DNA of 64,000 nt from Rhodospirillaceae bacterium (GTDB taxonomy: Bacteria; Pseudomonadota; Alphaproteobacteria; GCA-2731375): NCBI GenBank assembly GCA_018660265.1, contig JABJKS010000031.1, forward strand, positions 62,001 through 126,000, in the 5' to 3' direction. Positions 1 to 64,000 of the stretch are shown in pieces. A program made the position numbers and the translations under genes. Positions within the stretch are counted from its first letter, which is position 1; every line of letters starts with the position of its first letter. The notes beneath the pieces were generated by a model that was given only the letters and a program-made list of their open reading frames with translations, was not told the origin of the DNA and did no database searches.

Positions 1-1465
1 AAAGCAGCAAATCGTCCGCCAGGTTCATGCGGGTGTCGACCCGCATCATGCTTTCCGCCGGCGCGCATTCAGCTGGTTCCAGCCATGACATCCAGTCCCC
101 CATCGCTGCCAGCGTGCCGCCGTTCCCGGTCGAGCCGGTCAGCTGTTGGCGCTCTTGGGCGCTAAACAAGGCGCAGGCCTCATGGGCGCGTGAGGCAAGG
201 TCAGTTTCGGGCAGGGCGCGCAGACCCCGTTCCAATTCATCGGGAAGCCTGTCGCCGGCGATTTGCCCTAAAGCCCGCATCGCACCCCAAAAACCGCTGT
301 AGGGCATTAATCGGCGCACCATCTCCATCTGATAGCGGCGATAGCCACCCCACGGCTCGTCCGTTCCCTGACCGGTCAGCACGACGGTGGTATCCTGTCG
401 CGCGCGCTGAACCAAAAACCACATGGGCATGATCGATGTTGTGCCCAGGGGCTCCTCAATAGAACGGACAATATCGGGCAAGGCATCTAATAAACCCTGG
501 GGCGTGACTTTTACGGAAGCGATTGGCAGCCCCAATACCCTGGCGGTTTCCTCCGCATCCGCGATCTCGCATTCGGGATGGCCATCGCCGAAACCAACCG
601 TAAAACAGGGCAGCGCGCGCCCGACATCTTTTGCCATCGCCGCTATAAGGGCAGAATCGATCCCGCCCGATAGCAATACACCTACCGGCACATCGGACAG
701 CAACTGGCGTTCAACGGCCGCCTTCAGGTGGCTTTGATAGGCCTTGGCGGCATCATCAATGCTGCCTGAAAATTGCGCGCTGGTGGGTTCAACAAAAGGC
801 GATTGAGACAGCTTCATGCTGCCCAGATCCAGGCAAAGGACATGCCCCGGTTTTAGGCGTTGCACGCCTTTCCACAAGGTCATGGGCGAAGGCAGATAGC
901 GCAGGCTGAGGAAACCTTGCAGGGCCTCTTCATCCAGTGCCGCATCGATCACGCCGAGTTCACGAAGCGCCCTGACTTCTGAAGCGAAAGCAAAGGTGTC
1001 GTCCCCACCCAGGGAGCCATGCAAATAATACAGTGGCTTTATCCCGAACGGATCCCGCACCAGGTAAAGCTTTCCCGTATTACAATCCAACGCGGCGAAA
1101 GCAAACATGCCGTTTAGTTTGGGCAGGATGTTGTCCATGCCCTGCTGGGCAATAAGCTCAACCAGGGTTTCCGTATCCGAATGTCCGCGAAACGGGCCGG
1201 ATATGGCTTTGCGAAGCGTCAGGTGGTTGTAGATCTCTCCATTGAACGTGATCCACCAGCGTTTATCCCGGCTTTGCATGGGCTGCTGGCCGGCAGGGGA
1301 TAAATCCTGAATGGCCAACCGTGTATGGCCAAGACCGATTTGTTTGTCCGCGATGGATATGATCTGCTGATCCCGCCCATCAGGGCCGCGATGGCCCAAC
1401 GATGCAACGGCAGCCGACAAATTAAACTCCGGCCTGTTCTTGATGCCGCCAACTATGCCGCACAT
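1..1465 (-). CDS. Asparagine synthase-like amidotransferase, 3' end cut by window
   Basis: Glutamine-hydrolysing asparagine synthase family protein, read from an ATG at 1465 down through the window start, so only about 488 N-terminal residues are present. Mature chains begin MCGIVGG, which puts the nucleophilic Cys at position 2 of the class II glutamine amidotransferase domain. The motifs LGHRGPDG, GHTRLAIQDLSP and FNGEIYNH follow in the usual order, and then the start of the ATP-PPase synthase domain. It is a second paralogue of the intact gene at 4902. In polysaccharide loci such proteins are thought to amidate uronic acid sugars rather than make free asparagine. That role is inferred from its neighbours: the sulfotransferase and deacetylase genes lie just upstream on the same strand. 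Confidence 0.93.
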   Translation of the reverse strand, partial: MCGIVGGIKNRPEFNLSAAVASLGHRGPDGRDQQIISIADKQIGLGHTRLAIQDLSPAGQQPMQSRDKRWWITFNGEIYNHLTLRKAISGPFRGHSDTETLVELIAQQGMDNILPKLNGMFAFAALDCNTGKLYLVRDPFGIKPLYYLHGSLGGDDTFAFASEVRALRELGVIDAALDEEALQGFLSLRYLPSPMTLWKGVQRLKPGHVLCLDLGSMKLSQSPFVEPTSAQFSGSIDDAAKAYQSHLKAAVERQLLSDVPVGVLLSGGIDSALIAAMAKDVGRALPCFTVGFGDGHPECEIADAEETARVLGLPIASVKVTPQGLLDALPDIVRSIEEPLGTTSIMPMWFLVQRARQDTTVVLTGQGTDEPWGGYRRYQMEMVRRLMPYSGFWGAMRALGQIAGDRLPDELERGLRALPETDLASRAHEACALFSAQERQQLTGSTGNGGTLAAMGDWMSWLEPAECAPAESMMRVDTRMNLADDLLL

Positions 1466-1528
1466 GGCCTCACCGTTGTGTGGGAAATCAGAACGAGCGT
1501 AGCATTTATCATGGTTTGGGCCAGCACG

Positions 1529-2428
1529 CTAGAATCTCAGAATAGACTTCCATGCTCCCATAAGAGAGGCAATTGCGCGCTGGCTTGTACTCGTCAATGA
1601 TGGATCGCTACTTTCCGCAGCAAAAGATACCTGGCCCATTTTTCGGATCCGGTTTCCCGTGACTATATGGCCAACGTCAAAGGGCAGTTGGCGTGCAATA
1701 TTTTTCTTTGCCACCGTAAGCTCCATGCCACAAAATTTTTCAATTCTTGTGAGGGCACCAATGGGGTCCTTGAGCAGTTCCTCATAACGTAAATACATAA
1801 TTTGATTGCGTAACTGACGGCCCGCGAGGCGAAGCAGGGAGCTGACCACAAGATAATAAAACAGGGTCTTAAGCGGTGACTTCGGAAGTTGCTCGCCCCG
1901 GTTCGGCTTTTGGAAAGCGGCCATCAGCCCGGCGGGGGACCGGGTCAGGCAGATCACATAGACCCGCAAGGGACAGGCTTGCCCCAATGCGAGCGCCCGT
2001 CCGGCGTATTTGGACGAATCTATGACGAAATCACAACCGGTCATCTCGCCTATCGCGCCGATTATTCTTTGGTTGGTGTCATTATACACGGCCATTTCGT
2101 GGCGATTTATGCCGCCCAACATCTGCCGGGCAAGCCCAAGGTGCCAGTCAATGCGCCGGTGCTGGCGATTTAGGTTTTCAAGCTCGTAATCGGCGAGCCC
2201 CACACGCTCTTTTACGCCGCGCCAAAGTTCACACTTTGAGGTGAGCTCACCGCACGAACATCGCCGGTCTTCAATAAAGCCGTCCCTAATCAGCTCACTT
2301 AATTCCCCGGCACCAATCGCATCTTTGCCGCTTGCCAGCAAAATCTCCAGTATCGTGGAGCCACTTCGGGCCGTCCCCATGATATATATAAGCACAGGAA
2401 GGTTCGGTTGGTCGGGGGCACTATTCAT
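1529..2428 (-). CDS. Sulfotransferase family protein
   Basis: A 299-residue protein with the PAPS-dependent sulfotransferase fold. The 5'-phosphosulfate-binding loop is visible near the N-terminus as MGTARSGSTILEILL (residues about 17-31), and a 3'-phosphate-binding region lies near VIDSSKYAGRAL (about 135-147). A CSCGE/CELW pair of cysteines lies in between. Family members move sulfate from PAPS to hydroxyl groups of sugars or lipids. Its start overlaps the last 8 bases of the deacetylase gene upstream, so the two are translationally linked, and the amidotransferase gene follows 63 bases downstream. The likely substrate is a sugar of the exopolysaccharide made by this locus, which is inferred from context. 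The acceptor cannot be read from the sequence. Confidence 0.85.
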   Translation of the reverse strand: MNSAPDQPNLPVLIYIMGTARSGSTILEILLASGKDAIGAGELSELIRDGFIEDRRCSCGELTSKCELWRGVKERVGLADYELENLNRQHRRIDWHLGLARQMLGGINRHEMAVYNDTNQRIIGAIGEMTGCDFVIDSSKYAGRALALGQACPLRVYVICLTRSPAGLMAAFQKPNRGEQLPKSPLKTLFYYLVVSSLLRLAGRQLRNQIMYLRYEELLKDPIGALTRIEKFCGMELTVAKKNIARQLPFDVGHIVTGNRIRKMGQVSFAAESSDPSLTSTSQRAIASLMGAWKSILRF

Positions 2429-3470
2429 TTATCGCCTCGCGCCATTTTCCAAATGTGGAAAATCGAATATCTTCGGCTGCGGCCCATTTCAGATAGGCAT
2501 GCAGCGCACTTGCGGAGCGGGGTGTGAAATTTTTGCTGTGCCCAATCGCTACGATGGGTATCGGTGCCGCCACGCCATAATGTTTTGCCAACCATTGTTC
2601 CGTCACATCGATCAGGACATCCACCGGCATCGTTGAAAAATCCAGCATGACATGGCCAAGGCGCAGCAACTTTCCAATTTTCCCTGCGATACTGTCCGCG
2701 CCACCGTGCGGCCCTTGATAACTTCCATGACAACCTTCTGCCAAACCGCCATGGCCGGCCCTGCGTGACTGCAGTAGGGCGTAGAGATGACGCCATCGTG
2801 AAATTCCGCCAGTGACAATGGGGACTTCCAGAATGCCGTTCATCGATGCTGTGCATACGTCCGCGTCCGCGTGCCAAAACGGTGCGTTAGGGGCGTGGCG
2901 AAAATCGCTCCATTCGCCTTTCGTTGTATTTCGATATCCCGGCGCGACGGTTGTGTCCATGTCGATACCCTGGCGCAACATAGCGCCAACAACCGTTGCC
3001 GAAGGCTGAATACACCAGCCGCCCGCGCGAAACACGTTGCAGCAATAATTTTCGTCGATTGGACGTAGCAGGTCCCGCAACCAAGCAGAGCCTTCGTCGA
3101 ATATGCGGTTTACCTCAATTTCGTCCAAATCACCGACCCTCCAGCGGGCAAGGTCCAGCTTCGGCTCCAAAGAATTGGTGACATCAGCATCGTGCCATTG
3201 TGGATGCAAATGCAGCTGGGCATCATGGCCATTTTTGACGGCAGAGATAAGTTGCGCTGAGACCCGGTCCATTCGGGCTCGATTTGCCGGTACGCGACCG
3301 AGATGGAGAAATTCCAGCGCTTCGACGAAAAAAGTAACCGGTGCAGAGAATTCGCCGGATATTTCTAGAATTTTTTCCGAAGGGTTCACCACGCAGCAAT
3401 CTGTATCGCCTGATCCATCGCCAAATAATTCATAATCGACCGTCAATATAAGATGGGCGGCAGGTCTCAT
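2421..3470 (-). CDS. NodB-like polysaccharide deacetylase family protein
   Basis: A 349-residue protein beginning LILTVDYELFGDGSGD, in which the Asp of TVDYE matches the first catalytic motif of carbohydrate esterase family 4-like deacetylases. A metal-binding HLHPQWHD motif follows at about residues 96-103. The C-terminal part (IPIVAIGHSKNF) resembles the closing strands of the (beta/alpha) barrel. The probable reaction is removal of N- or O-acetyl groups from a polysaccharide or its lipid-linked unit. No signal peptide is visible, so it probably acts in the cytoplasm on precursors. It is the first gene of a three-gene minus-strand run with the sulfotransferase and the amidotransferase. A purine-rich ribosome-binding region (AAAGAGATGAG) precedes the ATG. 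Confidence 0.8.
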   Translation of the reverse strand: MRPAAHLILTVDYELFGDGSGDTDCCVVNPSEKILEISGEFSAPVTFFVEALEFLHLGRVPANRARMDRVSAQLISAVKNGHDAQLHLHPQWHDADVTNSLEPKLDLARWRVGDLDEIEVNRIFDEGSAWLRDLLRPIDENYCCNVFRAGGWCIQPSATVVGAMLRQGIDMDTTVAPGYRNTTKGEWSDFRHAPNAPFWHADADVCTASMNGILEVPIVTGGISRWRHLYALLQSRRAGHGGLAEGCHGSYQGPHGGADSIAGKIGKLLRLGHVMLDFSTMPVDVLIDVTEQWLAKHYGVAAPIPIVAIGHSKNFTPRSASALHAYLKWAAAEDIRFSTFGKWREAINE

Positions 3471-3725
3471 GGCGTACTCATCTCTTTGAAAGCATCATGG
3501 CGCTTTCGCATTATGATATTTGAAATAATGTTTTCCAGGAACCATTGCATTTTGCCGCGACCCGAGCTTGACTATATGGCAAGGAAAGTCAATATCGTTC
3601 TGTGTTTGTTCAGCTTTGGGATTTATTTGGTGTATACAGGTTGGCTCGCCTGAGAGGTCGCATCTAGGCAAGCTAGGCGAAAAAATGGCCAGGAGGGGAA
3701 TATTCTACGTGTATAGATTTGGCCA
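3471..3725. other. Divergent intergenic region of the polysaccharide locus
   Basis: This 255-base gap separates the minus-strand deacetylase run from the plus-strand glycosyltransferase, so promoters for both directions should lie here. The stretch around 3510-3640 is AT-rich compared with the flanking genes. A strong AGGAGGGG lies at 3691-3698 but is about 27 bases from the glycosyltransferase ATG, too far to serve it as a normal ribosome-binding site. A 66-codon open frame crosses the region but has no family resemblance. No sigma-factor motif was convincing by eye. Confidence 0.4.
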
Positions 3726-4886
3726 ATGATCCAATCCTCTTCGACACCCGGAACAGTTTCGGAATTGGACGGCAAGTTATGCGTTGCCTTTTGCGGGCCG
3801 TTGATGGGCGAGGGGCGGCCAGCTGCCGGCGGCTATAGAGCCGGCAACAGGCGGTTGATTGCCGGCTTGCGCGGAAAAGCGGTAAATGTCCTGGAATTTG
3901 CTTACCCGACCCCGGCCCCGACCAGGTCGCGTCCGTACAAAGGGATAGCTTATGTAATCGGGCTTTTGCGGGTCGGCCTCAGGTTGATAATACATCGCCG
4001 GGAGTGGGATCTCATCCATATTACGCCTCTGTGTCGTGGGTTTGTGTTTATTGAAATTCTGCTGTTTGCCATCGTGCTCCTGATGAATAGGCCAATTGTT
4101 TTTCATGTCAGGACAGGAATTTTTGTTTCAGAATATTGGCGGCGCGGCATCATCTATCGGCGTTTCATTGATTTCTTAATCAGGCGATCAACATGCATTG
4201 CGATACAGGGTAGGTTGTACGAAGAATTTGTGATGCAGAGGCAGGCAAAAAAAGTCCTTTATCTACCTAATTTCGTCCCGGCGACGTTAGTCGTGCCGGC
4301 GGATGACACTATCGGTGCGGAACAGACCACCGGTGACATACAGTTGGCCTATGTTGGCCGCATCGCGGTTGAAAAGGGTATTGAAACCATACTCGAGGCG
4401 CACCGCGCATTGTGTGACCGTGGTATCCCAGCACAGCTTACGATCATTGGCGATGGGCCGGCGTCCTATATCAAAGCGTTGCAAGATAGACATGATGCAC
4501 GGGATGTTCGATGGCTTGGCGCGGTTCCAAACGTTGACATCACGACCGCAATTTGTGGCATGCATTTTTTTTTGTTCCCGACAAAACACTATGGCGAAGG
4601 GCATTCGAATTCCTTGACGGAAGCTATGTCAGAGGGTTTGGTGCCGATCTGCAGCGATCATGGCTTTAATAGGGATGTTGTCGGGCGAACGGGGAGCGTG
4701 TTGCCAATTGAAGCCGATGGCAAAGACTATGCCAACAGCGTTGCGCGTGTTTGGCAATCCGGTCGATGGCCATCCCTGTCAGCGGCGGCACGGACGCGGG
4801 TTTTTCAGAACTATTCATCCGAAGTGGTGCTTGGTCGGCTTATTGCGCAATACAGCTCCCTTGTGGGCGCGCGCTGTGAGCAATAG
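3726..4886 (+). CDS. Glycosyltransferase family 4 (GT-B fold)
   Basis: A 386-residue retaining GT-B glycosyltransferase of the GT4/GT1 type. Early motifs include a Gly-rich N-terminal loop (GPLMGEGRPAAGGYRAGNRR). The C-terminal nucleotide-sugar-binding half shows LAYVGRIAVEKGIETILEA and IIGDGP, and the donor-binding E-x7-E element is seen as HYGEGHSNSLTEAMSEG (about residues 300-316). It would add a sugar to the lipid-linked repeat unit on the cytoplasmic face of the membrane. The start at 3726 is forced because a TAG lies in frame four codons upstream. The asparagine synthase gene follows after 15 bases, which suggests co-transcription. Confidence 0.9.
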   Translation: MIQSSSTPGTVSELDGKLCVAFCGPLMGEGRPAAGGYRAGNRRLIAGLRGKAVNVLEFAYPTPAPTRSRPYKGIAYVIGLLRVGLRLIIHRREWDLIHITPLCRGFVFIEILLFAIVLLMNRPIVFHVRTGIFVSEYWRRGIIYRRFIDFLIRRSTCIAIQGRLYEEFVMQRQAKKVLYLPNFVPATLVVPADDTIGAEQTTGDIQLAYVGRIAVEKGIETILEAHRALCDRGIPAQLTIIGDGPASYIKALQDRHDARDVRWLGAVPNVDITTAICGMHFFLFPTKHYGEGHSNSLTEAMSEGLVPICSDHGFNRDVVGRTGSVLPIEADGKDYANSVARVWQSGRWPSLSAAARTRVFQNYSSEVVLGRLIAQYSSLVGARCEQ

Positions 4887-4901
4887 GTAGGTAGCGGCTT
4901 T

Positions 4902-6848
4902 ATGTGTGGCATCGCCGGCTTTATTGCTTTGCGCAACCAATATTCGCGGGATGAATTGGAACGCTTGGGACGGCAAATGGGCGATAGCATTTTCCACCGC
5001 GGCCCCGATGCCGGTGGTACCTGGGTGGATGAGACGAAAGGCGTCGTTTTTGCTAACCGGCGTCTGGCCATTGTTGATCTATCGGAAATGGGCGCGCAAC
5101 CCATGGTTTCTGCGAGCGGTCGTTTTGTCATTGCCTACAATGGTGAGATTTATAACACTTCCGAGCTGCGGCAAAAACTGGAACAGACCGGCCAGACGTT
5201 TCGCGGCCATTCAGACACCGAAGTATTGCTTGAAGCTATTTCAGCTTGGGGTGTGGAGGCGACACTTCGTCAGACCAATGGCATGTTCGCCTTTGCCCTA
5301 TGGGATCGAGAGGACAGCTGCCTGATCCTTGCCCGGGATCATTTAGGTATCAAGCCGCTCTACTGGCAACTCAACGATGGACTTTTGTTGTTTGGGTCTG
5401 AATTGCGCGCGCTTCAGGCCCATCCTGGCTTTGCCGCAAATATTGACAGAACGGCTGCCGCGCAATTTCTCCGCTATGGCATGATACCAGGGCAGATGAG
5501 TATTTTCACCGGCGTTGCGAAGGTGAAGCCCGGCACATTTGTGCAATTTTCTCCCAAGACGGGCGGCAGCGTCCGAGACGTCACATATTGGTCTGTGGTC
5601 GACTGTATCGCGTCAGGTGGCCGTGATCAGTTTCGCGGCGACCTGCAAGATGCGGTCGATGCGACAGGCAGCTTGCTTGCCGATACAGTGAAACGGCAGA
5701 TGATATCCGATGTGCCCGTGGGTGCGTTTTTGTCCGGCGGCATAGACTCATCACTTGTCACGGCCCTGATGCGGAACAATTCAACGCAACCAATCCATAC
5801 CTATTGCATTGGTTTTGCCGAAGACAATTACAACGAAGCGCAGCATGCTGCTAAAATTGCGCAATATCTCGAAACCGACCATACGGAGTTTTTGCTCACG
5901 CCGGAGGATGTATTGGGTATCATTCCTGATTTGCATCTTATTTCCGATGAACCGTTCGCCGATTCTTCTCAGGTGCCCACGGCCCTTCTGTGCCGCCTCA
6001 CCAAGGGGCATGTGAAAGTTGCCCTTTCAGGCGACGGCGGTGACGAAATTTTCGGCGGCTACACACAATATCTTAGCACGCAGAAAATCAGCGCACTGTT
6101 GAATTACGGCCCGCCATTCCTGAAGCGCCTCGGTGCCCGCGCGCTGCATGCTCTGCCGGCCAGCACATGGGAAACGCTGCTAACACTTCCGGGGCGGGAT
6201 CAACCCCTCGCATCGGGGGAGAAAATGTATCTGCTCGCCGAAATACTTGCCGCGCCCAAGGACCAGCTGCATCGCGCGCTCTATAGCCGATGGCGAGATA
6301 TGGAGGCGATATTGCCCGGTGTGGAGGAGCCCGATGATCCGTTTTCGGCTCCGGACCTCGTCGCGGCAGCCCCCAATCTACTTGATCGCCTGATGGGAGT
6401 GGATATTCAATACGGGTTGCCCGATCGCATGCTGACAAAAGTCGATCGTGCCAGCATGGCCAGCTCGTTGGAGGTGCGGGTACCTTTGTTGGACCATCGA
6501 TTGGTCGAGTTTGCATGGCGGCTGCCGCAAAAGATGAAAATGTCCCACGGCGTTGGCAAGCATGTCCTGCGTCAACTCTTATACCGTTCAGTGCCGCAGA
6601 GCCTTGTTGACCGACCAAAACAAGGTTTTTCCTTTCCCTTGGCGGAATGGCTGCGCGGGCCACTAAAGCCCTGGGCTCAGAATTTGCTGTCCAAAGACGC
6701 GATCAGATCGAACGGTCTGTTGGTGCCAGCGACGATAGACCTTGTTTGGCAGCAGCACCTTTCGGGTTCACGCAACCACCACAATCTCATCTGGCATGTC
6801 CTGATGCTACAGTCATGGTGCAATGGGCAAAAGACTTTGGGCCGATGA
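4902..6848 (+). CDS. asnB: Asparagine synthase (glutamine-hydrolysing) family protein
   Basis: A full-length 648-residue protein with both AsnB domains. The N-terminal class II glutaminase starts MCGIAGF (nucleophile Cys2) and continues through HRGPDAGG, NRRLAIVDLSEMG and YNGEIYNTSEL. The synthase domain carries the ATP-pyrophosphatase loop FLSGGIDSSLV (about residues 275-285), LSGDGGDEIFGGY and the late DRASMASSLEVRVPLLD motif. Canonical reaction: Asp + Gln + ATP to Asn + Glu + AMP + PPi. In exopolysaccharide loci, including exosortase-associated ones, close relatives are annotated as sugar or uronate amidotransferases. Two divergent paralogues in one locus favour that reading here, by inference. 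The ribosome-binding site is weak. Confidence 0.93.
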   Translation: MCGIAGFIALRNQYSRDELERLGRQMGDSIFHRGPDAGGTWVDETKGVVFANRRLAIVDLSEMGAQPMVSASGRFVIAYNGEIYNTSELRQKLEQTGQTFRGHSDTEVLLEAISAWGVEATLRQTNGMFAFALWDREDSCLILARDHLGIKPLYWQLNDGLLLFGSELRALQAHPGFAANIDRTAAAQFLRYGMIPGQMSIFTGVAKVKPGTFVQFSPKTGGSVRDVTYWSVVDCIASGGRDQFRGDLQDAVDATGSLLADTVKRQMISDVPVGAFLSGGIDSSLVTALMRNNSTQPIHTYCIGFAEDNYNEAQHAAKIAQYLETDHTEFLLTPEDVLGIIPDLHLISDEPFADSSQVPTALLCRLTKGHVKVALSGDGGDEIFGGYTQYLSTQKISALLNYGPPFLKRLGARALHALPASTWETLLTLPGRDQPLASGEKMYLLAEILAAPKDQLHRALYSRWRDMEAILPGVEEPDDPFSAPDLVAAAPNLLDRLMGVDIQYGLPDRMLTKVDRASMASSLEVRVPLLDHRLVEFAWRLPQKMKMSHGVGKHVLRQLLYRSVPQSLVDRPKQGFSFPLAEWLRGPLKPWAQNLLSKDAIRSNGLLVPATIDLVWQQHLSGSRNHHNLIWHVLMLQSWCNGQKTLGR

Positions 6849-6869
6849 AGCGATAACGATCAGAGGGAC

Positions 6870-7655
6870 TCAGGTGCTTAAATAGCGCCGCTGGTCGCCC
6901 TCCAGCACCAGGGCTGTGAGGGTTCCGGACATATAAGCACCGGTATCAATGCCGATGCGGTTGGGGCGTTCCTCCACCTTGGCCCGGATGGAATGGCCGT
7001 GCACGATAATTTTGGAAAAATCGTCTTGCGCATCCAGAAATTCGTTCCGGATCCAGATCATATCTTCCTTGACCTGTTGACCCAGGGGGACGCCGGGACG
7101 CACGCCGGCATGGACAAAATAATAGTCGCCGATTTGGTGACATAGCTTCAGGTCTTGCAGGAAATTCAAATGGGCCGCTGGCAGACGTTCCCGTAAAGCC
7201 TGGCGTGCAGTCTCCATATCTGCTGGCGCGGCAGGTACCCGTGGTGACGCGACGCCATAGGCATGTAAGGTCGTCTGGCCGCCATTGGTTAGCCAGCGAC
7301 CGGCACCTTGTGGATTATCCAAGAACCCCAATAACATAGCTTCATGATTACCCAGTAGGCATATACGCTTTACGTCTCCGTCGGTTGCCAAATCCAGCAA
7401 AAAGTCGATCACTTGCGGGCTATCGACCCCACGATCAATATAGTCGCCCAAATATATAACGGTCTCTTTTTGCCCGTCTCCCTTACGGTCTGCTGCTATA
7501 TCGGCGTGCAATTGTCGTAACAAATCGAAACGGCCGTGAATATCGCCGATTGCGTACACCCTTTCGCCATCGGGAATTCGCCCCAGAAGTGGCCCGGTAT
7601 CGTCTGCCGTACGACGCCCGAATAAAGCATCAAGGATTTTGCTGACTGCGGCCAT
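6870..7655 (-). CDS. PPP-family metallophosphoesterase (serine/threonine-type phosphatase)
   Basis: A 261-residue calcineurin-like phosphatase. All signature blocks are present: GDIHGRFDLL, LGDYIDRG, LLGNHEAML, HAGVRPG and VHGHS, which supply the two-metal site. It could dephosphorylate proteins or Ap4A-type nucleotides. The YIDRG form and the short length fit bacterial PrpA/PrpB-like protein phosphatases. An in-frame GTG/ATG extension reaches 7910 but would overlap the divergent protease gene and adds only unconserved sequence, so the ATG at 7655 (MAAVSKILDAL) is preferred. It lies against the direction of its plus-strand neighbours and may counter the tyrosine or serine kinases of the locus, which is only a guess. 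Confidence 0.88.
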   Translation of the reverse strand: MAAVSKILDALFGRRTADDTGPLLGRIPDGERVYAIGDIHGRFDLLRQLHADIAADRKGDGQKETVIYLGDYIDRGVDSPQVIDFLLDLATDGDVKRICLLGNHEAMLLGFLDNPQGAGRWLTNGGQTTLHAYGVASPRVPAAPADMETARQALRERLPAAHLNFLQDLKLCHQIGDYYFVHAGVRPGVPLGQQVKEDMIWIRNEFLDAQDDFSKIIVHGHSIRAKVEERPNRIGIDTGAYMSGTLTALVLEGDQRRYLST

Positions 7656-7782
7656 ATATATACCTATCCAAGGATCAATCCGAACAGCATGTCCAAATAA
7701 CATACCCAAGTAGCATTTCTGGCCACCAGACGCACAGGTGATAATTAAGGAGACATTAACGAAACAAAAGGATACTGGGGTG

Positions 7783-8469
7783 ATGAAAATACGCCCTTGG
7801 ATATTATGTTTCGCCCTTTTGTCGATTTTTGCCCTGACGTTTCTGACGGTTGGCGGCAGGGCCATAGCTGGTTCTTCAGACCAGTTGTTCGGCACGCAGG
7901 AAATCCGCAACGGAAATCTGCGTCCCTTCCCAAAGTGGACAGGGATGTTGGACCGCTATTTCCAGGACGCAGGCAATAAACCGGGACCCTGCAGCGCCAA
8001 GATTTTCAATCAATGTCATGCCCAGAAATGGCAGACTCTGGTCGATCAACTCAAGGGTCAGACGGTGGCCGCGCAATTGCATGCGGTCAATGCGTTCATG
8101 AACGAGGCGCGTTATATTGTTGACCCTATAAATTGGGGGGTGCGCGACTACTGGGCAACGCCGGGACAGTTTTTTGCCAAAAAGGGCGATTGCGAAGATT
8201 ATGCCATCGCCAAATACCTGACTTTGAAGCGGCTTGGCGTTGACCCTGGAAAAATGCGTATCGTGGTCCTCCAGGACCTCAACCTTCGCGTCGCCCATGC
8301 TATTTTGGCGGTCTATACCGGGGATGGCATTATCATTCTTGATAATCAGATCAAACGTACTGTCCGGGCGAGTGCAATAAGGCATTACAAGCCCATATTT
8401 TCAATCAATGAAGAGGCTTGGTGGTTGCACCGAGCCACGGGCGCTAAGCGCCGAACGAAGCGCGGTTGA
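7783..8469 (+). CDS. BTLCP-type periplasmic cysteine protease (LapG-like, peptidase C93)
   Basis: Bacterial transglutaminase-like cysteine protease of about 228 residues. The N-terminus (MKIRPWILCFALL...VGGRAIAG) is a signal peptide. The catalytic triad is readable as Cys in KKGDCEDYAIAKY, His in LRVAHAIL and Asp in IILDNQ. LapG-type members cut a large surface adhesin in the periplasm under the control of a c-di-GMP receptor (LapD), although no adhesin or LapD gene is in the window. An AAAAGGA ribosome-binding site at 7767 serves ATG 7783 or GTG 7780, and the in-frame GTG at 7738 lacks one. It is the first plus-strand gene before the priming transferase, so it may act on export-associated surface proteins. 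Confidence 0.88.
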   Translation: MKIRPWILCFALLSIFALTFLTVGGRAIAGSSDQLFGTQEIRNGNLRPFPKWTGMLDRYFQDAGNKPGPCSAKIFNQCHAQKWQTLVDQLKGQTVAAQLHAVNAFMNEARYIVDPINWGVRDYWATPGQFFAKKGDCEDYAIAKYLTLKRLGVDPGKMRIVVLQDLNLRVAHAILAVYTGDGIIILDNQIKRTVRASAIRHYKPIFSINEEAWWLHRATGAKRRTKRG

Positions 8470-8530
8470 GTATCGTCGTTTGGCTAACCTATGTTGTTCT
8501 GTTTAGAGAAACCGCATATGTTGCTCTTTG

Positions 8531-9994
8531 ATGGCATCGAATTCGACAGCTTCAAATAGGGCACATTTGCCCAACGCCGCATGGTCACCGGCTGTTTTGC
8601 TCGGATTGATCAAAAGCGCCGACATCGTGTTGGTTGTCCTAACAGCCTTGATCAGTTATTGGAGCCGACACGGCTTTAAGGAGATCCCCGACTATTACTG
8701 GCTGGGAATTTTCATCAGCACATTGGTTACCTTTCAGACCTTCCATATGGTGGGGGTGTACAAAGTCTCGAACCTCTACAAGCTGGCGACACAACTGGGA
8801 AAGTTGACAGCCGGGTGGTTGCTCGTCGGTTCGTGACTGACCGCATTGATGTTTTTTACCAAAACGGCGGATGATTTTTCCAGGGTGTGGACGGTGATCT
8901 GGTTGATCAGTGCCTATTGCTGTTTTGTTCTGTTACGGGCTGGTGTTAAATTTGGCCTCGTCCGATGGCGAAGTCAGGGTGGATTGGCGCGTAAGATTGC
9001 CATTATCGGTGCTGGCGAATATGGCGAACGGTTGCTGCACCATCTTAAGACCCACAGCGAACAGGGCGGCTTTCACATCGTCGGGATTTTCGATGATCGC
9101 AGTAGCCGTATCCCCAAAGCCGAACTGGATGGCTGCCCCATCCTGGGAGATACGGACAAATTAGTAGAATATTGCCGTAGGGGAGAAATAGACCAGGCCA
9201 TTATTGCCCTTCCATGGAGTGCTGAAACCCGCCTTGTTTCCATCATGGACAAGATCCGTCCGGTGCCTGTCGATTTACAGCTGGCACCAGAACGGATCGG
9301 CTACCATTTGTCTGACCGGCAATTCTCCGATTTGTCGGGCCTGCCCATGCTGACGGTTTTTGAACGCCCGTTGTCTGGTTGGAGCTATATTCTCAAAAGC
9401 CTTGAAGACCGCGTATTGGCTTTTTTTATCTTGATTTTGATTTCGCCGTTTTTGCTGTTGTTTGCAATTCTCGTCAAAATTGACAGCCCGGGTCCGATTT
9501 TATATCGCCAGCGTCGGTACGGCTTTAACAATAATGTCATATCGGTTTGGAAATTCCGTACCATGTTTCACCGCGGGACGGAGGATGCCGCGCCCGAAAC
9601 TTCAGACGGCGCACTACGACAGGCCTGCCGCATTGATCCGCGCGTCACCCGGGTCGGGCGCTATCTACGCCGCTCCAGCCTGGATGAATTGCCACAGTTC
9701 TTCAATGTCATTCAAGGCAGTATGTCCATTGTCGGGCCCAGGCCCCATGCCGTCGCGCACAATACCCAGTTTGCGCAAAGCGTGGCGGAGTATTATGCGC
9801 GTCATCGGGTCAAGCCGGGGATCACCGGATGGGCGCAAGTGCATGGATATCGAGGCGAGACAGATACCGCAGAAAAGTTGGAATTGCGCGTGAAATATGA
9901 TCTGTACTATATCGACAACTGGTCGTTGCTTTTGGACCTAAAGATTATTCTGATGACGATTGTTGTCGGGTTCGTCAATGAAAATGCATATTGA
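8531..9994 (+). pseudogene. Undecaprenyl-phosphate sugar phosphotransferase (WcaJ type), interrupted by an in-frame TGA
   Basis: The polyprenyl glycosylphosphotransferase starts exopolysaccharide synthesis by putting the first sugar-1-phosphate on undecaprenyl phosphate. The N-terminal part (8531-8833) holds transmembrane helices. A TGA at 8834-8836 falls inside the membrane region (LLVGS-stop-LTALMFFTKT). The same frame then continues to 9994 with the CoA-binding-like fold (IAIIGAGEYGERLL) and the catalytic sugar-transferase domain (KFRTMF, RVTRVGRYLRRSSLDELPQ, GPRPHAV, PGITGWAQV). Both parts are in one frame, so one base substitution is enough to explain the break. Restart at TTG 8846 or ATG 8849 has no ribosome-binding site. 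The position is hydrophobic in relatives and not a redox site, so selenocysteine is unlikely. Sequencing error remains possible. Confidence 0.85.
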
Positions 9995-10097
9995 TAGGCA
10001 GTTGTGCCTATTCATGAAGGGCTTAGCTGATAAAATGACACGCAACTATTGGTCTGATGTCGCTGTTGGCAGAGCGACGTTTGTGGGAGATCTCTAA

Positions 10098-10526
10098 ATG
10101 ATCATGCGCGCCATGCACGACCCGTTTTTGGAACGATTTTTTTCCAGAATTTCTCGGGAAGCAGCGGAAAGTTTTACGGACGACCAATTGCTGGCGATCA
10201 AGCAAGGTTTTGCCGATCAGGTCGGTCGTGATCATTCGATCGATGTTCGAATGTCAATTCCGTTGTTATTGCGCCGCTATTATCTGGTTTTTATCGCCGG
10301 GCCGGAGCGTCGGGATCATGCCCGCCGCCGCCGGGACAGAAGCGCGCGGCGGCTTGGTAAATCGACTAACTTCGCATTTATGCTTATTGTTCTCTTCCTC
10401 AGTGCTTTGTCCATACTGGGTCTGCTCTATCTCTTAAAATCCGCCATCGGTATCGACTTGCTGCCTGACACCTCGCTCGGTGTGTGGAAATCGGTGCGCG
10501 AACAATTTGGCTTGATGTTCCGGTGA
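10098..10526 (+). CDS. Small membrane protein of unknown function in the polysaccharide locus
   Basis: A 142-residue protein I do not recognise with confidence. The first 75 residues are soluble and helical (FFSRISREAAESFTDDQLLAIKQGF), followed by a very basic patch (RRDHARRRRDRSARRLGK). A single transmembrane helix follows at about residues 97-118 (FAFMLIVLFLSALSILGLLYLL), then a short C-terminal tail. The basic patch next to the helix suggests that the N-terminus stays in the cytoplasm. It sits between the priming transferase and the Wzy-like protein on the same strand, with GGGAGATCTCTA ahead of the ATG. Such position-conserved small membrane proteins are common in these loci. An assembly or regulatory role is inferred. 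Confidence 0.65.
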   Translation: MIMRAMHDPFLERFFSRISREAAESFTDDQLLAIKQGFADQVGRDHSIDVRMSIPLLLRRYYLVFIAGPERRDHARRRRDRSARRLGKSTNFAFMLIVLFLSALSILGLLYLLKSAIGIDLLPDTSLGVWKSVREQFGLMFR

Positions 10527-10563
10527 CAAAGCCAGATCAGAATATTGATATCTACGTAGGCCC

Positions 10564-12036
10564 ATGATGGGGGGGGCATGGCAACATCGGGCCAATAACA
10601 TTGGTTTCGCCGTTCTTTTGTTGATCGTCGTGCTGACGCCGTTACCGTTTGGGAGCAACCGACCATTTTTTTGGTTCTTGTTTTCGGTTGTTTTAGGATT
10701 GCTGTTGCTTTTGTGGGCCGGGAGCGCGCTGGCTAGCCGCGAAGCTACCCACAATATCGTCCAAGTTTCCTTCGCGAATTTCAGAGTTGAGGCAGGCCTC
10801 GCTGTGATCTTGGGAATGTGGATACTATTTCAGGCGATGCCGTTCGCACCGGAAGGCTGGCAGCATCCGGTCTGGGCGACAGCAGAACCCCTGGTGAGCG
10901 GCACCGTTGCCACGATCAGCGCAGCACCGGAAGCAACCATCGATGGATGGGTCCGGTTCATGGCCTATGGCGCGACATTTTTTTTGGCTATGCAATATGG
11001 CCGCAACTCCCGTCGGGCGCGCCAGGGGCTTTGGGCCGTTGCCGTAGCGGGTGTTGCCTATGGGCTATATGGCTTAATCGTCCAATTTGGTGGCTATGAT
11101 AGTATCTTGTGGTATCAGCGTTGGGATTATCACGACTCTCTGACCTCCACATTCATAAATCGGAATTCCTATGCCACATATGGCGGCATGACGTTGATAT
11201 GCTGCATCTCTTTGTTGACCGGGATGGAGCGGCGGTTGGAAATTGTGGCTGCCCGGGAGGGAAAGAGCGCCTATGTCGACCGTTTGGCGACGTATGCCTT
11301 GCCCCTTGTCGTGGGCGTGATCGTTATCATGACGGCGATATTGCTTAGCCAATCCCGGGCCGGCTTGCTGGCGACAGCATTGGGTTTTATGGCGTTCTAT
11401 TTTTGCCGACGTCGTCGCCGGCGTCAGGAAATGCGTCGCAAGGCGGAACGCGAACGACGCAGCCAACTACGCGAGGGCGAAGATCGCCGCCGGCGTGATC
11501 GACGCGGTTGGCGAGGCATCGCGCCCTTGGCTTTAGCGGGGCTTATGCTGATCGTCTCTATCATCTCCGGGGCGGCGACATGGACGCGTTTCGATCAGGA
11601 TGCGGTGGGTGATGCCGGCGGCAGGCTTGCGATCTATACAGCGACGTTGTCCGCGATTGGCGATAGACCATGGTTGGGTCACGGTTTGGGTAGTTACCGC
11701 ACGGTGTTCGAGTCCTATCGATCGCCAGCATTATTCAAGGCAAATGTCATTGACAAGGCCCATAACAGTTACCTGGACTTTGCCTTTGAAGCGGGCATTC
11801 CAGCATTTCTTATGCTCCTGTTCCTGTTTGGCAGAATATTCTATCGCTGTTTGCTCGGTATACGTAGAAGACAAAGAGACTCCGTCTATTCGGCTGTTGC
11901 CGTCGCTGCCGTGGTTATTCTGGCGGTGCACTCACTGATCGACTTCTCGCTGCAAATTCCAGCAGTCACCATTCTGTTTATGTTCCTGCTTGGCATAGGA
12001 TTTTCCCAATCCTGGTCTAGCCGGACGGCGCAGTAA
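10564..12036 (+). CDS. O-antigen ligase/polymerase family (Wzy-like) membrane protein
   Basis: A 490-residue multi-spanning protein with the Wzy_C/WaaL pattern. Several hydrophobic helices flank a long periplasmic loop near the C-terminal half, in which DRPWLGHGLGSYRTVFESY and KAHNSYLDFAFEAGIPAF stand out. The H-N-S-Y-L element and the conserved Arg/Gly of the loop are hallmarks of this superfamily. It would polymerise lipid-linked repeat units in the periplasm or ligate them to an acceptor. An unusually basic cytoplasmic segment (CRRRRRRQEMRRKAERERR) lies at about residues 280-320. The gene comes just after the small membrane protein, and convergent minus-strand genes follow 18 bases after its stop. 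Confidence 0.85.
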   Translation: MMGGAWQHRANNIGFAVLLLIVVLTPLPFGSNRPFFWFLFSVVLGLLLLLWAGSALASREATHNIVQVSFANFRVEAGLAVILGMWILFQAMPFAPEGWQHPVWATAEPLVSGTVATISAAPEATIDGWVRFMAYGATFFLAMQYGRNSRRARQGLWAVAVAGVAYGLYGLIVQFGGYDSILWYQRWDYHDSLTSTFINRNSYATYGGMTLICCISLLTGMERRLEIVAAREGKSAYVDRLATYALPLVVGVIVIMTAILLSQSRAGLLATALGFMAFYFCRRRRRRQEMRRKAERERRSQLREGEDRRRRDRRGWRGIAPLALAGLMLIVSIISGAATWTRFDQDAVGDAGGRLAIYTATLSAIGDRPWLGHGLGSYRTVFESYRSPALFKANVIDKAHNSYLDFAFEAGIPAFLMLLFLFGRIFYRCLLGIRRRQRDSVYSAVAVAAVVILAVHSLIDFSLQIPAVTILFMFLLGIGFSQSWSSRTAQ

Positions 12037-12054
12037 TAATTGACCGGAAGCGCG

Positions 12055-12804
12055 CTAAGACCGTGGTTTTATCAGGCGCAAATAGACTTTATCAAAATCT
12101 GCCAAAAGTTTCGGTCGTGAAGCCAAGGTCTCTCGTACGCCCGCTGCAGTGTGCCGTGCAATGGCCAATCTTACCAAGGACCAGTTAGAAATCTCGGCCG
12201 CAGTCTCAACCTGGTGCCTCATCTGTTTTCGTTCTTCGGGTGTCAGGGACGGCCAAAGTAAAAAAGCGAAATCCAATTGCTGCCAAAGCAACGCTTTGTA
12301 GTTAGGCGACTGCGCGCGCGCTGCCATCAATGCGGCCACGGCGCTGCTTTGTCGGGCCTGACTGACCCCGTCCTGCAGCAATGCGATGTGAGAGAGGCGA
12401 AGCCATCCGAATGCGTTGGCAGGTGATTTGGCCAGGGCCTGTCGTTGGTGCTTACCAGCGGCAGTCAACCAGGCCGCGCCAAGGGGACTGTCGAGATTTT
12501 CCTGCAATGCCTGATGCAGATTTATCCGTGCCAGATCATCAAGGGCGCTGCCCTGATCACGTATGCCCAGGCTGCTGATCAGGGCTTGTTCAGCCCGACG
12601 CAACAATGGCCCATCTACGGAGTGGTCATTGGAAAGACTGTCCAACACACTATTCGCTGGCAGCCGGTGACCCGCCGCCCAAAAACGTGGCAAGGCCATC
12701 GTCGTTAAGGCGATGCCGAGGACGGCGATCAAAATGGGCAGCACTACCGAAGCTGATCCAGCCTCGGGCTGCTGCGTGGGACTAGCCCTCGTAGTATTTC
12801 GCAT
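12055..12804 (-). CDS. Membrane-anchored helical protein of unknown function in the polysaccharide locus
   Basis: About 249 residues if the ATG at 12804 is used. That start overlaps the 3' end of the co-polymerase gene by 23 bases. Upstream ATGs at 12825 and 12840 are also possible and no ribosome-binding site settles the choice. One transmembrane helix (VVLPILIAVLGIALTTMALP) follows a short N-terminus. The rest is Ala/Leu-rich helical sequence with TPR-like character (NAFGWLRLSHIALLQDG). I do not recognise a named family. Its tight coupling to the Wzc-like gene suggests a periplasmic partner of the export complex, by inference. Confidence 0.7.
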   Translation of the reverse strand: MRNTTRASPTQQPEAGSASVVLPILIAVLGIALTTMALPRFWAAGHRLPANSVLDSLSNDHSVDGPLLRRAEQALISSLGIRDQGSALDDLARINLHQALQENLDSPLGAAWLTAAGKHQRQALAKSPANAFGWLRLSHIALLQDGVSQARQSSAVAALMAARAQSPNYKALLWQQLDFAFLLWPSLTPEERKQMRHQVETAAEISNWSLVRLAIARHTAAGVRETLASRPKLLADFDKVYLRLIKPRS

Positions 12805-15103
12805 AGGTGCTATAGGTGTCGCCATGCCCGCCGTAGGCATAACCTGAATGCTTGCGGACATCGACTTGGGATAAAACGACGCCCGCGACATTACTGCGGG
12901 ATTCCAATAAGTTGCGAATGCCGACAGTGGCTGCAGCGCGGTCTGTTTCCCCCCAGCGCACCACATAGACACATTTATCCATATGTTTCGCCAGGACCAA
13001 CGCATCGGAAATGGCCAGTACCGGCGGGGTATCAAACAAGGCCAAATCATATCCCTGGCCCAGGCGTTCTATGAGCTGGGTCATGCGTTCGGAATTCAAC
13101 AAATCTGTCGGATTGGGTGCGTTGTGACCGGCTGTAATAAAATGCATCCCTGACTGATCGTCGATCTCGATGATTTCTTCCAGCTCAACCGTACCTTCCA
13201 GGTATTCGGCCAAGCCACGCAAATTGGGCACATCCAATTCTTCATGTACTGATGGTCGGCGCATATCGCAGTCAACAACGATGGCCCTTTGTCCAGCGAC
13301 CGCAGCGGACCGCGCAATGCACAGGCTTACCGACGTCTTGCCTTCCCCCGGTATAGAGGAGGTGATCAAAACGGTTTTGGGGGCCGTGCGTGCGGACAAC
13401 ATGATCGAAGTTCGAATGCTGCGGATCGCCTCGGCGAACATGGAGTTTGGTTTTTCAAGGACGGCGTCCTGCGGCCGTAAGTGACGCATAGCGAAGCCCC
13501 GCAATTTAGGCGTTATGCCCAGCGGCGGGATGCCGGTAATCTGTTCGATCTGCGGCAGGCTTCGGAAACCGGCTTCGAGGTGTTCAAGTAGGAATACCAG
13601 GATAATCCCAGCCACGGTAGAGGCCATGAAAGCAATAAAAACGATTAGGGATTTTCGCGGATAGCTGGGACGTAGAGGGGGTATGGCGGCCGAAATCATC
13701 CGCGCATCGGCCTGCTGTGTCGCATCGTCCTGGACATCGGTTTCTTTGAACCGGCCCAGGATCGCCTGATAAATTGCATCGTTTGCCGCAACCTCGCTCT
13801 CTAAGGCGCGCAAAGTGACGACGCTTTCATTCTGCTTTTGGATTGCCTGCTTAATCTTTTCAATTTCTGTCGACGTTGTGGCCTCGCGGATCTCCGCGAT
13901 TTCCAATTCATTGCCCAGGCTTATGGTAATTTTTTCAACTTCGCGGCGGATCTTTTGCCGTAAATCGCCCAATTCGGAATCTTTTAGAATCAACCTGGGA
14001 TGCTGCCCGCGCAGTTGGGTTTTCAATTCCCCCAATTGTCGTATGACGGAGGTTTCCTGTTCCCGCAGACGTTGGATCAATTTTGAATCCAAAACCGTGG
14101 CGGCTGATTCTGTGCCGTCTTCCGACTTCAGTAATTTCTGGATTTGTTGAAAGCGCGCGTCAGCCTCCGCCCGTGTACCCCTGGCCCGCGCCAGATCAAT
14201 ATTCAATTGTGCCAATTGCTGGCCCAATATACTGGACTGTCCCTTAACATCCACAAAACCCATGCTGCGCCGATGCCCCTCAAGGGCATTTTGTGACGCC
14301 TCCAGGCGTTGGCGCAGTTCCGAGACTTGCTGGTTCAGCCAATCGGTCGCCCGGGCATTGGCGGCAAATTTTCGTAATACGGTTTCGTTGATATAGATTT
14401 CCGCCAAGGCATTCGCCGCTTGCGCGGCAAAATCTGGGTCGGGAGAAACATAAGAAATTTCCAATACCCGCGACATATCGGAGGAGTCCACATCCACGCC
14501 GCCAAGAAATGCTTCGATCACGTCTTCGCGAAAATAGGCAGCCAATTCCTCCTCGGTGTAGCTCTCCGGCTCGACCTGTTCATCGCTGCTCGTTCCACGC
14601 AACTCATCGCGAACCCAATCGGGTATCAGGCCGCGGACGAAGCCGCGCAGATCAATGTGCTGCAATATGGATTTCGGTTTAGATGGGGCCAAGGCGGGAT
14701 TGAACAGCGGGTGATTGGTCAAATCCAATTCATCGACAACTTTTCCCGCCAACCCACGCGACATCAACACCGCCGCCTCAGTTCGATTGGTATAATGATC
14801 CAGGCGTCCGCTTTGCAGGACCTGGCGGAATTCAAGGGCCCTCTCCCTCTGCCGTTCCACAACCAATTGTGCTTCAGCGATGTAAAGGGGCGTCGCCTGC
14901 ATGGCACCGAGTATGGCCAAGACAGTCATTATAAATGACGTCGCAATAATGATCATTTTGCGACGCCACAGGGTATGCATGATGTGGCGCAGGTCGAAGA
15001 CGGCTTCGCCGCGCGCCATAGGCGTTCCTTCGAAGGAGGTCGGTGGCCCCTCTTCGTGGAATTCGTCGCCCTCGGGCGGCTGCATATAGCTTAAATTCGT
15101 CAT
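12782..15103 (-). CDS. Wzc/GumC-type polysaccharide co-polymerase with BY-kinase domain
   Basis: A 773-residue inner-membrane protein. The N-terminal Wzz domain has a first transmembrane helix near residues 50-70, and long coiled coils (about 200-420) fill the periplasm. A second helix (LIVFIAFMASTVAGIILVFLL) leads to a cytoplasmic bacterial tyrosine kinase. The kinase carries Walker A (SSIPGEGKTS), Walker A' (AIVVDCDMRRPS) and Walker B (LALFDTPP). The extreme C-terminus is a tyrosine cluster (SGYAYGGHGDTYSTYAKYYE), the usual autophosphorylation tail that controls chain length and complex cycling. ATG 15103 with TTAGGTCC upstream is preferred to the TTG at 15130. The export gene lies upstream on the same strand. 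Confidence 0.93.
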   Translation of the reverse strand: MTNLSYMQPPEGDEFHEEGPPTSFEGTPMARGEAVFDLRHIMHTLWRRKMIIIATSFIMTVLAILGAMQATPLYIAEAQLVVERQRERALEFRQVLQSGRLDHYTNRTEAAVLMSRGLAGKVVDELDLTNHPLFNPALAPSKPKSILQHIDLRGFVRGLIPDWVRDELRGTSSDEQVEPESYTEEELAAYFREDVIEAFLGGVDVDSSDMSRVLEISYVSPDPDFAAQAANALAEIYINETVLRKFAANARATDWLNQQVSELRQRLEASQNALEGHRRSMGFVDVKGQSSILGQQLAQLNIDLARARGTRAEADARFQQIQKLLKSEDGTESAATVLDSKLIQRLREQETSVIRQLGELKTQLRGQHPRLILKDSELGDLRQKIRREVEKITISLGNELEIAEIREATTSTEIEKIKQAIQKQNESVVTLRALESEVAANDAIYQAILGRFKETDVQDDATQQADARMISAAIPPLRPSYPRKSLIVFIAFMASTVAGIILVFLLEHLEAGFRSLPQIEQITGIPPLGITPKLRGFAMRHLRPQDAVLEKPNSMFAEAIRSIRTSIMLSARTAPKTVLITSSIPGEGKTSVSLCIARSAAVAGQRAIVVDCDMRRPSVHEELDVPNLRGLAEYLEGTVELEEIIEIDDQSGMHFITAGHNAPNPTDLLNSERMTQLIERLGQGYDLALFDTPPVLAISDALVLAKHMDKCVYVVRWGETDRAAATVGIRNLLESRSNVAGVVLSQVDVRKHSGYAYGGHGDTYSTYAKYYEG

Positions 15104-15311
15104 GGACCTAAAATGTCGACCCTGAGCCAAGTTCTAACAAGTGCCAATAGTACCTCATTGGGTATTTAGTCGCTAACAAATTGATAACAATGCAGTAAAA
15201 AATAAGTCGTGATAATAGGCCCCATTTATTAAGATTAGCCCGTTAACGCCCAATATTGCGCAAATTTCATAGAACAGAGCGACGGGTAGTTCAGTTTCCC
15301 GGTCATATATG

Positions 15312-15878
15312 TCAAAAAAGCCGTCGTACAACTTCGATGGTATCGCCTGGATGGACCGGGGTGTTAAGCGTCGCCTTGTAGCGAACGGGAACACCCTCTC
15401 GATCTTCGCGAATTAATAGTACTGGGTCATGCTTGGCACGCCGCGTATAACCTTCTGCCATTGCGATGGCTTTGCGTACATTAATGCCTACAATATAGTC
15501 ATATTTCCCCGATTTTTTTACTTCACCCAATATAAAAAACGGTCGATAATTCAGAACTTCAATTGAAACATTTGGGTCGACGACAAAGTCTTTGTCCAGC
15601 AGCATTATTAATTGCTGCTTTAATTCTCCAATCGTGAGGGTTGCCGCTTTTACCTGGCCGACGAGGGGCATGGCAATCGTGCCATCGGCACCGACGGTTG
15701 TTTCGCCTGAAAGATCGTCGTGGCCAAATATGGCGATACTGATTTTATCACCCGGTCCAAGCAGATAGTCAGACAACTGGGCCTGCGCTGTCATCGTAAA
15801 CAGCAGCAACCCTGCCAGAATAAGACATCCCGATCGAAGCCCGGAAAGGACTTTTCTACGTGGCAGGTGCCAGATCAT
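15312..15878 (-). CDS. Polysaccharide export protein (Wza/GumB-like, short OPX type)
   Basis: A 188-residue exported protein with a signal peptide (LRSGCLILAGLLLFTMTAQAQ). The polysaccharide biosynthesis/export domain begins YLLGPGDKISIAIFGHDDLSGE, and one SLBB-like domain follows (FFILGEVKKSGKYDYIVGINVRKA, split at about residues 118-140). It lacks the extra domains and C-terminal amphipathic helix of full-length Wza, so it probably forms a periplasmic ring. It would rely on a separate outer-membrane barrel, which could be the broken BBP2-type gene that lies 9 bases upstream of it. ATG 15878 is 7 bases from AAGG, and ATG 15884 is also in frame. The 208 bases that follow, up to the co-polymerase start, hold no gene. 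Confidence 0.9.
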   Translation of the reverse strand: MIWHLPRRKVLSGLRSGCLILAGLLLFTMTAQAQLSDYLLGPGDKISIAIFGHDDLSGETTVGADGTIAMPLVGQVKAATLTIGELKQQLIMLLDKDFVVDPNVSIEVLNYRPFFILGEVKKSGKYDYIVGINVRKAIAMAEGYTRRAKHDPVLLIREDREGVPVRYKATLNTPVHPGDTIEVVRRLF

Positions 15879-15893
15879 CGTCATACCTTACAT

Positions 15894-17310
15894 TTACAAT
15901 TCTACACCGGCCCGAATACTGAGCAGATTACTTTCATAATCGTCACCGATCAGGTTGGAGCTTAAATTTCCGAAATCGTAGTTTGCCTCAAGATACATAT
16001 TCTCGTTCAATAAATAGCGCATATTCAGGTTCGCTTCCACCAGATCCTCCGTGCGCGCTTGTCCGGGCAGGGTTTCATAGTCCGAACGGGTGAAACTGAC
16101 AGCTGCCTGAAATATCAGGTTCTCCAACGGGTCCCAGGCGAGTTCCAAGGTTACTTCGTCATCCACGGCAATGGGCCCCGTCGTGCTTTGAACCACCCGC
16201 GCGGACCGGCCTGCACTAATGTCCAGCGTGACCAGCGGCGTAATGTTCCAAAGTAATCGCCCTACATAGGCAAAACCAAAGAAGTCATCCTGACCCGTCT
16301 GTTCAAAACTGCGGGACATCGCGCCGAGGCCCAGTTCCAAAAAACTAACCGCGGTCCGATTGATAGTCACGCCGGCCAACAGGGTCCAACCCTGATTGTC
16401 CCGAACCAGACCCGAGTCGTCCCGGGAGAGGCGATAATCAATCCACTCCAGACCCGGTTGTATCCAACCCGTTGTACCGGTCGTAAAGTCATAGCCTTGG
16501 CGAAAGACCAGGACTTGGCTGCTGTTGTCGAGAAAGTCCCGTTCTATCAAACCGTTGTCCAGGGCGTCATCCTGGCTGAACTCATAAAGCAAACGGGCGG
16601 AATATTTGTCGGATTGATAGACCCAATTGGCGCTGAATTTCAGTATGTCATCGATCGCGGGTTCCGGTCCCTCTAAAAGGGTATCTGTCGATCCCCGCTC
16701 GGAATGGGTCGACGAATAGCCGAAATCCAGGCTCAGGGTGGTGTTCTCATCCACATCGATCAATGGACTGAGCGATAGGAAATAATCTTCGTAATCTTCT
16801 GCGTTTAAATCCACGTGGCGACCAATCGAGGCCCCAGCCCGGGCCGTTATCTGGTGGTTCAGCCAATCGGTTTCCAAAACCAACTCAGGTGCCAGGACGA
16901 ATATTTGATCCGATCTTTCATCCTGCGCCTGGCGGAACAGATTATCATCATATATCAAGTCCAGCGCGGCGGCAGGTCGTAATAAAAGGCTATCCAGGGG
17001 GCTATCGTAAAAAACTCTGGCGGGCTTTTTCCGGGCCTTCCCCCGGCCTTAATGGCGTCAGCTTTGGGTCCATATGGGTCGGGGAAAATGGCCCTTCATC
17101 CAGACCGAGTAATTGGCCCAGGCGGATGCCCAGGGGTTGATACTCGTCCCGTGGCTGGTTGATGACCGATTGGCGAACCGCCTCTGCCTGGGCTGAAAAG
17201 TCACTGCTGATGGCTGTGATCTGTTGTGCCTGGACTATGGAGGTCGTGGTGGAGCAGATGAGAATCGCAATGATCGCGGGAGGTATCGGCAGTTTAATCC
17301 AATTGGCCAC
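15894..17310 (-). pseudogene. BBP2-type outer-membrane beta-barrel protein, split by a frameshift
   Basis: Outer-membrane barrel of the 'putative beta-barrel porin 2' type seen in exopolysaccharide loci. The 5' part (about 17310-17002) encodes a signal peptide (PPAIIAILICSTTTSIVQAQ) and the typical PLGIRLGQLLGL approach, then ends at a TAG at 17002. The 3' part, in another frame, starts within VFYDSPLDSLLL and RPAAALDLIYDDNLFRQAQ and continues as about 350 residues of alternating barrel strands to FGNLSSNLIGDDYESNLLSIRAGVEL (the last 26 residues). Deleting one base from the G5 run near 17040 would join both frames, and A5 and T6 runs lie close by. The result is either a real pseudogene or a homopolymer error. 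The start is taken as GTG 17310, 11 bases after the FecR gene ends. Confidence 0.78.
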
Positions 17311-17320
17311 GGCCTCTCGG

Positions 17321-19228
17321 TTAGTTTGGCGATATCTGCGAATTTGGTTCCACGGTTGGCTGTTGAATACCAAGCGCTTCCGCCACCTGCTGGGGGCCGG
17401 CTGCGGTGGCGATTTCCGATAGGACAGCGCCGATTTGCTCGTCGATCCTGGCGTTCGTGGCAACCAGACGCTTACGGTCATCTCGATAATGTTTCCCTAC
17501 TTCTTCACCAAGATCGAAATTGCTTGGCTCGTTCGCTGGTTCCACGATAATAGCGGTCAAATAGGTTGAAAGCCCGTCCAAATTGTCAAAGTCGATGACC
17601 AATTTGCCATCTACCACTTCGACCTCAACGATCACCATGCCGCCGGTTTCTTCATCAGCGTTTTTGTTCTTGTTACCGGGCTCCTTGGGTTTGGCCTCTT
17701 TCGCGGCGACTACTTTGGCCGCCGCTTCGGCAACGACCTGCACAGCCGCAGCGGCAACCTGTTCCGCAGCTGCAGTGATCTCGGCTGGTGCCGGTTCGGG
17801 GCCTAATGCTGTGCGCAGGGTTTCAACCTGTGGCGGCGTGGGGGGGTTGGGCTTTGGTGGCGTGGGGCGCTGACCCCGTCGCGTTGTCGTCGAAAATCCG
17901 GACCGCACGGTCTCCGTCCGCCCACCCGCGCGGACCATCGCGGCACCTTCCGTTACGCGTGTTGTGGTCGCGCCATTGTCCGCGACCGAAATCTCCAAAA
18001 TAGTGCCGCGGATGCCGATTGTCGCCGTCGGAGTGCGAATCGAATAACGATCCTTTGACAAATTACCCGTGACGAACCGCATCACGCCCTTGGTCAACGA
18101 CAGCGAGACCTTGGATTTGCTGCCCTTGGTATCGAAAACGAATTCATCCAGCGTTACGGAAGAATTCGCACCGATGGAAAGAACTGTATTGTCCTGAAAA
18201 ATCAGGCGGGTCGCGCTATTGGGACCGGTGTTGATTTTCTCGTCGGAGAAAACTTCGTCTTTCAGAACAAGTTTGCGGACATTGGCCTGCAGCACGCCGC
18301 GAACTAGGGAAACAACCCTTTGCGTGCTGCCGACAGGGATTTCCACGGCTTCGGCTTTCCGGGTGGCGTCAGCTGTGGCTTGACCGGATCTTTGGGCCCC
18401 GTCAGTGGAGCCGCCAATTTTTGCCGTGTCGCCGGTCAGGTATCCTTCGTTCAGCCAGTTTCGCGGGGTATTCTGGGCAATATTCACATCATTGCCATTG
18501 ACTTTGAGTTTTCGACCTAATGGGTGTTCGAACTTTTTGCCAATGCCTAGATTATCGGTCAACAACACGACACGATATTTTCCGTTGGGGACATCGGTGG
18601 CAAATTTCTCCACGTTGACGACGCCGTCTGCTAGGAGCTGGTCATCGGAAGGGCGGCGCAGGGCACGGCGATTTTTACCCGACAGTCGTTTATCCTTCGC
18701 GGTAATGTGCTGGAAATTAGGCATGACGGTCGAATCGGGCGGGCCGAAGTCAAATCCGATGGAGCGTGGCGAAAGATTGAAATTTCTTGCCACCCTGACC
18801 TTGGCGATGGGCGTGGCGAATATCGCCTTGCGCGCGGCTTGGGCGATGGAGGTGATAGCGTCCTGCAAGGCGACGGGGTCGTCAGTTATCTTTGTGCTTC
18901 CCAATGCTTTGATCAGGTTCTTTGCCTGCTCTTCCAATTGCTCCGGTCGGCCGCTGAATTGGGATAGATATTGTTGCAAGGCACCAAGCCCTTCATCCGT
19001 GCCGGTCGTTGCACCAAGAAGGGCCGCCGCAACTGAAATCTCGTTGTTTTCTGCGGCAATAGCAGATTGAATTCCAAGGCCGCTTATTGACCCAACGGTG
19101 ACGATGCACACGAAGCCTGAAAGGACAGCCATGCGCGCGGCGGGACGAAACCGACCAGAAATGATCCGGCGGACCGCTTGCCACGGCGTCCGTTGCCGCA
19201 TCAGAATGCGCCTGTTTGTGCCATTCAT
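17321..19228 (-). CDS. FecR-domain exported protein
   Basis: A 635-residue protein. After a basic N-terminus there is one hydrophobic export or anchor segment (AVLSGFVCIVTVGSISGLG). The middle contains a FecR domain, clearest at LILKDEV-like KLVLKDEVFSDEKINTG, TRLIFQDNTVLSIGANS, TPTATIGIRGTILEISV and VTEGAAMVRAGG. A Pro-rich linker (TPPKPNPPTPPQ) and an Ala-rich helical region follow, and then an acidic beta segment and a helical tail. In polysaccharide and exosortase loci, stand-alone FecR proteins are periplasmic and of uncertain role, not sigma regulators. ATG 19228 is chosen because AGGAAG sits 8 bases upstream, and the longer frame to 19339 has none. The gene leads a minus-strand run into the barrel, export and kinase genes. 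Confidence 0.85.
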   Translation of the reverse strand: MNGTNRRILMRQRTPWQAVRRIISGRFRPAARMAVLSGFVCIVTVGSISGLGIQSAIAAENNEISVAAALLGATTGTDEGLGALQQYLSQFSGRPEQLEEQAKNLIKALGSTKITDDPVALQDAITSIAQAARKAIFATPIAKVRVARNFNLSPRSIGFDFGPPDSTVMPNFQHITAKDKRLSGKNRRALRRPSDDQLLADGVVNVEKFATDVPNGKYRVVLLTDNLGIGKKFEHPLGRKLKVNGNDVNIAQNTPRNWLNEGYLTGDTAKIGGSTDGAQRSGQATADATRKAEAVEIPVGSTQRVVSLVRGVLQANVRKLVLKDEVFSDEKINTGPNSATRLIFQDNTVLSIGANSSVTLDEFVFDTKGSKSKVSLSLTKGVMRFVTGNLSKDRYSIRTPTATIGIRGTILEISVADNGATTTRVTEGAAMVRAGGRTETVRSGFSTTTRRGQRPTPPKPNPPTPPQVETLRTALGPEPAPAEITAAAEQVAAAAVQVVAEAAAKVVAAKEAKPKEPGNKNKNADEETGGMVIVEVEVVDGKLVIDFDNLDGLSTYLTAIIVEPANEPSNFDLGEEVGKHYRDDRKRLVATNARIDEQIGAVLSEIATAAGPQQVAEALGIQQPTVEPNSQISPN

Positions 19229-19530
19229 TTTGGCTTCCTCATATTCAGCATATGCCGCCCCGTACTTCATAATGTGGCTATCATTGCTGACCCGGTCAAT
19301 GGTTCGCATATGGCCTGTCACACACAAAAATCCGGGCAATCTATGTATAATTATGCAAAAACAGGGCCAATGAAACAGTTTCTGACCGAGGTGTTAATAA
19401 AGATTAAAGATCGGGCCTGTCGCCCTCATTTTGCGGGCCCTTGGGGACAGCCGTGGTTTTGCGCCTGCTTACGGCCAGCTTTGGGTTGGTGCCGGGATTT
19501 GCTTCAATTTGGGACGGGCGAGGATAACTT
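19229..19530. other. Divergent promoter region, FecR gene / NTP_transf_5 gene
   Basis: About 300 bases between divergent genes, probably holding the promoters for the export run on the minus strand and for the nucleotidyltransferase-like gene on the plus strand. The part around 19330-19415 is AT-rich (TATGTATAATTATGC near 19343 is a candidate -10-like region). Several short open frames cross it but none has recognisable protein features. No operator palindrome is obvious. Confidence 0.4.
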
Positions 19531-20577
19531 GTGCCATTTCGCCACATGATGGACGAACCGGGTATGGGCCTCTGGCCTACCCTTTTGGCCGGTAGCCAGG
19601 GTGCGGGGGATGAGGGGCTGGATGTCTCGGAAGATCAATTGGCACTGCTGGATGATCTGATTGGGCCCGTATTAAGCCGCCATTTGCTTTACAACAGCGG
19701 CTTGAATTTGGCTGATCGGGAGGCTTCCCAAAGTCGGTTGATGAACCGTTTCCGCCGCGCCGACGGCTTGCGCTGGGCTTTGGATGCCGCCAATCACGGT
19801 TTTGAAATTGTCTGCCTGAAGGGCATGGCGGCAACCCATTTTCTGTATTCCAGCGTCGATCTGCGCACCATGGCCGATGCTGATTTATTAGTGCGAAAAA
19901 CCGATTGTGATCGGTTGGTCCGGCATTACCAGGCTGCCGGTTTGGATTTTCATGATGGGTTGCCTGATTCCAGATGGGGCCATATTGCCGACGCCTCGTT
20001 AATTCCCCTGACCGGCTCGGACGGGGCCTCGAATGTGGATTTGCATATTCACCCCGATGCCTGGCCGCTGCATCTGGGTCTATCGACCGAGGATGTCTTT
20101 GCCGCAGCGACTTGGGTCAAAACCGGAGAGGGGCGTATTCTGGTGCCCAGCATGACCCATATGCTGTTGCTATCCGCCAGCCATGCCGCCCGTGATCTGT
20201 TCGGTCCATCGACCGCGAAGTCCTTGATCGATGCGGCCCGCCTGTTGGCGCAATTCGGTGGCCAGGTTGATTGGACGGAATTTGAGGCCCGGGACCGGCG
20301 CGGCAGAATGCTAAAGCCCGCGTGTGCGTTCCTGGCCATTCTGGATCACCTCGGGGCCGATACCAGGGCCGTGCCCCGGCATTTGAAACATCCACCGGCG
20401 GGGGGGGAATTCCGCCGTGCGCTGCATGACTACGTGACCTTGTTTGCCAAGGACCGCTCGGCATTCGGCAAGGCCAGGCGGGAATGGTTGCTGTGTGCGG
20501 AACCCGGCGTTGCCCTGCGCCGTAATCTCAAGCGCCTTATCGGCCTGTTCCGGCCTCATCGCGGTCTGCGCGGCTAA
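19531..20577 (+). CDS. Nucleotidyltransferase-fold family protein (NTP_transf_5 type)
   Basis: A 348-residue protein of the 'uncharacterised nucleotidyltransferase' family. The core is VCLKGMAATHFLY followed by the acidic motif LRTMADADLLVRK (about residues 95-115), in which the D-x-D-L pair matches the metal site of the polymerase-beta-like fold. A later SNVDLHIHPDAWPLH segment fits the same family. Members occur in exosortase, lasso-peptide and polysaccharide loci, and their substrate is not established. The start is GTG 19531, with GAGGA about 8 bases upstream. It closes the polysaccharide locus. A hairpin repeat and then MeaB follow. Confidence 0.75.
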   Translation: MPFRHMMDEPGMGLWPTLLAGSQGAGDEGLDVSEDQLALLDDLIGPVLSRHLLYNSGLNLADREASQSRLMNRFRRADGLRWALDAANHGFEIVCLKGMAATHFLYSSVDLRTMADADLLVRKTDCDRLVRHYQAAGLDFHDGLPDSRWGHIADASLIPLTGSDGASNVDLHIHPDAWPLHLGLSTEDVFAAATWVKTGEGRILVPSMTHMLLLSASHAARDLFGPSTAKSLIDAARLLAQFGGQVDWTEFEARDRRGRMLKPACAFLAILDHLGADTRAVPRHLKHPPAGGEFRRALHDYVTLFAKDRSAFGKARREWLLCAEPGVALRRNLKRLIGLFRPHRGLRG

Positions 20578-20591
20578 TCTTCGTACGAGAC

Positions 20592-20640
20592 CTCGTGTCC
20601 TGGTTCAGAGATACGCCGTATTTTTGAATCAGGACACGAG
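20592..20640. repeat. Long inverted repeat (hairpin) after the polysaccharide locus
   Basis: Arms CTCGTGTCCTGGTTC (20592-20606) and GAATCAGGACACGAG (20626-20640) pair over 15 bases with one G-T wobble around a 19-base loop that contains TTTTT. There is no T-run after the stem, so it is not a standard intrinsic terminator for the plus strand. It sits between the stop of the nucleotidyltransferase-like gene and meaB, and could be a REP-like element or a transcript-end hairpin. Confidence 0.6.
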
Positions 20641-20679
20641 CTTGGCCCCGTCACATCCCTTCGCTATGTTGGCGGGGAC

Positions 20680-21681
20680 ATGAGCAAGAAGATTGATATC
20701 ACCGAGATGGCGGGTGCTGTCCGGGCCGGGGATCGCCGGGCATTGGCGCGGGCCATCACCCTTGTAGAATCGACCCGATCAGACCACCGGGCCCAGGCCG
20801 AGGCGTTGCTGGCGGCCCTGCCGCGGGTGGCTGGTTCCAACGTGCGCATCGGCATCACGGGCGCACCGGGGGTGGGTAAGTCCACGTTTATTGAAGCTTT
20901 TGGCTCGCATCTGACGGCCCAGGGATTGCGTCTTGCGGTCCTGGCGGTTGATCCCTCATCCTCGCGTACGGGGGGCTCTATCCTGGGCGATAAGACCCGC
21001 ATGGAGGCACTATCCAGGGACCCCAACGCGTTCATCCGGCCAACGCCTGCGGGCCGATCTTTGGGCGGTGTGGCCCGGCGCACGCGGGAGGCCATGGCGC
21101 TGGTTGAGGCGGCGGGCTACGACGTCACAATTGTGGAAACCGTCGGCGTGGGGCAATCGGAATATGCGGTCGCCGATATGGTGGATATGTTCCTGCTGTT
21201 GGTGGCACCGGGGGGTGGGGACGAACTACAAGGCATCAAACGCGGCATCATGGAGCTGGCGGACCTGTTGGTGGTCAACAAGGCGGATGGCGCAATGGTC
21301 CCGGCCGCCAACAATGCCGCCGCCGACTATCGCAATGCCCTGAATTTGATCCGGCCGAAAGACAGCCATTGGCGGGCCGAAGTGATCTTGGCCTCGGCCC
21401 TGGAAGGTAAAGGCCTGGTTGAGATCTGGGCCACGGTGCAACGCTTTCAGGCGGAACAGCGCGCGGGTGGACGCGATGGCCAAGACCGTGCCGTCCAGGC
21501 TCAACGCTGGCTGTGGGAGGAAATCCAGGATGATTTGTTGGACGAATTGAAATCGGACAAGGCCCTGGCCCCACTTATCACGGCACGGGAAAGGGCGGTG
21601 GGTGCCGGCGAGATCACGCCTTCAGCCGCCGCGCGGGAAATCTTGAGAGCGTTTTTAGGCAAAGAAAAAAGCGAGGAATAA
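20680..21681 (+). CDS. meaB: Methylmalonyl-CoA mutase-associated GTPase MeaB (ArgK family)
   Basis: A 333-residue G3E-family GTPase. Visible motifs are the P-loop GAPGVGKST (about residues 61-69), LAVDPSSSRTGGSILGDKTRM, the switch region VETVGVGQSE and the NKAD base-specificity motif. MeaB protects and reloads the B12 cofactor of methylmalonyl-CoA mutase in propionate or ethylmalonyl-CoA metabolism. The mutase genes are not in this window, but the cobaltochelatase genes CobS/CobT downstream agree with cobalamin use. The hydrolase gene starts 5 bases after its stop, so they are probably co-transcribed. Confidence 0.95.
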   Translation: MSKKIDITEMAGAVRAGDRRALARAITLVESTRSDHRAQAEALLAALPRVAGSNVRIGITGAPGVGKSTFIEAFGSHLTAQGLRLAVLAVDPSSSRTGGSILGDKTRMEALSRDPNAFIRPTPAGRSLGGVARRTREAMALVEAAGYDVTIVETVGVGQSEYAVADMVDMFLLLVAPGGGDELQGIKRGIMELADLLVVNKADGAMVPAANNAAADYRNALNLIRPKDSHWRAEVILASALEGKGLVEIWATVQRFQAEQRAGGRDGQDRAVQAQRWLWEEIQDDLLDELKSDKALAPLITARERAVGAGEITPSAAAREILRAFLGKEKSEE

Positions 21682-21686
21682 GGCAA

Positions 21687-22403
21687 ATGGCAAATTTTGT
21701 ACTGATCCACGGATCCTTCCAGGGCAGCTGGATCTGGCAACCTACGGTCAAGCTGTTGCGGGATGCGGGCCATATTGTCCACGCCCCCACCATGGATGGC
21801 TGTGCCGAACGCCGCCATAACCTGCGCGCCGGAATTACTGCGACGACAATGGCCGAAGAAGTTGTCGACATGCTGTTTTATGAGGACCTGGACGACGTCA
21901 TCATCGCGGGCACCTCCACCTCCGGTATCCTGATTTCAAAGGTGGCCGAGATGGTGCCGGAAAAAATCAAACGCCTCGTTTACATCGATGCCCTGGCCCC
22001 GCAACCCGACGAAACCGTGCGCGACATCGTTATTGTGGAGCCGAACCAGACCGCCAATCTGCAAACCGAATTCGCAGCCGGCCCGGACCCCGAAGGCATG
22101 GCCAAGCGCCTCTTTGCGGATCTGGAACCGGATCTAAAAGCCTGGGCCCTGGAACGCGCCACCCTGCACCCAAAAGGCGCATCATCCGCCGATCTGAGCA
22201 AATTCTGGGATCAGGCTGACGCGGGCAAATGGCCGGCCACAGTGATCTACTGCACCATTAGCCTGAACCCTTCGGAAGCCCACCAACGCCGCACCGCCGA
22301 CCGCCTGAATGCCGACTGGCACACAATGGAAGCCGGCCACTACCCAATGCTAAGCGCGCCCGTTGAGATGAGCGCATTGTTGTTGGCGGAGGTGGGTAAG
22401 TGA
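21687..22403 (+). CDS. Alpha/beta hydrolase (esterase/hydroxynitrile-lyase-like)
   Basis: A 238-residue alpha/beta hydrolase of the short plant-esterase/EstC-like group. It opens with FVLIHGSFQGSWIWQP, which supplies the oxyanion region. The nucleophile Ser lies in IIAGTSTSGILI (a G-x-S-x-S-G variant of the elbow), and the catalytic His is in AGHYPMLSAP near the end. The substrate is unknown. It is coupled to meaB by a 5-base gap with a ribosome-binding site inside the end of meaB (GAGGAATAAGG). This may only reflect shared transcription. Confidence 0.85.
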   Translation: MANFVLIHGSFQGSWIWQPTVKLLRDAGHIVHAPTMDGCAERRHNLRAGITATTMAEEVVDMLFYEDLDDVIIAGTSTSGILISKVAEMVPEKIKRLVYIDALAPQPDETVRDIVIVEPNQTANLQTEFAAGPDPEGMAKRLFADLEPDLKAWALERATLHPKGASSADLSKFWDQADAGKWPATVIYCTISLNPSEAHQRRTADRLNADWHTMEAGHYPMLSAPVEMSALLLAEVGK

Positions 22404-22551
22404 AGGATGCGTCAATTTTTGTGCGTTAAGACAGGCAACTCCGAAGTTTAGCAATTAAAGTTTGTACCGGCCAATCTTCTTAGCTTCAATCATTTGTGGG
22501 TATCGCTCACGTATGCATCGGGCATGCTGTATGTTCAGGCCCTGCATGGGT

Positions 22552-23391
22552 TCATTTTTTCAAAACCATCACAAATTCGCCGCAATATCGCTTTAACCCC
22601 GGAAATAGGGTGAGAAGAACGTCGTCAAATTTCTTCACGCAATATAGCATCCAGCGAATAGGCGGGAACATCAGCCAGTTTTGAAAAACGCGCTTTCCCA
22701 TGAAGAAAAACGACATCTGCTCGATGGAGTGGTCGGAAAAGCCGATAGATAATTCATCTAGATCGGAATGCTTCAATTTTACGTCGCCCATTGATTCTTT
22801 GCCCTTCATGGTAAAGTACCGACCTATTCGGAGCATTGGATTTCCAACCGTCCCATCCGCGCAAACAACGATGCCTCCAATTTTCAGGACTCGCAGTATT
22901 TCGTCTTTGACGTTTGGGTATTTAATAGTGTGATGAAGCACTTCGTGCATAAAAACAATGTCAAAAAATTCATTGCTGTAATCGATATGGGAGGCGTTTT
23001 GTACAGAGAAATTGCAGCGATCAGCGACGTCATTTTCTTTAGCTATCTTGTTTGCTACTTCGATGCCAACAGCGGAAATATCAAAACCATACACATCAGC
23101 GCCCAATAGAGCGAAGAATACCGAGTACTGACCATTGCCACATCCAATGTCGAGAATCGTCTTGCCGCGCAAATTTTCCAAATTCATGACGTCAAAAGTC
23201 TTGCGTGTTCTATGTCCCCGATCAGGCCTTCTCCCTTTCTTGTAGCAATAGTCTTCCCACCAAATGACGTGGGGAATATCAATCTTGTAACGATTCGCAC
23301 TGAAAGGCCGGCTGTCTTTATATTGCTCATCATGGTCTTCGCGTTCAATTTTCTCCCATTGTTCAGGCGAAATGTTATTGTAATCGACCAT
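22552..23391 (-). CDS. Class I SAM-dependent methyltransferase, AT-rich
   Basis: A 279-residue methyltransferase. The SAM-binding motif I is ILDIGCGNGQYSVFFALLGAD, followed by VYGFDIS (motif II Asp) and the late FDIVFMHEVLHH stretch, as in UbiE/COQ5-like enzymes. A hydrophobic C-terminal part (FFFMGKRVFQNWLMFPP) suggests a lipid or membrane-bound substrate. Base composition and codon use (AAA, AAT and ATT rich, many Lys/Asn/Ile) differ sharply from its neighbours, which is a sign of horizontal transfer. It stands alone on the minus strand with gaps of about 150 and 340 bases on its sides, so no operon context helps to name the substrate. Confidence 0.85.
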   Translation of the reverse strand: MVDYNNISPEQWEKIEREDHDEQYKDSRPFSANRYKIDIPHVIWWEDYCYKKGRRPDRGHRTRKTFDVMNLENLRGKTILDIGCGNGQYSVFFALLGADVYGFDISAVGIEVANKIAKENDVADRCNFSVQNASHIDYSNEFFDIVFMHEVLHHTIKYPNVKDEILRVLKIGGIVVCADGTVGNPMLRIGRYFTMKGKESMGDVKLKHSDLDELSIGFSDHSIEQMSFFFMGKRVFQNWLMFPPIRWMLYCVKKFDDVLLTLFPGLKRYCGEFVMVLKK

Positions 23392-23733
23392 GCCATATCA
23401 CCATATTTTTTCGGAATTTGATGATGAAGCTAACATATATTCGACTATAAGTTGAAGCACTTTGTCTGCTGCGCTGTACCAAGGATTGCTATTCAGTATG
23501 GGATGGGGTCGTATTATTTTTGGGTGCTGAAAACTGCGCTATTTCCCACATCAACTGCTACTGTGCAGGCGTCCGGATTATCTGTGACTGATCCCCTCAT
23601 AATTGCCCTGTATCCAAATTTCGCATATTTTGCAGAATGCTCTACGAAGCTACTTGACGTGGGCCCGCGATTTGCCTAAAAAACGCCGCTCTGTCGGCAC
23701 TTTTGCCGCTGGAAACTATGGAAAGATCATCTC
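23392..23733. other. Intergenic region upstream of rpmB
   Basis: About 340 bases between the AT-rich methyltransferase and ribosomal protein L28. A 75-codon frame at 23452-23679 has no recognisable features. The last 60 bases hold a short G+C-rich stem region (AAACGCCGCTCTGTCGGCAC) before rpmB, but no complete riboswitch or RNA gene was recognised. The AT-rich left part may have arrived with the methyltransferase. Confidence 0.4.
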
Positions 23734-24057
23734 ATGGCGCGGCGTTGCGAACTTACCGGAAAAGGCGTGTTAACGGGCAATAATGTCTCACATGCCCATA
23801 ATAAAACACGGCGGCGGTTCCTGCCGAATGTGCAGGTGATGGCGTTGCAGTCAGATATCCTGGGTCGATCCGTGCGTTTGAAGATCTCTGTCGCTGCCCT
23901 GCGCACGGTAGAGAAAAAGGGCGGCCTGGACGCTTTTTTGACCGATGCCAAGGACAGCCAGCTTTCGTTGCGGGCCCGCCGCATCAAGCGCGCCGTCGCG
24001 ACAAAGGTTGGCACCGGGGCCGACGCCGGGGCTGAGGCAGCACCAGCGGCTGCCTAA
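23734..24057 (+). CDS. rpmB: 50S ribosomal protein L28
   Basis: A 107-residue protein with the L28 signature. It begins [29 protein letters not shown] and continues with NVQVM and the conserved [18 protein letters not shown]. It binds the large ribosomal subunit near the exit region. The alphaproteobacterial form has the usual Ala-rich C-terminal extension ([13 protein letters not shown]). It is a single gene here, with the phytase-like gene converging on its 3' end 38 bases away. Confidence 0.97.
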
Positions 24058-24095
24058 CGTCTTTCGGGGTGCCTTTCGGGCGCGCTGTCTGATTA

Positions 24096-25139
24096 CTATT
24101 CTTTGGGAAGATAGAACTGCAACAGCAAGTTCCGTTGCAGTGGGTTGAAGTTGTCGTCTGACAACATGTAGACCCACCAGCCGCCGTCTTCGGCGGGATG
24201 GACAGCCAAACCTTCAAAATTATCCACCGACATGGGCGGTGCCATATTGGCCAGCTCTATATCCGCCATGCGATTGCCGATGGTTATCTGATCGCGATGG
24301 ATCATGGAAACCCGCGCCCCCGCCCCACCGGCTGCGGAATAGCGCCGCTGCAGCATCAAGACATCGCCATTGGGCATGGCGGCTAGGTCCGTGGGCCGGA
24401 ATTTGCCTTGCTTGGGCCAATATATCTTGCCCAGGGTCTCGCCATCCGCCGACAACAGCCAGCCGACATAATCGCTTTTCTTGGCAGCGGTATCGTTGAT
24501 TTTTTTGGCTCGCAATTTTTCGGTCATAACCAAAATACGGCCATCGGGCAGGGCGGTCATCGCCTCTAACCCACCGTTGCGCGGGGCCATCTTCAACTCG
24601 TCCGGGGTGGCGAATTCTGTTGGCCGTGCTTTTAGGTCCTCATAAGCCAGGATCCTGTGGCGAATTTCAAAGGTGACCAGATAACTGCCGTCTGCCAATC
24701 GTTCCACCGCCTCGGTGTCCTGGTCCCGCTTGTCCAGACGCCGGGACAATTTTCGCCCATCCAGATCCCGCAGGCGAAACATCTCCGATCCCTCAAGGCC
24801 CAGCAAGCGGCCAGACTTGTCCAGAACCAACCTGGCGCGCAGCACGTTGCCATGATCTGTCAGGGCCGTAATGGATTGGCCATCGGGAGACAGGATCAGG
24901 CCCGAAAGCCCGCCAAACTCTGATGATCGATTGCTCAATTCATAACCGGCGCGATATTCCAGCACACCGGCGTGGCGCTGTTTCGGCTGTTCGGGGTTCA
25001 GGTAAATTTCCTGAACCTCGATGGGAAAATTGCCCGTTTCGGATTTTGCGGACGAACCTATCAGACCACCCACGCCACAACCCGAAAGCATCGGCACCAT
25101 TGCGAAAGCGGCAATGGCAATATACTTCCCGGCAATCAT
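24096..25139 (-). CDS. Phytase-like esterase family lipoprotein
   Basis: A 347-residue protein with a type II signal peptide: a hydrophobic stretch then the lipobox LSGC at residues about 18-21. It is therefore probably anchored to the inner or outer membrane on the periplasmic side. The mature part fits the 'esterase-like activity of phytase' beta-propeller family, with SEFGGLSGLILSPDGQSITALTDHGN, DTEAVERLADGSYLVTFE and DNFEGLAVHPAEDGGWWVYMLSDDNF as its repeated blade signatures. The catalytic activity in bacteria is not proven. It ends a probable minus-strand run after CobT, 37 bases away. Confidence 0.85.
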   Translation of the reverse strand: MIAGKYIAIAAFAMVPMLSGCGVGGLIGSSAKSETGNFPIEVQEIYLNPEQPKQRHAGVLEYRAGYELSNRSSEFGGLSGLILSPDGQSITALTDHGNVLRARLVLDKSGRLLGLEGSEMFRLRDLDGRKLSRRLDKRDQDTEAVERLADGSYLVTFEIRHRILAYEDLKARPTEFATPDELKMAPRNGGLEAMTALPDGRILVMTEKLRAKKINDTAAKKSDYVGWLLSADGETLGKIYWPKQGKFRPTDLAAMPNGDVLMLQRRYSAAGGAGARVSMIHRDQITIGNRMADIELANMAPPMSVDNFEGLAVHPAEDGGWWVYMLSDDNFNPLQRNLLLQFYLPKE

Positions 25140-25176
25140 GGCATTCGGTATCCGCTATTTCCGACTGATCGTAGTA

Positions 25177-27051
25177 TTAGGCCACTCTGCGTGAGGACGA
25201 TCGTTTGCCTTTCTCGTCCTCTTCCTCGAACAGTTCCGCCAGCTTATCCATCATGGCACCACCCAACTGTTCAGCATCGACAATCGTCACGGCGCGCTGA
25301 TAATAGCGGGTGACGTCATGGCCAATACCGACCGCGATCAATTCCACGGGAGATTGGTTTTCGATCCAATCAATGGCCGCGCGCAGATGTTTTTCCAGAT
25401 AGTTGCCGGCGTTGACGGAAAGCGTCGAATCGTCCACCGGCGCACCGTCCGAAATCACCATCAGAATACGTCGCTGTTCGGGACGATAGACCAGGCGGTT
25501 ATGGGCCCAGATTAAGGCCTCGCCATCGATATTTTCCTTCAACAACCCTTCGCGCATCATCAGGCCAAGGCCACGACGGGCCCGCCGCCACGGCGCATCC
25601 GCGCTTTTGTAGATGATATGGCGCAGGTCGTTCAGCCGCCCCGGTGCCGCAGGCTTGCCTTCGCGCAGCCATTTTTCACGGCTTTGCCCACCTTTCCACG
25701 CGCGCGTGGTAAAGCCCAGGATCTCGACCTTCACATTACAGCGTTCCAGCGTGCGGGCCAGAATATCGGCGCACATGGCGGCAACCGTAATGGGCCGCCC
25801 CCGCATGGAGCCGGAATTATCAATCAACAAGGTGACAACCGTGTCCCGGAAATCCATGTCACGCTCCATCTTGAAAGATAGAGGCAGAAGTGGGTTGGTG
25901 ACGATGCGGGACAGCTTGCCCGCATCCAGCATGCCCTCTTCCAGATCGAATTCCCAGCTGCGGTTCTGCTTCGCCATCAGGCGTCGTTGCAAGCGGTTTG
26001 CCAGGCGCCCGACGACACCCTGCATGTTGGAGAGTTGTTGATCCAGATAGGCCCGCAGTCGTGCCAGTTCCTCTGCATCGCAAAGCTCGATCGCTTCTAT
26101 TTCCTCATCGAATTCGTCGGTAAAATAGCGGTAGGGGGGCTCATTCGGGCTTTCGGGCAGCATATCGCCCGGACGCCATTGCCGCCGGCCCCGGCCCGGT
26201 TCCTCGCTGCCGGACATGGCGTCGGCGTCTTCCGCCTCCATCTCCGATTCCGCTTCCGCATCGCCGTCGGCAGAGCCATCCTGGCTATCGGAGCCGTCAG
26301 GGTCGCCGCCGTCGTCGGCTGCACCTTCACCACCCTCGCCCTCGCCCTCGCCGTCGGCCATTTCCTCTTCATCGTTTTCTGGATTGTCTTCCAGATCATC
26401 CGATTCCGTGCCGTCTTCTTCGCCCAAATCCAGATCGGAGATCAATTTCCGGGTCAGGCGGGCAAAGGCGTTCTGATCGGTGATGTTGCCGGTCAGGTTT
26501 TTCAGATCATCGCCGGCTTTTTCTTCCACCCAGGGGCGGATATGTTCGACCATGGGTTTGGCGGACGATGGCGGTGGCTTGCCGGTCAGTTGTTCCCGCA
26601 CCAGCATGGCGACCACTTCGGGCAACAAGGCCTCCCCTGGGTCTTGGACAGAGGCATAACCCCGGGCCCGGCAGCGTTCCTCCAACATGGCATCAAGGTT
26701 GTCTGAAACACCCATCATGCGGTTGGCACCGAGGGACTCCACACGGGCCTGCTCCGCCGCTTCGAACACGGCGCGGGCGGTTGCTCCCTTGGGCTGGTTT
26801 ATGGCGTGCAGTCGGTTGTCGTGATGACGATGCCACAAAGCCAGGGCATCACCGCTGCCACGGACATGGGCAACTTCCTCATCGCCAAGTTCCCGGCTGG
26901 GGGTGGGCAGACGATTGCGGCTGTTGCCGGTTGCAGTCCCTTCAGCGCCGAAATTGACCGACAGCTCGTTATCGCGCGCGATGGCGCGAACGGCGGCGGT
27001 CACCGCGCGCTTAAAAGGTTCGACCGGGTTTTCCGGCTTCATGGCCGCCAT
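25177..27051 (-). CDS. cobT: Cobaltochelatase subunit CobT
   Basis: A 624-residue AAA+-partner subunit of the aerobic cobaltochelatase, which inserts Co2+ into hydrogenobyrinate a,c-diamide together with CobS and CobN. The N-terminal region starts [26 protein letters not shown] highly acidic low-complexity linker ([20 protein letters not shown], about residues 215-235 and beyond) precedes the C-terminal VWA domain with its MIDAS motif DNSGSMRG. The start at 27051 lies 4 bases after the CobS stop, and longer frames run into CobS. CobN is not in the window. Confidence 0.95.
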
Positions 27052-27055
27052 TATT

Positions 27056-28060
27056 TTAGGCCAGTTGGATTTTCGCAGCGGATTCGGGCAACTCGTGACC
27101 GAAACAGCGTTGATAATATTCCGCCACCACCGGTCGCTCCATCTCGTCACAACGGTTGAGGAAGCTGACCCGGAAAGCAAAGGCCACATCGTCAAAGATG
27201 CGCGCATTGTCGGCCCAGGTGATCACCGTCCGTGGTGACATAACGGTAGAGATATCACCGTTCATGAAACCGGCCCGGGTCAGATCCGCGACCGAAACCA
27301 TGGAATTGATGTATTTCTGGCCTTCTTCGTTCTGCCAATCAGGTACCTTGGCCGAAACGATGCCGACTTCGGCATCATGGCCCAGATAGTTCAGGGTGGA
27401 GACAATGCTCCAGCGATCCATCTGGCCTTGGTTGATTTGCTGGGTGCCGTGATACAGCCCCGTGGTATCACCCAGGCCAACCGTGTTTGTGGTGGCGAAC
27501 AGGCGAAAGCTGGGGTGCGGACGGATCACACGGTTTTGATCCAGCAGGGTCATCTTGCCGTCGACTTCCAGAATACGCTGGATCACGAACATAACGTCGG
27601 GGCGACCGGCATCATATTCATCAAAGACCAGGGCGCAGGGGTGCTGCAGGGCCCAGGGCAAAATGCCTTCACGGAATTCGGTCACCTGCTTGCCATCGCG
27701 CAAAATGATGGCGTCCTTGCCCAGCAAATCAATGCGGCTGATGTGGCTGTCCAGGTTCACGCGAACGCAGGGCCAGCTCAGGCGGGCGGCAACCTGTTCG
27801 ATATGGGTCGATTTGCCCGTGCCGTGATAGCCCTGGATCATCACCCGGCGGTTATGGGAGAAACCGGCCAGGATGGCCATGGTCGTCTCGTGGTCGAACT
27901 GGTAGGCCTCATCCAGGTCCGGCACCAGGTCGGAGCTTTGGGAAAAGGCTGGCACCGTCATGTCGCTGTCCAGGCCGAATGTTTCGCGTACGCTTACCGT
28001 GATGTCGGGCGTATCAATAGGGTGAACCGACGTGTCATCGGCAGTAGCAATCAACGTCAT
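27056..28060 (-). CDS. cobS: Cobaltochelatase subunit CobS
   Basis: A 334-residue MoxR-like AAA+ ATPase. Walker A is [10 protein letters not shown] (about residues 76-85), Walker B is [13 protein letters not shown], and sensor 1 is LFATTNTVG. With CobT it forms the ATP-driven ring that powers CobN during cobalt insertion in aerobic cobalamin synthesis. CobS then CobT is the usual order in alphaproteobacteria. The DnaJ-domain gene lies 52 bases upstream on the same strand, also a common arrangement. Confidence 0.96.
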
Positions 28061-28112
28061 GGTACAGAATCCTGTTGTTCGTGTTGTCGCGTCAAAATGA
28101 TGGGTCCCCGGC

Positions 28113-28697
28113 CTAACCTTGCGGCAGGCCAGAAGACTTTAGGTTTGTATACGCCTCGTTGATGGATTTGAAGCGTTCTTCAGCTTTTTTGTCACCGCCA
28201 TTCGCATCGGGGTGAAAACGTTTAACCAGTTGCTTATAACGCATTTTGATGTCTTGCAAGGTTGCCGTTTCATCCAGGTCCAATTGGGCAAGGTCCTGGC
28301 GCTGTTGCCGGGTCGGTCGCAACTTGGGTTTTCCCGCCTTCGTTTGGCTGTCCAAATCCTCAAAAAGGCCGTGGTGATCCCTGACCCGGCCCTCTATCCA
28401 GGCGGCATAGCCGCGTTCTCCCAGCTTCCAGGTGGGGCGATGACCGGTGACGGCTTCGTCACGAAACTTCTCAATTTCGTCTTGACCCATTCCGGTAAAA
28501 TAATCCCAGCTGCGATTGTAGGCAGCCACGTGTTCCAGGCAGAACCAGTAATATTGATCCAAATTCGTTTTTGATTTCGGGGCGCGATGATCGCCGGCCT
28601 CTTCACAGGCGGCGAAATCGCAAACGCGTTCAGGCCGACCCGAGGGTTCGTCCACACGGGTCTTGGACACCGGTATGTCATTCTTGGTTCTTGCCAC
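28113..28697 (-). CDS. DnaJ-domain protein
   Basis: About 194 residues from GTG 28697. Longer frames overlap the divergent bolA gene and lack conserved sequence. The N-terminal part carries [17 protein letters not shown] and [13 protein letters not shown], a Cys-containing region typical of this alphaproteobacterial family. The C-terminal J domain includes [24 protein letters not shown], split here as [12 protein letters not shown] with the HPD tripeptide that stimulates DnaK ATPase. It lacks the G/F and zinc-finger regions of classical DnaJ. Its linkage to CobS is widely seen in relatives and no direct role in cobalamin synthesis is known to me. Confidence 0.85.
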
Positions 28698-28774
28698 GGA
28701 TGGAGTATGCTGACTTCGACCAGCGCTTTCAATAGCTGGCGGTAATTGAATAAATATGGGGATTGGGACAATAG

Positions 28775-29047
28775 ATGACCATGGCGGCAACGATAGAAGA
28801 CAAACTGACGGCAGCGCTATCGCCGGAACGGTTGGAGGTTGAGGACCAGTCGCATCAGCATGCGGGTCATGCAGGTGCCCGCGAAGGCGGCGAAAGCCAT
28901 TTTGCGGTGATAATCGTAGCCGACATTTTTCAGGGGATGAGCCGCCTTGCAAGGCAACGGCTGGTCAACGAAACCCTGCAGGTGGAACTAGCCGGTGCCA
29001 TACATGCCCTATCTATACGGGCGATTACGCCGGACGAGGTCAGATAA
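28775..29047 (+). CDS. BolA family protein
   Basis: A 90-residue BolA/YrbA-like protein: IEDKLTAALSPERLEVEDQSHQHAGH, then GGESHFAVIIVADIFQGMSRLARQR and a final VNETL. The HAGH/SHF histidines correspond to the ligand residues that hold a [2Fe-2S] cluster together with monothiol glutaredoxins. It probably takes part in iron-sulfur trafficking or stress regulation. It is divergent from the DnaJ-domain gene with about 77 bases between starts. ATG 28775 and ATG 28781 are both in frame. Confidence 0.92.
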   Translation: MTMAATIEDKLTAALSPERLEVEDQSHQHAGHAGAREGGESHFAVIIVADIFQGMSRLARQRLVNETLQVELAGAIHALSIRAITPDEVR

Positions 29048-29214
29048 GATTGTGATATGTCGAAGAAATGTCCAGTATAGCACCGTAATTACAACTTATA
29101 TACGTGTTTGGTTGTTTTATTAGAATTTGCGACTATTTTTATAGAGTTATTGAAAATAAATTCGCATTATGGTTATATGGGGAGATGAAAGATCACCAAT
29201 TAAAGGATGAATTC

Positions 29215-29556
29215 ATGTTTCGACCGACCCGTAGTGGATATGCCGAACAGGTGGACCGCATGCGCCGCAATATCCGCATCGGCTCTCGCCGTACGTCGAT
29301 CAAGCTTGAACCTGAAATGTGGGAAGCGCTCGGGGAAATCTGTGCTCTGACGGAAAAGTCGCTCAACCAAATCTGCACGGAGGTTTATGCCGCCAACAAT
29401 GTAGATAATCCGGATCATCCCGATGATATTGCGGGTTGCGGCAATTTCACATCGGAGTTGCGGGTTTTTATTCTGGACTTTTTTCGGGCTGCGGCGCGCC
29501 AGGGTGGATTGGAGCATATGCAGCCGTCCATCACAGGAAGTCCGGTGGGAATGTAG
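29215..29556 (+). CDS. Ribbon-helix-helix domain protein (RHH_4 type)
   Basis: A 113-residue protein starting at ATG 29215, preceded by AAAGGATG at a spacing of 7. The DNA-binding ribbon-helix-helix is clear: SRRTSIKLEPEMWEALGEICALTEKSLNQI. A later FTSELRVFILDFFRAAA helix completes the fold of this alphaproteobacterial family. It is likely a transcription regulator or nucleoid-associated protein of unknown target. The frame is open upstream to 29104 but that AT-rich part looks noncoding. It is convergent with the CorC-like gene. Confidence 0.82.
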   Translation: MFRPTRSGYAEQVDRMRRNIRIGSRRTSIKLEPEMWEALGEICALTEKSLNQICTEVYAANNVDNPDHPDDIAGCGNFTSELRVFILDFFRAAARQGGLEHMQPSITGSPVGM

Positions 29557-29576
29557 GACAAAAAGTATGCCGGCGA

Positions 29577-30884
29577 TTATTCCTGAATGGTCGTTTCCCG
29601 TGGCGGTTTGATCCGCACAGCGGTTACTTGGTTGCGCATACGGCGCACCACTTCAAAGGTAAAGCCGTCATGGCTAAAACGTTCACCCACATCGGGGATG
29701 CGCCGGGCCAGGCGAATGACCAGACCGGCGATTGTGGCGGCATCGTCTTCGGGCAGTTCCCACTCAAAATCCCGGTTCAGATCCCGCACAGTGACCACGC
29801 CGTCAATCAAGAAACTGTTACCCGCTTCGCGCCGGACCGCGCTGGAGCGGCTGATATCATGTTCATCGCTGATCTCGCCAACGATTTCCTCCAGAATGTC
29901 TTCCAACGTGACCAGGCCCATCAATGCGCCATATTCGTCCACAACTAGGGCGAAATGCTCCCGCCGTTCGCGAAATGCGTCCAACTGTTCGATCAGGGAT
30001 GTGGTTTCCGGCACGAACCAGGGCTCTCGCCACAGGTTTTTCAGGGCCGGCGCGCTGTCATTCCCCGCCTGGTTTCGGTCATCGGTTTGCGTCGCGCTGA
30101 TGGCACGCAGCAAATCCTTGGCGTGGAGAATGCCAACGATGTTGTCCATATCGCCCTGCCATAGGGGTACGCGGCTATAAGGGGTGGCCAGCAAGGCGGC
30201 CGCGATCTCGTGGGCCGGCTGGGCAGCATCCAGAATGAACATATTCTTCCGATGCACCATGATTTCCGAAACATCGACGTCGGAGAGATCTAGGATGCCA
30301 TCCAACATGTCCCGGTCGCTTTTAATCATGGCACCGTCCCTGGTATGAAGGGCCAGGGCACCACGCAATTCTTCCGAGGCATCGTCTGTTTCTTCTTCGC
30401 CGTGCATGCGGATGCCGAATAAACGCAAAACAACAGAAACAATCTTCTGTACCAGATCAGCAAGGGGACCGAGGAAGAATACAATGGGGCCAATAACGGG
30501 TGCTGTCGCCAAAGCCGTACGATCCGCGCGGTTCAGGGCGTAGGTTTTCGGCAGAACTTCCGCAAAGATCACCACCAGGACCGTCATCAACGCGGTGGCA
30601 TAGGCGACGCCTACTTTACCAAACATGGCAATCATCACCGACGTGGCCAGGGCAGAGGCCAGGATATTGACGAGATTGTTGCCGAGCAGCACAGCGCCTA
30701 TCAGACGGCCAGGGTTGGCAACGAGGCGGTTCACCCGGCTCGCCCGGCCTAGGCCCCGACGCTCCAACTGATGCATGCGGGCCCGCGAAACGGCGGTCAG
30801 GGCGGTTTCCGTACCGGAAAAGAATGCCGATAGCACCAACAGTACCAAAACACCGATTATAGAAAACAATAGCTCGCCATCCAT
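29577..30884 (-). CDS. CorC/HlyC-type transporter (CNNM, CBS-pair and CorC_HlyC domains)
   Basis: A 435-residue membrane protein. The DUF21/CNNM transmembrane domain occupies residues about 1-190 (FFSGTETALTAVSRARMHQLE is its signature). Two CBS domains follow (about 205-330, with EIMVHRKNM and FALVVDEYGALMGLVTLEDILEEIVGEI), and a CorC_HlyC C-terminal domain ends the chain. The family is linked to Mg2+/Co2+ efflux, and the older 'hemolysin' name is not informative. It lies 15 bases after aroB, with AAAGGAACG ahead of the ATG, so it appears to be the third gene of an aroK-aroB-corC operon. Confidence 0.92.
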   Translation of the reverse strand: MDGELLFSIIGVLVLLVLSAFFSGTETALTAVSRARMHQLERRGLGRASRVNRLVANPGRLIGAVLLGNNLVNILASALATSVMIAMFGKVGVAYATALMTVLVVIFAEVLPKTYALNRADRTALATAPVIGPIVFFLGPLADLVQKIVSVVLRLFGIRMHGEEETDDASEELRGALALHTRDGAMIKSDRDMLDGILDLSDVDVSEIMVHRKNMFILDAAQPAHEIAAALLATPYSRVPLWQGDMDNIVGILHAKDLLRAISATQTDDRNQAGNDSAPALKNLWREPWFVPETTSLIEQLDAFRERREHFALVVDEYGALMGLVTLEDILEEIVGEISDEHDISRSSAVRREAGNSFLIDGVVTVRDLNRDFEWELPEDDAATIAGLVIRLARRIPDVGERFSHDGFTFEVVRRMRNQVTAVRIKPPRETTIQE

Positions 30885-30899
30885 GGCGTATTCGTTCCT

Positions 30900-32048
30900 T
30901 TACGACCGTGTCGAAGCAGGCTTGGTTTGTAAGGCAGCCTGCAGCATTTCTTTCACCGCATCCTCCGAGACGTCATTGGTGATGAAGGATTGCCCGATGC
31001 CCTTGGCCAGAATAAAGGTCAATTGACCCTGCGATACTTTTTTGTCCTGGCGCATATGCCCCAACATGACATCCGCCGTTAGCGTGCCCAGGCCCATTTG
31101 CGAAGCCGAAACAGGCAGGCCCATCCGCTCCAAATGGCGGCGCACCCGGGCGCTGTCCTGGCTTGGACACAAGCCAAGTTGGCTGGACAGGGTGAAGGCC
31201 ATGTCCAAACCAATGGCCACGGCCTCACCATGCAACAGACGGCCGTCATAACCAGCCTCAGCCTCCAAGGCGTGGGCAAAGGTGTGGCCCAGGTTCAACA
31301 AGGCCCGGTCGCCGCTTTCCCTCTCGTCACGGGCGACGATCGCTGCCTTGGACCGGCAGGATACAGCCACCGCATGGGCAAGTGCGCTGGGCACACCGTC
31401 CAGCATGTGGGGCCCATTTCCCTCCAGCCATTCAAAAAATGCAAAGTCATCGATCAGGCCGTATTTTACGACTTCGCCATATCCCGCCCGCAATTCCCGT
31501 TCCGGCAGGGTAGACAGGGCGGACACATCGGCGAGCACCAGACGCGGTTGATAAAAGGCACCGACAAGGTTCTTGCCCTGGCTGACATTGACCGCCGTCT
31601 TGCCCCCGACGGAGCTGTCGACTTGGGATAGAAGCGTTGTTGGGATCTGTATGAAGTCGACCCCACGACGCAAAATGGCGGCGGCAAAACCCGCCAGATC
31701 ACCGACCACACCGCCGCCCAGGGCAACAATCGTATCGCGGCGTTCAATGCGCAGCTCCAGCAATTGATCCAGCACGGCCTGTAGCTGGGTAAAGTTTTTG
31801 CTGCCTTCCCCGGCCGGAATGATAATCACATCATTTTGGATGCCGGCCGCATCCAGCGATTCTTGCAATTGTGTCAGATGCAATGCCGCAACTGTGCTGT
31901 CGGTAATTATGGCTACCCTTGGCCGGGCCAATACGGATGCCAAATGGCGACCAGCCTGCGCCAACAAATTCTCGCCAATAATAATGTCATAGGATCGCTC
32001 CGCCAGATCGACCCTGACCGTTGTCTCGTCCAAGCCGCTCGCCGTCAT
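30900..32048 (-). CDS. aroB: 3-dehydroquinate synthase
   Basis: A 382-residue DHQ synthase, the second enzyme of the shikimate pathway (DAHP to 3-dehydroquinate, NAD+ and metal dependent). Signature regions include IPAGEGSKNF, ALGGGVVGDLAGFAAA, IPTTLLSQVDSSVGGKTAVN, and the metal-ligand stretch LNLGHTFAHALE. Its ATG overlaps the aroK stop as ATGA, so translation is coupled. The C-terminus shows nothing unusual. Confidence 0.97.
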   Translation of the reverse strand: MTASGLDETTVRVDLAERSYDIIIGENLLAQAGRHLASVLARPRVAIITDSTVAALHLTQLQESLDAAGIQNDVIIIPAGEGSKNFTQLQAVLDQLLELRIERRDTIVALGGGVVGDLAGFAAAILRRGVDFIQIPTTLLSQVDSSVGGKTAVNVSQGKNLVGAFYQPRLVLADVSALSTLPERELRAGYGEVVKYGLIDDFAFFEWLEGNGPHMLDGVPSALAHAVAVSCRSKAAIVARDERESGDRALLNLGHTFAHALEAEAGYDGRLLHGEAVAIGLDMAFTLSSQLGLCPSQDSARVRRHLERMGLPVSASQMGLGTLTADVMLGHMRQDKKVSQGQLTFILAKGIGQSFITNDVSEDAVKEMLQAALQTKPASTRS

Positions 32049-32629
32049 GCCCCGCCATTCCCTTCCGATGCCCGGTTCGATTCTCGGTTCGATGCCATAT
32101 ACAGGCGCAAAGCCTTGACAATTTCCTCCACCACTTTTTCATGCGGGCCTTCGCCTGTGGTCACTGTCACATCGGCCTGGGCATAAATCGGGTCCCTTTC
32201 GTGCATTAATTTACGCAGGATTTGTTCCGGGTCACCTTGTTTCAACAAAGGCCGGTTATCCCGGCGCAGGACCCGTTCCAGCAAGATAGGCAGTTCTGCC
32301 TTCAGCCACACTGAAACGCCGTTTTCTGCGATGGCGGCACGGGTTTCGGGATCCATGAAGGCACCGCCCCCCGTAGCCAGAACATGGGGTTCGCCATGCA
32401 ATAAACGCGCGATCACCTGGCGTTCACCGGTGCGGAAGGCTTCTTCACCATGGCGGCTGAAAATTTCCTCGATACTACAGCCCGCTGCAGCCTCAATCTC
32501 TTGATCCGCATCGAAAAAAGTCAGGCCAAGGCGTTTTGCCAGACGCCGGCCCACGGATGATTTTCCTGCACCCATCAAGCCTACCAGGACGATGCCACGA
32601 TCCAAAATCGGGACGATATTTTCGCTCAT
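32045..32629 (-). CDS. aroK: Shikimate kinase
   Basis: About 194 residues from ATG 32629 (a second in-frame ATG at 32647 adds six residues, and neither has a strong ribosome-binding site). Walker A is GLMGAGKSSVGR, the shikimate-binding Asp lies in FFDADQEIE, and LATGGGAFMD and the lid region RRDNRPLL are present. It phosphorylates shikimate at O-3. Coupled to aroB by a 4-base overlap, the usual proteobacterial arrangement. Confidence 0.96.
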   Translation of the reverse strand: MSENIVPILDRGIVLVGLMGAGKSSVGRRLAKRLGLTFFDADQEIEAAAGCSIEEIFSRHGEEAFRTGERQVIARLLHGEPHVLATGGGAFMDPETRAAIAENGVSVWLKAELPILLERVLRRDNRPLLKQGDPEQILRKLMHERDPIYAQADVTVTTGEGPHEKVVEEIVKALRLYMASNRESNRASEGNGGA

Positions 32630-32647
32630 GACGCTTTCACTGATCAT

Positions 32648-32944
32648 TCAATAATTCGGCAACGATTTGGGCCATCCTGCACATTGACGGCCTGTATAAC
32701 CACGCTGTACGTGGAGGCCCAAAGGGGAAAGGTCCATTATTGTTAGGCACGCTTGTTCGGTTCCGTTGCATGGTTGGTCAGCAATATATAGATTGGCAAC
32801 AGAATTTACTGACTGCCAAACGTGACGAGTTGATCGACTAATTTCTGCCACAATTGCAGTTTAGCAAATATCTAAGCTGCTGTCGTCATTCGCTGGTTCG
32901 ATGAAAGAATTTTGCACCATAACCGAACATAATTACATTTTTTG
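32648..32944. other. Intergenic region between aroK and a small membrane peptide gene
   Basis: About 300 bases separating divergent genes, with AT-rich stretches near 32780-32950 likely to hold both promoters. A 67-codon frame on the minus strand (32648-32851) abuts aroK, but its composition (no hydrophobic core, no motif) does not support a protein. No RNA structure was recognised. Confidence 0.4.
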
Positions 32945-33085
32945 ATGAAAAACATATCCCTTACTATTATTGCAGTCTTGATTTTGGTCATTGGCGGAGG
33001 CATGGCCTTTTTGGCGATGTGGGAAATTCCCGCGCCAAGCGCGCCGGTACAAAAGGTACTGCCCGATGACCGCTTCCCGCGATAA
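32945..33085 (+). CDS. Small conserved-looking membrane peptide (46 aa)
   Basis: A 46-residue frame starting ATG AAA AAC. An N-terminal transmembrane helix (ISLTIIAVLILVIGGGMAFLA) is followed by the tail WEIPAPSAPVQKVLPDDRFP. The IPAP...V-x-K-x-(I/L)P-(D/N)-DRFPR tail looks familiar to me from small alphaproteobacterial membrane proteins, but I cannot check this here. It ends 10 bases before the start of the large exported protein, so they probably form one transcript. The function is unknown. It would be missed by length cut-offs. Confidence 0.65.
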   Translation: MKNISLTIIAVLILVIGGGMAFLAMWEIPAPSAPVQKVLPDDRFPR

Positions 33086-33095
33086 AGGCTGTTCG

Positions 33096-35246
33096 ATGTT
33101 TCGCCTTTCGATTCTGTTAATCCTTGCCGCCCAATTCGGCGCGGCCAGTTGGGTTGAGGCCGCCGATTTGCGATTGGCACAAACCCAGTCCGATGTTCGT
33201 CCTGATACCGCAGCTGATACCGCAGCTGATACCGCAGCTGATACCGGGACGCGGAAGGATGCTGACGACCTTCCCTCCGTTACCATAGGCACGGCCCCGG
33301 CAAGCAGGGCCCCGCGCATCATCACGAGGCCTAATGCTGATGCCAATACCAATACTGGAATTGCCTCAAAACCGAACTTCTCCGCGCCGGCGAAATCTTT
33401 GCAATTGCAACTGGATCCGAAGACCGGGCAGGCCCTGACGGCAGAACAGTTAGAGGAACGCGGCAAAAGGCGGATCAGCGCGCCGGTCCAGGCACCAAGA
33501 CAGCTACGGGCCCAGCAAACGGTACAGCCTGCTACGGGGGCCAACAATGTTGTCACGCCCGCGACACCGGCGAAGAACGTGGCGGCTGATAACGATATCC
33601 AGGTAAAGGTGCTGGGTCAGGCCAAGGTTTCAGCGATTGGTCTGTTGAACGATGCCAGAGGTGGTTTTGGCGATGATATGTGGTTGGGTACATCGTTGGC
33701 TCTGGTGACCGGATTGCTGCCCAAGTTGCCGGTGACGTCGGCCTCGCCCATCGTGCAATCCCTGCGCTGGCGACTATTGCTTTCCATCGCAATACCACCC
33801 CACGATGGCAACGTTGATGCCGAAGCTCATAACAGCGCCAAGGGGTCTGACGACGATGGCAGCGCCCTGGTCGCCTTGCGTATCGACCGGTTGGCCGCAG
33901 CGGGTAATTTCACGGCAGTGGCTCAATTGTTGAAATTCGTGCCCCGATCCGCAGATAACGGGACCTACGACCGCGTGCGGGTCGAGGCGGAGTTGCTGGC
34001 CGGCAATGTGCGCCAGGCCTGCCGCATGGTGCGTAACCGGTTGGGCCTTGGCGGCGTCAATGACGAAACCATCTGGCAGATGGTCATGGCCTTTTGTTTG
34101 GCCCTTGATGGGCAATCCGCCCAGGTCGAATTATATGAACAATTGCTCTATGAAAATGGTGTTGAGGATGAGGCCTATTTCATCCTTTTGGCAGGGTTGA
34201 ATAATGGCGAGGCGGAACCGGTCGGTGACATCGCCCATGCCCAGCCTTTGCATCTGGCTATGTTACGAGCCGCGCGCCGGGCGATCCCGGCCAATACAGT
34301 AAATAATGCTTCGCCTGCTGTCTTGCGGGCCATCGCCACGTCGCCGAATGCACCCCGTTCCATGCGCCTGGAGGCGGCGGAGCGGGCCGAGGCGATGGGC
34401 ACCTTGACAACTGATGTGTTGCGCCGGGTTTATGCCTCCATTCCGTTTTCAGCCGAACAAAGCGCTGATGCGACGGCCCTTGCGAACAGTCAGCCCGGCC
34501 CATCAGCCGCGGCAATTCTGTTTCAAGTGGCCCAGATTGACGCCCAGGTCGAAGGTCGCGCCAAGGCCCTTATGGCGGCCTGGCGCAATGGCCTGCGCAG
34601 TGGCCGGTACATGACATCTGTACGGGTCAATTTGAACGTGTTGAGGTCGATCAGGGCGACGGCTGATCTGGCATGGTTCGCCGCACCCGCGGGCCGGGCT
34701 CTTTTGGCCGCCGGCGACCGGGATGCCGCGCGGGCATGGTTGATGGCGGTGGTGGAACCCGCGCGCGCCGGCAATCATGATGCCGCCGCAGCCATGCTGG
34801 CCCTTGCGCCATTACTATATGTGACAGCAAACAATGTAGCCGACCACGAGCTTGATGCCATTATGGCAGAAGTTCTGGGCCGTTGGTGGCAGGGAGAGGT
34901 TGCAAATAGCAGCGCGGAAAGGTACCAACGGGCCTTGAGGTTATACGGCTTGCTGGAGGCTTTGGGCAGAGATGTCCCGGAGCGGCTTTGGCTGCCGTTA
35001 TTTGAAGCACCAACTGGAAAAATACCGCAAGCTTCACCCTCGCTGATGCTGGGGTTGGCGCGTGCTGCGGCGGATGGGCGACGGGGCGAAGTTGTTCTGC
35101 TTTCATTGTTGTTGCTGGGTGATGCTGGCCCAGGGATGAGTGATACCACGACCTTGGGCGGCATTGTCGACGCCTTGGGAAGTGTTGGTTTGGTCAAAGA
35201 AGCCGGCGCAGTGGCCTTCGAAGGGTTGTTGGGACTGGGCTTTTAG
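33096..35246 (+). CDS. Large exported helical-repeat protein of unknown function
   Basis: A 716-residue protein from ATG 33096, preceded by AAAGG. The signal peptide is MFRLSILLILAAQFGAASWVEA. Close to the new N-terminus is the repeat DTAADTAADTAADT, encoded by a 12-bp tandem repeat. A low-complexity Ala/Pro/Gln region runs to about residue 170. The remaining 540 residues are Ala/Leu-rich helices resembling TPR/SEL1-like solenoids (NVRQACRMVRNRLGLGG, ARAWLMAVVEPARAG). I do not recognise a named family. It is probably periplasmic. Its stop codon TAG forms the left edge of a dispersed palindromic repeat. Confidence 0.8.
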   Translation: MFRLSILLILAAQFGAASWVEAADLRLAQTQSDVRPDTAADTAADTAADTGTRKDADDLPSVTIGTAPASRAPRIITRPNADANTNTGIASKPNFSAPAKSLQLQLDPKTGQALTAEQLEERGKRRISAPVQAPRQLRAQQTVQPATGANNVVTPATPAKNVAADNDIQVKVLGQAKVSAIGLLNDARGGFGDDMWLGTSLALVTGLLPKLPVTSASPIVQSLRWRLLLSIAIPPHDGNVDAEAHNSAKGSDDDGSALVALRIDRLAAAGNFTAVAQLLKFVPRSADNGTYDRVRVEAELLAGNVRQACRMVRNRLGLGGVNDETIWQMVMAFCLALDGQSAQVELYEQLLYENGVEDEAYFILLAGLNNGEAEPVGDIAHAQPLHLAMLRAARRAIPANTVNNASPAVLRAIATSPNAPRSMRLEAAERAEAMGTLTTDVLRRVYASIPFSAEQSADATALANSQPGPSAAAILFQVAQIDAQVEGRAKALMAAWRNGLRSGRYMTSVRVNLNVLRSIRATADLAWFAAPAGRALLAAGDRDAARAWLMAVVEPARAGNHDAAAAMLALAPLLYVTANNVADHELDAIMAEVLGRWWQGEVANSSAERYQRALRLYGLLEALGRDVPERLWLPLFEAPTGKIPQASPSLMLGLARAAADGRRGEVVLLSLLLLGDAGPGMSDTTTLGGIVDALGSVGLVKEAGAVAFEGLLGLGF
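33203..33247 (+). repeat. 12-bp tandem repeat coding DTAA
   Basis: GATACCGCAGCT is repeated three times in tandem, followed by a partial fourth GATACCG copy, all in frame inside the exported protein just after its signal peptide. Changes in copy number would add or remove four residues without breaking the frame, so this is a potential length-variable linker. Confidence 0.8.
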
Positions 35247-35347
35247 AGCAATTTTTAATCAATTGGATTTACCCTTGTGATCCAAGTGATTGGTTCAATT
35301 GCTCTTTTCTTAAGAATCCGAGCATGTTTAAAGTAGACATGCGCTAG
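35244..35347. repeat. Dispersed palindromic repeat, copy A (stop-codon-edge element)
   Basis: A 104-base element starting TTAGAGCAATTTT and containing two hairpins: GAGCAAT pairs with ATTGCTC, and a GAGCATGT/ACATGC stem follows. It aligns closely with copy B at 47788-47864, apart from an extra segment of about 28 bases inside the first loop. Its left edge supplies the TAG stop codon of the exported protein gene. It may work as a transcript-end hairpin. It lies just upstream of xerD. Confidence 0.75.
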
Positions 35348-35377
35348 TCGTTTTAATTTTTGTTTTCATTATTTTAT

Positions 35378-36286
35378 GTGAGTGTTGCGTTGTCCCAATC
35401 TTTACAATACGTCGATAATTTCCTGGAAATGCTGGCTGTCGAACGTGGCGCCGCACAGAACACGTTAGATTCCTATGGCCGGGATTTGCGTCATTTCACG
35501 GAATTCAAAGGTTCCGCAATTGCCGAGGCCGCCGCGGATGATATCCGCAGCTATCTGGCTTATCTGGAGCGGGAGGGAATGGCAGCATCAACGGCTGCGA
35601 GACGCCTGTCTGCCTTGCGGCAATTTTACCGTTTCCTCAACGCCGAGGGGATGCGCGCCGATGATCCCTCTTCCGCCATCGACAGTCCGCGCCGGGTTCG
35701 TCCCCTGCCCAAGGTTCTGACGGAGGTTGAGGTTGAGCAATTATTGAAAGCCGCGCGTACCTACAAGGGTGCGGAGGGTATCCGCCTCGTTGCATTGATG
35801 GAACTGTTGTATGCGACCGGCCTTCGGGTGTCCGAGCTGTTGATGCTGCCCTATCCGGCCATTCAGGCGGAACGCGCCTTTGTTGTCGTAAAGGGTAAAG
35901 GCGGCCGGGAACGCATGGTGCCGTTGAGCGAACCGGCGATCAAGGCTTTGGAACAATATGATACCGTGCGGTCCCGGTTTGTGCGCCGACCGGCGGATGC
36001 GAACTGGTTGTTCCCCTCCCGCTCCAAAGGTGGGCATTTGACGCGGCAGAGATTTTCGCAACTGGTCAAGGAATTGGCGTTAGAGGCGCAGATAGATCCT
36101 GCTAAAGTCTCGCCGCATTCCCTGCGCCACGCCTTTGCCTCTCATCTGCTGGCCAATGGTGCCGATTTGCGGGCCGTACAGCAGATGCTGGGTCATGCCG
36201 ATATTTCGACAACACAGATTTATACCCATATTCTGCAGGAACGTTTGCAGGAGCTGGTGAATAACCATCATCCCTTGTCCGATTGA
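35378..36286 (+). CDS. xerD: Site-specific tyrosine recombinase XerD
   Basis: About 302 residues. The N-terminal SAM-like DNA-binding domain (VDNFLEMLAVERGAAQNTLDSY) is followed by the catalytic domain with Arg in LLYATGLRVSEL, Lys in VVKGKGGRERM, H-x-x-R in SPHSLRHAFASHLL, His in LGHADISTTQIYTH and the nucleophile Tyr in the same motif. With XerC it resolves chromosome dimers at dif. Length and motif spacing fit XerD rather than an integron or phage integrase. The start is uncertain: GTG 35378, TTG 35390 and TTG 35360 are in frame and none has a clear ribosome-binding site. accA follows after 23 bases. Confidence 0.92.
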   Translation: MSVALSQSLQYVDNFLEMLAVERGAAQNTLDSYGRDLRHFTEFKGSAIAEAAADDIRSYLAYLEREGMAASTAARRLSALRQFYRFLNAEGMRADDPSSAIDSPRRVRPLPKVLTEVEVEQLLKAARTYKGAEGIRLVALMELLYATGLRVSELLMLPYPAIQAERAFVVVKGKGGRERMVPLSEPAIKALEQYDTVRSRFVRRPADANWLFPSRSKGGHLTRQRFSQLVKELALEAQIDPAKVSPHSLRHAFASHLLANGADLRAVQQMLGHADISTTQIYTHILQERLQELVNNHHPLSD

Positions 36287-36309
36287 TTTGGTTGGATTGA
36301 TATCTAACG

Positions 36310-37272
36310 ATGATTAGCTTTCTTGATTTTGAGAAACCCATTGCTGAGTTGGAGGCGCGAATCCATGATCTGCGCCAACTGGACGGCGAACAGCAAGGCG
36401 GTGCCGATATCGAGGAAGAGCTGGGGCGTCTTGAACGCAAGGCGGACCAATTGTTGCGGGAGACTTATGGCAAATTGACGCCATGGCAAAAAGTGCAAGT
36501 CGCCCGCCACCCGAACCGGCCGCAATTCAACGATTATATTGCCGGTCTGATTGACGGCTTCACCCCCCTTGCCGGTGACCGCGCCTATGCGGATGACAAG
36601 GCGATTACGGGTGGTATTGGCCGCTTCCGGGGCCGCTCGGTCATGGTCATCGGACACGAAAAGGGCTCTGACATGCAAAGCCGGGTGCGCCATAATTTCG
36701 GCATGGCGCGGCCCGAAGGCTATCGTAAAGCGGCCCGATTGATGCGTTTGGCGGATCGTTTTGGCCTGCCCGTGATTACCCTGGTCGACACGCAAGGGGC
36801 ATACCCCGGCATTGGTGCGGAAGAACGCGGCCAGGCAGAAGCTATTGCGCGATCGACGGAAACCTGCCTGGACATCCGTGTCCCCCTGATCGCCTGTTTG
36901 GTGGGTGAGGGCGGCTCGGGCGGTGCCGTTGCCTTGGCAGCGGGCAATGCCGTGATCATGCTGGAACATTCGGTTTATGCGGTGATCTCGCCGGAAGGTT
37001 GCGCCTCCATCCTGTGGCGATCATCGGAACGCTCCCAGGATGCCGCTGATGCCATGAAGGTTACGGCCCAGGACCTGGTGAAATTGGCAGTCGTGGATCA
37101 GGTGGTTGAGGAAAATCTGGGCGGGGCCCATCGCAACCCGGCCTCGACCATTGCTGCTCTGGGTGACGCGATTGCCACCGCCATTGCACAGTTCGATGGT
37201 AAAGACGGCGGCTTCACCCGCCAGCATCGCCGGGACAAATTCCTGGCCATGGGTCAACTCGGCATCGCCTGA
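36310..37272 (+). CDS. accA: Acetyl-CoA carboxylase carboxyltransferase subunit alpha
   Basis: A 320-residue protein, the alpha half of the carboxyltransferase that makes malonyl-CoA for fatty acid synthesis. It starts MISFLDFEKPIAELEARIHDLR and shows TPWQKVQVARHPNRPQ, GRSVMVIGHEKG, LVDTQGAYPGIGAEERGQ, GEGGSGGAVALA and YAVISPEGCASILW. All are standard. The 217 bases that follow, up to the histidine kinase, contain no gene I can support. Confidence 0.97.
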   Translation: MISFLDFEKPIAELEARIHDLRQLDGEQQGGADIEEELGRLERKADQLLRETYGKLTPWQKVQVARHPNRPQFNDYIAGLIDGFTPLAGDRAYADDKAITGGIGRFRGRSVMVIGHEKGSDMQSRVRHNFGMARPEGYRKAARLMRLADRFGLPVITLVDTQGAYPGIGAEERGQAEAIARSTETCLDIRVPLIACLVGEGGSGGAVALAAGNAVIMLEHSVYAVISPEGCASILWRSSERSQDAADAMKVTAQDLVKLAVVDQVVEENLGGAHRNPASTIAALGDAIATAIAQFDGKDGGFTRQHRRDKFLAMGQLGIA

Positions 37273-37489
37273 CCGCGCCTTTCTCCCCGCCTTCATAAAA
37301 CATGTCGGTACGCGCGCCGATAAGCTGCGTTGTCGAATTCTCTTCCAACGCTCGAGGTTCGGGGGACAGCAGACACCGTCGTCTCGGGCCGCTACCAGGG
37401 CTATTACCGCACCTTGGTATAAGTGTCAGATAGTAACATTCGGGTCACGCCCGCAAATTGAACATGACTGTGAAACTCACAGAAATAGA

Positions 37490-38905
37490 TCAGGCGACCT
37501 TTGGTTCACGAACTTTTACTGCCTCGGGCGGAAAGATAAGCTTCGCAAGGGTTCCTTTCCCCGGCTTGCTTTCCAGTTCGAGACGGCCGCCGTGTGCCTC
37601 CATTAGGGATTTTGTCAGTGGCAACCCGATACCCAGTCCATCGTTTATTCGATTCAGTCCATCGTCCAACTGCGTAAATGGCTCGAGAACGTACTCAAGG
37701 AGTAGCGGGTCCATTCCTATGCCGAAATCACGAACTTCAATAACCAAGCTGTTGTCATTGAGTTGTTGCGCAGAAATATCAATGTTCGCGCCTGCGGGAG
37801 AGAATTTTAGAGCGTTGGTCGCAAGATTGGTTACCATTTGACGAAGCCTGTCCGGATCGGCAATGAGCGTGGGGAGGTCGTTTCGCAAATTAAGTTGGAT
37901 CGTTGATCCAGATTGCGCTGCCAGGGGTTGAAGTTGCGCGGCGATGCCTTGCAGACGATCTACCACGTCCAATATCTCAGGTTTCACCGTTCGGTCGATC
38001 AGCTCACTTTTGGTGAAATGTAGGATCTGGTTGACCAGTTTGAGCAGGTTCGCGCCGCTATCATGAATATAGGATGCGTATTCCGAAATCTTTTCCTTTC
38101 CAAGACGTTCTGCGATGCCGAGGTTGATCATTTCGGAGTAGCCCAGAATGGCGTTGAGCGGCGTACGCAGCTCGTGACTTACGGTGGCCAGGAAACGTGA
38201 TTTTGCTTCGTTTGCGCCCTGAGCCTCCTCGGCGAGTTTGTTCGCCCGTTCGTTCTGCCGCTCAAGATTCCGCATCGTCGCAAAATTCCGTCGCACGAAT
38301 ACCTCGCGCGAATAGCATGAAAAAAGACCGGTCAGGGTCAACACCACAACGGTTACGATGACGGGCAGGAAGGGCAAGTTGGTTTTCGGCCCTTTGAGAT
38401 ATATGGCGATAATCGTTACGGTGCTGCATGGAACCGAAAACATGAGGTTCCAGACGAAAAGAATGCGGGAAAAATGTTGCGCGAAAACGAAGATGGCGGC
38501 CATTTCCAGCAATAACACAACGCTATCGCGCTCTGCTGACAAGTAAAACTGGATCAGCGAAATGCTAAAGATGGTATAGGCGCAGATAAGGAAATAGATC
38601 ATTGTGATCTGCGCTGTGTACCGGCCCCATTCCTTATAGGCGGTTAGGCCGATGAGTAGCGGCACGCCGATAATAATTCGAAACCAAAAATAATTATTAT
38701 CAACATGGCTGGTATAGTGGTCGGTGACCACGGTCATTATCACGTAGAAGATAATTGCGCAGGCACCCCACAGGTAGTTGAGTCCGCGCGTAGCCCTGAT
38801 CCACTTAATTTGGAAAATTTGTTCCTGCCGCCGGTCCTGGAATTTAAGCGATAATAGTCGCAATTCCCGCGGCGCGAGCATGTGACGCAGCCGATGCCAA
38901 TTCAT
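37490..38905 (-). CDS. Membrane sensor histidine kinase
   Basis: A 471-residue protein from ATG 38905 with AGGAAGA 7 bases upstream. Five or six transmembrane helices occupy residues about 35-195. A short coiled coil (MRNLERQNERANKLAEEAQ) leads to HisKA with the phosphorylated His in SHELRTPLNAILGYSEM. HATPase_c follows with N box (LATNALKFSP), G1 (VRDFGIGMD), F box (EPFTQLD) and G2 (GLGIGL). No receiver domain or cognate regulator gene is adjacent, so it is an orphan kinase. The membrane sensor resembles the 6- or 7-helix PleC/DivJ-like layout of alphaproteobacteria, but the signal is unknown. Confidence 0.93.
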   Translation of the reverse strand: MNWHRLRHMLAPRELRLLSLKFQDRRQEQIFQIKWIRATRGLNYLWGACAIIFYVIMTVVTDHYTSHVDNNYFWFRIIIGVPLLIGLTAYKEWGRYTAQITMIYFLICAYTIFSISLIQFYLSAERDSVVLLLEMAAIFVFAQHFSRILFVWNLMFSVPCSTVTIIAIYLKGPKTNLPFLPVIVTVVVLTLTGLFSCYSREVFVRRNFATMRNLERQNERANKLAEEAQGANEAKSRFLATVSHELRTPLNAILGYSEMINLGIAERLGKEKISEYASYIHDSGANLLKLVNQILHFTKSELIDRTVKPEILDVVDRLQGIAAQLQPLAAQSGSTIQLNLRNDLPTLIADPDRLRQMVTNLATNALKFSPAGANIDISAQQLNDNSLVIEVRDFGIGMDPLLLEYVLEPFTQLDDGLNRINDGLGIGLPLTKSLMEAHGGRLELESKPGKGTLAKLIFPPEAVKVREPKVA

Positions 38906-39105
38906 CGAATTCTTCCTATTGCAGGACCAGATCACAGCAAATTAGCAAATTGTAATTACCGCGCCGTTAATTAATTTCCAGGTAAAAAGTGATCCATTAG
39001 AGTTGTCCGATTTTATGCTTGAAAATGGCCGCACCGGGGACTTCGATCTGTAACGCAGTACTGCCCGAACTATATGATCGCCTGTGATTAGGTGCGATGC
39101 ACCGA

Positions 39106-39651
39106 TCACGTCAGCGGAAATTCGTCCAGGTATGGGGCGTAATTGTCTTCTACGTCGATTTCCAGGCTGCCTAACAGGCGGACCACGGCGTTGTAAAAGG
39201 CGATGACCATGGTCAGGTCGACCAGCAATTCCGCGCTCATATGTTTTTGCAGTTCGGCGAATGTTTCGTCCGAGATTTTCATCTCCTCTGTCATTTCGCG
39301 GGCCGCGCGCAGCACGGTGCGATCCAGGCGGGGCAGGCCACTGTTACGGCCCTCGCTCTCGGTAATCATGGCGCGGATATCGTCATCGCTGACCCCGAAA
39401 TCCCGCCCGATTTTTATATGATGACTGTATTCATAATCGCTCTTGGCCAAATAACCCACCTGCAGGATTGCCAGTTCACGTAAACGCGGATCCAGTTTTG
39501 AGCCATAGCGGATATAGCTGCCAACGTGGCCGAAATTCCGCGCCGCACCTGGGCTGTTGACCAGGGCGCGGTGAAGATTGATCGGGCGCTTCAACAGCTC
39601 TTTGTCTTCCTCACCCAGGTCGTCAACATCGAGATAGGGGATGCGTGCCAT
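39106..39651 (-). CDS. Carboxymuconolactone decarboxylase/AhpD-like family protein
   Basis: A 181-residue all-helical protein of the CMD superfamily: LRELAILQVGYLAKSDYEYSHHIKIGRDFG, then a long helical C-terminus. The redox Cys pair of true AhpD (CxxC) is absent, with Tyr and His in that region, so a peroxidase role is not supported. A decarboxylase- or hydratase-like role on small cyclic or keto acids is more likely. GGAGGT lies 9 bases before the ATG. It follows the SDR gene on the same strand with 21 bases between, so the two probably act in one catabolic step series. Confidence 0.82.
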   Translation of the reverse strand: MARIPYLDVDDLGEEDKELLKRPINLHRALVNSPGAARNFGHVGSYIRYGSKLDPRLRELAILQVGYLAKSDYEYSHHIKIGRDFGVSDDDIRAMITESEGRNSGLPRLDRTVLRAAREMTEEMKISDETFAELQKHMSAELLVDLTMVIAFYNAVVRLLGSLEIDVEDNYAPYLDEFPLT

Positions 39652-39672
39652 AAATTTGTACCTCCGGTGAAA

Positions 39673-40488
39673 TTAAATATTGGGATCGCGCGGCGGGGCG
39701 GCGACGGTAATGCCGCCATCAACCACCAGGGTCTGTCCGGTGATATAGCGCGCCCTGGCGGATGAGAGGAAGACCACCGCATTGCCGATATCCCAGCCCG
39801 TACCTTCAATACCCAAGGGAGAGGCCGCGCGCCGCTGCGCCCGTGCCGCATCCGACATGCCCCGGCCATAAACCATAGGTGTATAAACTGGTCCCGGCGC
39901 GATGCAATTGGCCCGAATGCCGTCCGCGGCATGATCCATGGCCATGGCTCTGGTCAATGATATGACCGCGCCTTTGGAGGCGGAATAGGCGGTCAATCCC
40001 CGTGGCCGCAGGGCGGAGATGGAAGAGACATTGACAATGGCGCCACCATCACCGCTATCGATCATCGCGGGAACGGCGTACTTGGTGGTCAGGAACATGC
40101 TTTGCACGTTGACCCGCATAACCCGCTCCCAATTCTCCAGCACCTCGTCCACCACACTGCCCGAACTGCCGATGCCCACATTGTTATCCAGCACGTCAAC
40201 CCGGCCATAGGTCTGCATGGCCAGGGCAACCATGGCCTCGCAATCAGCTTCCTCTGTCATGTCCGCGCTATGGGCAAAAGCTTCACCGCCCTCTCGCGTG
40301 ATCATCTCGACAGTTTCCGCCGCCCGCTCCATATCACGGTCCACCGCCATGATGCGCGCACCGGCCCGGGCCAACAGGATAGCTGCGGCCCGGCCATTGC
40401 CGATGCCGCCTTCCAAGGCCCCGGCACCCGCGATGATGGCAACTTTGCCGGTTAATTGTTGGTCGTCGGGTGCAATGTCTGCCGTCAT
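39673..40488 (-). CDS. Short-chain dehydrogenase/reductase (SDR)
   Basis: A 271-residue classical SDR. The cofactor motif is IIAGAGALEGGIGNGRA (a modified TGxxxGxG), an acidic residue follows beta-2 (MAVDRDME), and NNVGIG, the catalytic Ser in VNVSSIS, and Tyr-Lys in TAYSASKGA are present. The Asp after beta-2 suggests NAD+ preference. Strong ribosome-binding site AGGAGGAAG. The ABC transporter genes are divergent from it. Confidence 0.9.
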   Translation of the reverse strand: MTADIAPDDQQLTGKVAIIAGAGALEGGIGNGRAAAILLARAGARIMAVDRDMERAAETVEMITREGGEAFAHSADMTEEADCEAMVALAMQTYGRVDVLDNNVGIGSSGSVVDEVLENWERVMRVNVQSMFLTTKYAVPAMIDSGDGGAIVNVSSISALRPRGLTAYSASKGAVISLTRAMAMDHAADGIRANCIAPGPVYTPMVYGRGMSDAARAQRRAASPLGIEGTGWDIGNAVVFLSSARARYITGQTLVVDGGITVAAPPRDPNI

Positions 40489-40696
40489 AATGTCTTCCTC
40501 CTGAAGGTCGGTTTTCCGGGCCAGTTTAGTTGTAGGCTAACTGGTTCCAAGACCAAGGAACAAGGGAATACTTCAGCGACAGCACCATTTCCCCTTTTAT
40601 GCGACAACATTAAGAGCTATCGTTTTTTCAAGTGTATTGGCAACAAACACATTAGGTAAAACTTTAGTTTAATTCTTACGACCAGGGAGACGGGAA

Positions 40697-42286
40697 ATGA
40701 ACAAATACTTTAAGATGGCAGCCGGCGGGGCTGCCATGCTGGCGGCAACGGCCCTTGCCGTGCCAACCGCCCAGGCGGAACCGAAACAGGGCGGCACCCT
40801 GACAATGATTTACCGCATCATCGCGGGCCATTTTAATCCGGCTATTGCCTCTGGCACGCCGACGGGTATTCCGGGCACTCAATTGTTCGCCGCCCTGATC
40901 CGGTATGATGACCAATGGCGTCCACAGCCATATCTGGCGGAAAGCTGGAAGATCGCCGATGACGGCCTGTCCGTGCAGGTGAACCTGCGCAAGAATGCCG
41001 TGTTCCATGACGGCCACCCCATTACCTCGGAAGATGTGGCCTTCTCCATCGAGACGATCAAGGCCAATCATCCGTTTAAAACCATGTATGGCCCGGTGAC
41101 CAAGGTTACGACGCCCGATAAACATACCGCGATTATTCATTTGAGCGCGCCGCATCCGGCAATCGAATTGGCTATGTCGTCACAGTTGGGCGTCGTCATT
41201 CCAAAGCATATCTATGGCGAAGGGAATATTCGTAAAAACCCGCGCAACAGCCAGGATATTGTCGGTTCGGGTCCTTTCAAGCTGAAGGAGTTTAAGCCGG
41301 GCGAATATATTATCATGGAACGTTTTGATGATTTCTTCCTGGAGGGCAGACCTTATCTGGATCAAATTGTTTTCAAGAAAATGGCCGAATCTACCTCACG
41401 CATCATCGCCCTTGAGACCGGGAAAGCGGATCTCACTGCCTTTGCCTCCGACCCGCAGGAGCTGACCCGTCTGAAGAAGAGCAAGCATCTGACTTTGACG
41501 CCGGATGGCTATTCTGCGATTGGTCCCTTGAACTGGCTGGCGTTTAACACAACGCGTAAGCCATTTGACGACAAGCGTGTGCGTCAGGCCATTGGCTATG
41601 CCATGAACAAAAAATTGATGATCAAGATCCTCTATTCCGGTTTCGCCAAGAGGGCCACCGGTCCAATCCATCCGGGTAGTGTTTTCTATTCCGGCGACGT
41701 CAACGACTATGCCTACGACGTGGCCAAGGCAAAAGCATTGTTGGATGCAGCGGGGCTGAAACCGGATGCGGACGGGATTCGTTTAAAGACCACGTTGAAC
41801 TTCATCCCAGGTGGCGCGGTTTGGAAGCGTTGGTCCGAAATCACCAAGGCGCAGCTGAAAAAAATCGGCATCGACGTGACCTTGAAAGCATCGTCTGATT
41901 TCCGTTCCTGGATTAAAACCGTTGCAGGCCATGACTTTGACATGACCCTGGATTCGGTTTTCAACTGGGGTGACCCGGTGATCGGTGTGCATCGTACCTA
42001 TCAGTCCACGAACATCCGCAAGGGCGTGCCCTGGCACAACACCCAACAGTTCCGTAATGCCGATGTGGATGCGGTTATGATGAAGGCGGGCCTGGAGAAC
42101 GATCTGGCCAAACGCAAAGCATTGTATGCCAAGATGCAGAAAATGGTCGTCGAAGAAGCGCCGATTATCTACATCAACGCATCGCCTTATCACACCATCT
42201 ACAACCATGACCGCGTGGGTAATCCGCCGGTGGATTCCATTTGGGGCACCTCTTCGCCCATGGATAACGTCTATATCAAACAATAG
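40697..42286 (+). CDS. ABC transporter substrate-binding protein, peptide/opine family (SBP_bac_5)
   Basis: A 529-residue periplasmic binding protein with a cleavable signal peptide (AAMLAATALAVPTAQA). Family signatures include QGGTLTMIYR, LAESWKIADDGLSVQVNLRKNAVFHDG, VAFSIETIKA and the late RFDDFFLEGRPYLD stretch. It would bind an oligopeptide, opine or similar ligand. It is the first gene of a five-gene transporter operon followed by an M81 peptidase. GGGAGACGGG lies ahead of the ATG. A strong stem-loop with a T-tract follows its stop, fitting the usual over-expression of binding proteins relative to the membrane parts. Confidence 0.94.
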   Translation: MNKYFKMAAGGAAMLAATALAVPTAQAEPKQGGTLTMIYRIIAGHFNPAIASGTPTGIPGTQLFAALIRYDDQWRPQPYLAESWKIADDGLSVQVNLRKNAVFHDGHPITSEDVAFSIETIKANHPFKTMYGPVTKVTTPDKHTAIIHLSAPHPAIELAMSSQLGVVIPKHIYGEGNIRKNPRNSQDIVGSGPFKLKEFKPGEYIIMERFDDFFLEGRPYLDQIVFKKMAESTSRIIALETGKADLTAFASDPQELTRLKKSKHLTLTPDGYSAIGPLNWLAFNTTRKPFDDKRVRQAIGYAMNKKLMIKILYSGFAKRATGPIHPGSVFYSGDVNDYAYDVAKAKALLDAAGLKPDADGIRLKTTLNFIPGGAVWKRWSEITKAQLKKIGIDVTLKASSDFRSWIKTVAGHDFDMTLDSVFNWGDPVIGVHRTYQSTNIRKGVPWHNTQQFRNADVDAVMMKAGLENDLAKRKALYAKMQKMVVEEAPIIYINASPYHTIYNHDRVGNPPVDSIWGTSSPMDNVYIKQ

Positions 42287-42303
42287 GCGTTCGGAAATGC
42301 AAG

Positions 42304-42351
42304 CGGCGGAACGCAGACCTTGATCTTAGGCTCTCCGTTCCGCCGTCTTTT
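42304..42351 (+). terminator. Stem-loop after the binding-protein gene
   Basis: CGGCGGAACG (42304-42313) pairs perfectly with CGTTCCGCCG (42336-42345) and is followed by TCTTTTG. It lies between the binding-protein stop and the first permease start. It probably acts as a partial terminator and as a 3'-end shield, so that more binding-protein mRNA than permease mRNA accumulates. Confidence 0.75.
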
Positions 42352-42376
42352 GCAACTTATTTGGAAGCAGTAGTCC

Positions 42377-43360
42377 ATGCAATTTTTGACCGTGGTCATT
42401 CGGCGCTCGCTATATGCGTTCCTGCTGCTGCTTGCGGTCATTGTTTTTAACTACACGCTTTTGTTCCTGGTACCCGGCGATATTGCCGAGACCATCGCGG
42501 GTGAAAGCGGCGGTGCCTCGGCTGAACTGATGGCGGAGATCAGACGCAGTTACGGCCTCGACCAACCCTTCTATGTGCAATTGTTTGGCTATGTCGGCCG
42601 GGTTCTCCAGGGAGATTTGGGCAGCTCGTATTATTTTAATGTGCCGGTGCTGGATTTGATCCTGGGACGCCTCGGCCCAACCTTATTGCTGGTGGTCACC
42701 TCCCTGTTGCTGGCGATCTTCACGGGCACACTGTTTGGCGTTATCGCATCGCAACGACCGAACGGAATATTCAGTCATTTTATCACCATTCTGGCTTTGA
42801 TCGGGTTTTCCGCACCTGTGTTTTGGACCGCTTTTCTGCTGATTATCCTGTTTGTTTCGATGTTGCAGATCCTGCCGTTGTCGGGTCTGGCCGAACCCCT
42901 GACGGAATCCGGAACCTGGCAATGGTATCTGGATGTGGCCTATCACCTGATCCTGCCGGTCGTCTCCCTCTCCTCTATCTATCTGGCCCAATATAGTCGT
43001 CTGGCCCGCGCCAGCATGATGGATATCCTCGGCTCCGACTATATCCGCACGGCCCGGGCCAAGGGCTTGGGCCAGCGTGTCATTATTTACAAACATGCCT
43101 TGCGCAATGCGGTCATCCCGGTCATTACGATTGCCGGTTTGCAGTTCTCGCACATATTCTCGGGCGCCGTCGTAATCGAAACCGTGTTCAGTTGGCCGGG
43201 CCTGGGCACTTTGGCATTTGAGTCTATCCTGCGCGGCGACACACCGACGATCATGGGTATCTTATTCTTCTCCGCCTTTGTGGTCATTATCTTCAATCTG
43301 CTCACGGACCTGGCCTATCGCATTGTTGATCCACGCATTCGCCTATCGAACACGGCGTGA
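42377..43360 (+). CDS. ABC transporter permease, DppB type
   Basis: A 327-residue inner-membrane permease with six predicted helices. It shows the N-terminal signature LLAVIVFNYTLLFLVPGD and the cytoplasmic EAA-like loop DYIRTARAKGLGQRVIIYKHALRNA, here as ARAKGLGQRVIIYKHALRNA, which contacts the ATPases. The C-terminus ends VDPRIRLS, as usual for DppB-like proteins. The stop is followed within 12 bases by the next permease gene. Confidence 0.95.
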   Translation: MQFLTVVIRRSLYAFLLLLAVIVFNYTLLFLVPGDIAETIAGESGGASAELMAEIRRSYGLDQPFYVQLFGYVGRVLQGDLGSSYYFNVPVLDLILGRLGPTLLLVVTSLLLAIFTGTLFGVIASQRPNGIFSHFITILALIGFSAPVFWTAFLLIILFVSMLQILPLSGLAEPLTESGTWQWYLDVAYHLILPVVSLSSIYLAQYSRLARASMMDILGSDYIRTARAKGLGQRVIIYKHALRNAVIPVITIAGLQFSHIFSGAVVIETVFSWPGLGTLAFESILRGDTPTIMGILFFSAFVVIIFNLLTDLAYRIVDPRIRLSNTA

Positions 43361-43371
43361 GGGGAGGGGAT

Positions 43372-44277
43372 ATGTCCGATAGTGAAAGCACAACGCAGGC
43401 GGGGCCGCCACCGGCCGATATGGATGAGATATTTGTCGAACATCCCTTCCGCCAGTTCGTCGCCATGTATTTCCGTAATTATGCCGCCGTGGCCGGTTTG
43501 CTTGTGTTTGTCACGATTGTCGGGGCCGCCCTGTTCGCGCCGATGATTTTGGATCTGGACCCATTTGAGATGGTGGATGAACCCCTGTTGCGGCCCGGTG
43601 AAGGTGGTCACCTTTTGGGAACGGACAATCTGGGTCGGGATTTGTTTATTGCCATCGTTTATGGCGCGCGGGTGACCATGGCCGTGGGCGGTGCTGCTGC
43701 GGGTATCACGCTGTTCATTGGCCTTACGATCGGGGCTATGGCCGGGTTTTATCGCGGTTGGGTCGATGAAGTTTTAATGCGCGTCACCGAATTTTTCCAG
43801 GTCCTACCGCCGTTGTTGCTGGCCATGGTGCTGGTCGCATTGTTTTCCCCGACCTTGGAAACCGTGGCCATATCTATCGGCGTTGTCAGTTGGACTGGTG
43901 TCGCGCGTTTGGCGCGGGCGGAATTTCTGCGTCTGCGGGAGCAGGAATTCGTCAAAGCCGCCCGTTCAATTGGGGCGCGGGATCGGCGCATTATCTGGTT
44001 GGTTATCATGCCAAATGCCCTGCCGCCTTTGATCGTCAACGCCGCGCTGACGGTTGGCATCGCAATTTTGTTTGAGGCTGCGTTGAGCTTCCTTGGCCTG
44101 TCCGACCCGAATGTGATGAGCTGGGGTAAATTGATTGGTGACAATAGGGATTATTTGCTGGACGCGCCTTGGACGGTCACGTTCCCCGGCGTTGCCATTT
44201 TCCTCACCGTGTTGGCCATGAGCCTGATTGGCGATGGCCTGACGGATGCCTTTAATCCAAAGCTGAGGGAGCGTTGA
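43372..44277 (+). CDS. ABC transporter permease, DppC type
   Basis: A 301-residue permease. After a polar N-terminus it has the motif AAVAGLLVFVTIVGAALFAP, then HLLGTDNLGRDLF, which is characteristic of DppC/OppC. The EAA loop is FVKAARSIGARDRRIIWLVIMPN. ATG 43372 follows a strong GGGGAGGGG, while the in-frame GTG at 43357 overlaps the previous stop and is less likely. The ATPase gene starts 3 bases after its stop. Confidence 0.95.
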   Translation: MSDSESTTQAGPPPADMDEIFVEHPFRQFVAMYFRNYAAVAGLLVFVTIVGAALFAPMILDLDPFEMVDEPLLRPGEGGHLLGTDNLGRDLFIAIVYGARVTMAVGGAAAGITLFIGLTIGAMAGFYRGWVDEVLMRVTEFFQVLPPLLLAMVLVALFSPTLETVAISIGVVSWTGVARLARAEFLRLREQEFVKAARSIGARDRRIIWLVIMPNALPPLIVNAALTVGIAILFEAALSFLGLSDPNVMSWGKLIGDNRDYLLDAPWTVTFPGVAIFLTVLAMSLIGDGLTDAFNPKLRER

Positions 44278-44279
44278 GC

Positions 44280-45275
44280 ATGGCCAAAACCCTCCTCAGC
44301 GTCGAAGGCCTGGCCGTCGAATTCGATACCCGGGACGGCGTTGCCAGGGTTATCGACGATCTTTCCATCTCGTTGGCTGAGGGGGAGACCCTGGGTATTG
44401 TGGGCGAATCCGGTTGCGGCAAAAGCATGACCGCGCTGTCTATCATGGGTCTGGTGCCGATCCCGCCGGGCCGGATCGCGGCCGGCCGGATATTCCTGGA
44501 CGACGAAGATTTGCTGCAAGCCAGTGAAGCCCGCATGCGTGAAGTGCGCGGCAACGAAATCTCGATGATTTTTCAGGAACCCATGACATCCCTGAACCCG
44601 GTCTATTCCATCGGCAATCAAATTGCCGAAACAGCCCGCCTGCACGAAGGATTATCACGGGCCGATGCTTTCCAACGCGCCCTGGAGATGCTTGTGGCTG
44701 TGGGTATTCCGGCGGCGGACAAACGTATCCACGAATTCCCCCATCAAATGTCGGGCGGCATGCGCCAACGGGTGATGATCGCCATGGCCTTGGCCTGCCA
44801 ACCCCGCGTCCTGATCGCGGATGAGCCGACGACGGCCTTGGATGTGACCGTACAGGCGCAGATTTTTGATCTGCTGAACGACCTGAAAGACCGTACCGGG
44901 ACCGCCATTATCATGATCACCCATGACATGGGCGCGATCGCGGAAATGGCCCAACGTGTTGTCGTCATGTATGCCGGCCGGGTGGTGGAACAGGCGGATG
45001 TTGATCAGATCCTGACCGATCCCCGCCATCCCTATACCCAAGGGTTGATCCGTTGCGTGCCACATTTGACCCAAAACCCAACCAAGGAACGCCCGCCGTT
45101 GTTGGAAATTCCCGGCGTGGTGCCGCCCCTGACGCAATTGGGCAGCGGCTGTCCGTTTGCCCCCCGATGCCAGTATGCGGACGCCCAATGCCGGGCCGAA
45201 ATGCCGCCCACGAAAGCCATCGATGACGGCCATACGGTGGCTTGCTGGTTGACGGAACGGGAAGCAGCGGCATGA
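44280..45275 (+). CDS. ABC transporter ATP-binding protein, DppD type
   Basis: A 331-residue ATPase. Walker A is [10 protein letters not shown], the ABC signature is [10 protein letters not shown], and Walker B is [12 protein letters not shown]. The C-terminal oligopeptide/dipeptide extension has the cysteines seen in [14 protein letters not shown], which in relatives bind a [4Fe-4S] cluster. GAGGGAG sits upstream of ATG 44280. The stop overlaps the next start as ATGA. Confidence 0.95.
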
Positions 45276-46285
45276 ACGCGCCTGACAACGTACTGCTGGA
45301 TGTACAGCATCTGAAAGTCCATTTTCAGCTGCCGCGCAAGAATATCTTCGCCAAGGCATCCCGGGTTCATGCGGTTGACGATGTGTCCTTTCAGGTTCGC
45401 CGGGGCACGACCATGGGCATTGTCGGGGAAAGCGGCTCAGGCAAAACCACCACTGCCCTGGCCGTGATGCGGTTGACCCATATCACCGATGGCAGCATGT
45501 ATCTTGGCGATACGGATCTGGTCGAATTGCAGGGTGAAGCCCTGCGTCAGGCCAGGGCCCGCATGCAGATTATATTTCAGGACCCCTATTCATCGCTGAA
45601 CCCACGGGTGCGCGCCGGTGCCATTGTGCGTGAGCCTATGGATCTGATGAATATCGGTGCGCCGGGGGAACGCGATGGCCGGGTTGCTGAGCTGTTTAAA
45701 AAGGTCGGCCTGCGCCCCGAACAACAGGCGTTGTTTCCGCATCAGTTTTCCGGCGGTCAGCGTCAACGCATCGGCGTTGCCCGGGCCCTGTCGACGCAGC
45801 CGGAATTGGTCGTCTGTGACGAACCGGTCTCGGCCCTGGATGTCGCCATTCAGGCACAGATACTTAATTTGCTGCGCTCCTTGCAGGAAGAATTCGGCCT
45901 GACCTATCTGTTTATCTCGCATGACCTGGGCGTCGTGCAATATATGTGTGACGAGATCGCAGTGATGTACCTGGGTCAGATCGTGGAACAGGCGGATCGT
46001 ATATCGCTATTTACCGAGCCCCTGCATCCCTATACCTGGGCCCTGCTATCGGCGGTGCCCTCGGCCGACCCTGCGGTGCGGGATCGGGCTGATCGGGTGC
46101 GCCTGATGGGCGATCCACCCAGCCCCATTGATCCACCGCCCGGATGCCGTTTTGCCGGCCGCTGCCCCTTTGCCGAGGCGCGCTGCACGGCGGAGACACC
46201 ATCTCTGCGTCCCATTCGCGACGGCCATGCTGTGGCCTGCCACCTGGTCACTGACGACGGCGTGCCGCCCCAACGCCAAAGTTAA
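45272..46285 (+). CDS. ABC transporter ATP-binding protein, DppF type
   Basis: A 337-residue ATPase. Walker A is GESGSGKTTT, the signature is QFSGGQRQRI, and Walker B is LVVCDEPVSALD. The C-terminal extension has Cys residues in CRFAGRCPFAEARC. It pairs with the DppD-type ATPase. The first part (VHFQLPRKNIFAKASRVHAV) has the longer pre-Walker insertion typical of DppF. The M81 peptidase gene follows after 30 bases with its own AAGGAG. Confidence 0.95.
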   Translation: MNAPDNVLLDVQHLKVHFQLPRKNIFAKASRVHAVDDVSFQVRRGTTMGIVGESGSGKTTTALAVMRLTHITDGSMYLGDTDLVELQGEALRQARARMQIIFQDPYSSLNPRVRAGAIVREPMDLMNIGAPGERDGRVAELFKKVGLRPEQQALFPHQFSGGQRQRIGVARALSTQPELVVCDEPVSALDVAIQAQILNLLRSLQEEFGLTYLFISHDLGVVQYMCDEIAVMYLGQIVEQADRISLFTEPLHPYTWALLSAVPSADPAVRDRADRVRLMGDPPSPIDPPPGCRFAGRCPFAEARCTAETPSLRPIRDGHAVACHLVTDDGVPPQRQS

Positions 46286-46315
46286 TTGGGCGTTTGATTT
46301 TCTAAGGAGTTCACG

Positions 46316-47791
46316 ATGAAACTGGTTCTGGCCACAATGCGGCATGAGACCAACACTTTTTCCCCCTTGCCCACACCCCTGGCTGCGTTCGGGCCGAAAT
46401 CCGGTGACCGGGCCATTGCATTGTATCGGGACACCAACAATCCCATCGCGGCCTATATTGATATTGCAGAGCGTGAAGGGGCTGAATATGTCGTGCCCTT
46501 GATCGGCAACGCTTCACCCAGCGGCGCCGTGAACCAGGCGGCCTTCGATGAGATGTCCGACAGTATTTGCGCTGCCGTGAAAGCAGGCTGCGACGGTGTC
46601 ATGCTGGATCTACATGGTGCCATGGTGACGGAAGACCGCGACGACGGGGAAGGGGAATTGCTGCGCCGCATTCGTGCCATCGCACCTGACATGCCCATCG
46701 CCGTCGCGCTGGATTTTCACACCAATCTATCCGCTGTGATGATCGCCAATTCCACCGTGATTACCGGCTATTGTACCTATCCCCATATTGATATGGCGGA
46801 AACCGGGCAGCGCGCCGGGGATACGCTGATCCGTGCCATGCGGGGAGAGGTGAAGCCTGTGATGTTATGGCATTCCCTGCCCATGCTAACCCACATGCTG
46901 CGCCAAACACCCTTGGATCAGCCTATGAAGGATATCATGAACCGGGCCATGCGGGCGGAAGCTGCGGGCGAAGTCCTCAACGCCTCTATCTTCGGCGGCT
47001 TCCCCCTGGCGGATATTCCCCACGTCGGCCTTGGTGCCGTGGTGGTGGGTGATGGCGATGCCAAAGGCGCGGGCGCATTGCTGGACGAGTTGATGGAGCA
47101 GGCCTGGGAACGCCGGGCGGATTTTGTCTTTGAGATAGAACCGGTGGAGACCTCGTTGCAGCGGGCTATGGAACTTGATGATGGCCCGGTGATCCTGGTT
47201 GATCATGGCGACAATTGCGGTGCCGGCGGCCCGCAGGACAATATGGATGTGTTGGAGGAAGTGCTGCGTCTGGGACTGGATGATGTCGCCGCGGGCCCAA
47301 TTTGGGATCCCGAAAGTGTGGCCCGGATGATGGACGCGGGTGTCGGCGCGGAGGTCACCCTGCAACTGGGCGGTAAAACCGACAGCCCGGCCATGGAACT
47401 GGCGGGCCGGCCCATAGAAGTATCTGGCACAGTGCGCTGTATCACCGATGGCCGTTTTGTCGTGACCGGGCCCATGGCCACGGGCAGTCCCATGAACATG
47501 GGGCGTACGGCTGTGCTGCGTGCAGGCAGCGTTGACATTGTTGTATCCGAACGGCGGCATGAACCCTTTGATACGGGCTGTTTCACCCATGCGGGCATTG
47601 ATCCCGCTACAAAGCACTATGTCCTGATCAAATCGCGGCAGCACTTCCGGGCCGGCTTTGGTCCGATCGCCAAGCACGTGGTGCTGGTGGCGGGCCCCGG
47701 CGTTTGCAGTTCCGATTATGAAGCCTTCCCCTTCAAGAACCTGCGCCGGCCCATCTATCCGCTGGATCCGGATGCCTCCCGAAACGCTTAG
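46316..47791 (+). CDS. M81 family metallopeptidase (MlrC-like)
   Basis: A 491-residue protein of the MlrC/DUF1485 family. The N-terminus MKLVLATMRHETNTFSPLPT has the zinc-ligand HETNTF, with other candidate ligands in DLHGAM, DFHTNLS and the C-terminal DHGDNCGAGGP. MlrC was named for the last step of microcystin breakdown in Sphingomonas. Homologues are widespread next to peptide ABC transporters and probably open small cyclic or modified peptides. Being last in the dipeptide-transporter operon supports use on the imported ligand, by inference. Its TAG stop forms the edge of a repeat element. Confidence 0.92.
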   Translation: MKLVLATMRHETNTFSPLPTPLAAFGPKSGDRAIALYRDTNNPIAAYIDIAEREGAEYVVPLIGNASPSGAVNQAAFDEMSDSICAAVKAGCDGVMLDLHGAMVTEDRDDGEGELLRRIRAIAPDMPIAVALDFHTNLSAVMIANSTVITGYCTYPHIDMAETGQRAGDTLIRAMRGEVKPVMLWHSLPMLTHMLRQTPLDQPMKDIMNRAMRAEAAGEVLNASIFGGFPLADIPHVGLGAVVVGDGDAKGAGALLDELMEQAWERRADFVFEIEPVETSLQRAMELDDGPVILVDHGDNCGAGGPQDNMDVLEEVLRLGLDDVAAGPIWDPESVARMMDAGVGAEVTLQLGGKTDSPAMELAGRPIEVSGTVRCITDGRFVVTGPMATGSPMNMGRTAVLRAGSVDIVVSERRHEPFDTGCFTHAGIDPATKHYVLIKSRQHFRAGFGPIAKHVVLVAGPGVCSSDYEAFPFKNLRRPIYPLDPDASRNA

Positions 47792-47864
47792 AGCAATTTT
47801 CAATTGATTGGTTCAATTGCTCGATTCTTAAGGGTCTGAGCATGTTCAAAAAACATGCTCTATG
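47788..47864. repeat. Dispersed palindromic repeat, copy B, between convergent genes
   Basis: The second copy of the element at 35244. TTAGAGCAATTTTCAAT and GATTGGTTCAATTGCTC form one hairpin, and GAGCATGTTC with AAACATGCTC forms another. Both edges read TAGAGCA outward, and each provides the TAG stop of a convergent neighbour (M81 peptidase at 47789-47791, and the MFS gene at 47862-47860). It probably acts as a two-way transcription end. Confidence 0.78.
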
Positions 47865-49155
47865 CTTCAACCAGAACAGCACGGCGATGACCGCCCGTTA
47901 GACGATAGGCCAACAGGATCAATAGATTGATGGTGCCCACAATGGCGGCGAAGCTGAACGAAGTCGTGTAGCCGCCTGTCAAATCGTACAGATAGCCGCC
48001 CATAAACGCACCAGTCCCCATGCCGACCCAAGCGAAGAACGAGACGATGGACCAGCAACGGGCGCTGACCTCTGCCGGGACCTGAACGTTAACGCAGATG
48101 ACCGCGCTGGCCATCACACCGGAATAGACAAAGCCAAAAATTACCGCCAGCAGATAGATACCCCACAAGGTTTCAACATAGGGGAACCAGGCGACCAGGA
48201 CTGTCTGGCCAAATGCCATGAAGGCATAGGTTGGCACGACGCCGAACAGGTCGCAGGCCTTACCGGCTGCCAGCCGCCCTATAACGCCCGATAGCATCAA
48301 TGCGGCCAGCGCCGTGGCAGCCACTTCCGGGTTGAAACCACGGTCGGTCAGCATCGGCACCAAATGCACGATGACCACGGACATACAGGAACAACAGAAT
48401 AATACGGCCATGGAAAACCAAAAGACAGTATGTCGCCCCTCTCCCAAGCTCCAGGCGTTGACGTTGCCGGCATGTTCACCTGTGCGCACGGCGGCAAGGC
48501 GGGCTCGTTTGGCAGGTGGATCACGGGTCAGTGCCGCCACAGCCAGGCCCAGGATCAAATAGCCGATGCCAAGGATCATGTAAGCGTCCTGCCAGCCATA
48601 GCTGGAAATCAGGACACGGGCGATGAGGGGCACCACAGCCTGTCCGAAGGCGCCGCCCGCCAGGCCGACACCAAGGGCAAGGCCTTTGTTCTTGGCAAAC
48701 CATTGACCAATATTGGACCATAGGGAACTTTGCAAGGTGCCATGGCCTAGACTGCCGAACAGGAAATAGAACAGATAGAACTGCCATTGGCTGGTTGTCT
48801 GGCTTAACAACAACATAGCGCTCGCCAGGCCGATGGCGGCCAGCATGGTAAAGCGCACGGTAGGGTAACGGTCCGCCAGAAAACCCCAAAAAATGCCGAA
48901 CAGGGCCGCCGACAGGGCCGCAGTTGTGTAACCAAAGGCAATGCTGCCCCGGGACCAACCAAACTCCGCCGCGATGGGCTTTAGGAAAACACCCACGGCG
49001 GCAAGGCCGCCAAAACTCATCGCCATCAAGGTAAAGCCGACAAACACCATAACCCAGCCATAGTGGGCCTTGCTGCCTTGGGCCTTGCTGCCTTGGGCCT
49101 TGCCGCCTTGGTCCTTGCCGCCGTGGTCCGGGCTGGTCTGCGTTTTCTGCCTCAA
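47860..49155 (-). CDS. MFS transporter
   Basis: A 431-residue major facilitator with 12 predicted helices. The A-motif-like GFLADRYPTVRF lies between helices 2 and 3, and GRLAAGKACDLFG lies between helices 8 and 9. It resembles monocarboxylate/oxalate-type exchangers (MFS_1). The N-terminus before helix 1 is a run of GGKAQGSKAQGSKA-like pentapeptides encoded by 15-bp repeats. TTG 49155 is chosen because AGGAG sits 7 bases upstream. The substrate is unknown. Confidence 0.9.
   Translation of the reverse strand: MRQKTQTSPDHGGKDQGGKAQGSKAQGSKAHYGWVMVFVGFTLMAMSFGGLAAVGVFLKPIAAEFGWSRGSIAFGYTTAALSAALFGIFWGFLADRYPTVRFTMLAAIGLASAMLLLSQTTSQWQFYLFYFLFGSLGHGTLQSSLWSNIGQWFAKNKGLALGVGLAGGAFGQAVVPLIARVLISSYGWQDAYMILGIGYLILGLAVAALTRDPPAKRARLAAVRTGEHAGNVNAWSLGEGRHTVFWFSMAVLFCCSCMSVVIVHLVPMLTDRGFNPEVAATALAALMLSGVIGRLAAGKACDLFGVVPTYAFMAFGQTVLVAWFPYVETLWGIYLLAVIFGFVYSGVMASAVICVNVQVPAEVSARCWSIVSFFAWVGMGTGAFMGGYLYDLTGGYTTSFSFAAIVGTINLLILLAYRLTGGHRRAVLVEA
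49066..49126 (-). repeat. 15-bp tandem repeat in the MFS N-terminus
   Basis: About four copies of a 15-bp unit (plus-strand form TTGCTGCCTTGGGCC, later copies diverged to TTGCCGCCTTGGTCC) encode the pentapeptide (G)SKAQG/GKDQG ahead of the first membrane helix. Copy number can change in frame, so the cytoplasmic tail length may vary between strains. Confidence 0.8.
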
Positions 49156-49283
49156 ATCTCAACTCCTGCGCTACTATTCCGGTGATCCTAGCATGTCTGC
49201 ACATACGACCTCTACCGGCTTGCCTTCTCGCCCTGGGCGCGGTAATCGCAGGGCAGGGTATTTTATTAGGATGGAGATCAAAC

Positions 49284-49853
49284 ATGCCACTTTCCCAAGC
49301 CATGGAACGGGAACAAATTCATAACCGGACAATTTCCATCACCGCCTATCAACGCACCGACGGCCTTGTCGATGTGGAGGGGCATATTCTGGATATTAAA
49401 CCATTCTCTCACCACCTTCTCGACAGCCATCGTGCAGCCGGCGAACCGGTGCATGACTTGTGGCTGCGCCTGACCGTCGATCAAGGCATGGTCGTACAAT
49501 CGGCCGAGGCGAAGCTGGATGTGGGCGCGCATGGCATCTGCCATCTGGTGGCGCCGAATTTCAAGGCCTTGGCGGGCTTGAAGATTGGGCCGGGCTGGAA
49601 CCGCATGGTTCGGGAACGGGTTGGCCATGGCAAGGGTTGCACCCATCTGGTGGAGATGCTGGCGCAGATGGCCACCACCGCCATGCAGGCAATGTGGACG
49701 GAGCGGGCCCCTGCCGGCGCGGCGCGGGAGGCGGCAGCGGATGCCACGCCCAAACGCCTGCCTGATGGCATGAAGAACACCTGCTTTACCTATAACGATG
49801 ATAGTGAATTCGTGCGGAAATATTTCCCCGATGATTATCGGGCGGCGGAATAG
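49284..49853 (+). CDS. DUF2889 family protein
   Basis: A 189-residue protein from ATG 49284 with GGAGATC upstream. It contains the family's typical RTISITAYQRTDGLVDVEGHILDIKP, then DLWLRLTVD and GCTHLVEMLAQMATTAMQAMW. The function is not established. Homologues are often found next to SDR and CoA-dependent enzymes of aromatic or steroid-like degradation. Here it starts a run of accessory oxidoreductase genes, with the first SDR gene following after 5 bases. Confidence 0.82.
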   Translation: MPLSQAMEREQIHNRTISITAYQRTDGLVDVEGHILDIKPFSHHLLDSHRAAGEPVHDLWLRLTVDQGMVVQSAEAKLDVGAHGICHLVAPNFKALAGLKIGPGWNRMVRERVGHGKGCTHLVEMLAQMATTAMQAMWTERAPAGAAREAAADATPKRLPDGMKNTCFTYNDDSEFVRKYFPDDYRAAE

Positions 49854-49858
49854 CGATC

Positions 49859-50743
49859 ATGGACAGGGGGGAGGGGACGGACCGCACGGATGCGGAAATT
49901 TACGCGACACCAACAGCCGCTGATTTGGCTGCGATGCCGACTGTCTATCGGGATGATTTGTTCAAGGACATGGTGGTTCTAGTCTCCGGCGGGGCAGGGG
50001 GGATCGGCCTGGCGACCTCGGTGCTGTTTGGCCGCCTGGGCGCGACCCTTGTGTCGTGTAGCCGGGACGAAACCAAAATGGCGGAATTCGAAGCTGCCAT
50101 GGCGTCTCTGGAAATTCCGTGTTTTACCAAGGTCATGACCATTCGCGATGCCGATCAGGTCGATGATCTGATGGCTTCGGTCTGGGAGCGTTATGGCCGT
50201 TTGGATGTTCTGGTCAACAATGCGGGCGGGCAGTTCGCCGCCCCGGCCATGGATATCAGCCCGAACGGCTGGCGCACGGTGGTGGATACCAATCTAAACG
50301 GATCGTGGTTCATGATGCAGGCCGCGGCACACCGCTGGCGGGACAACAAACAGCCTGGCTGTGTGGTCAATATTGCTGCCGTGCTGGGAATGTTGACGTC
50401 ATCCATCCCACATTCATTGGCCGCCCGCGCTGGTGTCATCCACCTGACCAAGGGGCTGTGCGTGGAATGGGCCCCTTATGATATTCGCCTCAATTCCATT
50501 GCCGTTGGGGTCATCGCCTCCCCCGGTTTGACCCATTATCCCGACGCTGCCAAGCCCAGCTTTGACCACAACGTGGTGCGACGCTTGGGCTCTGTTCAGG
50601 ATATTGCCCAGGCAGCGGTCTATCTGGCCGGGCCGACGGGGGAATTTATCAACGGCACGGTTCTGACCGTGGATGGCGGGGCCGAGGTGTGGGGCGAATA
50701 TTGGCCCCTGGGCCGTCCCGATCATTTCCGCGTTGATTATTAG
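49859..50743 (+). CDS. SDR family oxidoreductase
   Basis: A 294-residue SDR with an N-terminal extension (about 38 residues) before the Rossmann fold. The motifs are [20 protein letters not shown] (cofactor), SRDE after beta-2 (an Arg that hints at NADP+), NNAGGQ, and [16 protein letters not shown] near the end. At the usual Tyr position the sequence is [15 protein letters not shown], so the canonical YxxxK is replaced, which may mean altered chemistry. The extension resembles 2,4-dienoyl-CoA reductase-like SDRs. Confidence 0.85.
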
Positions 50744-50796
50744 GCCATGGGCGGCGTAGCTTAATAGCAATAAGAAATTTGGGAAGGATCATGATC

Positions 50797-51555
50797 ATGA
50801 GTGGAGAGGGCAAAGTTGCCATTGTAACGGGGGCTGGATCCGGTGTTGGCCGTGGTGCCGCTGTGGCGCTGTTGGCGGAAGGCTATTCGGTCGCGCTCGC
50901 CGGCCGGCGGGCCGATGCCTTGGAAGAGTCCATCGCCGAAGCCGGAACGGATGCTGTCCGCGCCATTGCCGTGCCCACCGATGTCTCTGACCCCGCATCG
51001 GTTGCTGCCTTGTTTGAGGCAACGACGAAGGCTTTTGGCCGCCTGGATTTGCTGTTCAATAACGCTGGTGCCGGTGCGCCTGCGGTGAACATCGAGGATC
51101 TGCCGTTCGAACAATGGCAGATGGTTGTCAACGTCAACCTGACCGGCGTATTCCTTTGCACCCAGGCCGCCTTCAAAGTGATGAAGGCCCAGGACCCCAT
51201 GGGTGGGCGCATTATCAACAATGGTTCCATTTCGGCCCATACGCCACGGCCAAATTCATCACCCTATACCTCCACCAAGCACGCCGTGACCGGATTGACC
51301 AAGTGCACATCCCTGGATGGCCGTAAGTATGATATCGCCTGCGGGCAACTGGATATCGGCAATGCCCTGACGCCTATGGCGGCCCGTATGGCCGATGGTG
51401 TGCCGCAGGCGGATGGCTCGGTGAAGCCGGAGCCGTTGATGGATGTGGACAATGTTTCCAGCGCCGTGGTTTACATGGCCAGTTTGCCGCCCGACGCCAA
51501 TGTGCAATTCCTCACCGTGATGGCCACTAAAATGCCATTTGTTGGCCGTGGCTGA
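50797..51555 (+). CDS. SDR family oxidoreductase
   Basis: A 252-residue classical [49 protein letters not shown] and the catalytic [10 protein letters not shown] (Tyr-x3-Lys). The Arg pair after beta-2 suggests NADP(H). ATG 50797 is preferred (GGAAGG 9 bases upstream), and ATG 50791 is also in frame. It lies in the same direction as the DUF2889 and first SDR genes, and upstream of the MITE-split hotdog gene, so the four form one probable operon. Confidence 0.9.
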
Positions 51556-51600
51556 TGGTAAGGTTGCCGCACTTTGGGGCCGCTACGCTCGCCGCGTCAG

Positions 51601-52736
51601 ATGCTGGCGGCGCAAACCTATGACGGCCACCAATCCCTGCACGATGATGCCCAGGCACAAGGTCTTGGCTTTAAAGCCGCGCCCATAGAAGGGCCGACGC
51701 ATTTCAGCCAATTCGTGCCGTTGCTGCAAGATCTTTGGGTTATACCACCTTGCAATGATAGGGACCCATAGAGATCATCTCAGCAGTCCCTCGGGTAGGA
51801 GTGATGGTGCAGTCGATGTGGGATATCGTCAAGCCTTCACGACGCCCTCCGAGGGGCTGCTGAGATGACCCGAAGGGCGCATTTTGGGAGCTTTCGGATG
51901 GCGTCACGCGCACCTAACGATACACCGCATCGCGTCGGCGCACGCTCCTACCCGAAAACTCCCAATATGCGTCTCTAGGGGTCCCTATCATTGCAAGGTG
52001 GTATTATGCCTGGTTCGAGACCGGCTGCCTGTCGGCCCATTTCCGCACGATGGTGGTGGAGGGGGAGGAAGTCCGCGCATTTGTTGAACCCAGCAGCGCG
52101 GATGATGGCTTGGTGCGCATAGGTGCCGATAAGACGGATGGCGGGGAGGTCCTTCGTGGTACCGCGTCTGTTGGCGGGGCGGGGGAGACGGAGTTGGAAC
52201 GCCGTCTGGCGGGCCTGCGCCCGGCGGATAACCTCGTGATCCTCGAACATCTATCCGTTGGCCAAAAAGGTGCGGTGCCCGAAATGGTGCGCATGGATTT
52301 GGATCAGCATATGGGTGATCTCTATCCGTTTTCCCTGGCCGAAAAACTTGCAGTCATCACCGAAAACTCACCCTGGTACAGCGGTCCTTCACCCTGGGGC
52401 GGGGCCATTATTCCGTTGGAGATGGTCACGGTCCTGGCGCAATACACATCCCACAGTGCTGGGATGCAGGGCAAGGGCCCGGCCATTGGCCTATTCGCCG
52501 ATCTGGAAATCCGAATGCTCAAGGGCCCTCTGATGGTGGGGCGGGACTATTTGATAAAGCGGGAGATCGTTGCGCTGTCGGAAAGCCGACGGACGGAATC
52601 ATATTGGGTGCGCAGCCAGATCACCGACCCGGACACGGGTGATGTGCTGGCGGCGACGTTGCTGAACCATGCGGTGTTGAAGGCTTCGTATGCTGACTAC
52701 GCAGATGAATACACGCGTTTGACAGCCGGTACCTAA
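51601..52736 (+). pseudogene. Hotdog/MaoC-like domain protein, split by a MITE
   Basis: The 5' part (51601-51741, MLAAQTYDGHQ...EGPTHFSQFVPLLQDLW) and the 3' part (from about 52005, YAWFETGCLSAHFRTMVVEGEEVRAFVE onward to 52736) belong to one protein of about 290 residues, resembling double-hotdog dehydratase/thioesterase-like families. A 263-bp MITE separates them and brings stop codons. After removing the element and one plausible target duplication, the frames differ by one base, so a further small change has happened. The downstream part keeps good codon structure, which suggests recent damage. A start could also be TTG 51574. Confidence 0.75.
51742..52004. mobile_element. MITE, 263 bp, with 32-bp terminal inverted repeats
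   Basis: The left end ATACCACCTTGCAATGATAG continues to 51773. The right end (51973-52004) is its reverse complement with one mismatch (CCCATAGAG against CCCCTAGAG). Direct TTA or shorter flanks are consistent with a target duplication. The interior has a nested hairpin: TCATCTCAGCAGTCCCTCGG near 51775 pairs with CCGAGGGGCTGCTGAGATGA near 51850-51870. No transposase is encoded, so it is non-autonomous and would need a related element elsewhere. It lies inside the hotdog gene. Confidence 0.85.
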
Positions 52737-53695
52737 TCGACCACCTGCTCGTTCAAGGCTTCGATCACTGCCTCGCCGTCACGGCCATAGCGGGATTTGT
52801 TGCCCCGGCCCTGTTGTTCCAGATAGGCCCGGTTGAAAACGGCATAGGCCCCGCATTTGGTGCAATCCACGTCGTTGCCGTAACAGCAGAACGGCTTTTC
52901 GAATTGCCCGCCATCACCCATATAGAGGGGCAGGGTATCCCGGCGCAGGATACAATTTTCACCGTTTTCCCCGGTAGATTCCAGCGCGACATCGGATTTC
53001 ATCATTTCCAACGTGGGGATGTGGGATTTGACCACGTGGGGGTATTGCTTCTTTAGGGCAATAACCCGGTCCAGCACCCTGTCCCGTTCCTTTAGGTCCT
53101 TCCAATCCAGACCCGTCTGATCGTTTTTGACAGGCACATAAAAGCTGAAGGCGACGCCATTAATGGGCCATTGGGAGACTTCCGTCAGAAATTCCTCCAG
53201 CCCCGGCGCATTCTGCCGGGTCACGGCCATTTGCAGCATGACCGTGGTGCCGTCTGTTGGGTCCCTATCGAACACCGCCTTTTTGACTTTATCAAAAACC
53301 CCTTCGCCCCTGATCGGATCGTTCAACTCCATTGGTCCATCCAGGGACACGGTGACCAGATGGCCGGGGACCGAAGGGATGCCATAGGTACCGTTGGTGA
53401 CAATGGCGCTTTCGGGAAACAACTTGGTGGCCTCCAAGACCATGTCCTTGCGGATCATGGGCTCGCCACCCATGAACAGCATGGAGCGGATGCCGTGTTT
53501 GTCCCGCAGGATTTTCAGTTGATGCAGCATGGTGGCATCGTTCATCTTGTCGCGGGGTGCCTGTGGGTTGTTAGCCCGAAAGACGAAGCAGTGGCGGCAA
53601 TCCAGGTTGCAGACGTTGGTAACGTTGACCAAAGCGTGGGGGTATTGATCGGTGCCGAAATCCGTTGGATCCGTTAGTTGTGTCTGATCTGCCAT
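52733..53695 (-). CDS. Radical SAM protein
   Basis: A 320-residue radical SAM enzyme. The [4Fe-4S] site is C-x3-C-x2-C in VTNVCNLDCRHCFVF. GGEP is in LFMGGEPMIRKD, and strand motifs IVTNGTYG and VTVSLDGP follow. Near the C-terminus extra cysteines (CCYGNDVDCTKCGAY) suggest a second cluster of SPASM-like type, although short. The reaction is not identifiable. The gene runs opposite to the SDR cluster, and its end overlaps the last bases of the hotdog gene by 4. No peptide precursor gene was seen beside it. Confidence 0.88.
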   Translation of the reverse strand: MADQTQLTDPTDFGTDQYPHALVNVTNVCNLDCRHCFVFRANNPQAPRDKMNDATMLHQLKILRDKHGIRSMLFMGGEPMIRKDMVLEATKLFPESAIVTNGTYGIPSVPGHLVTVSLDGPMELNDPIRGEGVFDKVKKAVFDRDPTDGTTVMLQMAVTRQNAPGLEEFLTEVSQWPINGVAFSFYVPVKNDQTGLDWKDLKERDRVLDRVIALKKQYPHVVKSHIPTLEMMKSDVALESTGENGENCILRRDTLPLYMGDGGQFEKPFCCYGNDVDCTKCGAYAVFNRAYLEQQGRGNKSRYGRDGEAVIEALNEQVVD

Positions 53696-53782
53696 CCTAG
53701 TCTATATCCCAATCACTACGCTTGTTGATCAAGACGTAGCATGGTTGGTGACGGCCCGGCTTTGACCTATGTCAGATACGAA

Positions 53783-53825
53783 AGAGCCCCCACGCTGCCA
53801 GGGGAGGGACGGGCGTGGGGGCTCT
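53783..53825 (-). terminator. Intrinsic terminator after the Sel1-repeat gene
   Basis: On the minus strand AGAGCCCCCACGC (53825-53813) pairs with GCGTGGGGGCTCT (53795-53783) around a 17-base loop and is followed by TTCG. A 13-base-pair G+C-rich stem placed about 50 bases after the Sel1 gene stop fits a transcription terminator, although the T-run is short. It could also serve the radical SAM leader on the same strand as an insulator. Confidence 0.75.
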
Positions 53826-53873
53826 GGAAAATTTCGAAACAGGGGAATTTCGAAATCTTTATGGAACTATGGT

Positions 53874-54617
53874 CTAGCGGCGATCCCGCCCAGTCTTGAC
53901 GCGGCCACCGCGGCCTACGCGTTCGACCTCAACTTCTTCCGTAACTTTGGAGACGACCGCCGCCCGGGCATTGGTATTCTGGACAGGCGCGGCAATTTTC
54001 TTGGACTGATTGCCTTTTGATTTCAGGAACGCAGTACCGGTCTTGCCGGAGCTCATGAAAAACCAGGCGCGAGACAGGGCCAGGTTCCGTTCAACCATGC
54101 GACCGTCGCGGAAGGCGGCAGCCAGGGCGTATTGTGCGCTGGCATCACCTTGTTCAGCTGCCTGACGCCACCATTTAATCATGCGATCAAAATCGCGCGG
54201 TACGCCGGCACCTTGCATATACAAATTGCCCAGCCAAAATTGCGCACTCCGGTGGCCGCGATCAGCGGCTTGTTTCAACCAATAAGCTGCTTCGGCCAGG
54301 TCTTCCCTGTTGCCGCGAACCGTGGCCAACAGAACGGCCAATTCGTGCTGTGCGTTTATATTGCCCCGTTCGGCAAGAACGCGGACTGTGGCCAGATGGC
54401 TCGTGGGGGCCAGATCTTCCTGATCCAAAGAGGCCAGAACTTCCAGAGCGACATCGGCGCGGGCCAGGGCGATTTCCGCCCTTGCGGTACCGATTACATT
54501 CAGACTTAAAACAACAGCGGTCACGCAGGCCAGGATTACGTGGCTCAGGCATGACGCAGACACAGTATCGCTGCGGGAGAGAGAACAGGTTTTGGCGCTA
54601 AATATTGCCGTAAACAT
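53874..54617 (-). CDS. Exported Sel1-repeat protein under c-di-GMP riboswitch control
   Basis: A 247-residue protein with a signal peptide (SHVILACVTAVVLSLNVIGTARA). Two or three Sel1-like repeats follow at about residues 85-200 (INAQHELAVLLATV, SAQFWLGNLYMQGAGVP, SAQYALAAAFRDGRMV). They form TPR-like solenoids that usually mediate protein contacts. The C-terminus is basic (GRGGRVKTGRDRR). Relatives occur in polysaccharide and motility regulation (for example ExoR-like and Alg-type proteins), but a specific role cannot be assigned. A class I c-di-GMP riboswitch ends 14 bases before its ATG, and AAAAGGG between them is the likely ribosome-binding site. Confidence 0.85.
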   Translation of the reverse strand: MFTAIFSAKTCSLSRSDTVSASCLSHVILACVTAVVLSLNVIGTARAEIALARADVALEVLASLDQEDLAPTSHLATVRVLAERGNINAQHELAVLLATVRGNREDLAEAAYWLKQAADRGHRSAQFWLGNLYMQGAGVPRDFDRMIKWWRQAAEQGDASAQYALAAAFRDGRMVERNLALSRAWFFMSSGKTGTAFLKSKGNQSKKIAAPVQNTNARAAVVSKVTEEVEVERVGRGGRVKTGRDRR

Positions 54618-54631
54618 CGCGTAGCCCTTTT

Positions 54632-54735
54632 CGGTAACCCCGCTATCCGCTCGCCAAATGAATGTCTGGCCAGACGGACCGGTGGTTTTGCGTCCCGCCG
54701 TTTCCGACGGTTTGCCATTTCGTGGTCGCTTACCG
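54632..54735 (-). promoter_or_regulatory. Class I cyclic-di-GMP (GEMM-I) riboswitch upstream of the Sel1-repeat gene
   Basis: On the minus strand the conserved core reads AATGGCAAACC, stem CCGTCG with GAAA tetraloop and CGGCGG, then GGGACGCAAAACCACCGG, and after a hairpin (GTCTGGCCAGAC) the 3' element ATAGCGGGGTTACCG. These match the GEMM-I consensus, including the GNRA tetraloop, the CAAA/GGGACGCAAA junction and the terminal TAGCGGGGTTACCG seen in the Vc2 aptamer. The closing stem P1 is CGGTAA (54735-54730) with TTACCG (54637-54632). Only 14 bases separate it from the start codon, so control of translation initiation is likely. Confidence 0.9.
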
Positions 54736-54894
54736 CATAACGCGGTGTTTGATCAATGTAGCTATCGGATATTAACAAGGCCTTAATGGAATAGGTTGAT
54801 CGGGTTAATTTTTGTCCAAAAGTAAAATTATTTTCTGTTTCGGCCCACTTTTCTGTGCCTGACGGGGTGCTCATTTTGGTTAATTGAGCTGAAA

Positions 54895-55767
54895 TCACCG
54901 ATTTTTTTCGCTATAGGCGAGATACAGGCCGGCACCAATGATGACGCTGGCACCTAACAGGGTCGCGCCGCCGGGCATATGGCTGAATACGATAGCCCCA
55001 ACCACTGTTGCACCCAATAATTCGGTGTAGTTGAAAGGCGCGATGATGGATGCGGGTGCCAGGGCGTAGGCTTTGATGATGCAATAATGGCGGATGCCCC
55101 CAACCAGTCCAAGCAGTAAAAATGCCAACCAATCGAACTGTGTCGGGGAGATGGAAAAATCAAATTGGCTGGGGATAAAGGGTGTCGTGGCCATGAGGGC
55201 GACGGCGTAGGTATAGATAGAGGTGGTTTCCGCACTGTCGTGACTGGCCACCTGGCGGCTGAGAATTTGGACGACGGACCAACAGGCAGCCGCCAGCAGC
55301 AGCCATAGGGCAGCCGGCGGCAATGCCGCGCCAGTGCCGGGCTGTAAAACGATGACGACACCAAGAAACCCCAGGCCCACGGCCAGCCAACGGGCACCGT
55401 TCACCCGCTCGCCCAGGAACATGGCGGAAAGGGCGACGACAATGATCGGTGCGGTGAAACCAATGACATGGGTGGTGACAAGGGGCACCTCCCTGATGCC
55501 CAATATGAAAGACATTGTCGAGATGAATAAGAGGCCCGAACGCAGCAATTGCAGCCCCGGTTTGCGGGGCCGCAATATCCGCCAGCCATGGCGTGGGATC
55601 AGCAGCGCCATCATCCAGAACGTCTGACCTATCGCACGGACCCAGACGATTTCCAGCACGCCATAGCTGTGCCCAAGATGTTTGATGGAGGCGGAGACCA
55701 TGGGCACAAGTATCATGGCTGACATGACGACATAAAAGATGCCGCGCGGCGTTGATTGTTGCTCCAT
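54895..55767 (-). CDS. EamA/DMT-family transporter
   Basis: About 290 residues from ATG 55767 (TTG 55800, overlapping the stop of the upstream gene, is an alternative). Ten predicted helices lie in two EamA halves, with the first-half signature IVWVRAIGQTFWM and second-half APFNYTELLGATVVGAIVFSH. Drug/metabolite superfamily exporters of this kind move small metabolites or S-adenosylmethionine-like compounds. The substrate is unknown. It follows the deiodinase-like gene directly and may share its transcript. Confidence 0.88.
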   Translation of the reverse strand: MEQQSTPRGIFYVVMSAMILVPMVSASIKHLGHSYGVLEIVWVRAIGQTFWMMALLIPRHGWRILRPRKPGLQLLRSGLLFISTMSFILGIREVPLVTTHVIGFTAPIIVVALSAMFLGERVNGARWLAVGLGFLGVVIVLQPGTGAALPPAALWLLLAAACWSVVQILSRQVASHDSAETTSIYTYAVALMATTPFIPSQFDFSISPTQFDWLAFLLLGLVGGIRHYCIIKAYALAPASIIAPFNYTELLGATVVGAIVFSHMPGGATLLGASVIIGAGLYLAYSEKNR

Positions 55768-55796
55768 TATATAATTCGGCCGCGTATTCGGCTGGT

Positions 55797-56468
55797 TCAA
55801 TCAGGCGGCCCTACCAGATCGGCGATGGCGTCGGCCCAGGCTTCCGGTTCGAAGCCGCGGGAACCGGCCACAGTCTTGAAACGGACGATGCCCTGGCCGT
55901 CGATTACATACAGCCTCTCGGGCAGGGCGTTATAAAGCTTGTCCGCCTGATCCGTCATATCGTCCAGTAGCATGGGCATGGCCATGTTCAGGCGAAGGGC
56001 GCAGACTTCGGCAATATCGGCCCGTTCTTCAATGGTGTTCGGTGTATTCAGGATGATGTCGTCATCCAGGTTATGTTGCACCTGCCAGCCGTCATCAGGG
56101 TGGGCTTCCTGGATATAGACGCAATAGAAATCCATCCGGTCGTTGAACTGTGTCGCAATTTCGTTCAGCCGCACGGACTGAATTCTGAAGGGCGGTCAGG
56201 TGTAGGAGCCGAAGATCAGGCCCACGGGCCGGCCGCCGGCGTCGGCAAAGCGCGACGACAGGCTGATCATCTCGCCCGTACGTTTGCCGCTCGGCGTCAG
56301 TAATTCCAGGCTGAAGTCCGGTGCGGCATCACCCACATCAGGCGCCGCCTCCTCGCGCGCCAGGCGTTCCGAGCGCATGGCGTTATATTGCGCCGGCGTC
56401 ATGAGCATTTTGGCCCAGGCCTCGGGCGGGATCTCGCGCCAATCCGCCGGATAACTGATCTCTGCCAT
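55797..56468 (-). CDS. Deiodinase-like thioredoxin-fold selenoprotein (UGA read as selenocysteine)
   Basis: A 223-residue protein if TGA at 56198-56196 is decoded as selenocysteine (Sec91). Before the TGA: DVGDAAPDFSLELLTPSGK and GLIFGSYT. After it, in the same frame: PPFRIQSVRLNEIATQF, then DFYCVYIQEAHPDDGWQ, and a full thioredoxin-fold C-terminus. The FGSYT-U-PPF context is the catalytic site of iodothyronine deiodinase-like proteins, in which bacteria commonly have Sec or Cys. ATG 56468 has GGGAGGA 6 bases upstream. Reading it as two separate genes leaves the second half without a ribosome-binding site. The sequence cannot rule out a plain nonsense mutation. A redox role on a small substrate is inferred. 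Confidence 0.85.
56164..56182 (-). promoter_or_regulatory. SECIS-like hairpin after the in-frame UGA
   Basis: On the mRNA, 13 bases after the UGA, TTCAG pairs with CTGAA. A bulged T and the pairs CC/GG lie inside, closing a GTGC apical loop. The bulged U and the GU in the apical loop recall the minimal SelB-binding element of E. coli fdhF (bulged U, GGUC loop), although the loop is about four bases further from the UGA. Bacterial SECIS elements are poorly conserved in sequence, so this is suggestive only. Confidence 0.5.
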
Positions 56469-56532
56469 TATGTCCTCCCTCAATTATTTCCCGATTCTAC
56501 GTCGAAACGGGTGAGGGAGCTACAGCAGTGAT

Positions 56533-57351
56533 TTATCCGTCGAACAGGCTGAGGATCCTGGCGGGGCTTGAATTGGCTATGCCTAGGCTGATAGCGCCCA
56601 AAGCCTGTTTGATCTCGCTCGATTTCAGGGCAGCACTATCGGCGGCCAAATCGGCATCGACTAAGTTGCCAACACCAGCGGCAATCGTATCGTTTTGCAC
56701 GCCCAGATACTCGTTGTGGGTCTCAATCCGGTTGGCGGAACTACCCAGATTTGCCAACTTGCCGGATGCATCGGTGATGGCCGCATCCAGTGCCGTTAAC
56801 GCCGATGCGGCGTTCCCCGCATTATCCAGGGTTTGGCCGCCCAAGCCGAGGCCGCCACTGGACAGATCCTGGGCCGCGACTTTGATCGTTGCGCCGCTGT
56901 CATCGCTTAATACGTTCTGGTCCGAGGCACCGGCTGCGATCAGGTTGCTGCCCGCAAAAGACGCGCTGTCGTTAATGGTGGTGACCTGCTCCCGCAAGGA
57001 ATTGAAGGCGGAATTCAGGGCATCACGGGATGACTGATCCAACCCTTCTTGGCTGGCCTGGACTGCCAGGCCTTTCAATTCCACCAGGATATCGGCCGTC
57101 GCTTCCCCGGCCGCAAGGGCCACATCAACAGTGGCGGAGGCCCGGGACAGACCATCACGGACGGCATCTGTGCCCGCGTAGGTGGACAGCAATTCCTGGG
57201 CAATGGCCAGCGTGGCGGCATCATCCTTCGGGCTGTTGACCTTTTTGCCGGTCGAAATATGGTTTTGAATTTTGTTCAGATTGTTGTTGGTATCTGAAAA
57301 TTTCTGCAACGCGGTGGCCGCGCTGCTGTTCGTATTGATGGATAAAGCCAT
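56533..57351 (-). CDS. Flagellin
   Basis: A 272-residue flagellin. The conserved D0/D1 N-terminal coiled-coil (SINTNSSAATALQKFSDTNNNLNKIQNHISTGKKVNS) and the C-terminal helix (LGAISLGIANSSPARILSLFDG) are present. The central domain is short (DSASFAGSNLIAAGASDQNVL), as in small alphaproteobacterial flagellins. Conserved TLR5-contact residues of gamma-proteobacteria are not kept. It is exported by the flagellar type III apparatus. A strong AGGAGGAG at 57368-57361 follows the riboswitch and lies 9 bases from the ATG. No other flagellar gene is in the window. Confidence 0.95.
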   Translation of the reverse strand: MALSINTNSSAATALQKFSDTNNNLNKIQNHISTGKKVNSPKDDAATLAIAQELLSTYAGTDAVRDGLSRASATVDVALAAGEATADILVELKGLAVQASQEGLDQSSRDALNSAFNSLREQVTTINDSASFAGSNLIAAGASDQNVLSDDSGATIKVAAQDLSSGGLGLGGQTLDNAGNAASALTALDAAITDASGKLANLGSSANRIETHNEYLGVQNDTIAAGVGNLVDADLAADSAALKSSEIKQALGAISLGIANSSPARILSLFDG

Positions 57352-57368
57352 CTTATGCGTCTCCTCCT

Positions 57369-57485
57369 GAGATAACTCCGCTATCCTTTGACCTGCATCA
57401 TACTGATGTTTTTCTGGGTCAGTTAGGACCGGTAGTTTTGCGTCCCGCCGTTACCGACGGTTTGCCATTTCTTGGTTCGCACCCC
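57369..57485 (-). promoter_or_regulatory. Class I cyclic-di-GMP (GEMM-I) riboswitch upstream of flagellin
   Basis: The minus-strand core AATGGCAAACC is followed by stem CCGTCG-GTAA-CGGCGG (a GNRA tetraloop, one G-T pair) and GGGACGCAAAACTACCGG, and the 3' half of P3 is seen as GGATAGCGGAGTTATC. The core is nearly identical to the copy at 54632, differing mainly in the tetraloop (GTAA against GAAA), the loop of P3 and the P1 strands. P1 is weaker here (GGGGT with ATCTC). The aptamer ends exactly where the AGGAGGAG ribosome-binding site of flagellin begins, which favours translational control. Confidence 0.9.
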
Positions 57486-57662
57486 TGAATACTACAAGGG
57501 ACGGTAACGCTATCCGGGATATGTTAAGAAAAGGTTAATGTTCTGAATTATGGCAAAGGCTGATAATCGGGAGATTTCATCGCCCGTGGGTGCGATGGGG
57601 CTATATCCCTGGGGACACTGGCGCTACACTGGAGGGCAAAATAAGTGGAAGAGGCGGGGGCT

Positions 57663-58298
57663 ATGACAGCACCGAATTTTAAAGTGGCGGATCATCCCTT
57701 GATCCAACATAAACTGACCTTGTTGCGTCGCAAGGAGACGTCGACGGCTGAATTCCGTCAGTTGCTGGGGGAGATCGCGTTGTTGCTGGCGTTTGAGGCG
57801 ACCCGGGATCTGCCCCTTACCAAAGTGGACATTGAGACCCCGTTGGAGACCATGTCTGCCCCTGTATTGGATGGCAAAAAACTTTGTCTGGTCTCTATCC
57901 TGCGGGCTGGCAACGGTCTGCTTGAAGGCATGCTGGATTTGATCCCGTCGGCCCGGGTTGGCCATATCGGCATGTACCGCGACCATGATACGTTGGAGCC
58001 GGTGGAATATTACCTCAAGCTGCCCCATTCCATCGGCGAACGTCAGGTGATCGTGGTGGATCCCATGCTGGCCACCGGCAATTCCGCCGCCGCCGCCGTC
58101 ACCCGCCTGAAGGAGGCGGGGGCCAGACGCATGAAATTCGTGGCGTTGGTCGCAGCACCCGAAGGCATAGCAACCTTTTCCGATGCGCACCCCGACGTAC
58201 CTATTCTCACGGCTGCCGTCGACCGGCAGTTAAGCGATATCGGCTATATTCTGCCCGGCCTCGGCGATGCTGGTGACCGGCTTTATGGTACAAAATAG
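57663..58298 (+). CDS. upp: Uracil phosphoribosyltransferase
   Basis: A 211-residue enzyme of uracil salvage (uracil + PRPP to UMP + PPi). It shows [25 protein letters not shown], the PRPP-binding loop [18 protein letters not shown] and the end motif [14 protein letters not shown], which binds uracil. ATG 57663 is preferred to GTG 57645. It is typical in length and all family blocks are present. Confidence 0.96.
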
Positions 58299-58322
58299 TA
58301 TGCCAAGCGAGATGCCAATAAT

Positions 58323-59060
58323 ATGATTGAGGCCGAAACACCCATACTGCCTAACCCGGTGGGCGAGGCGCGTACGCATAATTCCGTCGCGCCTGAGCAA
58401 GTGACTGCGGATGTCGCCAATCTGCTGGATGTCCTGGCCAATGGCGGCGTCGCCATCGCGCCCCTTGATGTGGCCTATGCTATACTGGCTGCCACGCCAC
58501 AGGGGATCAGGCGCATTTTTGACGCTAAGCAACGCAGCTATGAAAAACCCTCTGGCATGTTCGGCAACTACATGATGTCTGCCGCCCTGCATCTCTTGGA
58601 AGATGAGAAACATGCCATGGTGGCCGAAATGGTCGAACAGGTCGGCCTGCCGTTTTCCGTGGTCGCGCCTTTTCGCGAGGATCATGCTTTTTTGGCAAAT
58701 GTCGATCCCTTTGTCCTGGCATCTTCGTCCAAGGCCGGCACCCTGGATATGCTTTTGAACGCCGGGCCCATGCATAACGAGATTGCCCGGCAGGCCTGGG
58801 CGCGGAATATGCCGGTTTTTGGATCGTCGGCCAATCTATCCCTGACGGGCAGTAAATATCGGTTGGCGGAGATTGATGAGGCGGTGCGCGAAGCCGCCGA
58901 TGTCTCGTTTGACTACGGCCTGTCGCAATATGCTAACCATCAGGGCCGATCCTCGACTATCATAGATTTTCGGGACTTTTCAGTGATCCGGGTCGGGGTG
59001 CAGTTCGAAAAATTGCGCCAGGCCTTCAAGGATCGCTTTGATGTCAGCTTGCAAAGCTGA
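58323..59060 (+). CDS. YrdC/Sua5-domain protein (threonylcarbamoyl-AMP synthase-like)
   Basis: A 245-residue protein of the Sua5/YciO/YrdC family. Family marks are GGVAIAPLDVAYAILAAT, the K-x-R-like stretch DAKQRSYEKPSG, NMPVFGSSANLSLTGSKY and the late RSSTIIDFRDFSVIRVG. True enzymes make threonylcarbamoyl-AMP for tRNA t6A. This one diverges in the PTET-like N-terminal motif (PLDVAY), so it may be a paralogue with another role. It follows upp by 24 bases. Confidence 0.82.
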   Translation: MIEAETPILPNPVGEARTHNSVAPEQVTADVANLLDVLANGGVAIAPLDVAYAILAATPQGIRRIFDAKQRSYEKPSGMFGNYMMSAALHLLEDEKHAMVAEMVEQVGLPFSVVAPFREDHAFLANVDPFVLASSSKAGTLDMLLNAGPMHNEIARQAWARNMPVFGSSANLSLTGSKYRLAEIDEAVREAADVSFDYGLSQYANHQGRSSTIIDFRDFSVIRVGVQFEKLRQAFKDRFDVSLQS

Positions 59061-59102
59061 AATGTATCGACATGTATCGAAAATGCGAAGGAAGGGCCTG
59101 CG

Positions 59103-60215
59103 GTGGATAGTCGGTCAGTAATTTTTCTACAGGTGATGGCCGCCATCGCCATAGTCGGTGTTCTGGCATTTTTGGTCTTTCTGATTGGCCGGGCTTTGTC
59201 CCAATCTAAAGCCGGCCCGTCTGGGGTAAGCGTGTCCGGTGCCAACCGCTGGTACCAATACCTACTTGCCGCCGCATTGTTGCTGGTGGTGATGATCGTC
59301 GGTATCTGGCAGTTTTCCACCGACGGCTTGTTGGGTCAGGCGGTGGACTGGCGGGCCGACGGCAGGGCGACCACATTCTTTGTCATCATGTTGGTGGTCG
59401 GTGGCCTGGGTCTGATTGGCTTTTTGATCTATTTGATCGCACAACGCGCCGGCCACACGAATCTTGGCCCCGCCGGTGCCTCAATCACCGCCTTCGGTGC
59501 GCCCGGCACAGCTGTTGAGGCGGCGGCAACGCCAGACAGCCAACCAACGCCTGCGGGCTTGCGGGTGCTGGGTTTGCTGGCTCTGCTCTTTGTCTTTCTT
59601 TTGTTGAATTGGATCTATCTGGACGATGGCACGCAATATTCCCTGGTCCTGCGATTGATCTACCCTGCTTCCCTCGCCGTTGCCCTGGTGCTGCTGTTCG
59701 ACAAGGCTTCCCGTAGTTGGAATATCAAGGACACCTCTGACAATGTGCGGGAATGGCTGTTGTGTGATGCCATGACGTTTTTGTTGATCCTTGGTTTTGT
59801 CAACTTGTTGGAAGTCAGTGCTGTGGCAGGGGGCAAGGATGGTTCTGTTGAAACCTACAATTCCATGTTCTGGGATGCGTTGTACGTGGCGCTGTTCTTC
59901 CTGGTGTTCTGGATTTTGGACAGAACCCTGACCAGACTGCGCTTCCTGCTGGCGCATGCCTATTTCGTCGCCTTGCCGATCCTGTTGTTGATCTGGCGTG
60001 CGGTACAAGGTGTCACAATTCCAGCCGAAATTTCCTGGTGGAGCACGATTTGGCCATTCTTCTTTTTAGCTATTATAGGTTTTGTGTTGGAGGTTATTGT
60101 CATGCTGATCCAGGGGAGCGAAGGCAAACAGAGCCTGGGTGCGGTCAAGGACGCTATCTTTGTGGCCGTCTATGGCATCCTGTTAATTATAGCCGTGCCG
60201 GAGACTGACGTATGA
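59103..60215 (+). CDS. Multi-spanning membrane protein of unknown function
   Basis: A 370-residue protein from GTG 59103 with GAAGGAAGG upstream. Two helix pairs near residues 9-30 and 50-68 are followed by about six more hydrophobic segments. A Gly/Ala/Pro-rich linker (GHTNLGPAGASITAFGAPGT) divides the two halves. No charged pore motif or catalytic site was recognised. The amidase gene starts inside its stop (ATGA), so the two are translationally coupled. The protein could supply or sense the amidase substrate. Confidence 0.72.
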   Translation: MDSRSVIFLQVMAAIAIVGVLAFLVFLIGRALSQSKAGPSGVSVSGANRWYQYLLAAALLLVVMIVGIWQFSTDGLLGQAVDWRADGRATTFFVIMLVVGGLGLIGFLIYLIAQRAGHTNLGPAGASITAFGAPGTAVEAAATPDSQPTPAGLRVLGLLALLFVFLLLNWIYLDDGTQYSLVLRLIYPASLAVALVLLFDKASRSWNIKDTSDNVREWLLCDAMTFLLILGFVNLLEVSAVAGGKDGSVETYNSMFWDALYVALFFLVFWILDRTLTRLRFLLAHAYFVALPILLLIWRAVQGVTIPAEISWWSTIWPFFFLAIIGFVLEVIVMLIQGSEGKQSLGAVKDAIFVAVYGILLIIAVPETDV

Positions 60216-61630
60216 GCAATTCAGAGTTAGCACTTATGGACATCGCCACCCTGGCCCCGCGCATCGAAAGCGGAGAGGTCTCGCCGGTCGCGGTGATGGA
60301 AAGCCAGCTGGCCCGGATCAATGCCCTGAACCCGGGTCTGAACGCCTATATCTCCCTCTACCCCGATGCCGCCCTGGCCGCAGCGAAAGAGGCGGAGGCA
60401 GAGATCGCCGCCGGCAAATATCGCGGCCCCCTGCACGGTATCCCCATGGCGGTAAAGGATCTGTTCCAGGTTGCGGGGATGGAGCGGACCTGCGGTTCGA
60501 AAATCCTATCGGAAGGGATCGCCAACAGCGATGCGACCTCCGTCGCCCGGCTGCGGGATGCCGGTGCGATCATGTTGGGTATGTTGAACTTGCACGAATT
60601 CGCCTTTGGTCCCACGGGGATCAACCCACATGTGGGCACGGCGCGGAACCCATGGAACCTGGAAAGGGTTTCGGGTGGTTCATCATCTGGTTCAGGTTGC
60701 GCCACCGCTGCCTCCCTGGCCATGGCGACATTGGGCAGCGACACGGGCGGTTCCATCCGTATTCCGGCCTCTCTTTGTGGCGTTGTGGGCCTGAAACAAA
60801 CTTATGGCCTGGCCTCCCGCGCGGGCATTTATCCGTTGTGCGAAAGCCTGGATCACGGCGGGCCGCTGACGCGCACAGTGCGGGATGCGGCCCTGGTTCT
60901 GGCCGCCATCGCCGGGTCTGATCCGGCTGATCCCTCGACGGCGCATGCGCGGGTGGGAGATTACACCTCTTTATTGGGCAAGCCGCTCAACGGTCTGCGT
61001 ATCGGCGTGCCCCGGGATTTCTATTTTGACCGCCTGCATGCGGAGGTGGAAGCGGCAGTGCAGGCAGCATTGTCCGTGTTAAGCGATCTTGGGGCCGAGG
61101 TGGAAGAAGTTATCCTGCCGTTTAACCGGGAAGCCATCGATGGTTGGTCCACAATGGCCATGGCGGAGGCCCATACGGTTCATGACGGCCATTTGCGGGA
61201 TCATGCCGATGATCTGTCGCCGGACGTAAACACCCGTTTGCGCCTGGGTGAGGGGTTAAGCGCCACCAACTATATTCATTCCCGCCAGGCCCAAACAAAA
61301 GTCCAACAGGAAATGGCCGGTGTCCTCGCCCTAACGCCTATCCTGGCCATGCCGACGGCGGTGATCCCCTCCGTCCCCATCGATACGGGCACTGTGATGG
61401 TCGGGGACCGGGAGGTCGTGGGTTGGCGGGCCTTAGGTCAATTAACCCGGCTGGCCTGTTTTACGGGGCAACCGGCCATATCCATCCCCTGCGGCTTCAC
61501 CGAAGATGGCCTGCCTATCGGTTTGCAATTGTTAGGTCCCTGGTTTGAAGAGCCATTATTGCTACAGGTCGCGGATGCCTTCGAACAAGCCACGGAATGG
61601 CACAAACGCCGGCCGGAATTATCGGTTTAG
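60212..61630 (+). CDS. Amidase (amidase-signature family)
   Basis: A 472-residue amidase. The Ser-cisSer-Lys triad is visible: Lys in MAVKDLF (about residue 80), and the two serines in SGGSSSGSGCATAASLAMATLGSDTGGSIR, written across residues 150-180. It hydrolyses amide bonds, as GatA-like proteins, aryl-acylamidases and urea-derivative amidases do. No gatB or gatC is nearby, so a GatCAB role is unlikely. It is coupled to the membrane protein upstream, and another small membrane protein gene follows after 70 bases. Confidence 0.92.
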   Translation: MSNSELALMDIATLAPRIESGEVSPVAVMESQLARINALNPGLNAYISLYPDAALAAAKEAEAEIAAGKYRGPLHGIPMAVKDLFQVAGMERTCGSKILSEGIANSDATSVARLRDAGAIMLGMLNLHEFAFGPTGINPHVGTARNPWNLERVSGGSSSGSGCATAASLAMATLGSDTGGSIRIPASLCGVVGLKQTYGLASRAGIYPLCESLDHGGPLTRTVRDAALVLAAIAGSDPADPSTAHARVGDYTSLLGKPLNGLRIGVPRDFYFDRLHAEVEAAVQAALSVLSDLGAEVEEVILPFNREAIDGWSTMAMAEAHTVHDGHLRDHADDLSPDVNTRLRLGEGLSATNYIHSRQAQTKVQQEMAGVLALTPILAMPTAVIPSVPIDTGTVMVGDREVVGWRALGQLTRLACFTGQPAISIPCGFTEDGLPIGLQLLGPWFEEPLLLQVADAFEQATEWHKRRPELSV

Positions 61631-61700
61631 GTAGGGCCTTTCGTAAATATATTGAGGGCGTTAGAATGATACAAAGATCAAGCGTAAAAGGGGACGGCAT

Positions 61701-62174
61701 ATGAATGGGTGGCAATGGTTTTGGACCCTGGTGGGTTTCATTATCTATATCGTCGTCTTGATCTTTTTGTATTTTTACAAACCGTTTGAGGACCTGTTCA
61801 ATCTGATCGTCAACGGGTTGAGCTATGAAAATGCCATCTTCTGGGCTGTGGTGATCGTCGGCATCGCCGGTTTTTGCGGTTATCATTATCGGGCCTATCA
61901 CAGCCATATCGTCCAACAGCGCAGCGTGGAAAGCATGGTGTTGAGTTCCCTGCGCGGTTCCACCTTCATCGCCATATTACTCTCCGCCGGTGCGGCGTTG
62001 CAGTCGGTGCAGATCCTGTGCGTTTATCTGTTGGGCCCGGGCTATAGCCTGGATGAGGCGTTTGGCAAACGCCTCGCCGCCGTCGTCGCCCTGGTTATTC
62101 TGACCGGCGTTTTCAGCATCATATTCTGGCTGTTGAAAGTGATGCGCCCCGTGGGGCAGCGTCACAGTGCCTGA
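61701..62174 (+). CDS. Small membrane protein of unknown function
   Basis: A 157-residue protein with about four transmembrane helices (FWTLVGFIIYIVVLIFLYFY, AIFWAVVIVGIAGFCGYHY, TFIAILLSAGAALQSVQILCVYLL, AAVVALVILTGVFSIIFWLL). The start has AAGGGGA 6 bases upstream. No family is recognised. It lies between the amidase and an enoyl-CoA hydratase on the same strand, so it may belong with the unknown membrane protein at 59103. Confidence 0.72.
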   Translation: MNGWQWFWTLVGFIIYIVVLIFLYFYKPFEDLFNLIVNGLSYENAIFWAVVIVGIAGFCGYHYRAYHSHIVQQRSVESMVLSSLRGSTFIAILLSAGAALQSVQILCVYLLGPGYSLDEAFGKRLAAVVALVILTGVFSIIFWLLKVMRPVGQRHSA

Positions 62175-62238
62175 ACTTGTGCATAAACTTGCGCCTAACA
62201 CTGTGCCTGATTGATTTCTAAATTTGTGAGTGCCCAGC

Positions 62239-63156
62239 ATGGATGACTTCGAGCATATCATTTACGAGGCCGTGGATGGCCGCGCCCGCATCACGTTGAA
62301 CCGGCCCGGCAAGCGTAATGCGCTTTCCATTCCCCTGTTGGAAGAATTGCACGAGGCGTTGTGGGAGGCGGACAACGACAAGGATGTCCACAGCATTATC
62401 ATTCGTGGCGCGGGGCCGTCATTCAGCGCCGGTTATGATCTGACGCCGGGGCTAAACAACCCGCCGTCGGGCGGGCGTCCGGGGCGTCGCTATCGCGAGG
62501 GGGGTATCTACGCCGACCCGACCATTGATGATGACATCTGGCGTCTGGAATATAGCCAGCGCCTGCGTATGGTCCTGTTCGATATGCACAAACCGGTCAT
62601 TGCCCAGGTCCACGGCCATTGTCTGGCCGGCGGCACGGACATTGCCCTGTTGTGCGATATGGTGATCGCGGCGGACGATGCCACCATCGGCTTTCCCCCG
62701 GCGCGTGATCTGGGCTCGTTACCGAACCAGATGTGGATCTATCATTGTGGTCCGCAATGGGCCAAGCGGTTGGTGCTGACCGGGGATACCATCACCGGCG
62801 CGGAAGCGGTGGAGATCGGCCTGGTCATGAAGTCAGTACCGGGCGATATGCTGGAGGCAGAGGTTGAGGGCCTGGCCGATCGTATGGCGCAGATCGATCC
62901 GGATTTGTTGACCGCCAACAAACGCATCGTCAATGTGGGCCTGGAATTGATGGGTGCGCGCACCCTGCAGCGCATGGCGGCGGAAAACGACGCCAGGGCC
63001 CATCTGGCACCGGGCACCAGGTTCTTCCGTCAGGTCGCCAAGGATCAGGGCCTGAAGGCGGCCCTGGAAGGCCGGGATCAAAATTTCGGCGACGGTCGTG
63101 CCCGTGTCCGCGGACCAGAGGTGCGCGATGACAAGGGCAATTTGATCGACCCCTAG
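62239..63156 (+). CDS. Enoyl-CoA hydratase/isomerase family protein
   Basis: A 305-residue crotonase-fold protein. ITLNRPGKRNALSIPLL opens the fold. The oxyanion-hole element is VHGHCLAGGTDIALLCDMVIA, and DDATIGFPPARDLGSLPN follows, where other members carry catalytic Glu residues. The substitutions there mean that the exact reaction (hydratase, isomerase or hydrolase) is open. ATG 62239 and GTG 62230 are both possible starts. The glutamine amidotransferase gene follows after 3 bases. Confidence 0.9.
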   Translation: MDDFEHIIYEAVDGRARITLNRPGKRNALSIPLLEELHEALWEADNDKDVHSIIIRGAGPSFSAGYDLTPGLNNPPSGGRPGRRYREGGIYADPTIDDDIWRLEYSQRLRMVLFDMHKPVIAQVHGHCLAGGTDIALLCDMVIAADDATIGFPPARDLGSLPNQMWIYHCGPQWAKRLVLTGDTITGAEAVEIGLVMKSVPGDMLEAEVEGLADRMAQIDPDLLTANKRIVNVGLELMGARTLQRMAAENDARAHLAPGTRFFRQVAKDQGLKAALEGRDQNFGDGRARVRGPEVRDDKGNLIDP

Positions 63157-63159
63157 TTC

Positions 63160-63861
63160 ATGTCTCTGACCATTGGCATTCTGGAGGCAGGCGCCGTGGC
63201 GGCGGAATTTGCCGCCCATCACACCTCCTTCACGGACTCTTTCCGCAACTTTCTGGCACCCAGCGGCAACGGGCCAAGCCTACGTCCCTATCATTGCTAC
63301 GAGGGCGAATTCCCGCAGGCCGGGGATGCCTGCGACGGCTGGCTAATCACCGGCAGCGCGGCAAGCGTCTATGACGGAGACGAATGGATCGCCGAATTGG
63401 AAGCCTTCACCCGGACAGCGGCGGAGAGCAAACCGGTGGTTGGCATCTGTTTCGGCCATCAATTGGTGGCCCAGGCATTTGGCGGTACGGTGGCCAAGGC
63501 GTCTGGCTGGGGCATCGGCGTACATCGTCATGAATTGACGGCCTCGCCCGATTGGATGCAACCATCGCTGTCCGGTATATCCCTATTGGCCTCGCACCAG
63601 GATCAGGTGGTTACGCCGCCGCCGGGGGCTGAGGTTCTGGGCGGCAGCGATTTCTGTCCCATCGGTGTGATGACCGTTGGGCCCAATGTCCTGAGCATTC
63701 AGAACCACCCGGAAATGACCAAACCCTTTGCTGCCGACCTCTATCACTCCCGCCGCGACCGCATGGGCAGCGGTACGGTGGACACGGCCCTGGATAGTCT
63801 GGCCACGCCTACCGACGAAGCCGCCGTCGCCGCCTGGATCCTGAATTTTTTGAAGCATTGA
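63160..63861 (+). CDS. Class I glutamine amidotransferase-like protein
   Basis: A 233-residue stand-alone GATase. The nucleophile Cys is in VVGICFGHQLVAQAFGG, and the catalytic His-x-Glu is in SIQNHPEMTKPF. WLITGSAASVYDGDEWIAEL is typical of the YfbT/GMP-synthase-like branch, members of which handle gamma-glutamyl compounds. It probably frees an amide or gamma-glutamyl group. It is tightly linked to the enoyl-CoA hydratase gene. The 139 bases after it hold no gene. Confidence 0.88.
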   Translation: MSLTIGILEAGAVAAEFAAHHTSFTDSFRNFLAPSGNGPSLRPYHCYEGEFPQAGDACDGWLITGSAASVYDGDEWIAELEAFTRTAAESKPVVGICFGHQLVAQAFGGTVAKASGWGIGVHRHELTASPDWMQPSLSGISLLASHQDQVVTPPPGAEVLGGSDFCPIGVMTVGPNVLSIQNHPEMTKPFAADLYHSRRDRMGSGTVDTALDSLATPTDEAAVAAWILNFLKH

Positions 63862-64000
63862 ACTTCAGCCTGCCACGGCGTTTTCATAATTAAACGTTAA
63901 TCGACACAACCGATATTAAATTGCTGAAATTGCCTCAAGTTGGAAACTTATTGTACAATCCCAACAAACCATTGGCGGGAGTTATTGGCGGAAAATGAGT

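Follow-up and report, generated by a model that had tools for sequence, protein, structure and literature searches.

We identified a c-di-GMP-I riboswitch immediately upstream of a gene for an exported Sel1-repeat protein, and we consider it likely that this element controls translation of the protein, with an OFF switch being proposed. In a search with Rfam covariance models across the window (the whole 64-kb stretch of DNA that was analysed), the aptamer was located on the minus strand at positions 54629-54725 by both RF03167 (62.9 bits, E 1.7e-12) and RF01051 (66.9 bits). The gathering cut-off of RF01051 (35 bits) was exceeded by this copy and by a second copy linked to a flagellin gene, and that of RF03167 (59 bits) was exceeded by the Sel1-linked copy. 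The same search gave no aptamer match in 14 control genomes, and therefore the match at the Sel1 gene is far beyond chance. Thus, the earlier note's proposal of a c-di-GMP riboswitch ahead of this gene was borne out, and, judged from its sequence, the feature is a c-di-GMP-I riboswitch with predicted ligand binding. In Vc2, the ligand is contacted by G20, A47, and C92 (PMC4744006); alignment with Vc2 placed the corresponding bases of the Sel1 aptamer at 54715, 54689, and 54634, respectively, and all three were kept in 8/8 Sel1 copies. The start codon of the Sel1 gene (ATG, 54617) lies 12 nt downstream of the aptamer, and the Shine-Dalgarno sequence AAAAGGG (54625-54631, minus strand) starts 3 nt after C92. 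This adjoining arrangement of aptamer and Shine-Dalgarno sequence was shared by virtually every member of the five gene classes described below. As no terminator fits in the 12 nt between the aptamer and the start codon, translational control is the natural reading.

The structure of the leader was examined together with its relatives, using 19 Sel1 and flagellin leaders. The Vc2-like P1 pairs of the Sel1 aptamer are formed by the 5' CG (54722-54721) with C93-G94 (54633-54632); this CG/CG pairing was present in 19/19 leaders, two of which, the flagellin copies of G000 and G007, carry a compensatory A-U, and P2 and P3 were paired in 98-100% and 94.7% of cells, respectively. A different P1, CGGTAA (54735-54730) with TTACCG (54637-54632), had been put forward in the earlier note and was rejected, because it conflicts with the ligand-bound Vc2 fold: it would pair the ligand-contacting C92, together with C93, with the 5' flank. 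Moreover, its 5' strand falls mostly inside an upstream hairpin (P0, 54746-54732) of the predicted fold, and no genome other than this one has the pairing, apart from a partial version in its nearest relative, G007. The accompanying claim that P1 is stronger at the Sel1 copy than at the flagellin copy is likewise unsupported. Outside P1, RNAalifold recovered unprompted a closing helix, GCG (54727-54729) with CGC (54619-54621), which spans 54619-54729 on the minus strand, encloses both the aptamer and the Shine-Dalgarno sequence, and was paired in 96.5% of cells. The CC facing the GG of the Shine-Dalgarno sequence was paired in only 79% of cells, and every departure was unpaired. This outer helix was absent from the leaders of the CheY-like and 76-aa genes. 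Covariation support in the Sel1 and flagellin leaders was modest because most pairs hardly vary. When 5' and 3' flanks were swapped within a class as a test of P1 specificity, equally good duplexes were obtained; the complementarity thus holds at the class level only, and specific covariation of P1 is weak. The P0 hairpin itself (ACCGC-GUUAU-GCGGU, 54732-54746, minus strand) belongs to the predicted fold, and nearly all Sel1 and flagellin leaders had a hairpin at this position, with stems that differed in sequence and class mean z values of -1.8 and -1.9, respectively. P0 probably lies close to the transcript start.

The two leaders in the window are also preceded by similar promoter elements. 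The CtrA consensus is TTAAN7TTAAC. Upstream of the Sel1 leader, a CtrA-like box, TTAAGGCCTTGTTAAT (54771-54786, minus strand), departs from this consensus by one mismatch, and a tentative -10-like element, GCTACATT (54755-54762, minus strand), lies 18 nt downstream of the box's first half; we take it to be -10-like from its resemblance to alphaproteobacterial -10 boxes. The box before the flagellin gene, TTAACCTTTTCTTAAC (57523-57538, minus strand), matches the consensus exactly. The shorter motif TTAAN7TTAA was found at three sites in the window (0.38 expected), two of which precede the two switches; the third exact site (7745-7759) is away from any riboswitch. Of 43 leaders, 15 contained TTAAN7TTAAC with no more than one mismatch and 40 with no more than two, compared with 0.17% and 2.9% of random windows from the same loci, respectively, although these leaders are related rather than independent, and the raw counts overstate the evidence. 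In flagellin leaders, the box lies 53-64 nt before GGCAAA. The genome encodes a CtrA protein (NF045991, 424.8 bits; cut-off 350). CtrA control of flagellin has been described in a Rhodobacterales species, in which fliC expression was down 64-fold among CtrA-phosphorelay mutants (PMC12363192). The best reading of these sequences is that transcription is driven by CtrA and translation is controlled by c-di-GMP, most likely as an OFF switch.

The Sel1 and flagellin switches are members of a larger set. The covariance-model search of the whole genome revealed five c-di-GMP-I switches, located before the genes for the Sel1 protein, flagellin, a CheY-like regulator of 136 aa, a 76-aa protein, and a 56-aa protein. 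The 76-aa protein (L078:3824-4054, G000:C40) and its relatives are conserved and carry a fixed C-terminal AVDSDTG motif; the 56-aa protein (L077:3856-4026, G000:C31) and its relatives are likewise conserved (MLSSISFMFDTYWTLWTTLFPSIPFWSPHGAVM...) and have a hydrophobic stretch. Each has its own switch, and neither matched a Pfam or NCBIfam family. The switch was present in 15/15 genomes of the GTDB family, with two to five copies each, versus 34/386 genomes across the class, and most copies in the 15 family genomes belong to the same five gene classes. Widening the search to the order yielded no genomes beyond these 15. Class-wide, the c-di-GMP-I switches often precede genes for ParA-like ATPases (SQKGGSGKTT), not flagellin (loci L118, L120, L123, L125, L126, L128, and L134 of other Alphaproteobacteria). 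Named records exist for close relatives and describe metagenome-assembled Alphaproteobacteria or Rhodospirillaceae, and the isolate names suggest a marine origin.

In 8/11 genomes of the genus (G000, G001, G003, G004, G007, G008, G009, and G010), the switch lies upstream of a Sel1 orthologue, 11-12 nt from its start codon; the Sel1 gene is frameshifted in G001. In four of these (G000, G004, G007, and G010), the Sel1 switch and a flagellin switch are separated by about 1 to 2.7 kb, and in the other four flagellin was absent from the stretch retrieved around the Sel1 switch. In G002 and G006, only a switchless Sel1 paralogue was found, and G005 has no close Sel1 homologue. Among the genomes sampled, close relatives of the Sel1 protein were limited to the genus. 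Five paralogue loci (L088, L089, L096, L097, and L098) gave no Rfam match; four of them were taken into the protein tree, where they and the switch-bearing proteins formed separate groups (support 0.98). Because the switch has been kept in eight genomes and its presence or absence matches the protein tree, the suggestion that the Sel1 protein is a member of the c-di-GMP regulon gained support, and we regard this membership as likely. The five genes under the switch probably form a set related to swimming.

The proposed mechanism would proceed as follows. A CtrA-like regulator, as the conserved boxes and the CtrA gene in the genome suggest, would drive a short leader transcript, which folds into the aptamer recognized by the covariance models, its 3' end running directly into the Shine-Dalgarno sequence. 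At high c-di-GMP, C92 and the P1 pairs (C93-G94 with the 5' CG) would lock together with the GCG/CGC closing helix around the Shine-Dalgarno sequence, and the locked leader would block ribosome loading, giving a translational OFF switch. With flagellin, the CheY-like regulator, and the two small proteins under the same switch, the Sel1 protein would be made in the low-c-di-GMP, motile phase. The OFF direction is favored because of the geometry, the precedent of Vc2, and the flagellar partners, which recall Cd1. In thermodynamic modelling, the accessibility of the Shine-Dalgarno sequence differed little between the free and the aptamer-forced ensembles. The opposite direction, a translational ON switch, would require that in the ligand-free leader the GG of the Shine-Dalgarno sequence pairs with C92-C93 in a CC-GAAAA-GG hairpin, and that c-di-GMP takes C92 and thereby frees the Shine-Dalgarno sequence. 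Such a hairpin did appear when several leaders, the Sel1 leader studied here among them, were folded to minimum energy without constraints; however, it consists of only two base pairs, and the flagellin copies with U at position 92 would have weaker pairing. Furthermore, flagellin and CheY partners are usually repressed rather than induced by c-di-GMP, and both Vc2 and Cd1 are OFF switches (PMC9262584). We therefore consider an ON switch unlikely.

The gene under this putative OFF switch (53874-54617, minus strand) encodes a protein of 247 aa with Sel1 repeats (PF08238, E 9e-18; 64.5 bits versus a gathering score of 30.7), an N-terminal hydrophobic stretch ending in ARA/AQA in the alignment, and a conserved C-terminal GGR. 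Three known families with Sel1 repeats were considered and rejected: MotX (NF047621), with 27.5 bits versus a cut-off of 330 and a match confined to residues 105-167; ExoR (NF045484), with 24.5 bits versus 450; and AlgK, with 28.2 bits versus 700. The protein resembles MotX, a flagellar protein, and ExoR, a regulator of exopolysaccharide production, in the repeats only. Since MotX and ExoR were matched only weakly, we can only guess at a role as flagellar accessory or periplasmic regulator; our most likely guess is a scaffold or regulator that is used in the periplasm during motility. A role in surface attachment within the c-di-GMP regulon had also been suggested. The protein is exported and Sel1 repeats also occur in exopolysaccharide systems, to which the weak AlgK and ExoR matches would point, but the scores lie far from the cut-offs of both models, and the switch and promoter box are common to the Sel1, flagellin, and CheY-like genes. 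With such partners, a function in the motile phase is more likely, and we regard an attachment factor as rather improbable. A terminator-like hairpin, GAGCCCCCACGC...GCGTGGGGGCTC (53784-53824, minus strand), could be read in the sequence after the Sel1 gene and before a radical SAM gene, and part of it was flagged in a further analysis as well. Elsewhere in the window, a MITE-like element (51742-52004) whose near-perfect terminal inverted repeats are 33 bp long seems to split a reading frame that resumes at about 52005, and it has matches at about a dozen places in the genome.

The second switch of the window, at 57368-57476 on the minus strand (RF01051, 60.4 bits), precedes a flagellin gene (56533-57351, minus strand; 272 aa; PF00669, E 2.5e-26; PF00700, E 4.3e-11). 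The distance of 2.7 kb given previously between the two aptamers is correct, and their description as near-identical is roughly right: identity was 91% over the gap-aligned core, and 77 of 96 aligned positions agreed over the full Rfam spans, with different P3 loops. Each copy was nearer to its own-gene counterpart in G007 (core identities of 0.947 and 0.925). In the aptamer tree, copies grouped by downstream gene, with those of Sel1 and flagellin mixed together at low support, and the two classes were each other's nearest. The local duplication inferred in the earlier note is thus plausible as an event, but a recent one is unlikely given the clustering according to downstream gene, and the divergence predates the split of the genus. 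The two aptamers likely share an old common origin.

The most interesting part of the finding is the contrast between these sister switches at position 92. This position was C in 32/32 copies linked to the Sel1, CheY-like, 76-aa, and 56-aa genes, and U in 8/11 flagellin copies, namely the one studied here (57372) and those of G002, G003, G005, G006, G007, G011, and G012 (Fisher p 1.1e-6, with relatedness ignored). Outside the five classes, U92 was found in two of seven readable copies, so U92 is not unique to flagellin; the class-wide loci had C92 in all copies readable by eye. Class I switches invariably conserve A47, with lower conservation at G20 and C92, and mutations in the pocket raise the KD (PMC9049102). 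The flagellin aptamer is therefore predicted to bind more weakly, and an altered ligand choice at this copy is possible but unsupported. That the Sel1 aptamer, though real, recognizes a different cyclic dinucleotide or no longer binds is very improbable: the base at position 92 is variable in the family, c-di-AMP is bound by a G20A/C92U aptamer (PMC7288161), and c-AMP-GMP variants are marked by a single pocket base (PMC9481103), but the core is conserved, none of the eight Sel1 copies departs from the canonical contact bases, and the genome has 11 GGDEF domains. Accepting c-di-GMP as the predicted ligand, the Sel1 switch (C92) would respond at a lower c-di-GMP level than the flagellin switch (U92). 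We tentatively propose, as a possibility somewhat short of an even chance, that the two switches share a CtrA-like promoter and have thresholds set by this base, tight at C92 and weak or changed in ligand at U92, such that, as c-di-GMP rises, flagellin would be shut off later than the Sel1 gene and, probably, later than the CheY-like gene and the genes for the two small proteins. If true, this would represent a natural, evolutionarily kept affinity ladder within one riboswitch regulon, and the C92/U92 split offers a direct and inexpensive way to ask whether the response order of the genes in one riboswitch regulon is tuned by single pocket bases.

A partial literature search turned up no description of c-di-GMP riboswitches preceding flagellin or Sel1 genes in Alphaproteobacteria. 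The present set would place an uncharacterized family of exported Sel1 proteins and two small proteins without names alongside flagellin and a CheY-like regulator in a c-di-GMP- and CtrA-linked group, in a family of uncultured marine Alphaproteobacteria in which every examined genome carries the switch. Regarding classification, four of the genome's five switches scored highest with RF03167 (c-di-GMP-I-GGC) among the Rfam models; however, the consensus of this model has G at the position of A47, and all five switches have A. They were therefore filed as c-di-GMP-I (RF01051). We infer that GGC in the name denotes the contact bases, with the G at A47 naming the variant. Among known systems, Cd1 of Clostridioides difficile, which lies before the flagellar operon, is likewise a c-di-GMP-I aptamer on flagellar genes and turns them off (PMC4744006, PMC9262584), but it acts by transcription termination, whereas the Sel1 switch has no terminator in the 12 nt before its start codon. 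Vc2 of Vibrio cholerae, a translational OFF switch with P1 as its key element (PMC9262584), has the same aptamer core and contact bases as the Sel1 switch. It belongs to another organism and gene; in the Sel1 switch, the Shine-Dalgarno sequence follows the aptamer directly inside the GCG/CGC closing helix, and, unlike Vc2, the Sel1 and flagellin pair described here has CtrA-like boxes in common.

Follow-up and report, generated by a model that had tools for sequence, protein, structure and literature searches.

A deiodinase-like gene of a Rhodospirillaceae bacterium with an in-frame UGA, a covarying bacterial SECIS hairpin and a candidate redox-partner cysteine

The window analysed here is a stretch of 64,000 nucleotides from a Rhodospirillaceae bacterium (GenBank assembly GCA_018660265.1, contig JABJKS010000031.1, positions 62,001 to 126,000), and it contains, on the minus strand, a deiodinase-like gene (55797..56468, terminal TGA included) whose 223-residue product is predicted to carry selenocysteine (Sec) at residue 91. 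The frame runs from an ATG at 56468 to a terminal TGA at 55799-55797, and its sole internal TGA, codon 91 (56196..56198, minus strand), gives a joined protein with FGSYT-U-PPF where the frame is interrupted. A Shine-Dalgarno-like GGGAGGA (56473..56479, minus strand), read directly from the sequence, lies 4 nt 5' of the ATG. The first-pass annotation had described two same-frame open reading frames parted by a single TGA, the downstream one without a ribosome-binding site of its own; both points stand, as the two form one frame (56468-55797) and no Shine-Dalgarno sequence is visible in the window sequence before GTG 56174, the earliest candidate start of the downstream half. Under standard annotation such a gene would be cut in two or dropped. 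An 8-bp inverted repeat (CTCCCTCA..TGAGGGAG) spans the Shine-Dalgarno sequence (window 56532-56469, minus strand, 5' of the ATG); a hairpin over the ribosome-binding site was considered and set aside, since it is present just in the window and, as a similar repeat, in homologue L065.

Homologues were drawn from relatives, the class and genome contigs. Column 91 is TGA in 27 of 27 close homologues with an intact active site, from many genomes, and because the same codon is TGA in every one of them, the internal TGA is not a product of chance. Two remote homologues also have TGA at this column and the remaining homologues have Cys, with TGT or TGC at codon 91 in the next nearest homologues after the TGA group (L049, L062). 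Throughout the wider alignment the column holds Sec or Cys only, save in the copy from species G003, which is broken by mobile DNA; a UGA is thus found at a Cys column, as is characteristic of a bacterial selenoprotein, and the earlier expectation that homologues would align nothing but Cys or Sec here agrees with the intact sequences. Nei-Gojobori counts (purpose-written script; six close sequences, 15 pairwise comparisons) give dN/dS values of 0.09-0.34 upstream of the TGA and 0.06-0.18 downstream of it, from which we conclude that purifying selection acts on both halves of the gene. In the 3' half, the two alternative frames contain 1-10 stops.

Downstream of the UGA, the mRNA can form a hairpin, CAGUC-CGUGC-GGCUG (56166..56180, minus strand), that begins 15 nt 3' of the UGA and has five pairs, its apical loop CGUGC starting 20 nt after the UGA; the stem is 5 bp across homologues and 7 bp in the window sequence. 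Among 28 distinct sequences, 99.3% of hairpin cells are paired, three of the five pairs have changes on both sides, and the covariation score is 0.447 versus 0.131 in shuffles, none of 500 of which scored as high. Hairpin partners slid out of register pair in just 14-44%, and the state of the stem has changed at least 8 times on the protein tree. Many of these changes are synonymous in the protein: the third base of a Leu codon tracks the first base of a Gln, Lys or Glu codon (CAG..CTG, AAG..CTT, GAG..CTC), and CAA..TTG occurs in place of CAG..CTG, with both codons synonymous. In the window and its nearest relative, Ser TCC stands where the rest of their group has Ala GCC, and Arg CGG where it has CGC, a joint change that retains the pair as U-G. 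The published bSECIS model specifies a loop of 3-9 nt, a stem of 4-16 bp, a G within the first two loop positions and a distance of 16-37 nt from the UGA (PMC13188914), and the hairpin agrees with it in loop, stem, G position and spacing. Folding energies are -7.0 kcal/mol for the 39 nt after the UGA and -9.7 kcal/mol for the 49 nt from the UGA; against the published-model threshold of at most -7.5 the energy is borderline, the 39-nt value falling slightly short. Single-sequence folding of the hairpin was no better than that of shuffles (z about -0.4); because single-sequence folding alone is no proof, the case for a SECIS rests on covariation, and by that sequence evidence the hairpin is, both in kind and in position, a bacterial SECIS.

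The genome to which the window belongs (121 contigs, 97% complete) encodes SelA (578.6 bits, cut-off 268), directly adjoining SelB (430.9 bits, cut-off 242), as well as SelD (391.5 bits, cut-off 125) and a tRNA-Sec (66.1 bits) with anticodon UCA by ARAGORN. The apparatus of a bacterial selenoprotein is therefore present in the same genome; the first-pass annotation had made recoding depend on selB and selC, and selA, selB, selD and tRNA-Sec all score above curated cut-offs. Because selD carries an in-frame TGA of its own (motif GGGUGCK), the number of selenoproteins encoded in the genome is probably two or more. Across genomes, tRNA-Sec scores form two groups, at least 66 bits and at most 55 bits, the lower of which was taken as other long-variable-arm tRNAs; tRNA-Sec so defined is present in 18 of the 20 TGA-form genomes versus 0 of 7 with the nearer Cys forms, and it occurs as well in three genomes whose Cys forms are remote. 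The two TGA-form genomes in which it was not found (G002 and G011) are both draft assemblies. In one genome (G126, contig C7) the tRNA-Sec (382948-383038) lies 0.8 kb from a deiodinase-like gene (381578-382144), and in three others (G222, G311 and G388) within about 4 kb of one. The window's assembly, G000, also holds a second SelD domain, in a 787-residue open frame without an in-frame TGA (contig C97, 58106-59017; L021).

Two ways of explaining the internal TGA without selenocysteine were weighed. A pseudogene, or a Cys or Trp codon turned into TGA through mutation or through a sequencing or assembly error, would find a parallel in the decayed or interrupted copies of the same gene in three genus members (G003, G009 and G010); this account is refuted by the conservation of the same TGA across 27 homologues, by purifying selection at least as strong on the downstream half as on the upstream half, and by the covariation of the RNA hairpin, so that its probability is negligible. 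It is also highly improbable that the locus encodes two separate proteins or that the UGA is read through with an ordinary amino acid, by a near-cognate tRNA or under a reassigned code. The downstream half does offer GTG 56174 as a candidate start, but this codon sits within the hairpin loop, without a visible ribosome-binding site, and the split into two proteins would sever the thioredoxin fold at its active site. Ordinary read-through is opposed by the non-Sec homologues, which have Cys and not Trp, Arg or Gly, and by the complete Sec apparatus, and TGA is not generally reassigned, because the deiodinase-like gene itself ends in TGA. We conclude from these sequence comparisons that the mid-gene "stop" is almost certainly read as selenocysteine.

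The predicted protein matches PF00837 (T4_deiodinase) over residues 16-207 with 93 bits (gathering score 27; E 2.3e-26), and in a search with a profile built from 29 homologues, mouse Dio3 (4tr3, E 6e-25) and Dio2 (9h48, E 3.8e-23) come far ahead of all other solved proteins, in support of the family name that the gene had been given at first reading. An AlphaFold2 model built from ten sequences (mean pLDDT 80.6) superposes on Dio2 with Z 18.1 (rmsd 3.2, 175 residues) and on Dio3 with Z 17.4 (rmsd 3.1, 170 residues), and Foldseek ranks Dio3 and Dio2 top as well. The next structural matches (Z about 15.4), ResA/DsbE-like thiol oxidoreductases and the 1-Cys peroxiredoxin AhpE, share the thioredoxin fold but score lower over shorter alignments than Dio2 and Dio3; ResA/DsbE have a CxxC, whereas the window protein has a single Sec. 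The NCBIfam model NF038285 (deiodinase_rel) is matched over residues 36-215 with 172 bits, but this is below its cut-off of 250 bits and the model's 168-position N-terminal part is missing here. As judged from profile searches and the predicted structure, the gene encodes a thioredoxin-fold enzyme that belongs to the deiodinase family, and we hold of its product with high confidence that it is both a selenoprotein and a member of that family.

Aligned to 4tr3, residues S88, T90, U91, Y118, E121, H123 and W128 take the places of Dio3 Ser167, Thr169, Sec170, Tyr197, Glu200, His202 and Trp207, with the codons for Y118-I-Q-E121-A-H123 at 56100..56117 (minus strand). T90, U91 (Cys counted as Sec), Y118, E121 and H123 do not vary across the 29 aligned rows, S88 and W128 differ in a few of the distant ones, and A122 is likewise invariant in the homologue alignment (A2). 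The catalytic Ser, Thr, Sec, Tyr197, Glu200 and His202 of Dio1-3, which papers on Dio2 and Dio3 place in a hydrogen-bond network or proton relay (PMC11592359, PMC7506546), are thus all present. P143, P183 and A201 align with Dio3 His219, Phe258 and Arg275, for which a part in forming the thyronine site or in binding there has been proposed (PMC11592359, PMC7506546), so the protein has neither the second His of Dio1-3 nor their Arg/Lys to which thyronine binding is ascribed by proposal, and the accessory Cys168 and Cys239 of Dio3, discussed as resolving residues, are replaced by Y89 and M164. The window protein therefore shares with the vertebrate enzymes the thioredoxin fold, the S-x-T-U-P-P-F motif and the Tyr197, Glu200, His202 and Trp207 equivalents, but differs from them in the residues just named and in its SECIS, which is bacterial in type and lies within the coding sequence.

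A candidate resolving residue for Sec91 is Cys156 (codon at 56001..56003, minus strand), which no Sec protein of the clade lacks (27 of 27, counting that of the window). Since it occurs in every Sec protein of the clade and is the sole other Cys, besides Sec91, in ten of the 27, Sec91 and Cys156 are a probable redox pair. Two remote Sec proteins (L051, L052) are without Cys156 and have a Cys at Sec+3 instead, the Cys form L062 is without it and has a Cys at -3, and the Cys forms L092-L096 have none of these three. This distribution makes it reasonably likely, though well short of certain, that Cys156 resolves the oxidised selenium. In the mechanism that we propose, SelB with Sec-tRNA(UCA) would bind the hairpin 3' of the UGA and insert selenocysteine at codon 91, the components and the RNA element being those identified in the sequence. 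Sec91, placed where a helix begins, would then attack an electrophilic substrate as the selenolate, presumably supported by Ser88, Thr90, Tyr118, Glu121 and His123 as in Dio2 and Dio3, and the conservation of Cys156 suggests that the oxidised selenium would be resolved as a selenenylsulfide and afterwards reduced by cellular thiols.

The substrate is probably not a thyronine, because the proposed thyronine-site residues are not conserved, and a peroxide, a disulfide or a halogenated aromatic is more likely. That the selenoprotein is a true iodothyronine deiodinase is improbable: Dio2 and Dio3 are its nearest solved structures, and its active site and loop keep the Ser, Thr, Sec, Tyr, Glu, His and Trp of Dio, but both the thyronine-site positions (Pro143, Pro183, Ala201) and the accessory Cys positions (Tyr89, Met164) are substituted, and thyroid hormones are not expected in bacteria, as argued in PMC1088965. 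Deiodinase function in the strict sense is not supported. A Sec-dependent reductive dehalogenase acting on halogenated phenols or other marine halogenated compounds would accord with the invariance of the Dio catalytic and proton-relay residues and with the occurrence of the family in marine metagenomes (PMC1088965, PMC2398784); we regard it as possible but unlikely, as no dehalogenation genes were recognised among the neighbours and the same fold suits peroxidases and thiol oxidoreductases too. Still more tentative, and rather doubtful, is the proposal that the UPPF/C156 clade may constitute a class of Sec-Cys enzymes in marine Alphaproteobacteria that reductively dehalogenate environmental non-hormone compounds, combining the Dio catalytic network with a resolving Cys in a new position. 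The protein is best read as a Sec-dependent thiol oxidoreductase, peroxidase or dehalogenase and not as an iodothyronine deiodinase, the best-supported account being a Sec-dependent thioredoxin-fold oxidoreductase with a putative Sec91-Cys156 pair. A bacterial Sec-containing deiodinase homologue without the thyronine-site residues could reveal the ancestral chemistry of the family.

Sec-containing bacterial deiodinase-like proteins have been known in marine bacteria since 2005; four sequences were described from the Sargasso Sea (PMC1088965) and 22 from the GOS survey (PMC2398784), in keeping with the remark in the first-pass annotation that such proteins are known from surveys. Current reviews list the family with PF00837 and the motif UxxC, as functionally uncharacterised (PMC9312934, PMC13188914). 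The window gene resembles these proteins in PF00837 membership, an active-site Sec or Cys, a bacterial SECIS and its occurrence in marine bacteria, but its clade has U-P-P-F without a Cys at +3 and has Cys156, a difference drawn solely from the UxxC motif of the reviews. The gene is a well-supported addition to a known family, and represents at most a subgroup without separate description in the cited surveys and reviews. Beyond the first reading, the analysis adds the SECIS hairpin, the candidate partner Cys156 and the missing thyronine-site residues, making this a clear example of a bacterial selenoprotein akin to the vertebrate deiodinases, in which the SECIS covaries and the candidate partner is specific and testable.

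The genomic neighbours of the deiodinase-like gene differ between clades and so give no hint of its substrate. A radical-SAM gene (52733-53695) was considered as a partner and rejected, as it follows the deiodinase-like gene only within the genus (shared synteny) and did not turn up near the more distant homologues examined. No homologue was found in phages and viral contigs, and plasmids gave one remote match (26% identity). In species G003 the orthologue is broken exactly in the UGA/SECIS stretch (L076 75-401, L075 8685-9617, L074 2296-3885), with a tyrosine integrase beside the 3' half and an unrelated IS-like sequence beside the 5' half; a mobile element targeting the SECIS was considered and set aside, as the junctions showed no common core repeat and an integrase search of the genus gave no second case. 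A 3' fragment on a 4-kb contig of the window's assembly (C112; L074) was likewise rejected as a second gene copy and is probably mis-binned, because the contig is a near-exact match to the end of G003 contig C11 and duplicates a neighbourhood that C91 also carries. Decayed or truncated orthologues occur in G010 (L078, 6265-6477) and G009 (L079, 5000-6013), and, as these remnants indicate, the orthologue has been lost repeatedly within the genus; both genomes retain a second Sec paralogue, about 40% identical. Elsewhere, L071 has a tandem pair of Sec deiodinase-like genes (224-871 and 874-1536), each with its own TGA and SECIS. In the window, a flagellin gene (57351-56533) precedes the deiodinase-like gene, which starts 65 nt after it in the same orientation, so the two may be transcribed together. 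Two c-di-GMP-I class riboswitches, matching RF01051 (60.4 bits) and RF03167 (62.9 bits), lie on the minus strand 5' of the flagellin gene (57368-57476) and 5' of a Sel1-repeat gene at 54617-53874 (54629-54725), and both recur in the same neighbourhood in relatives.
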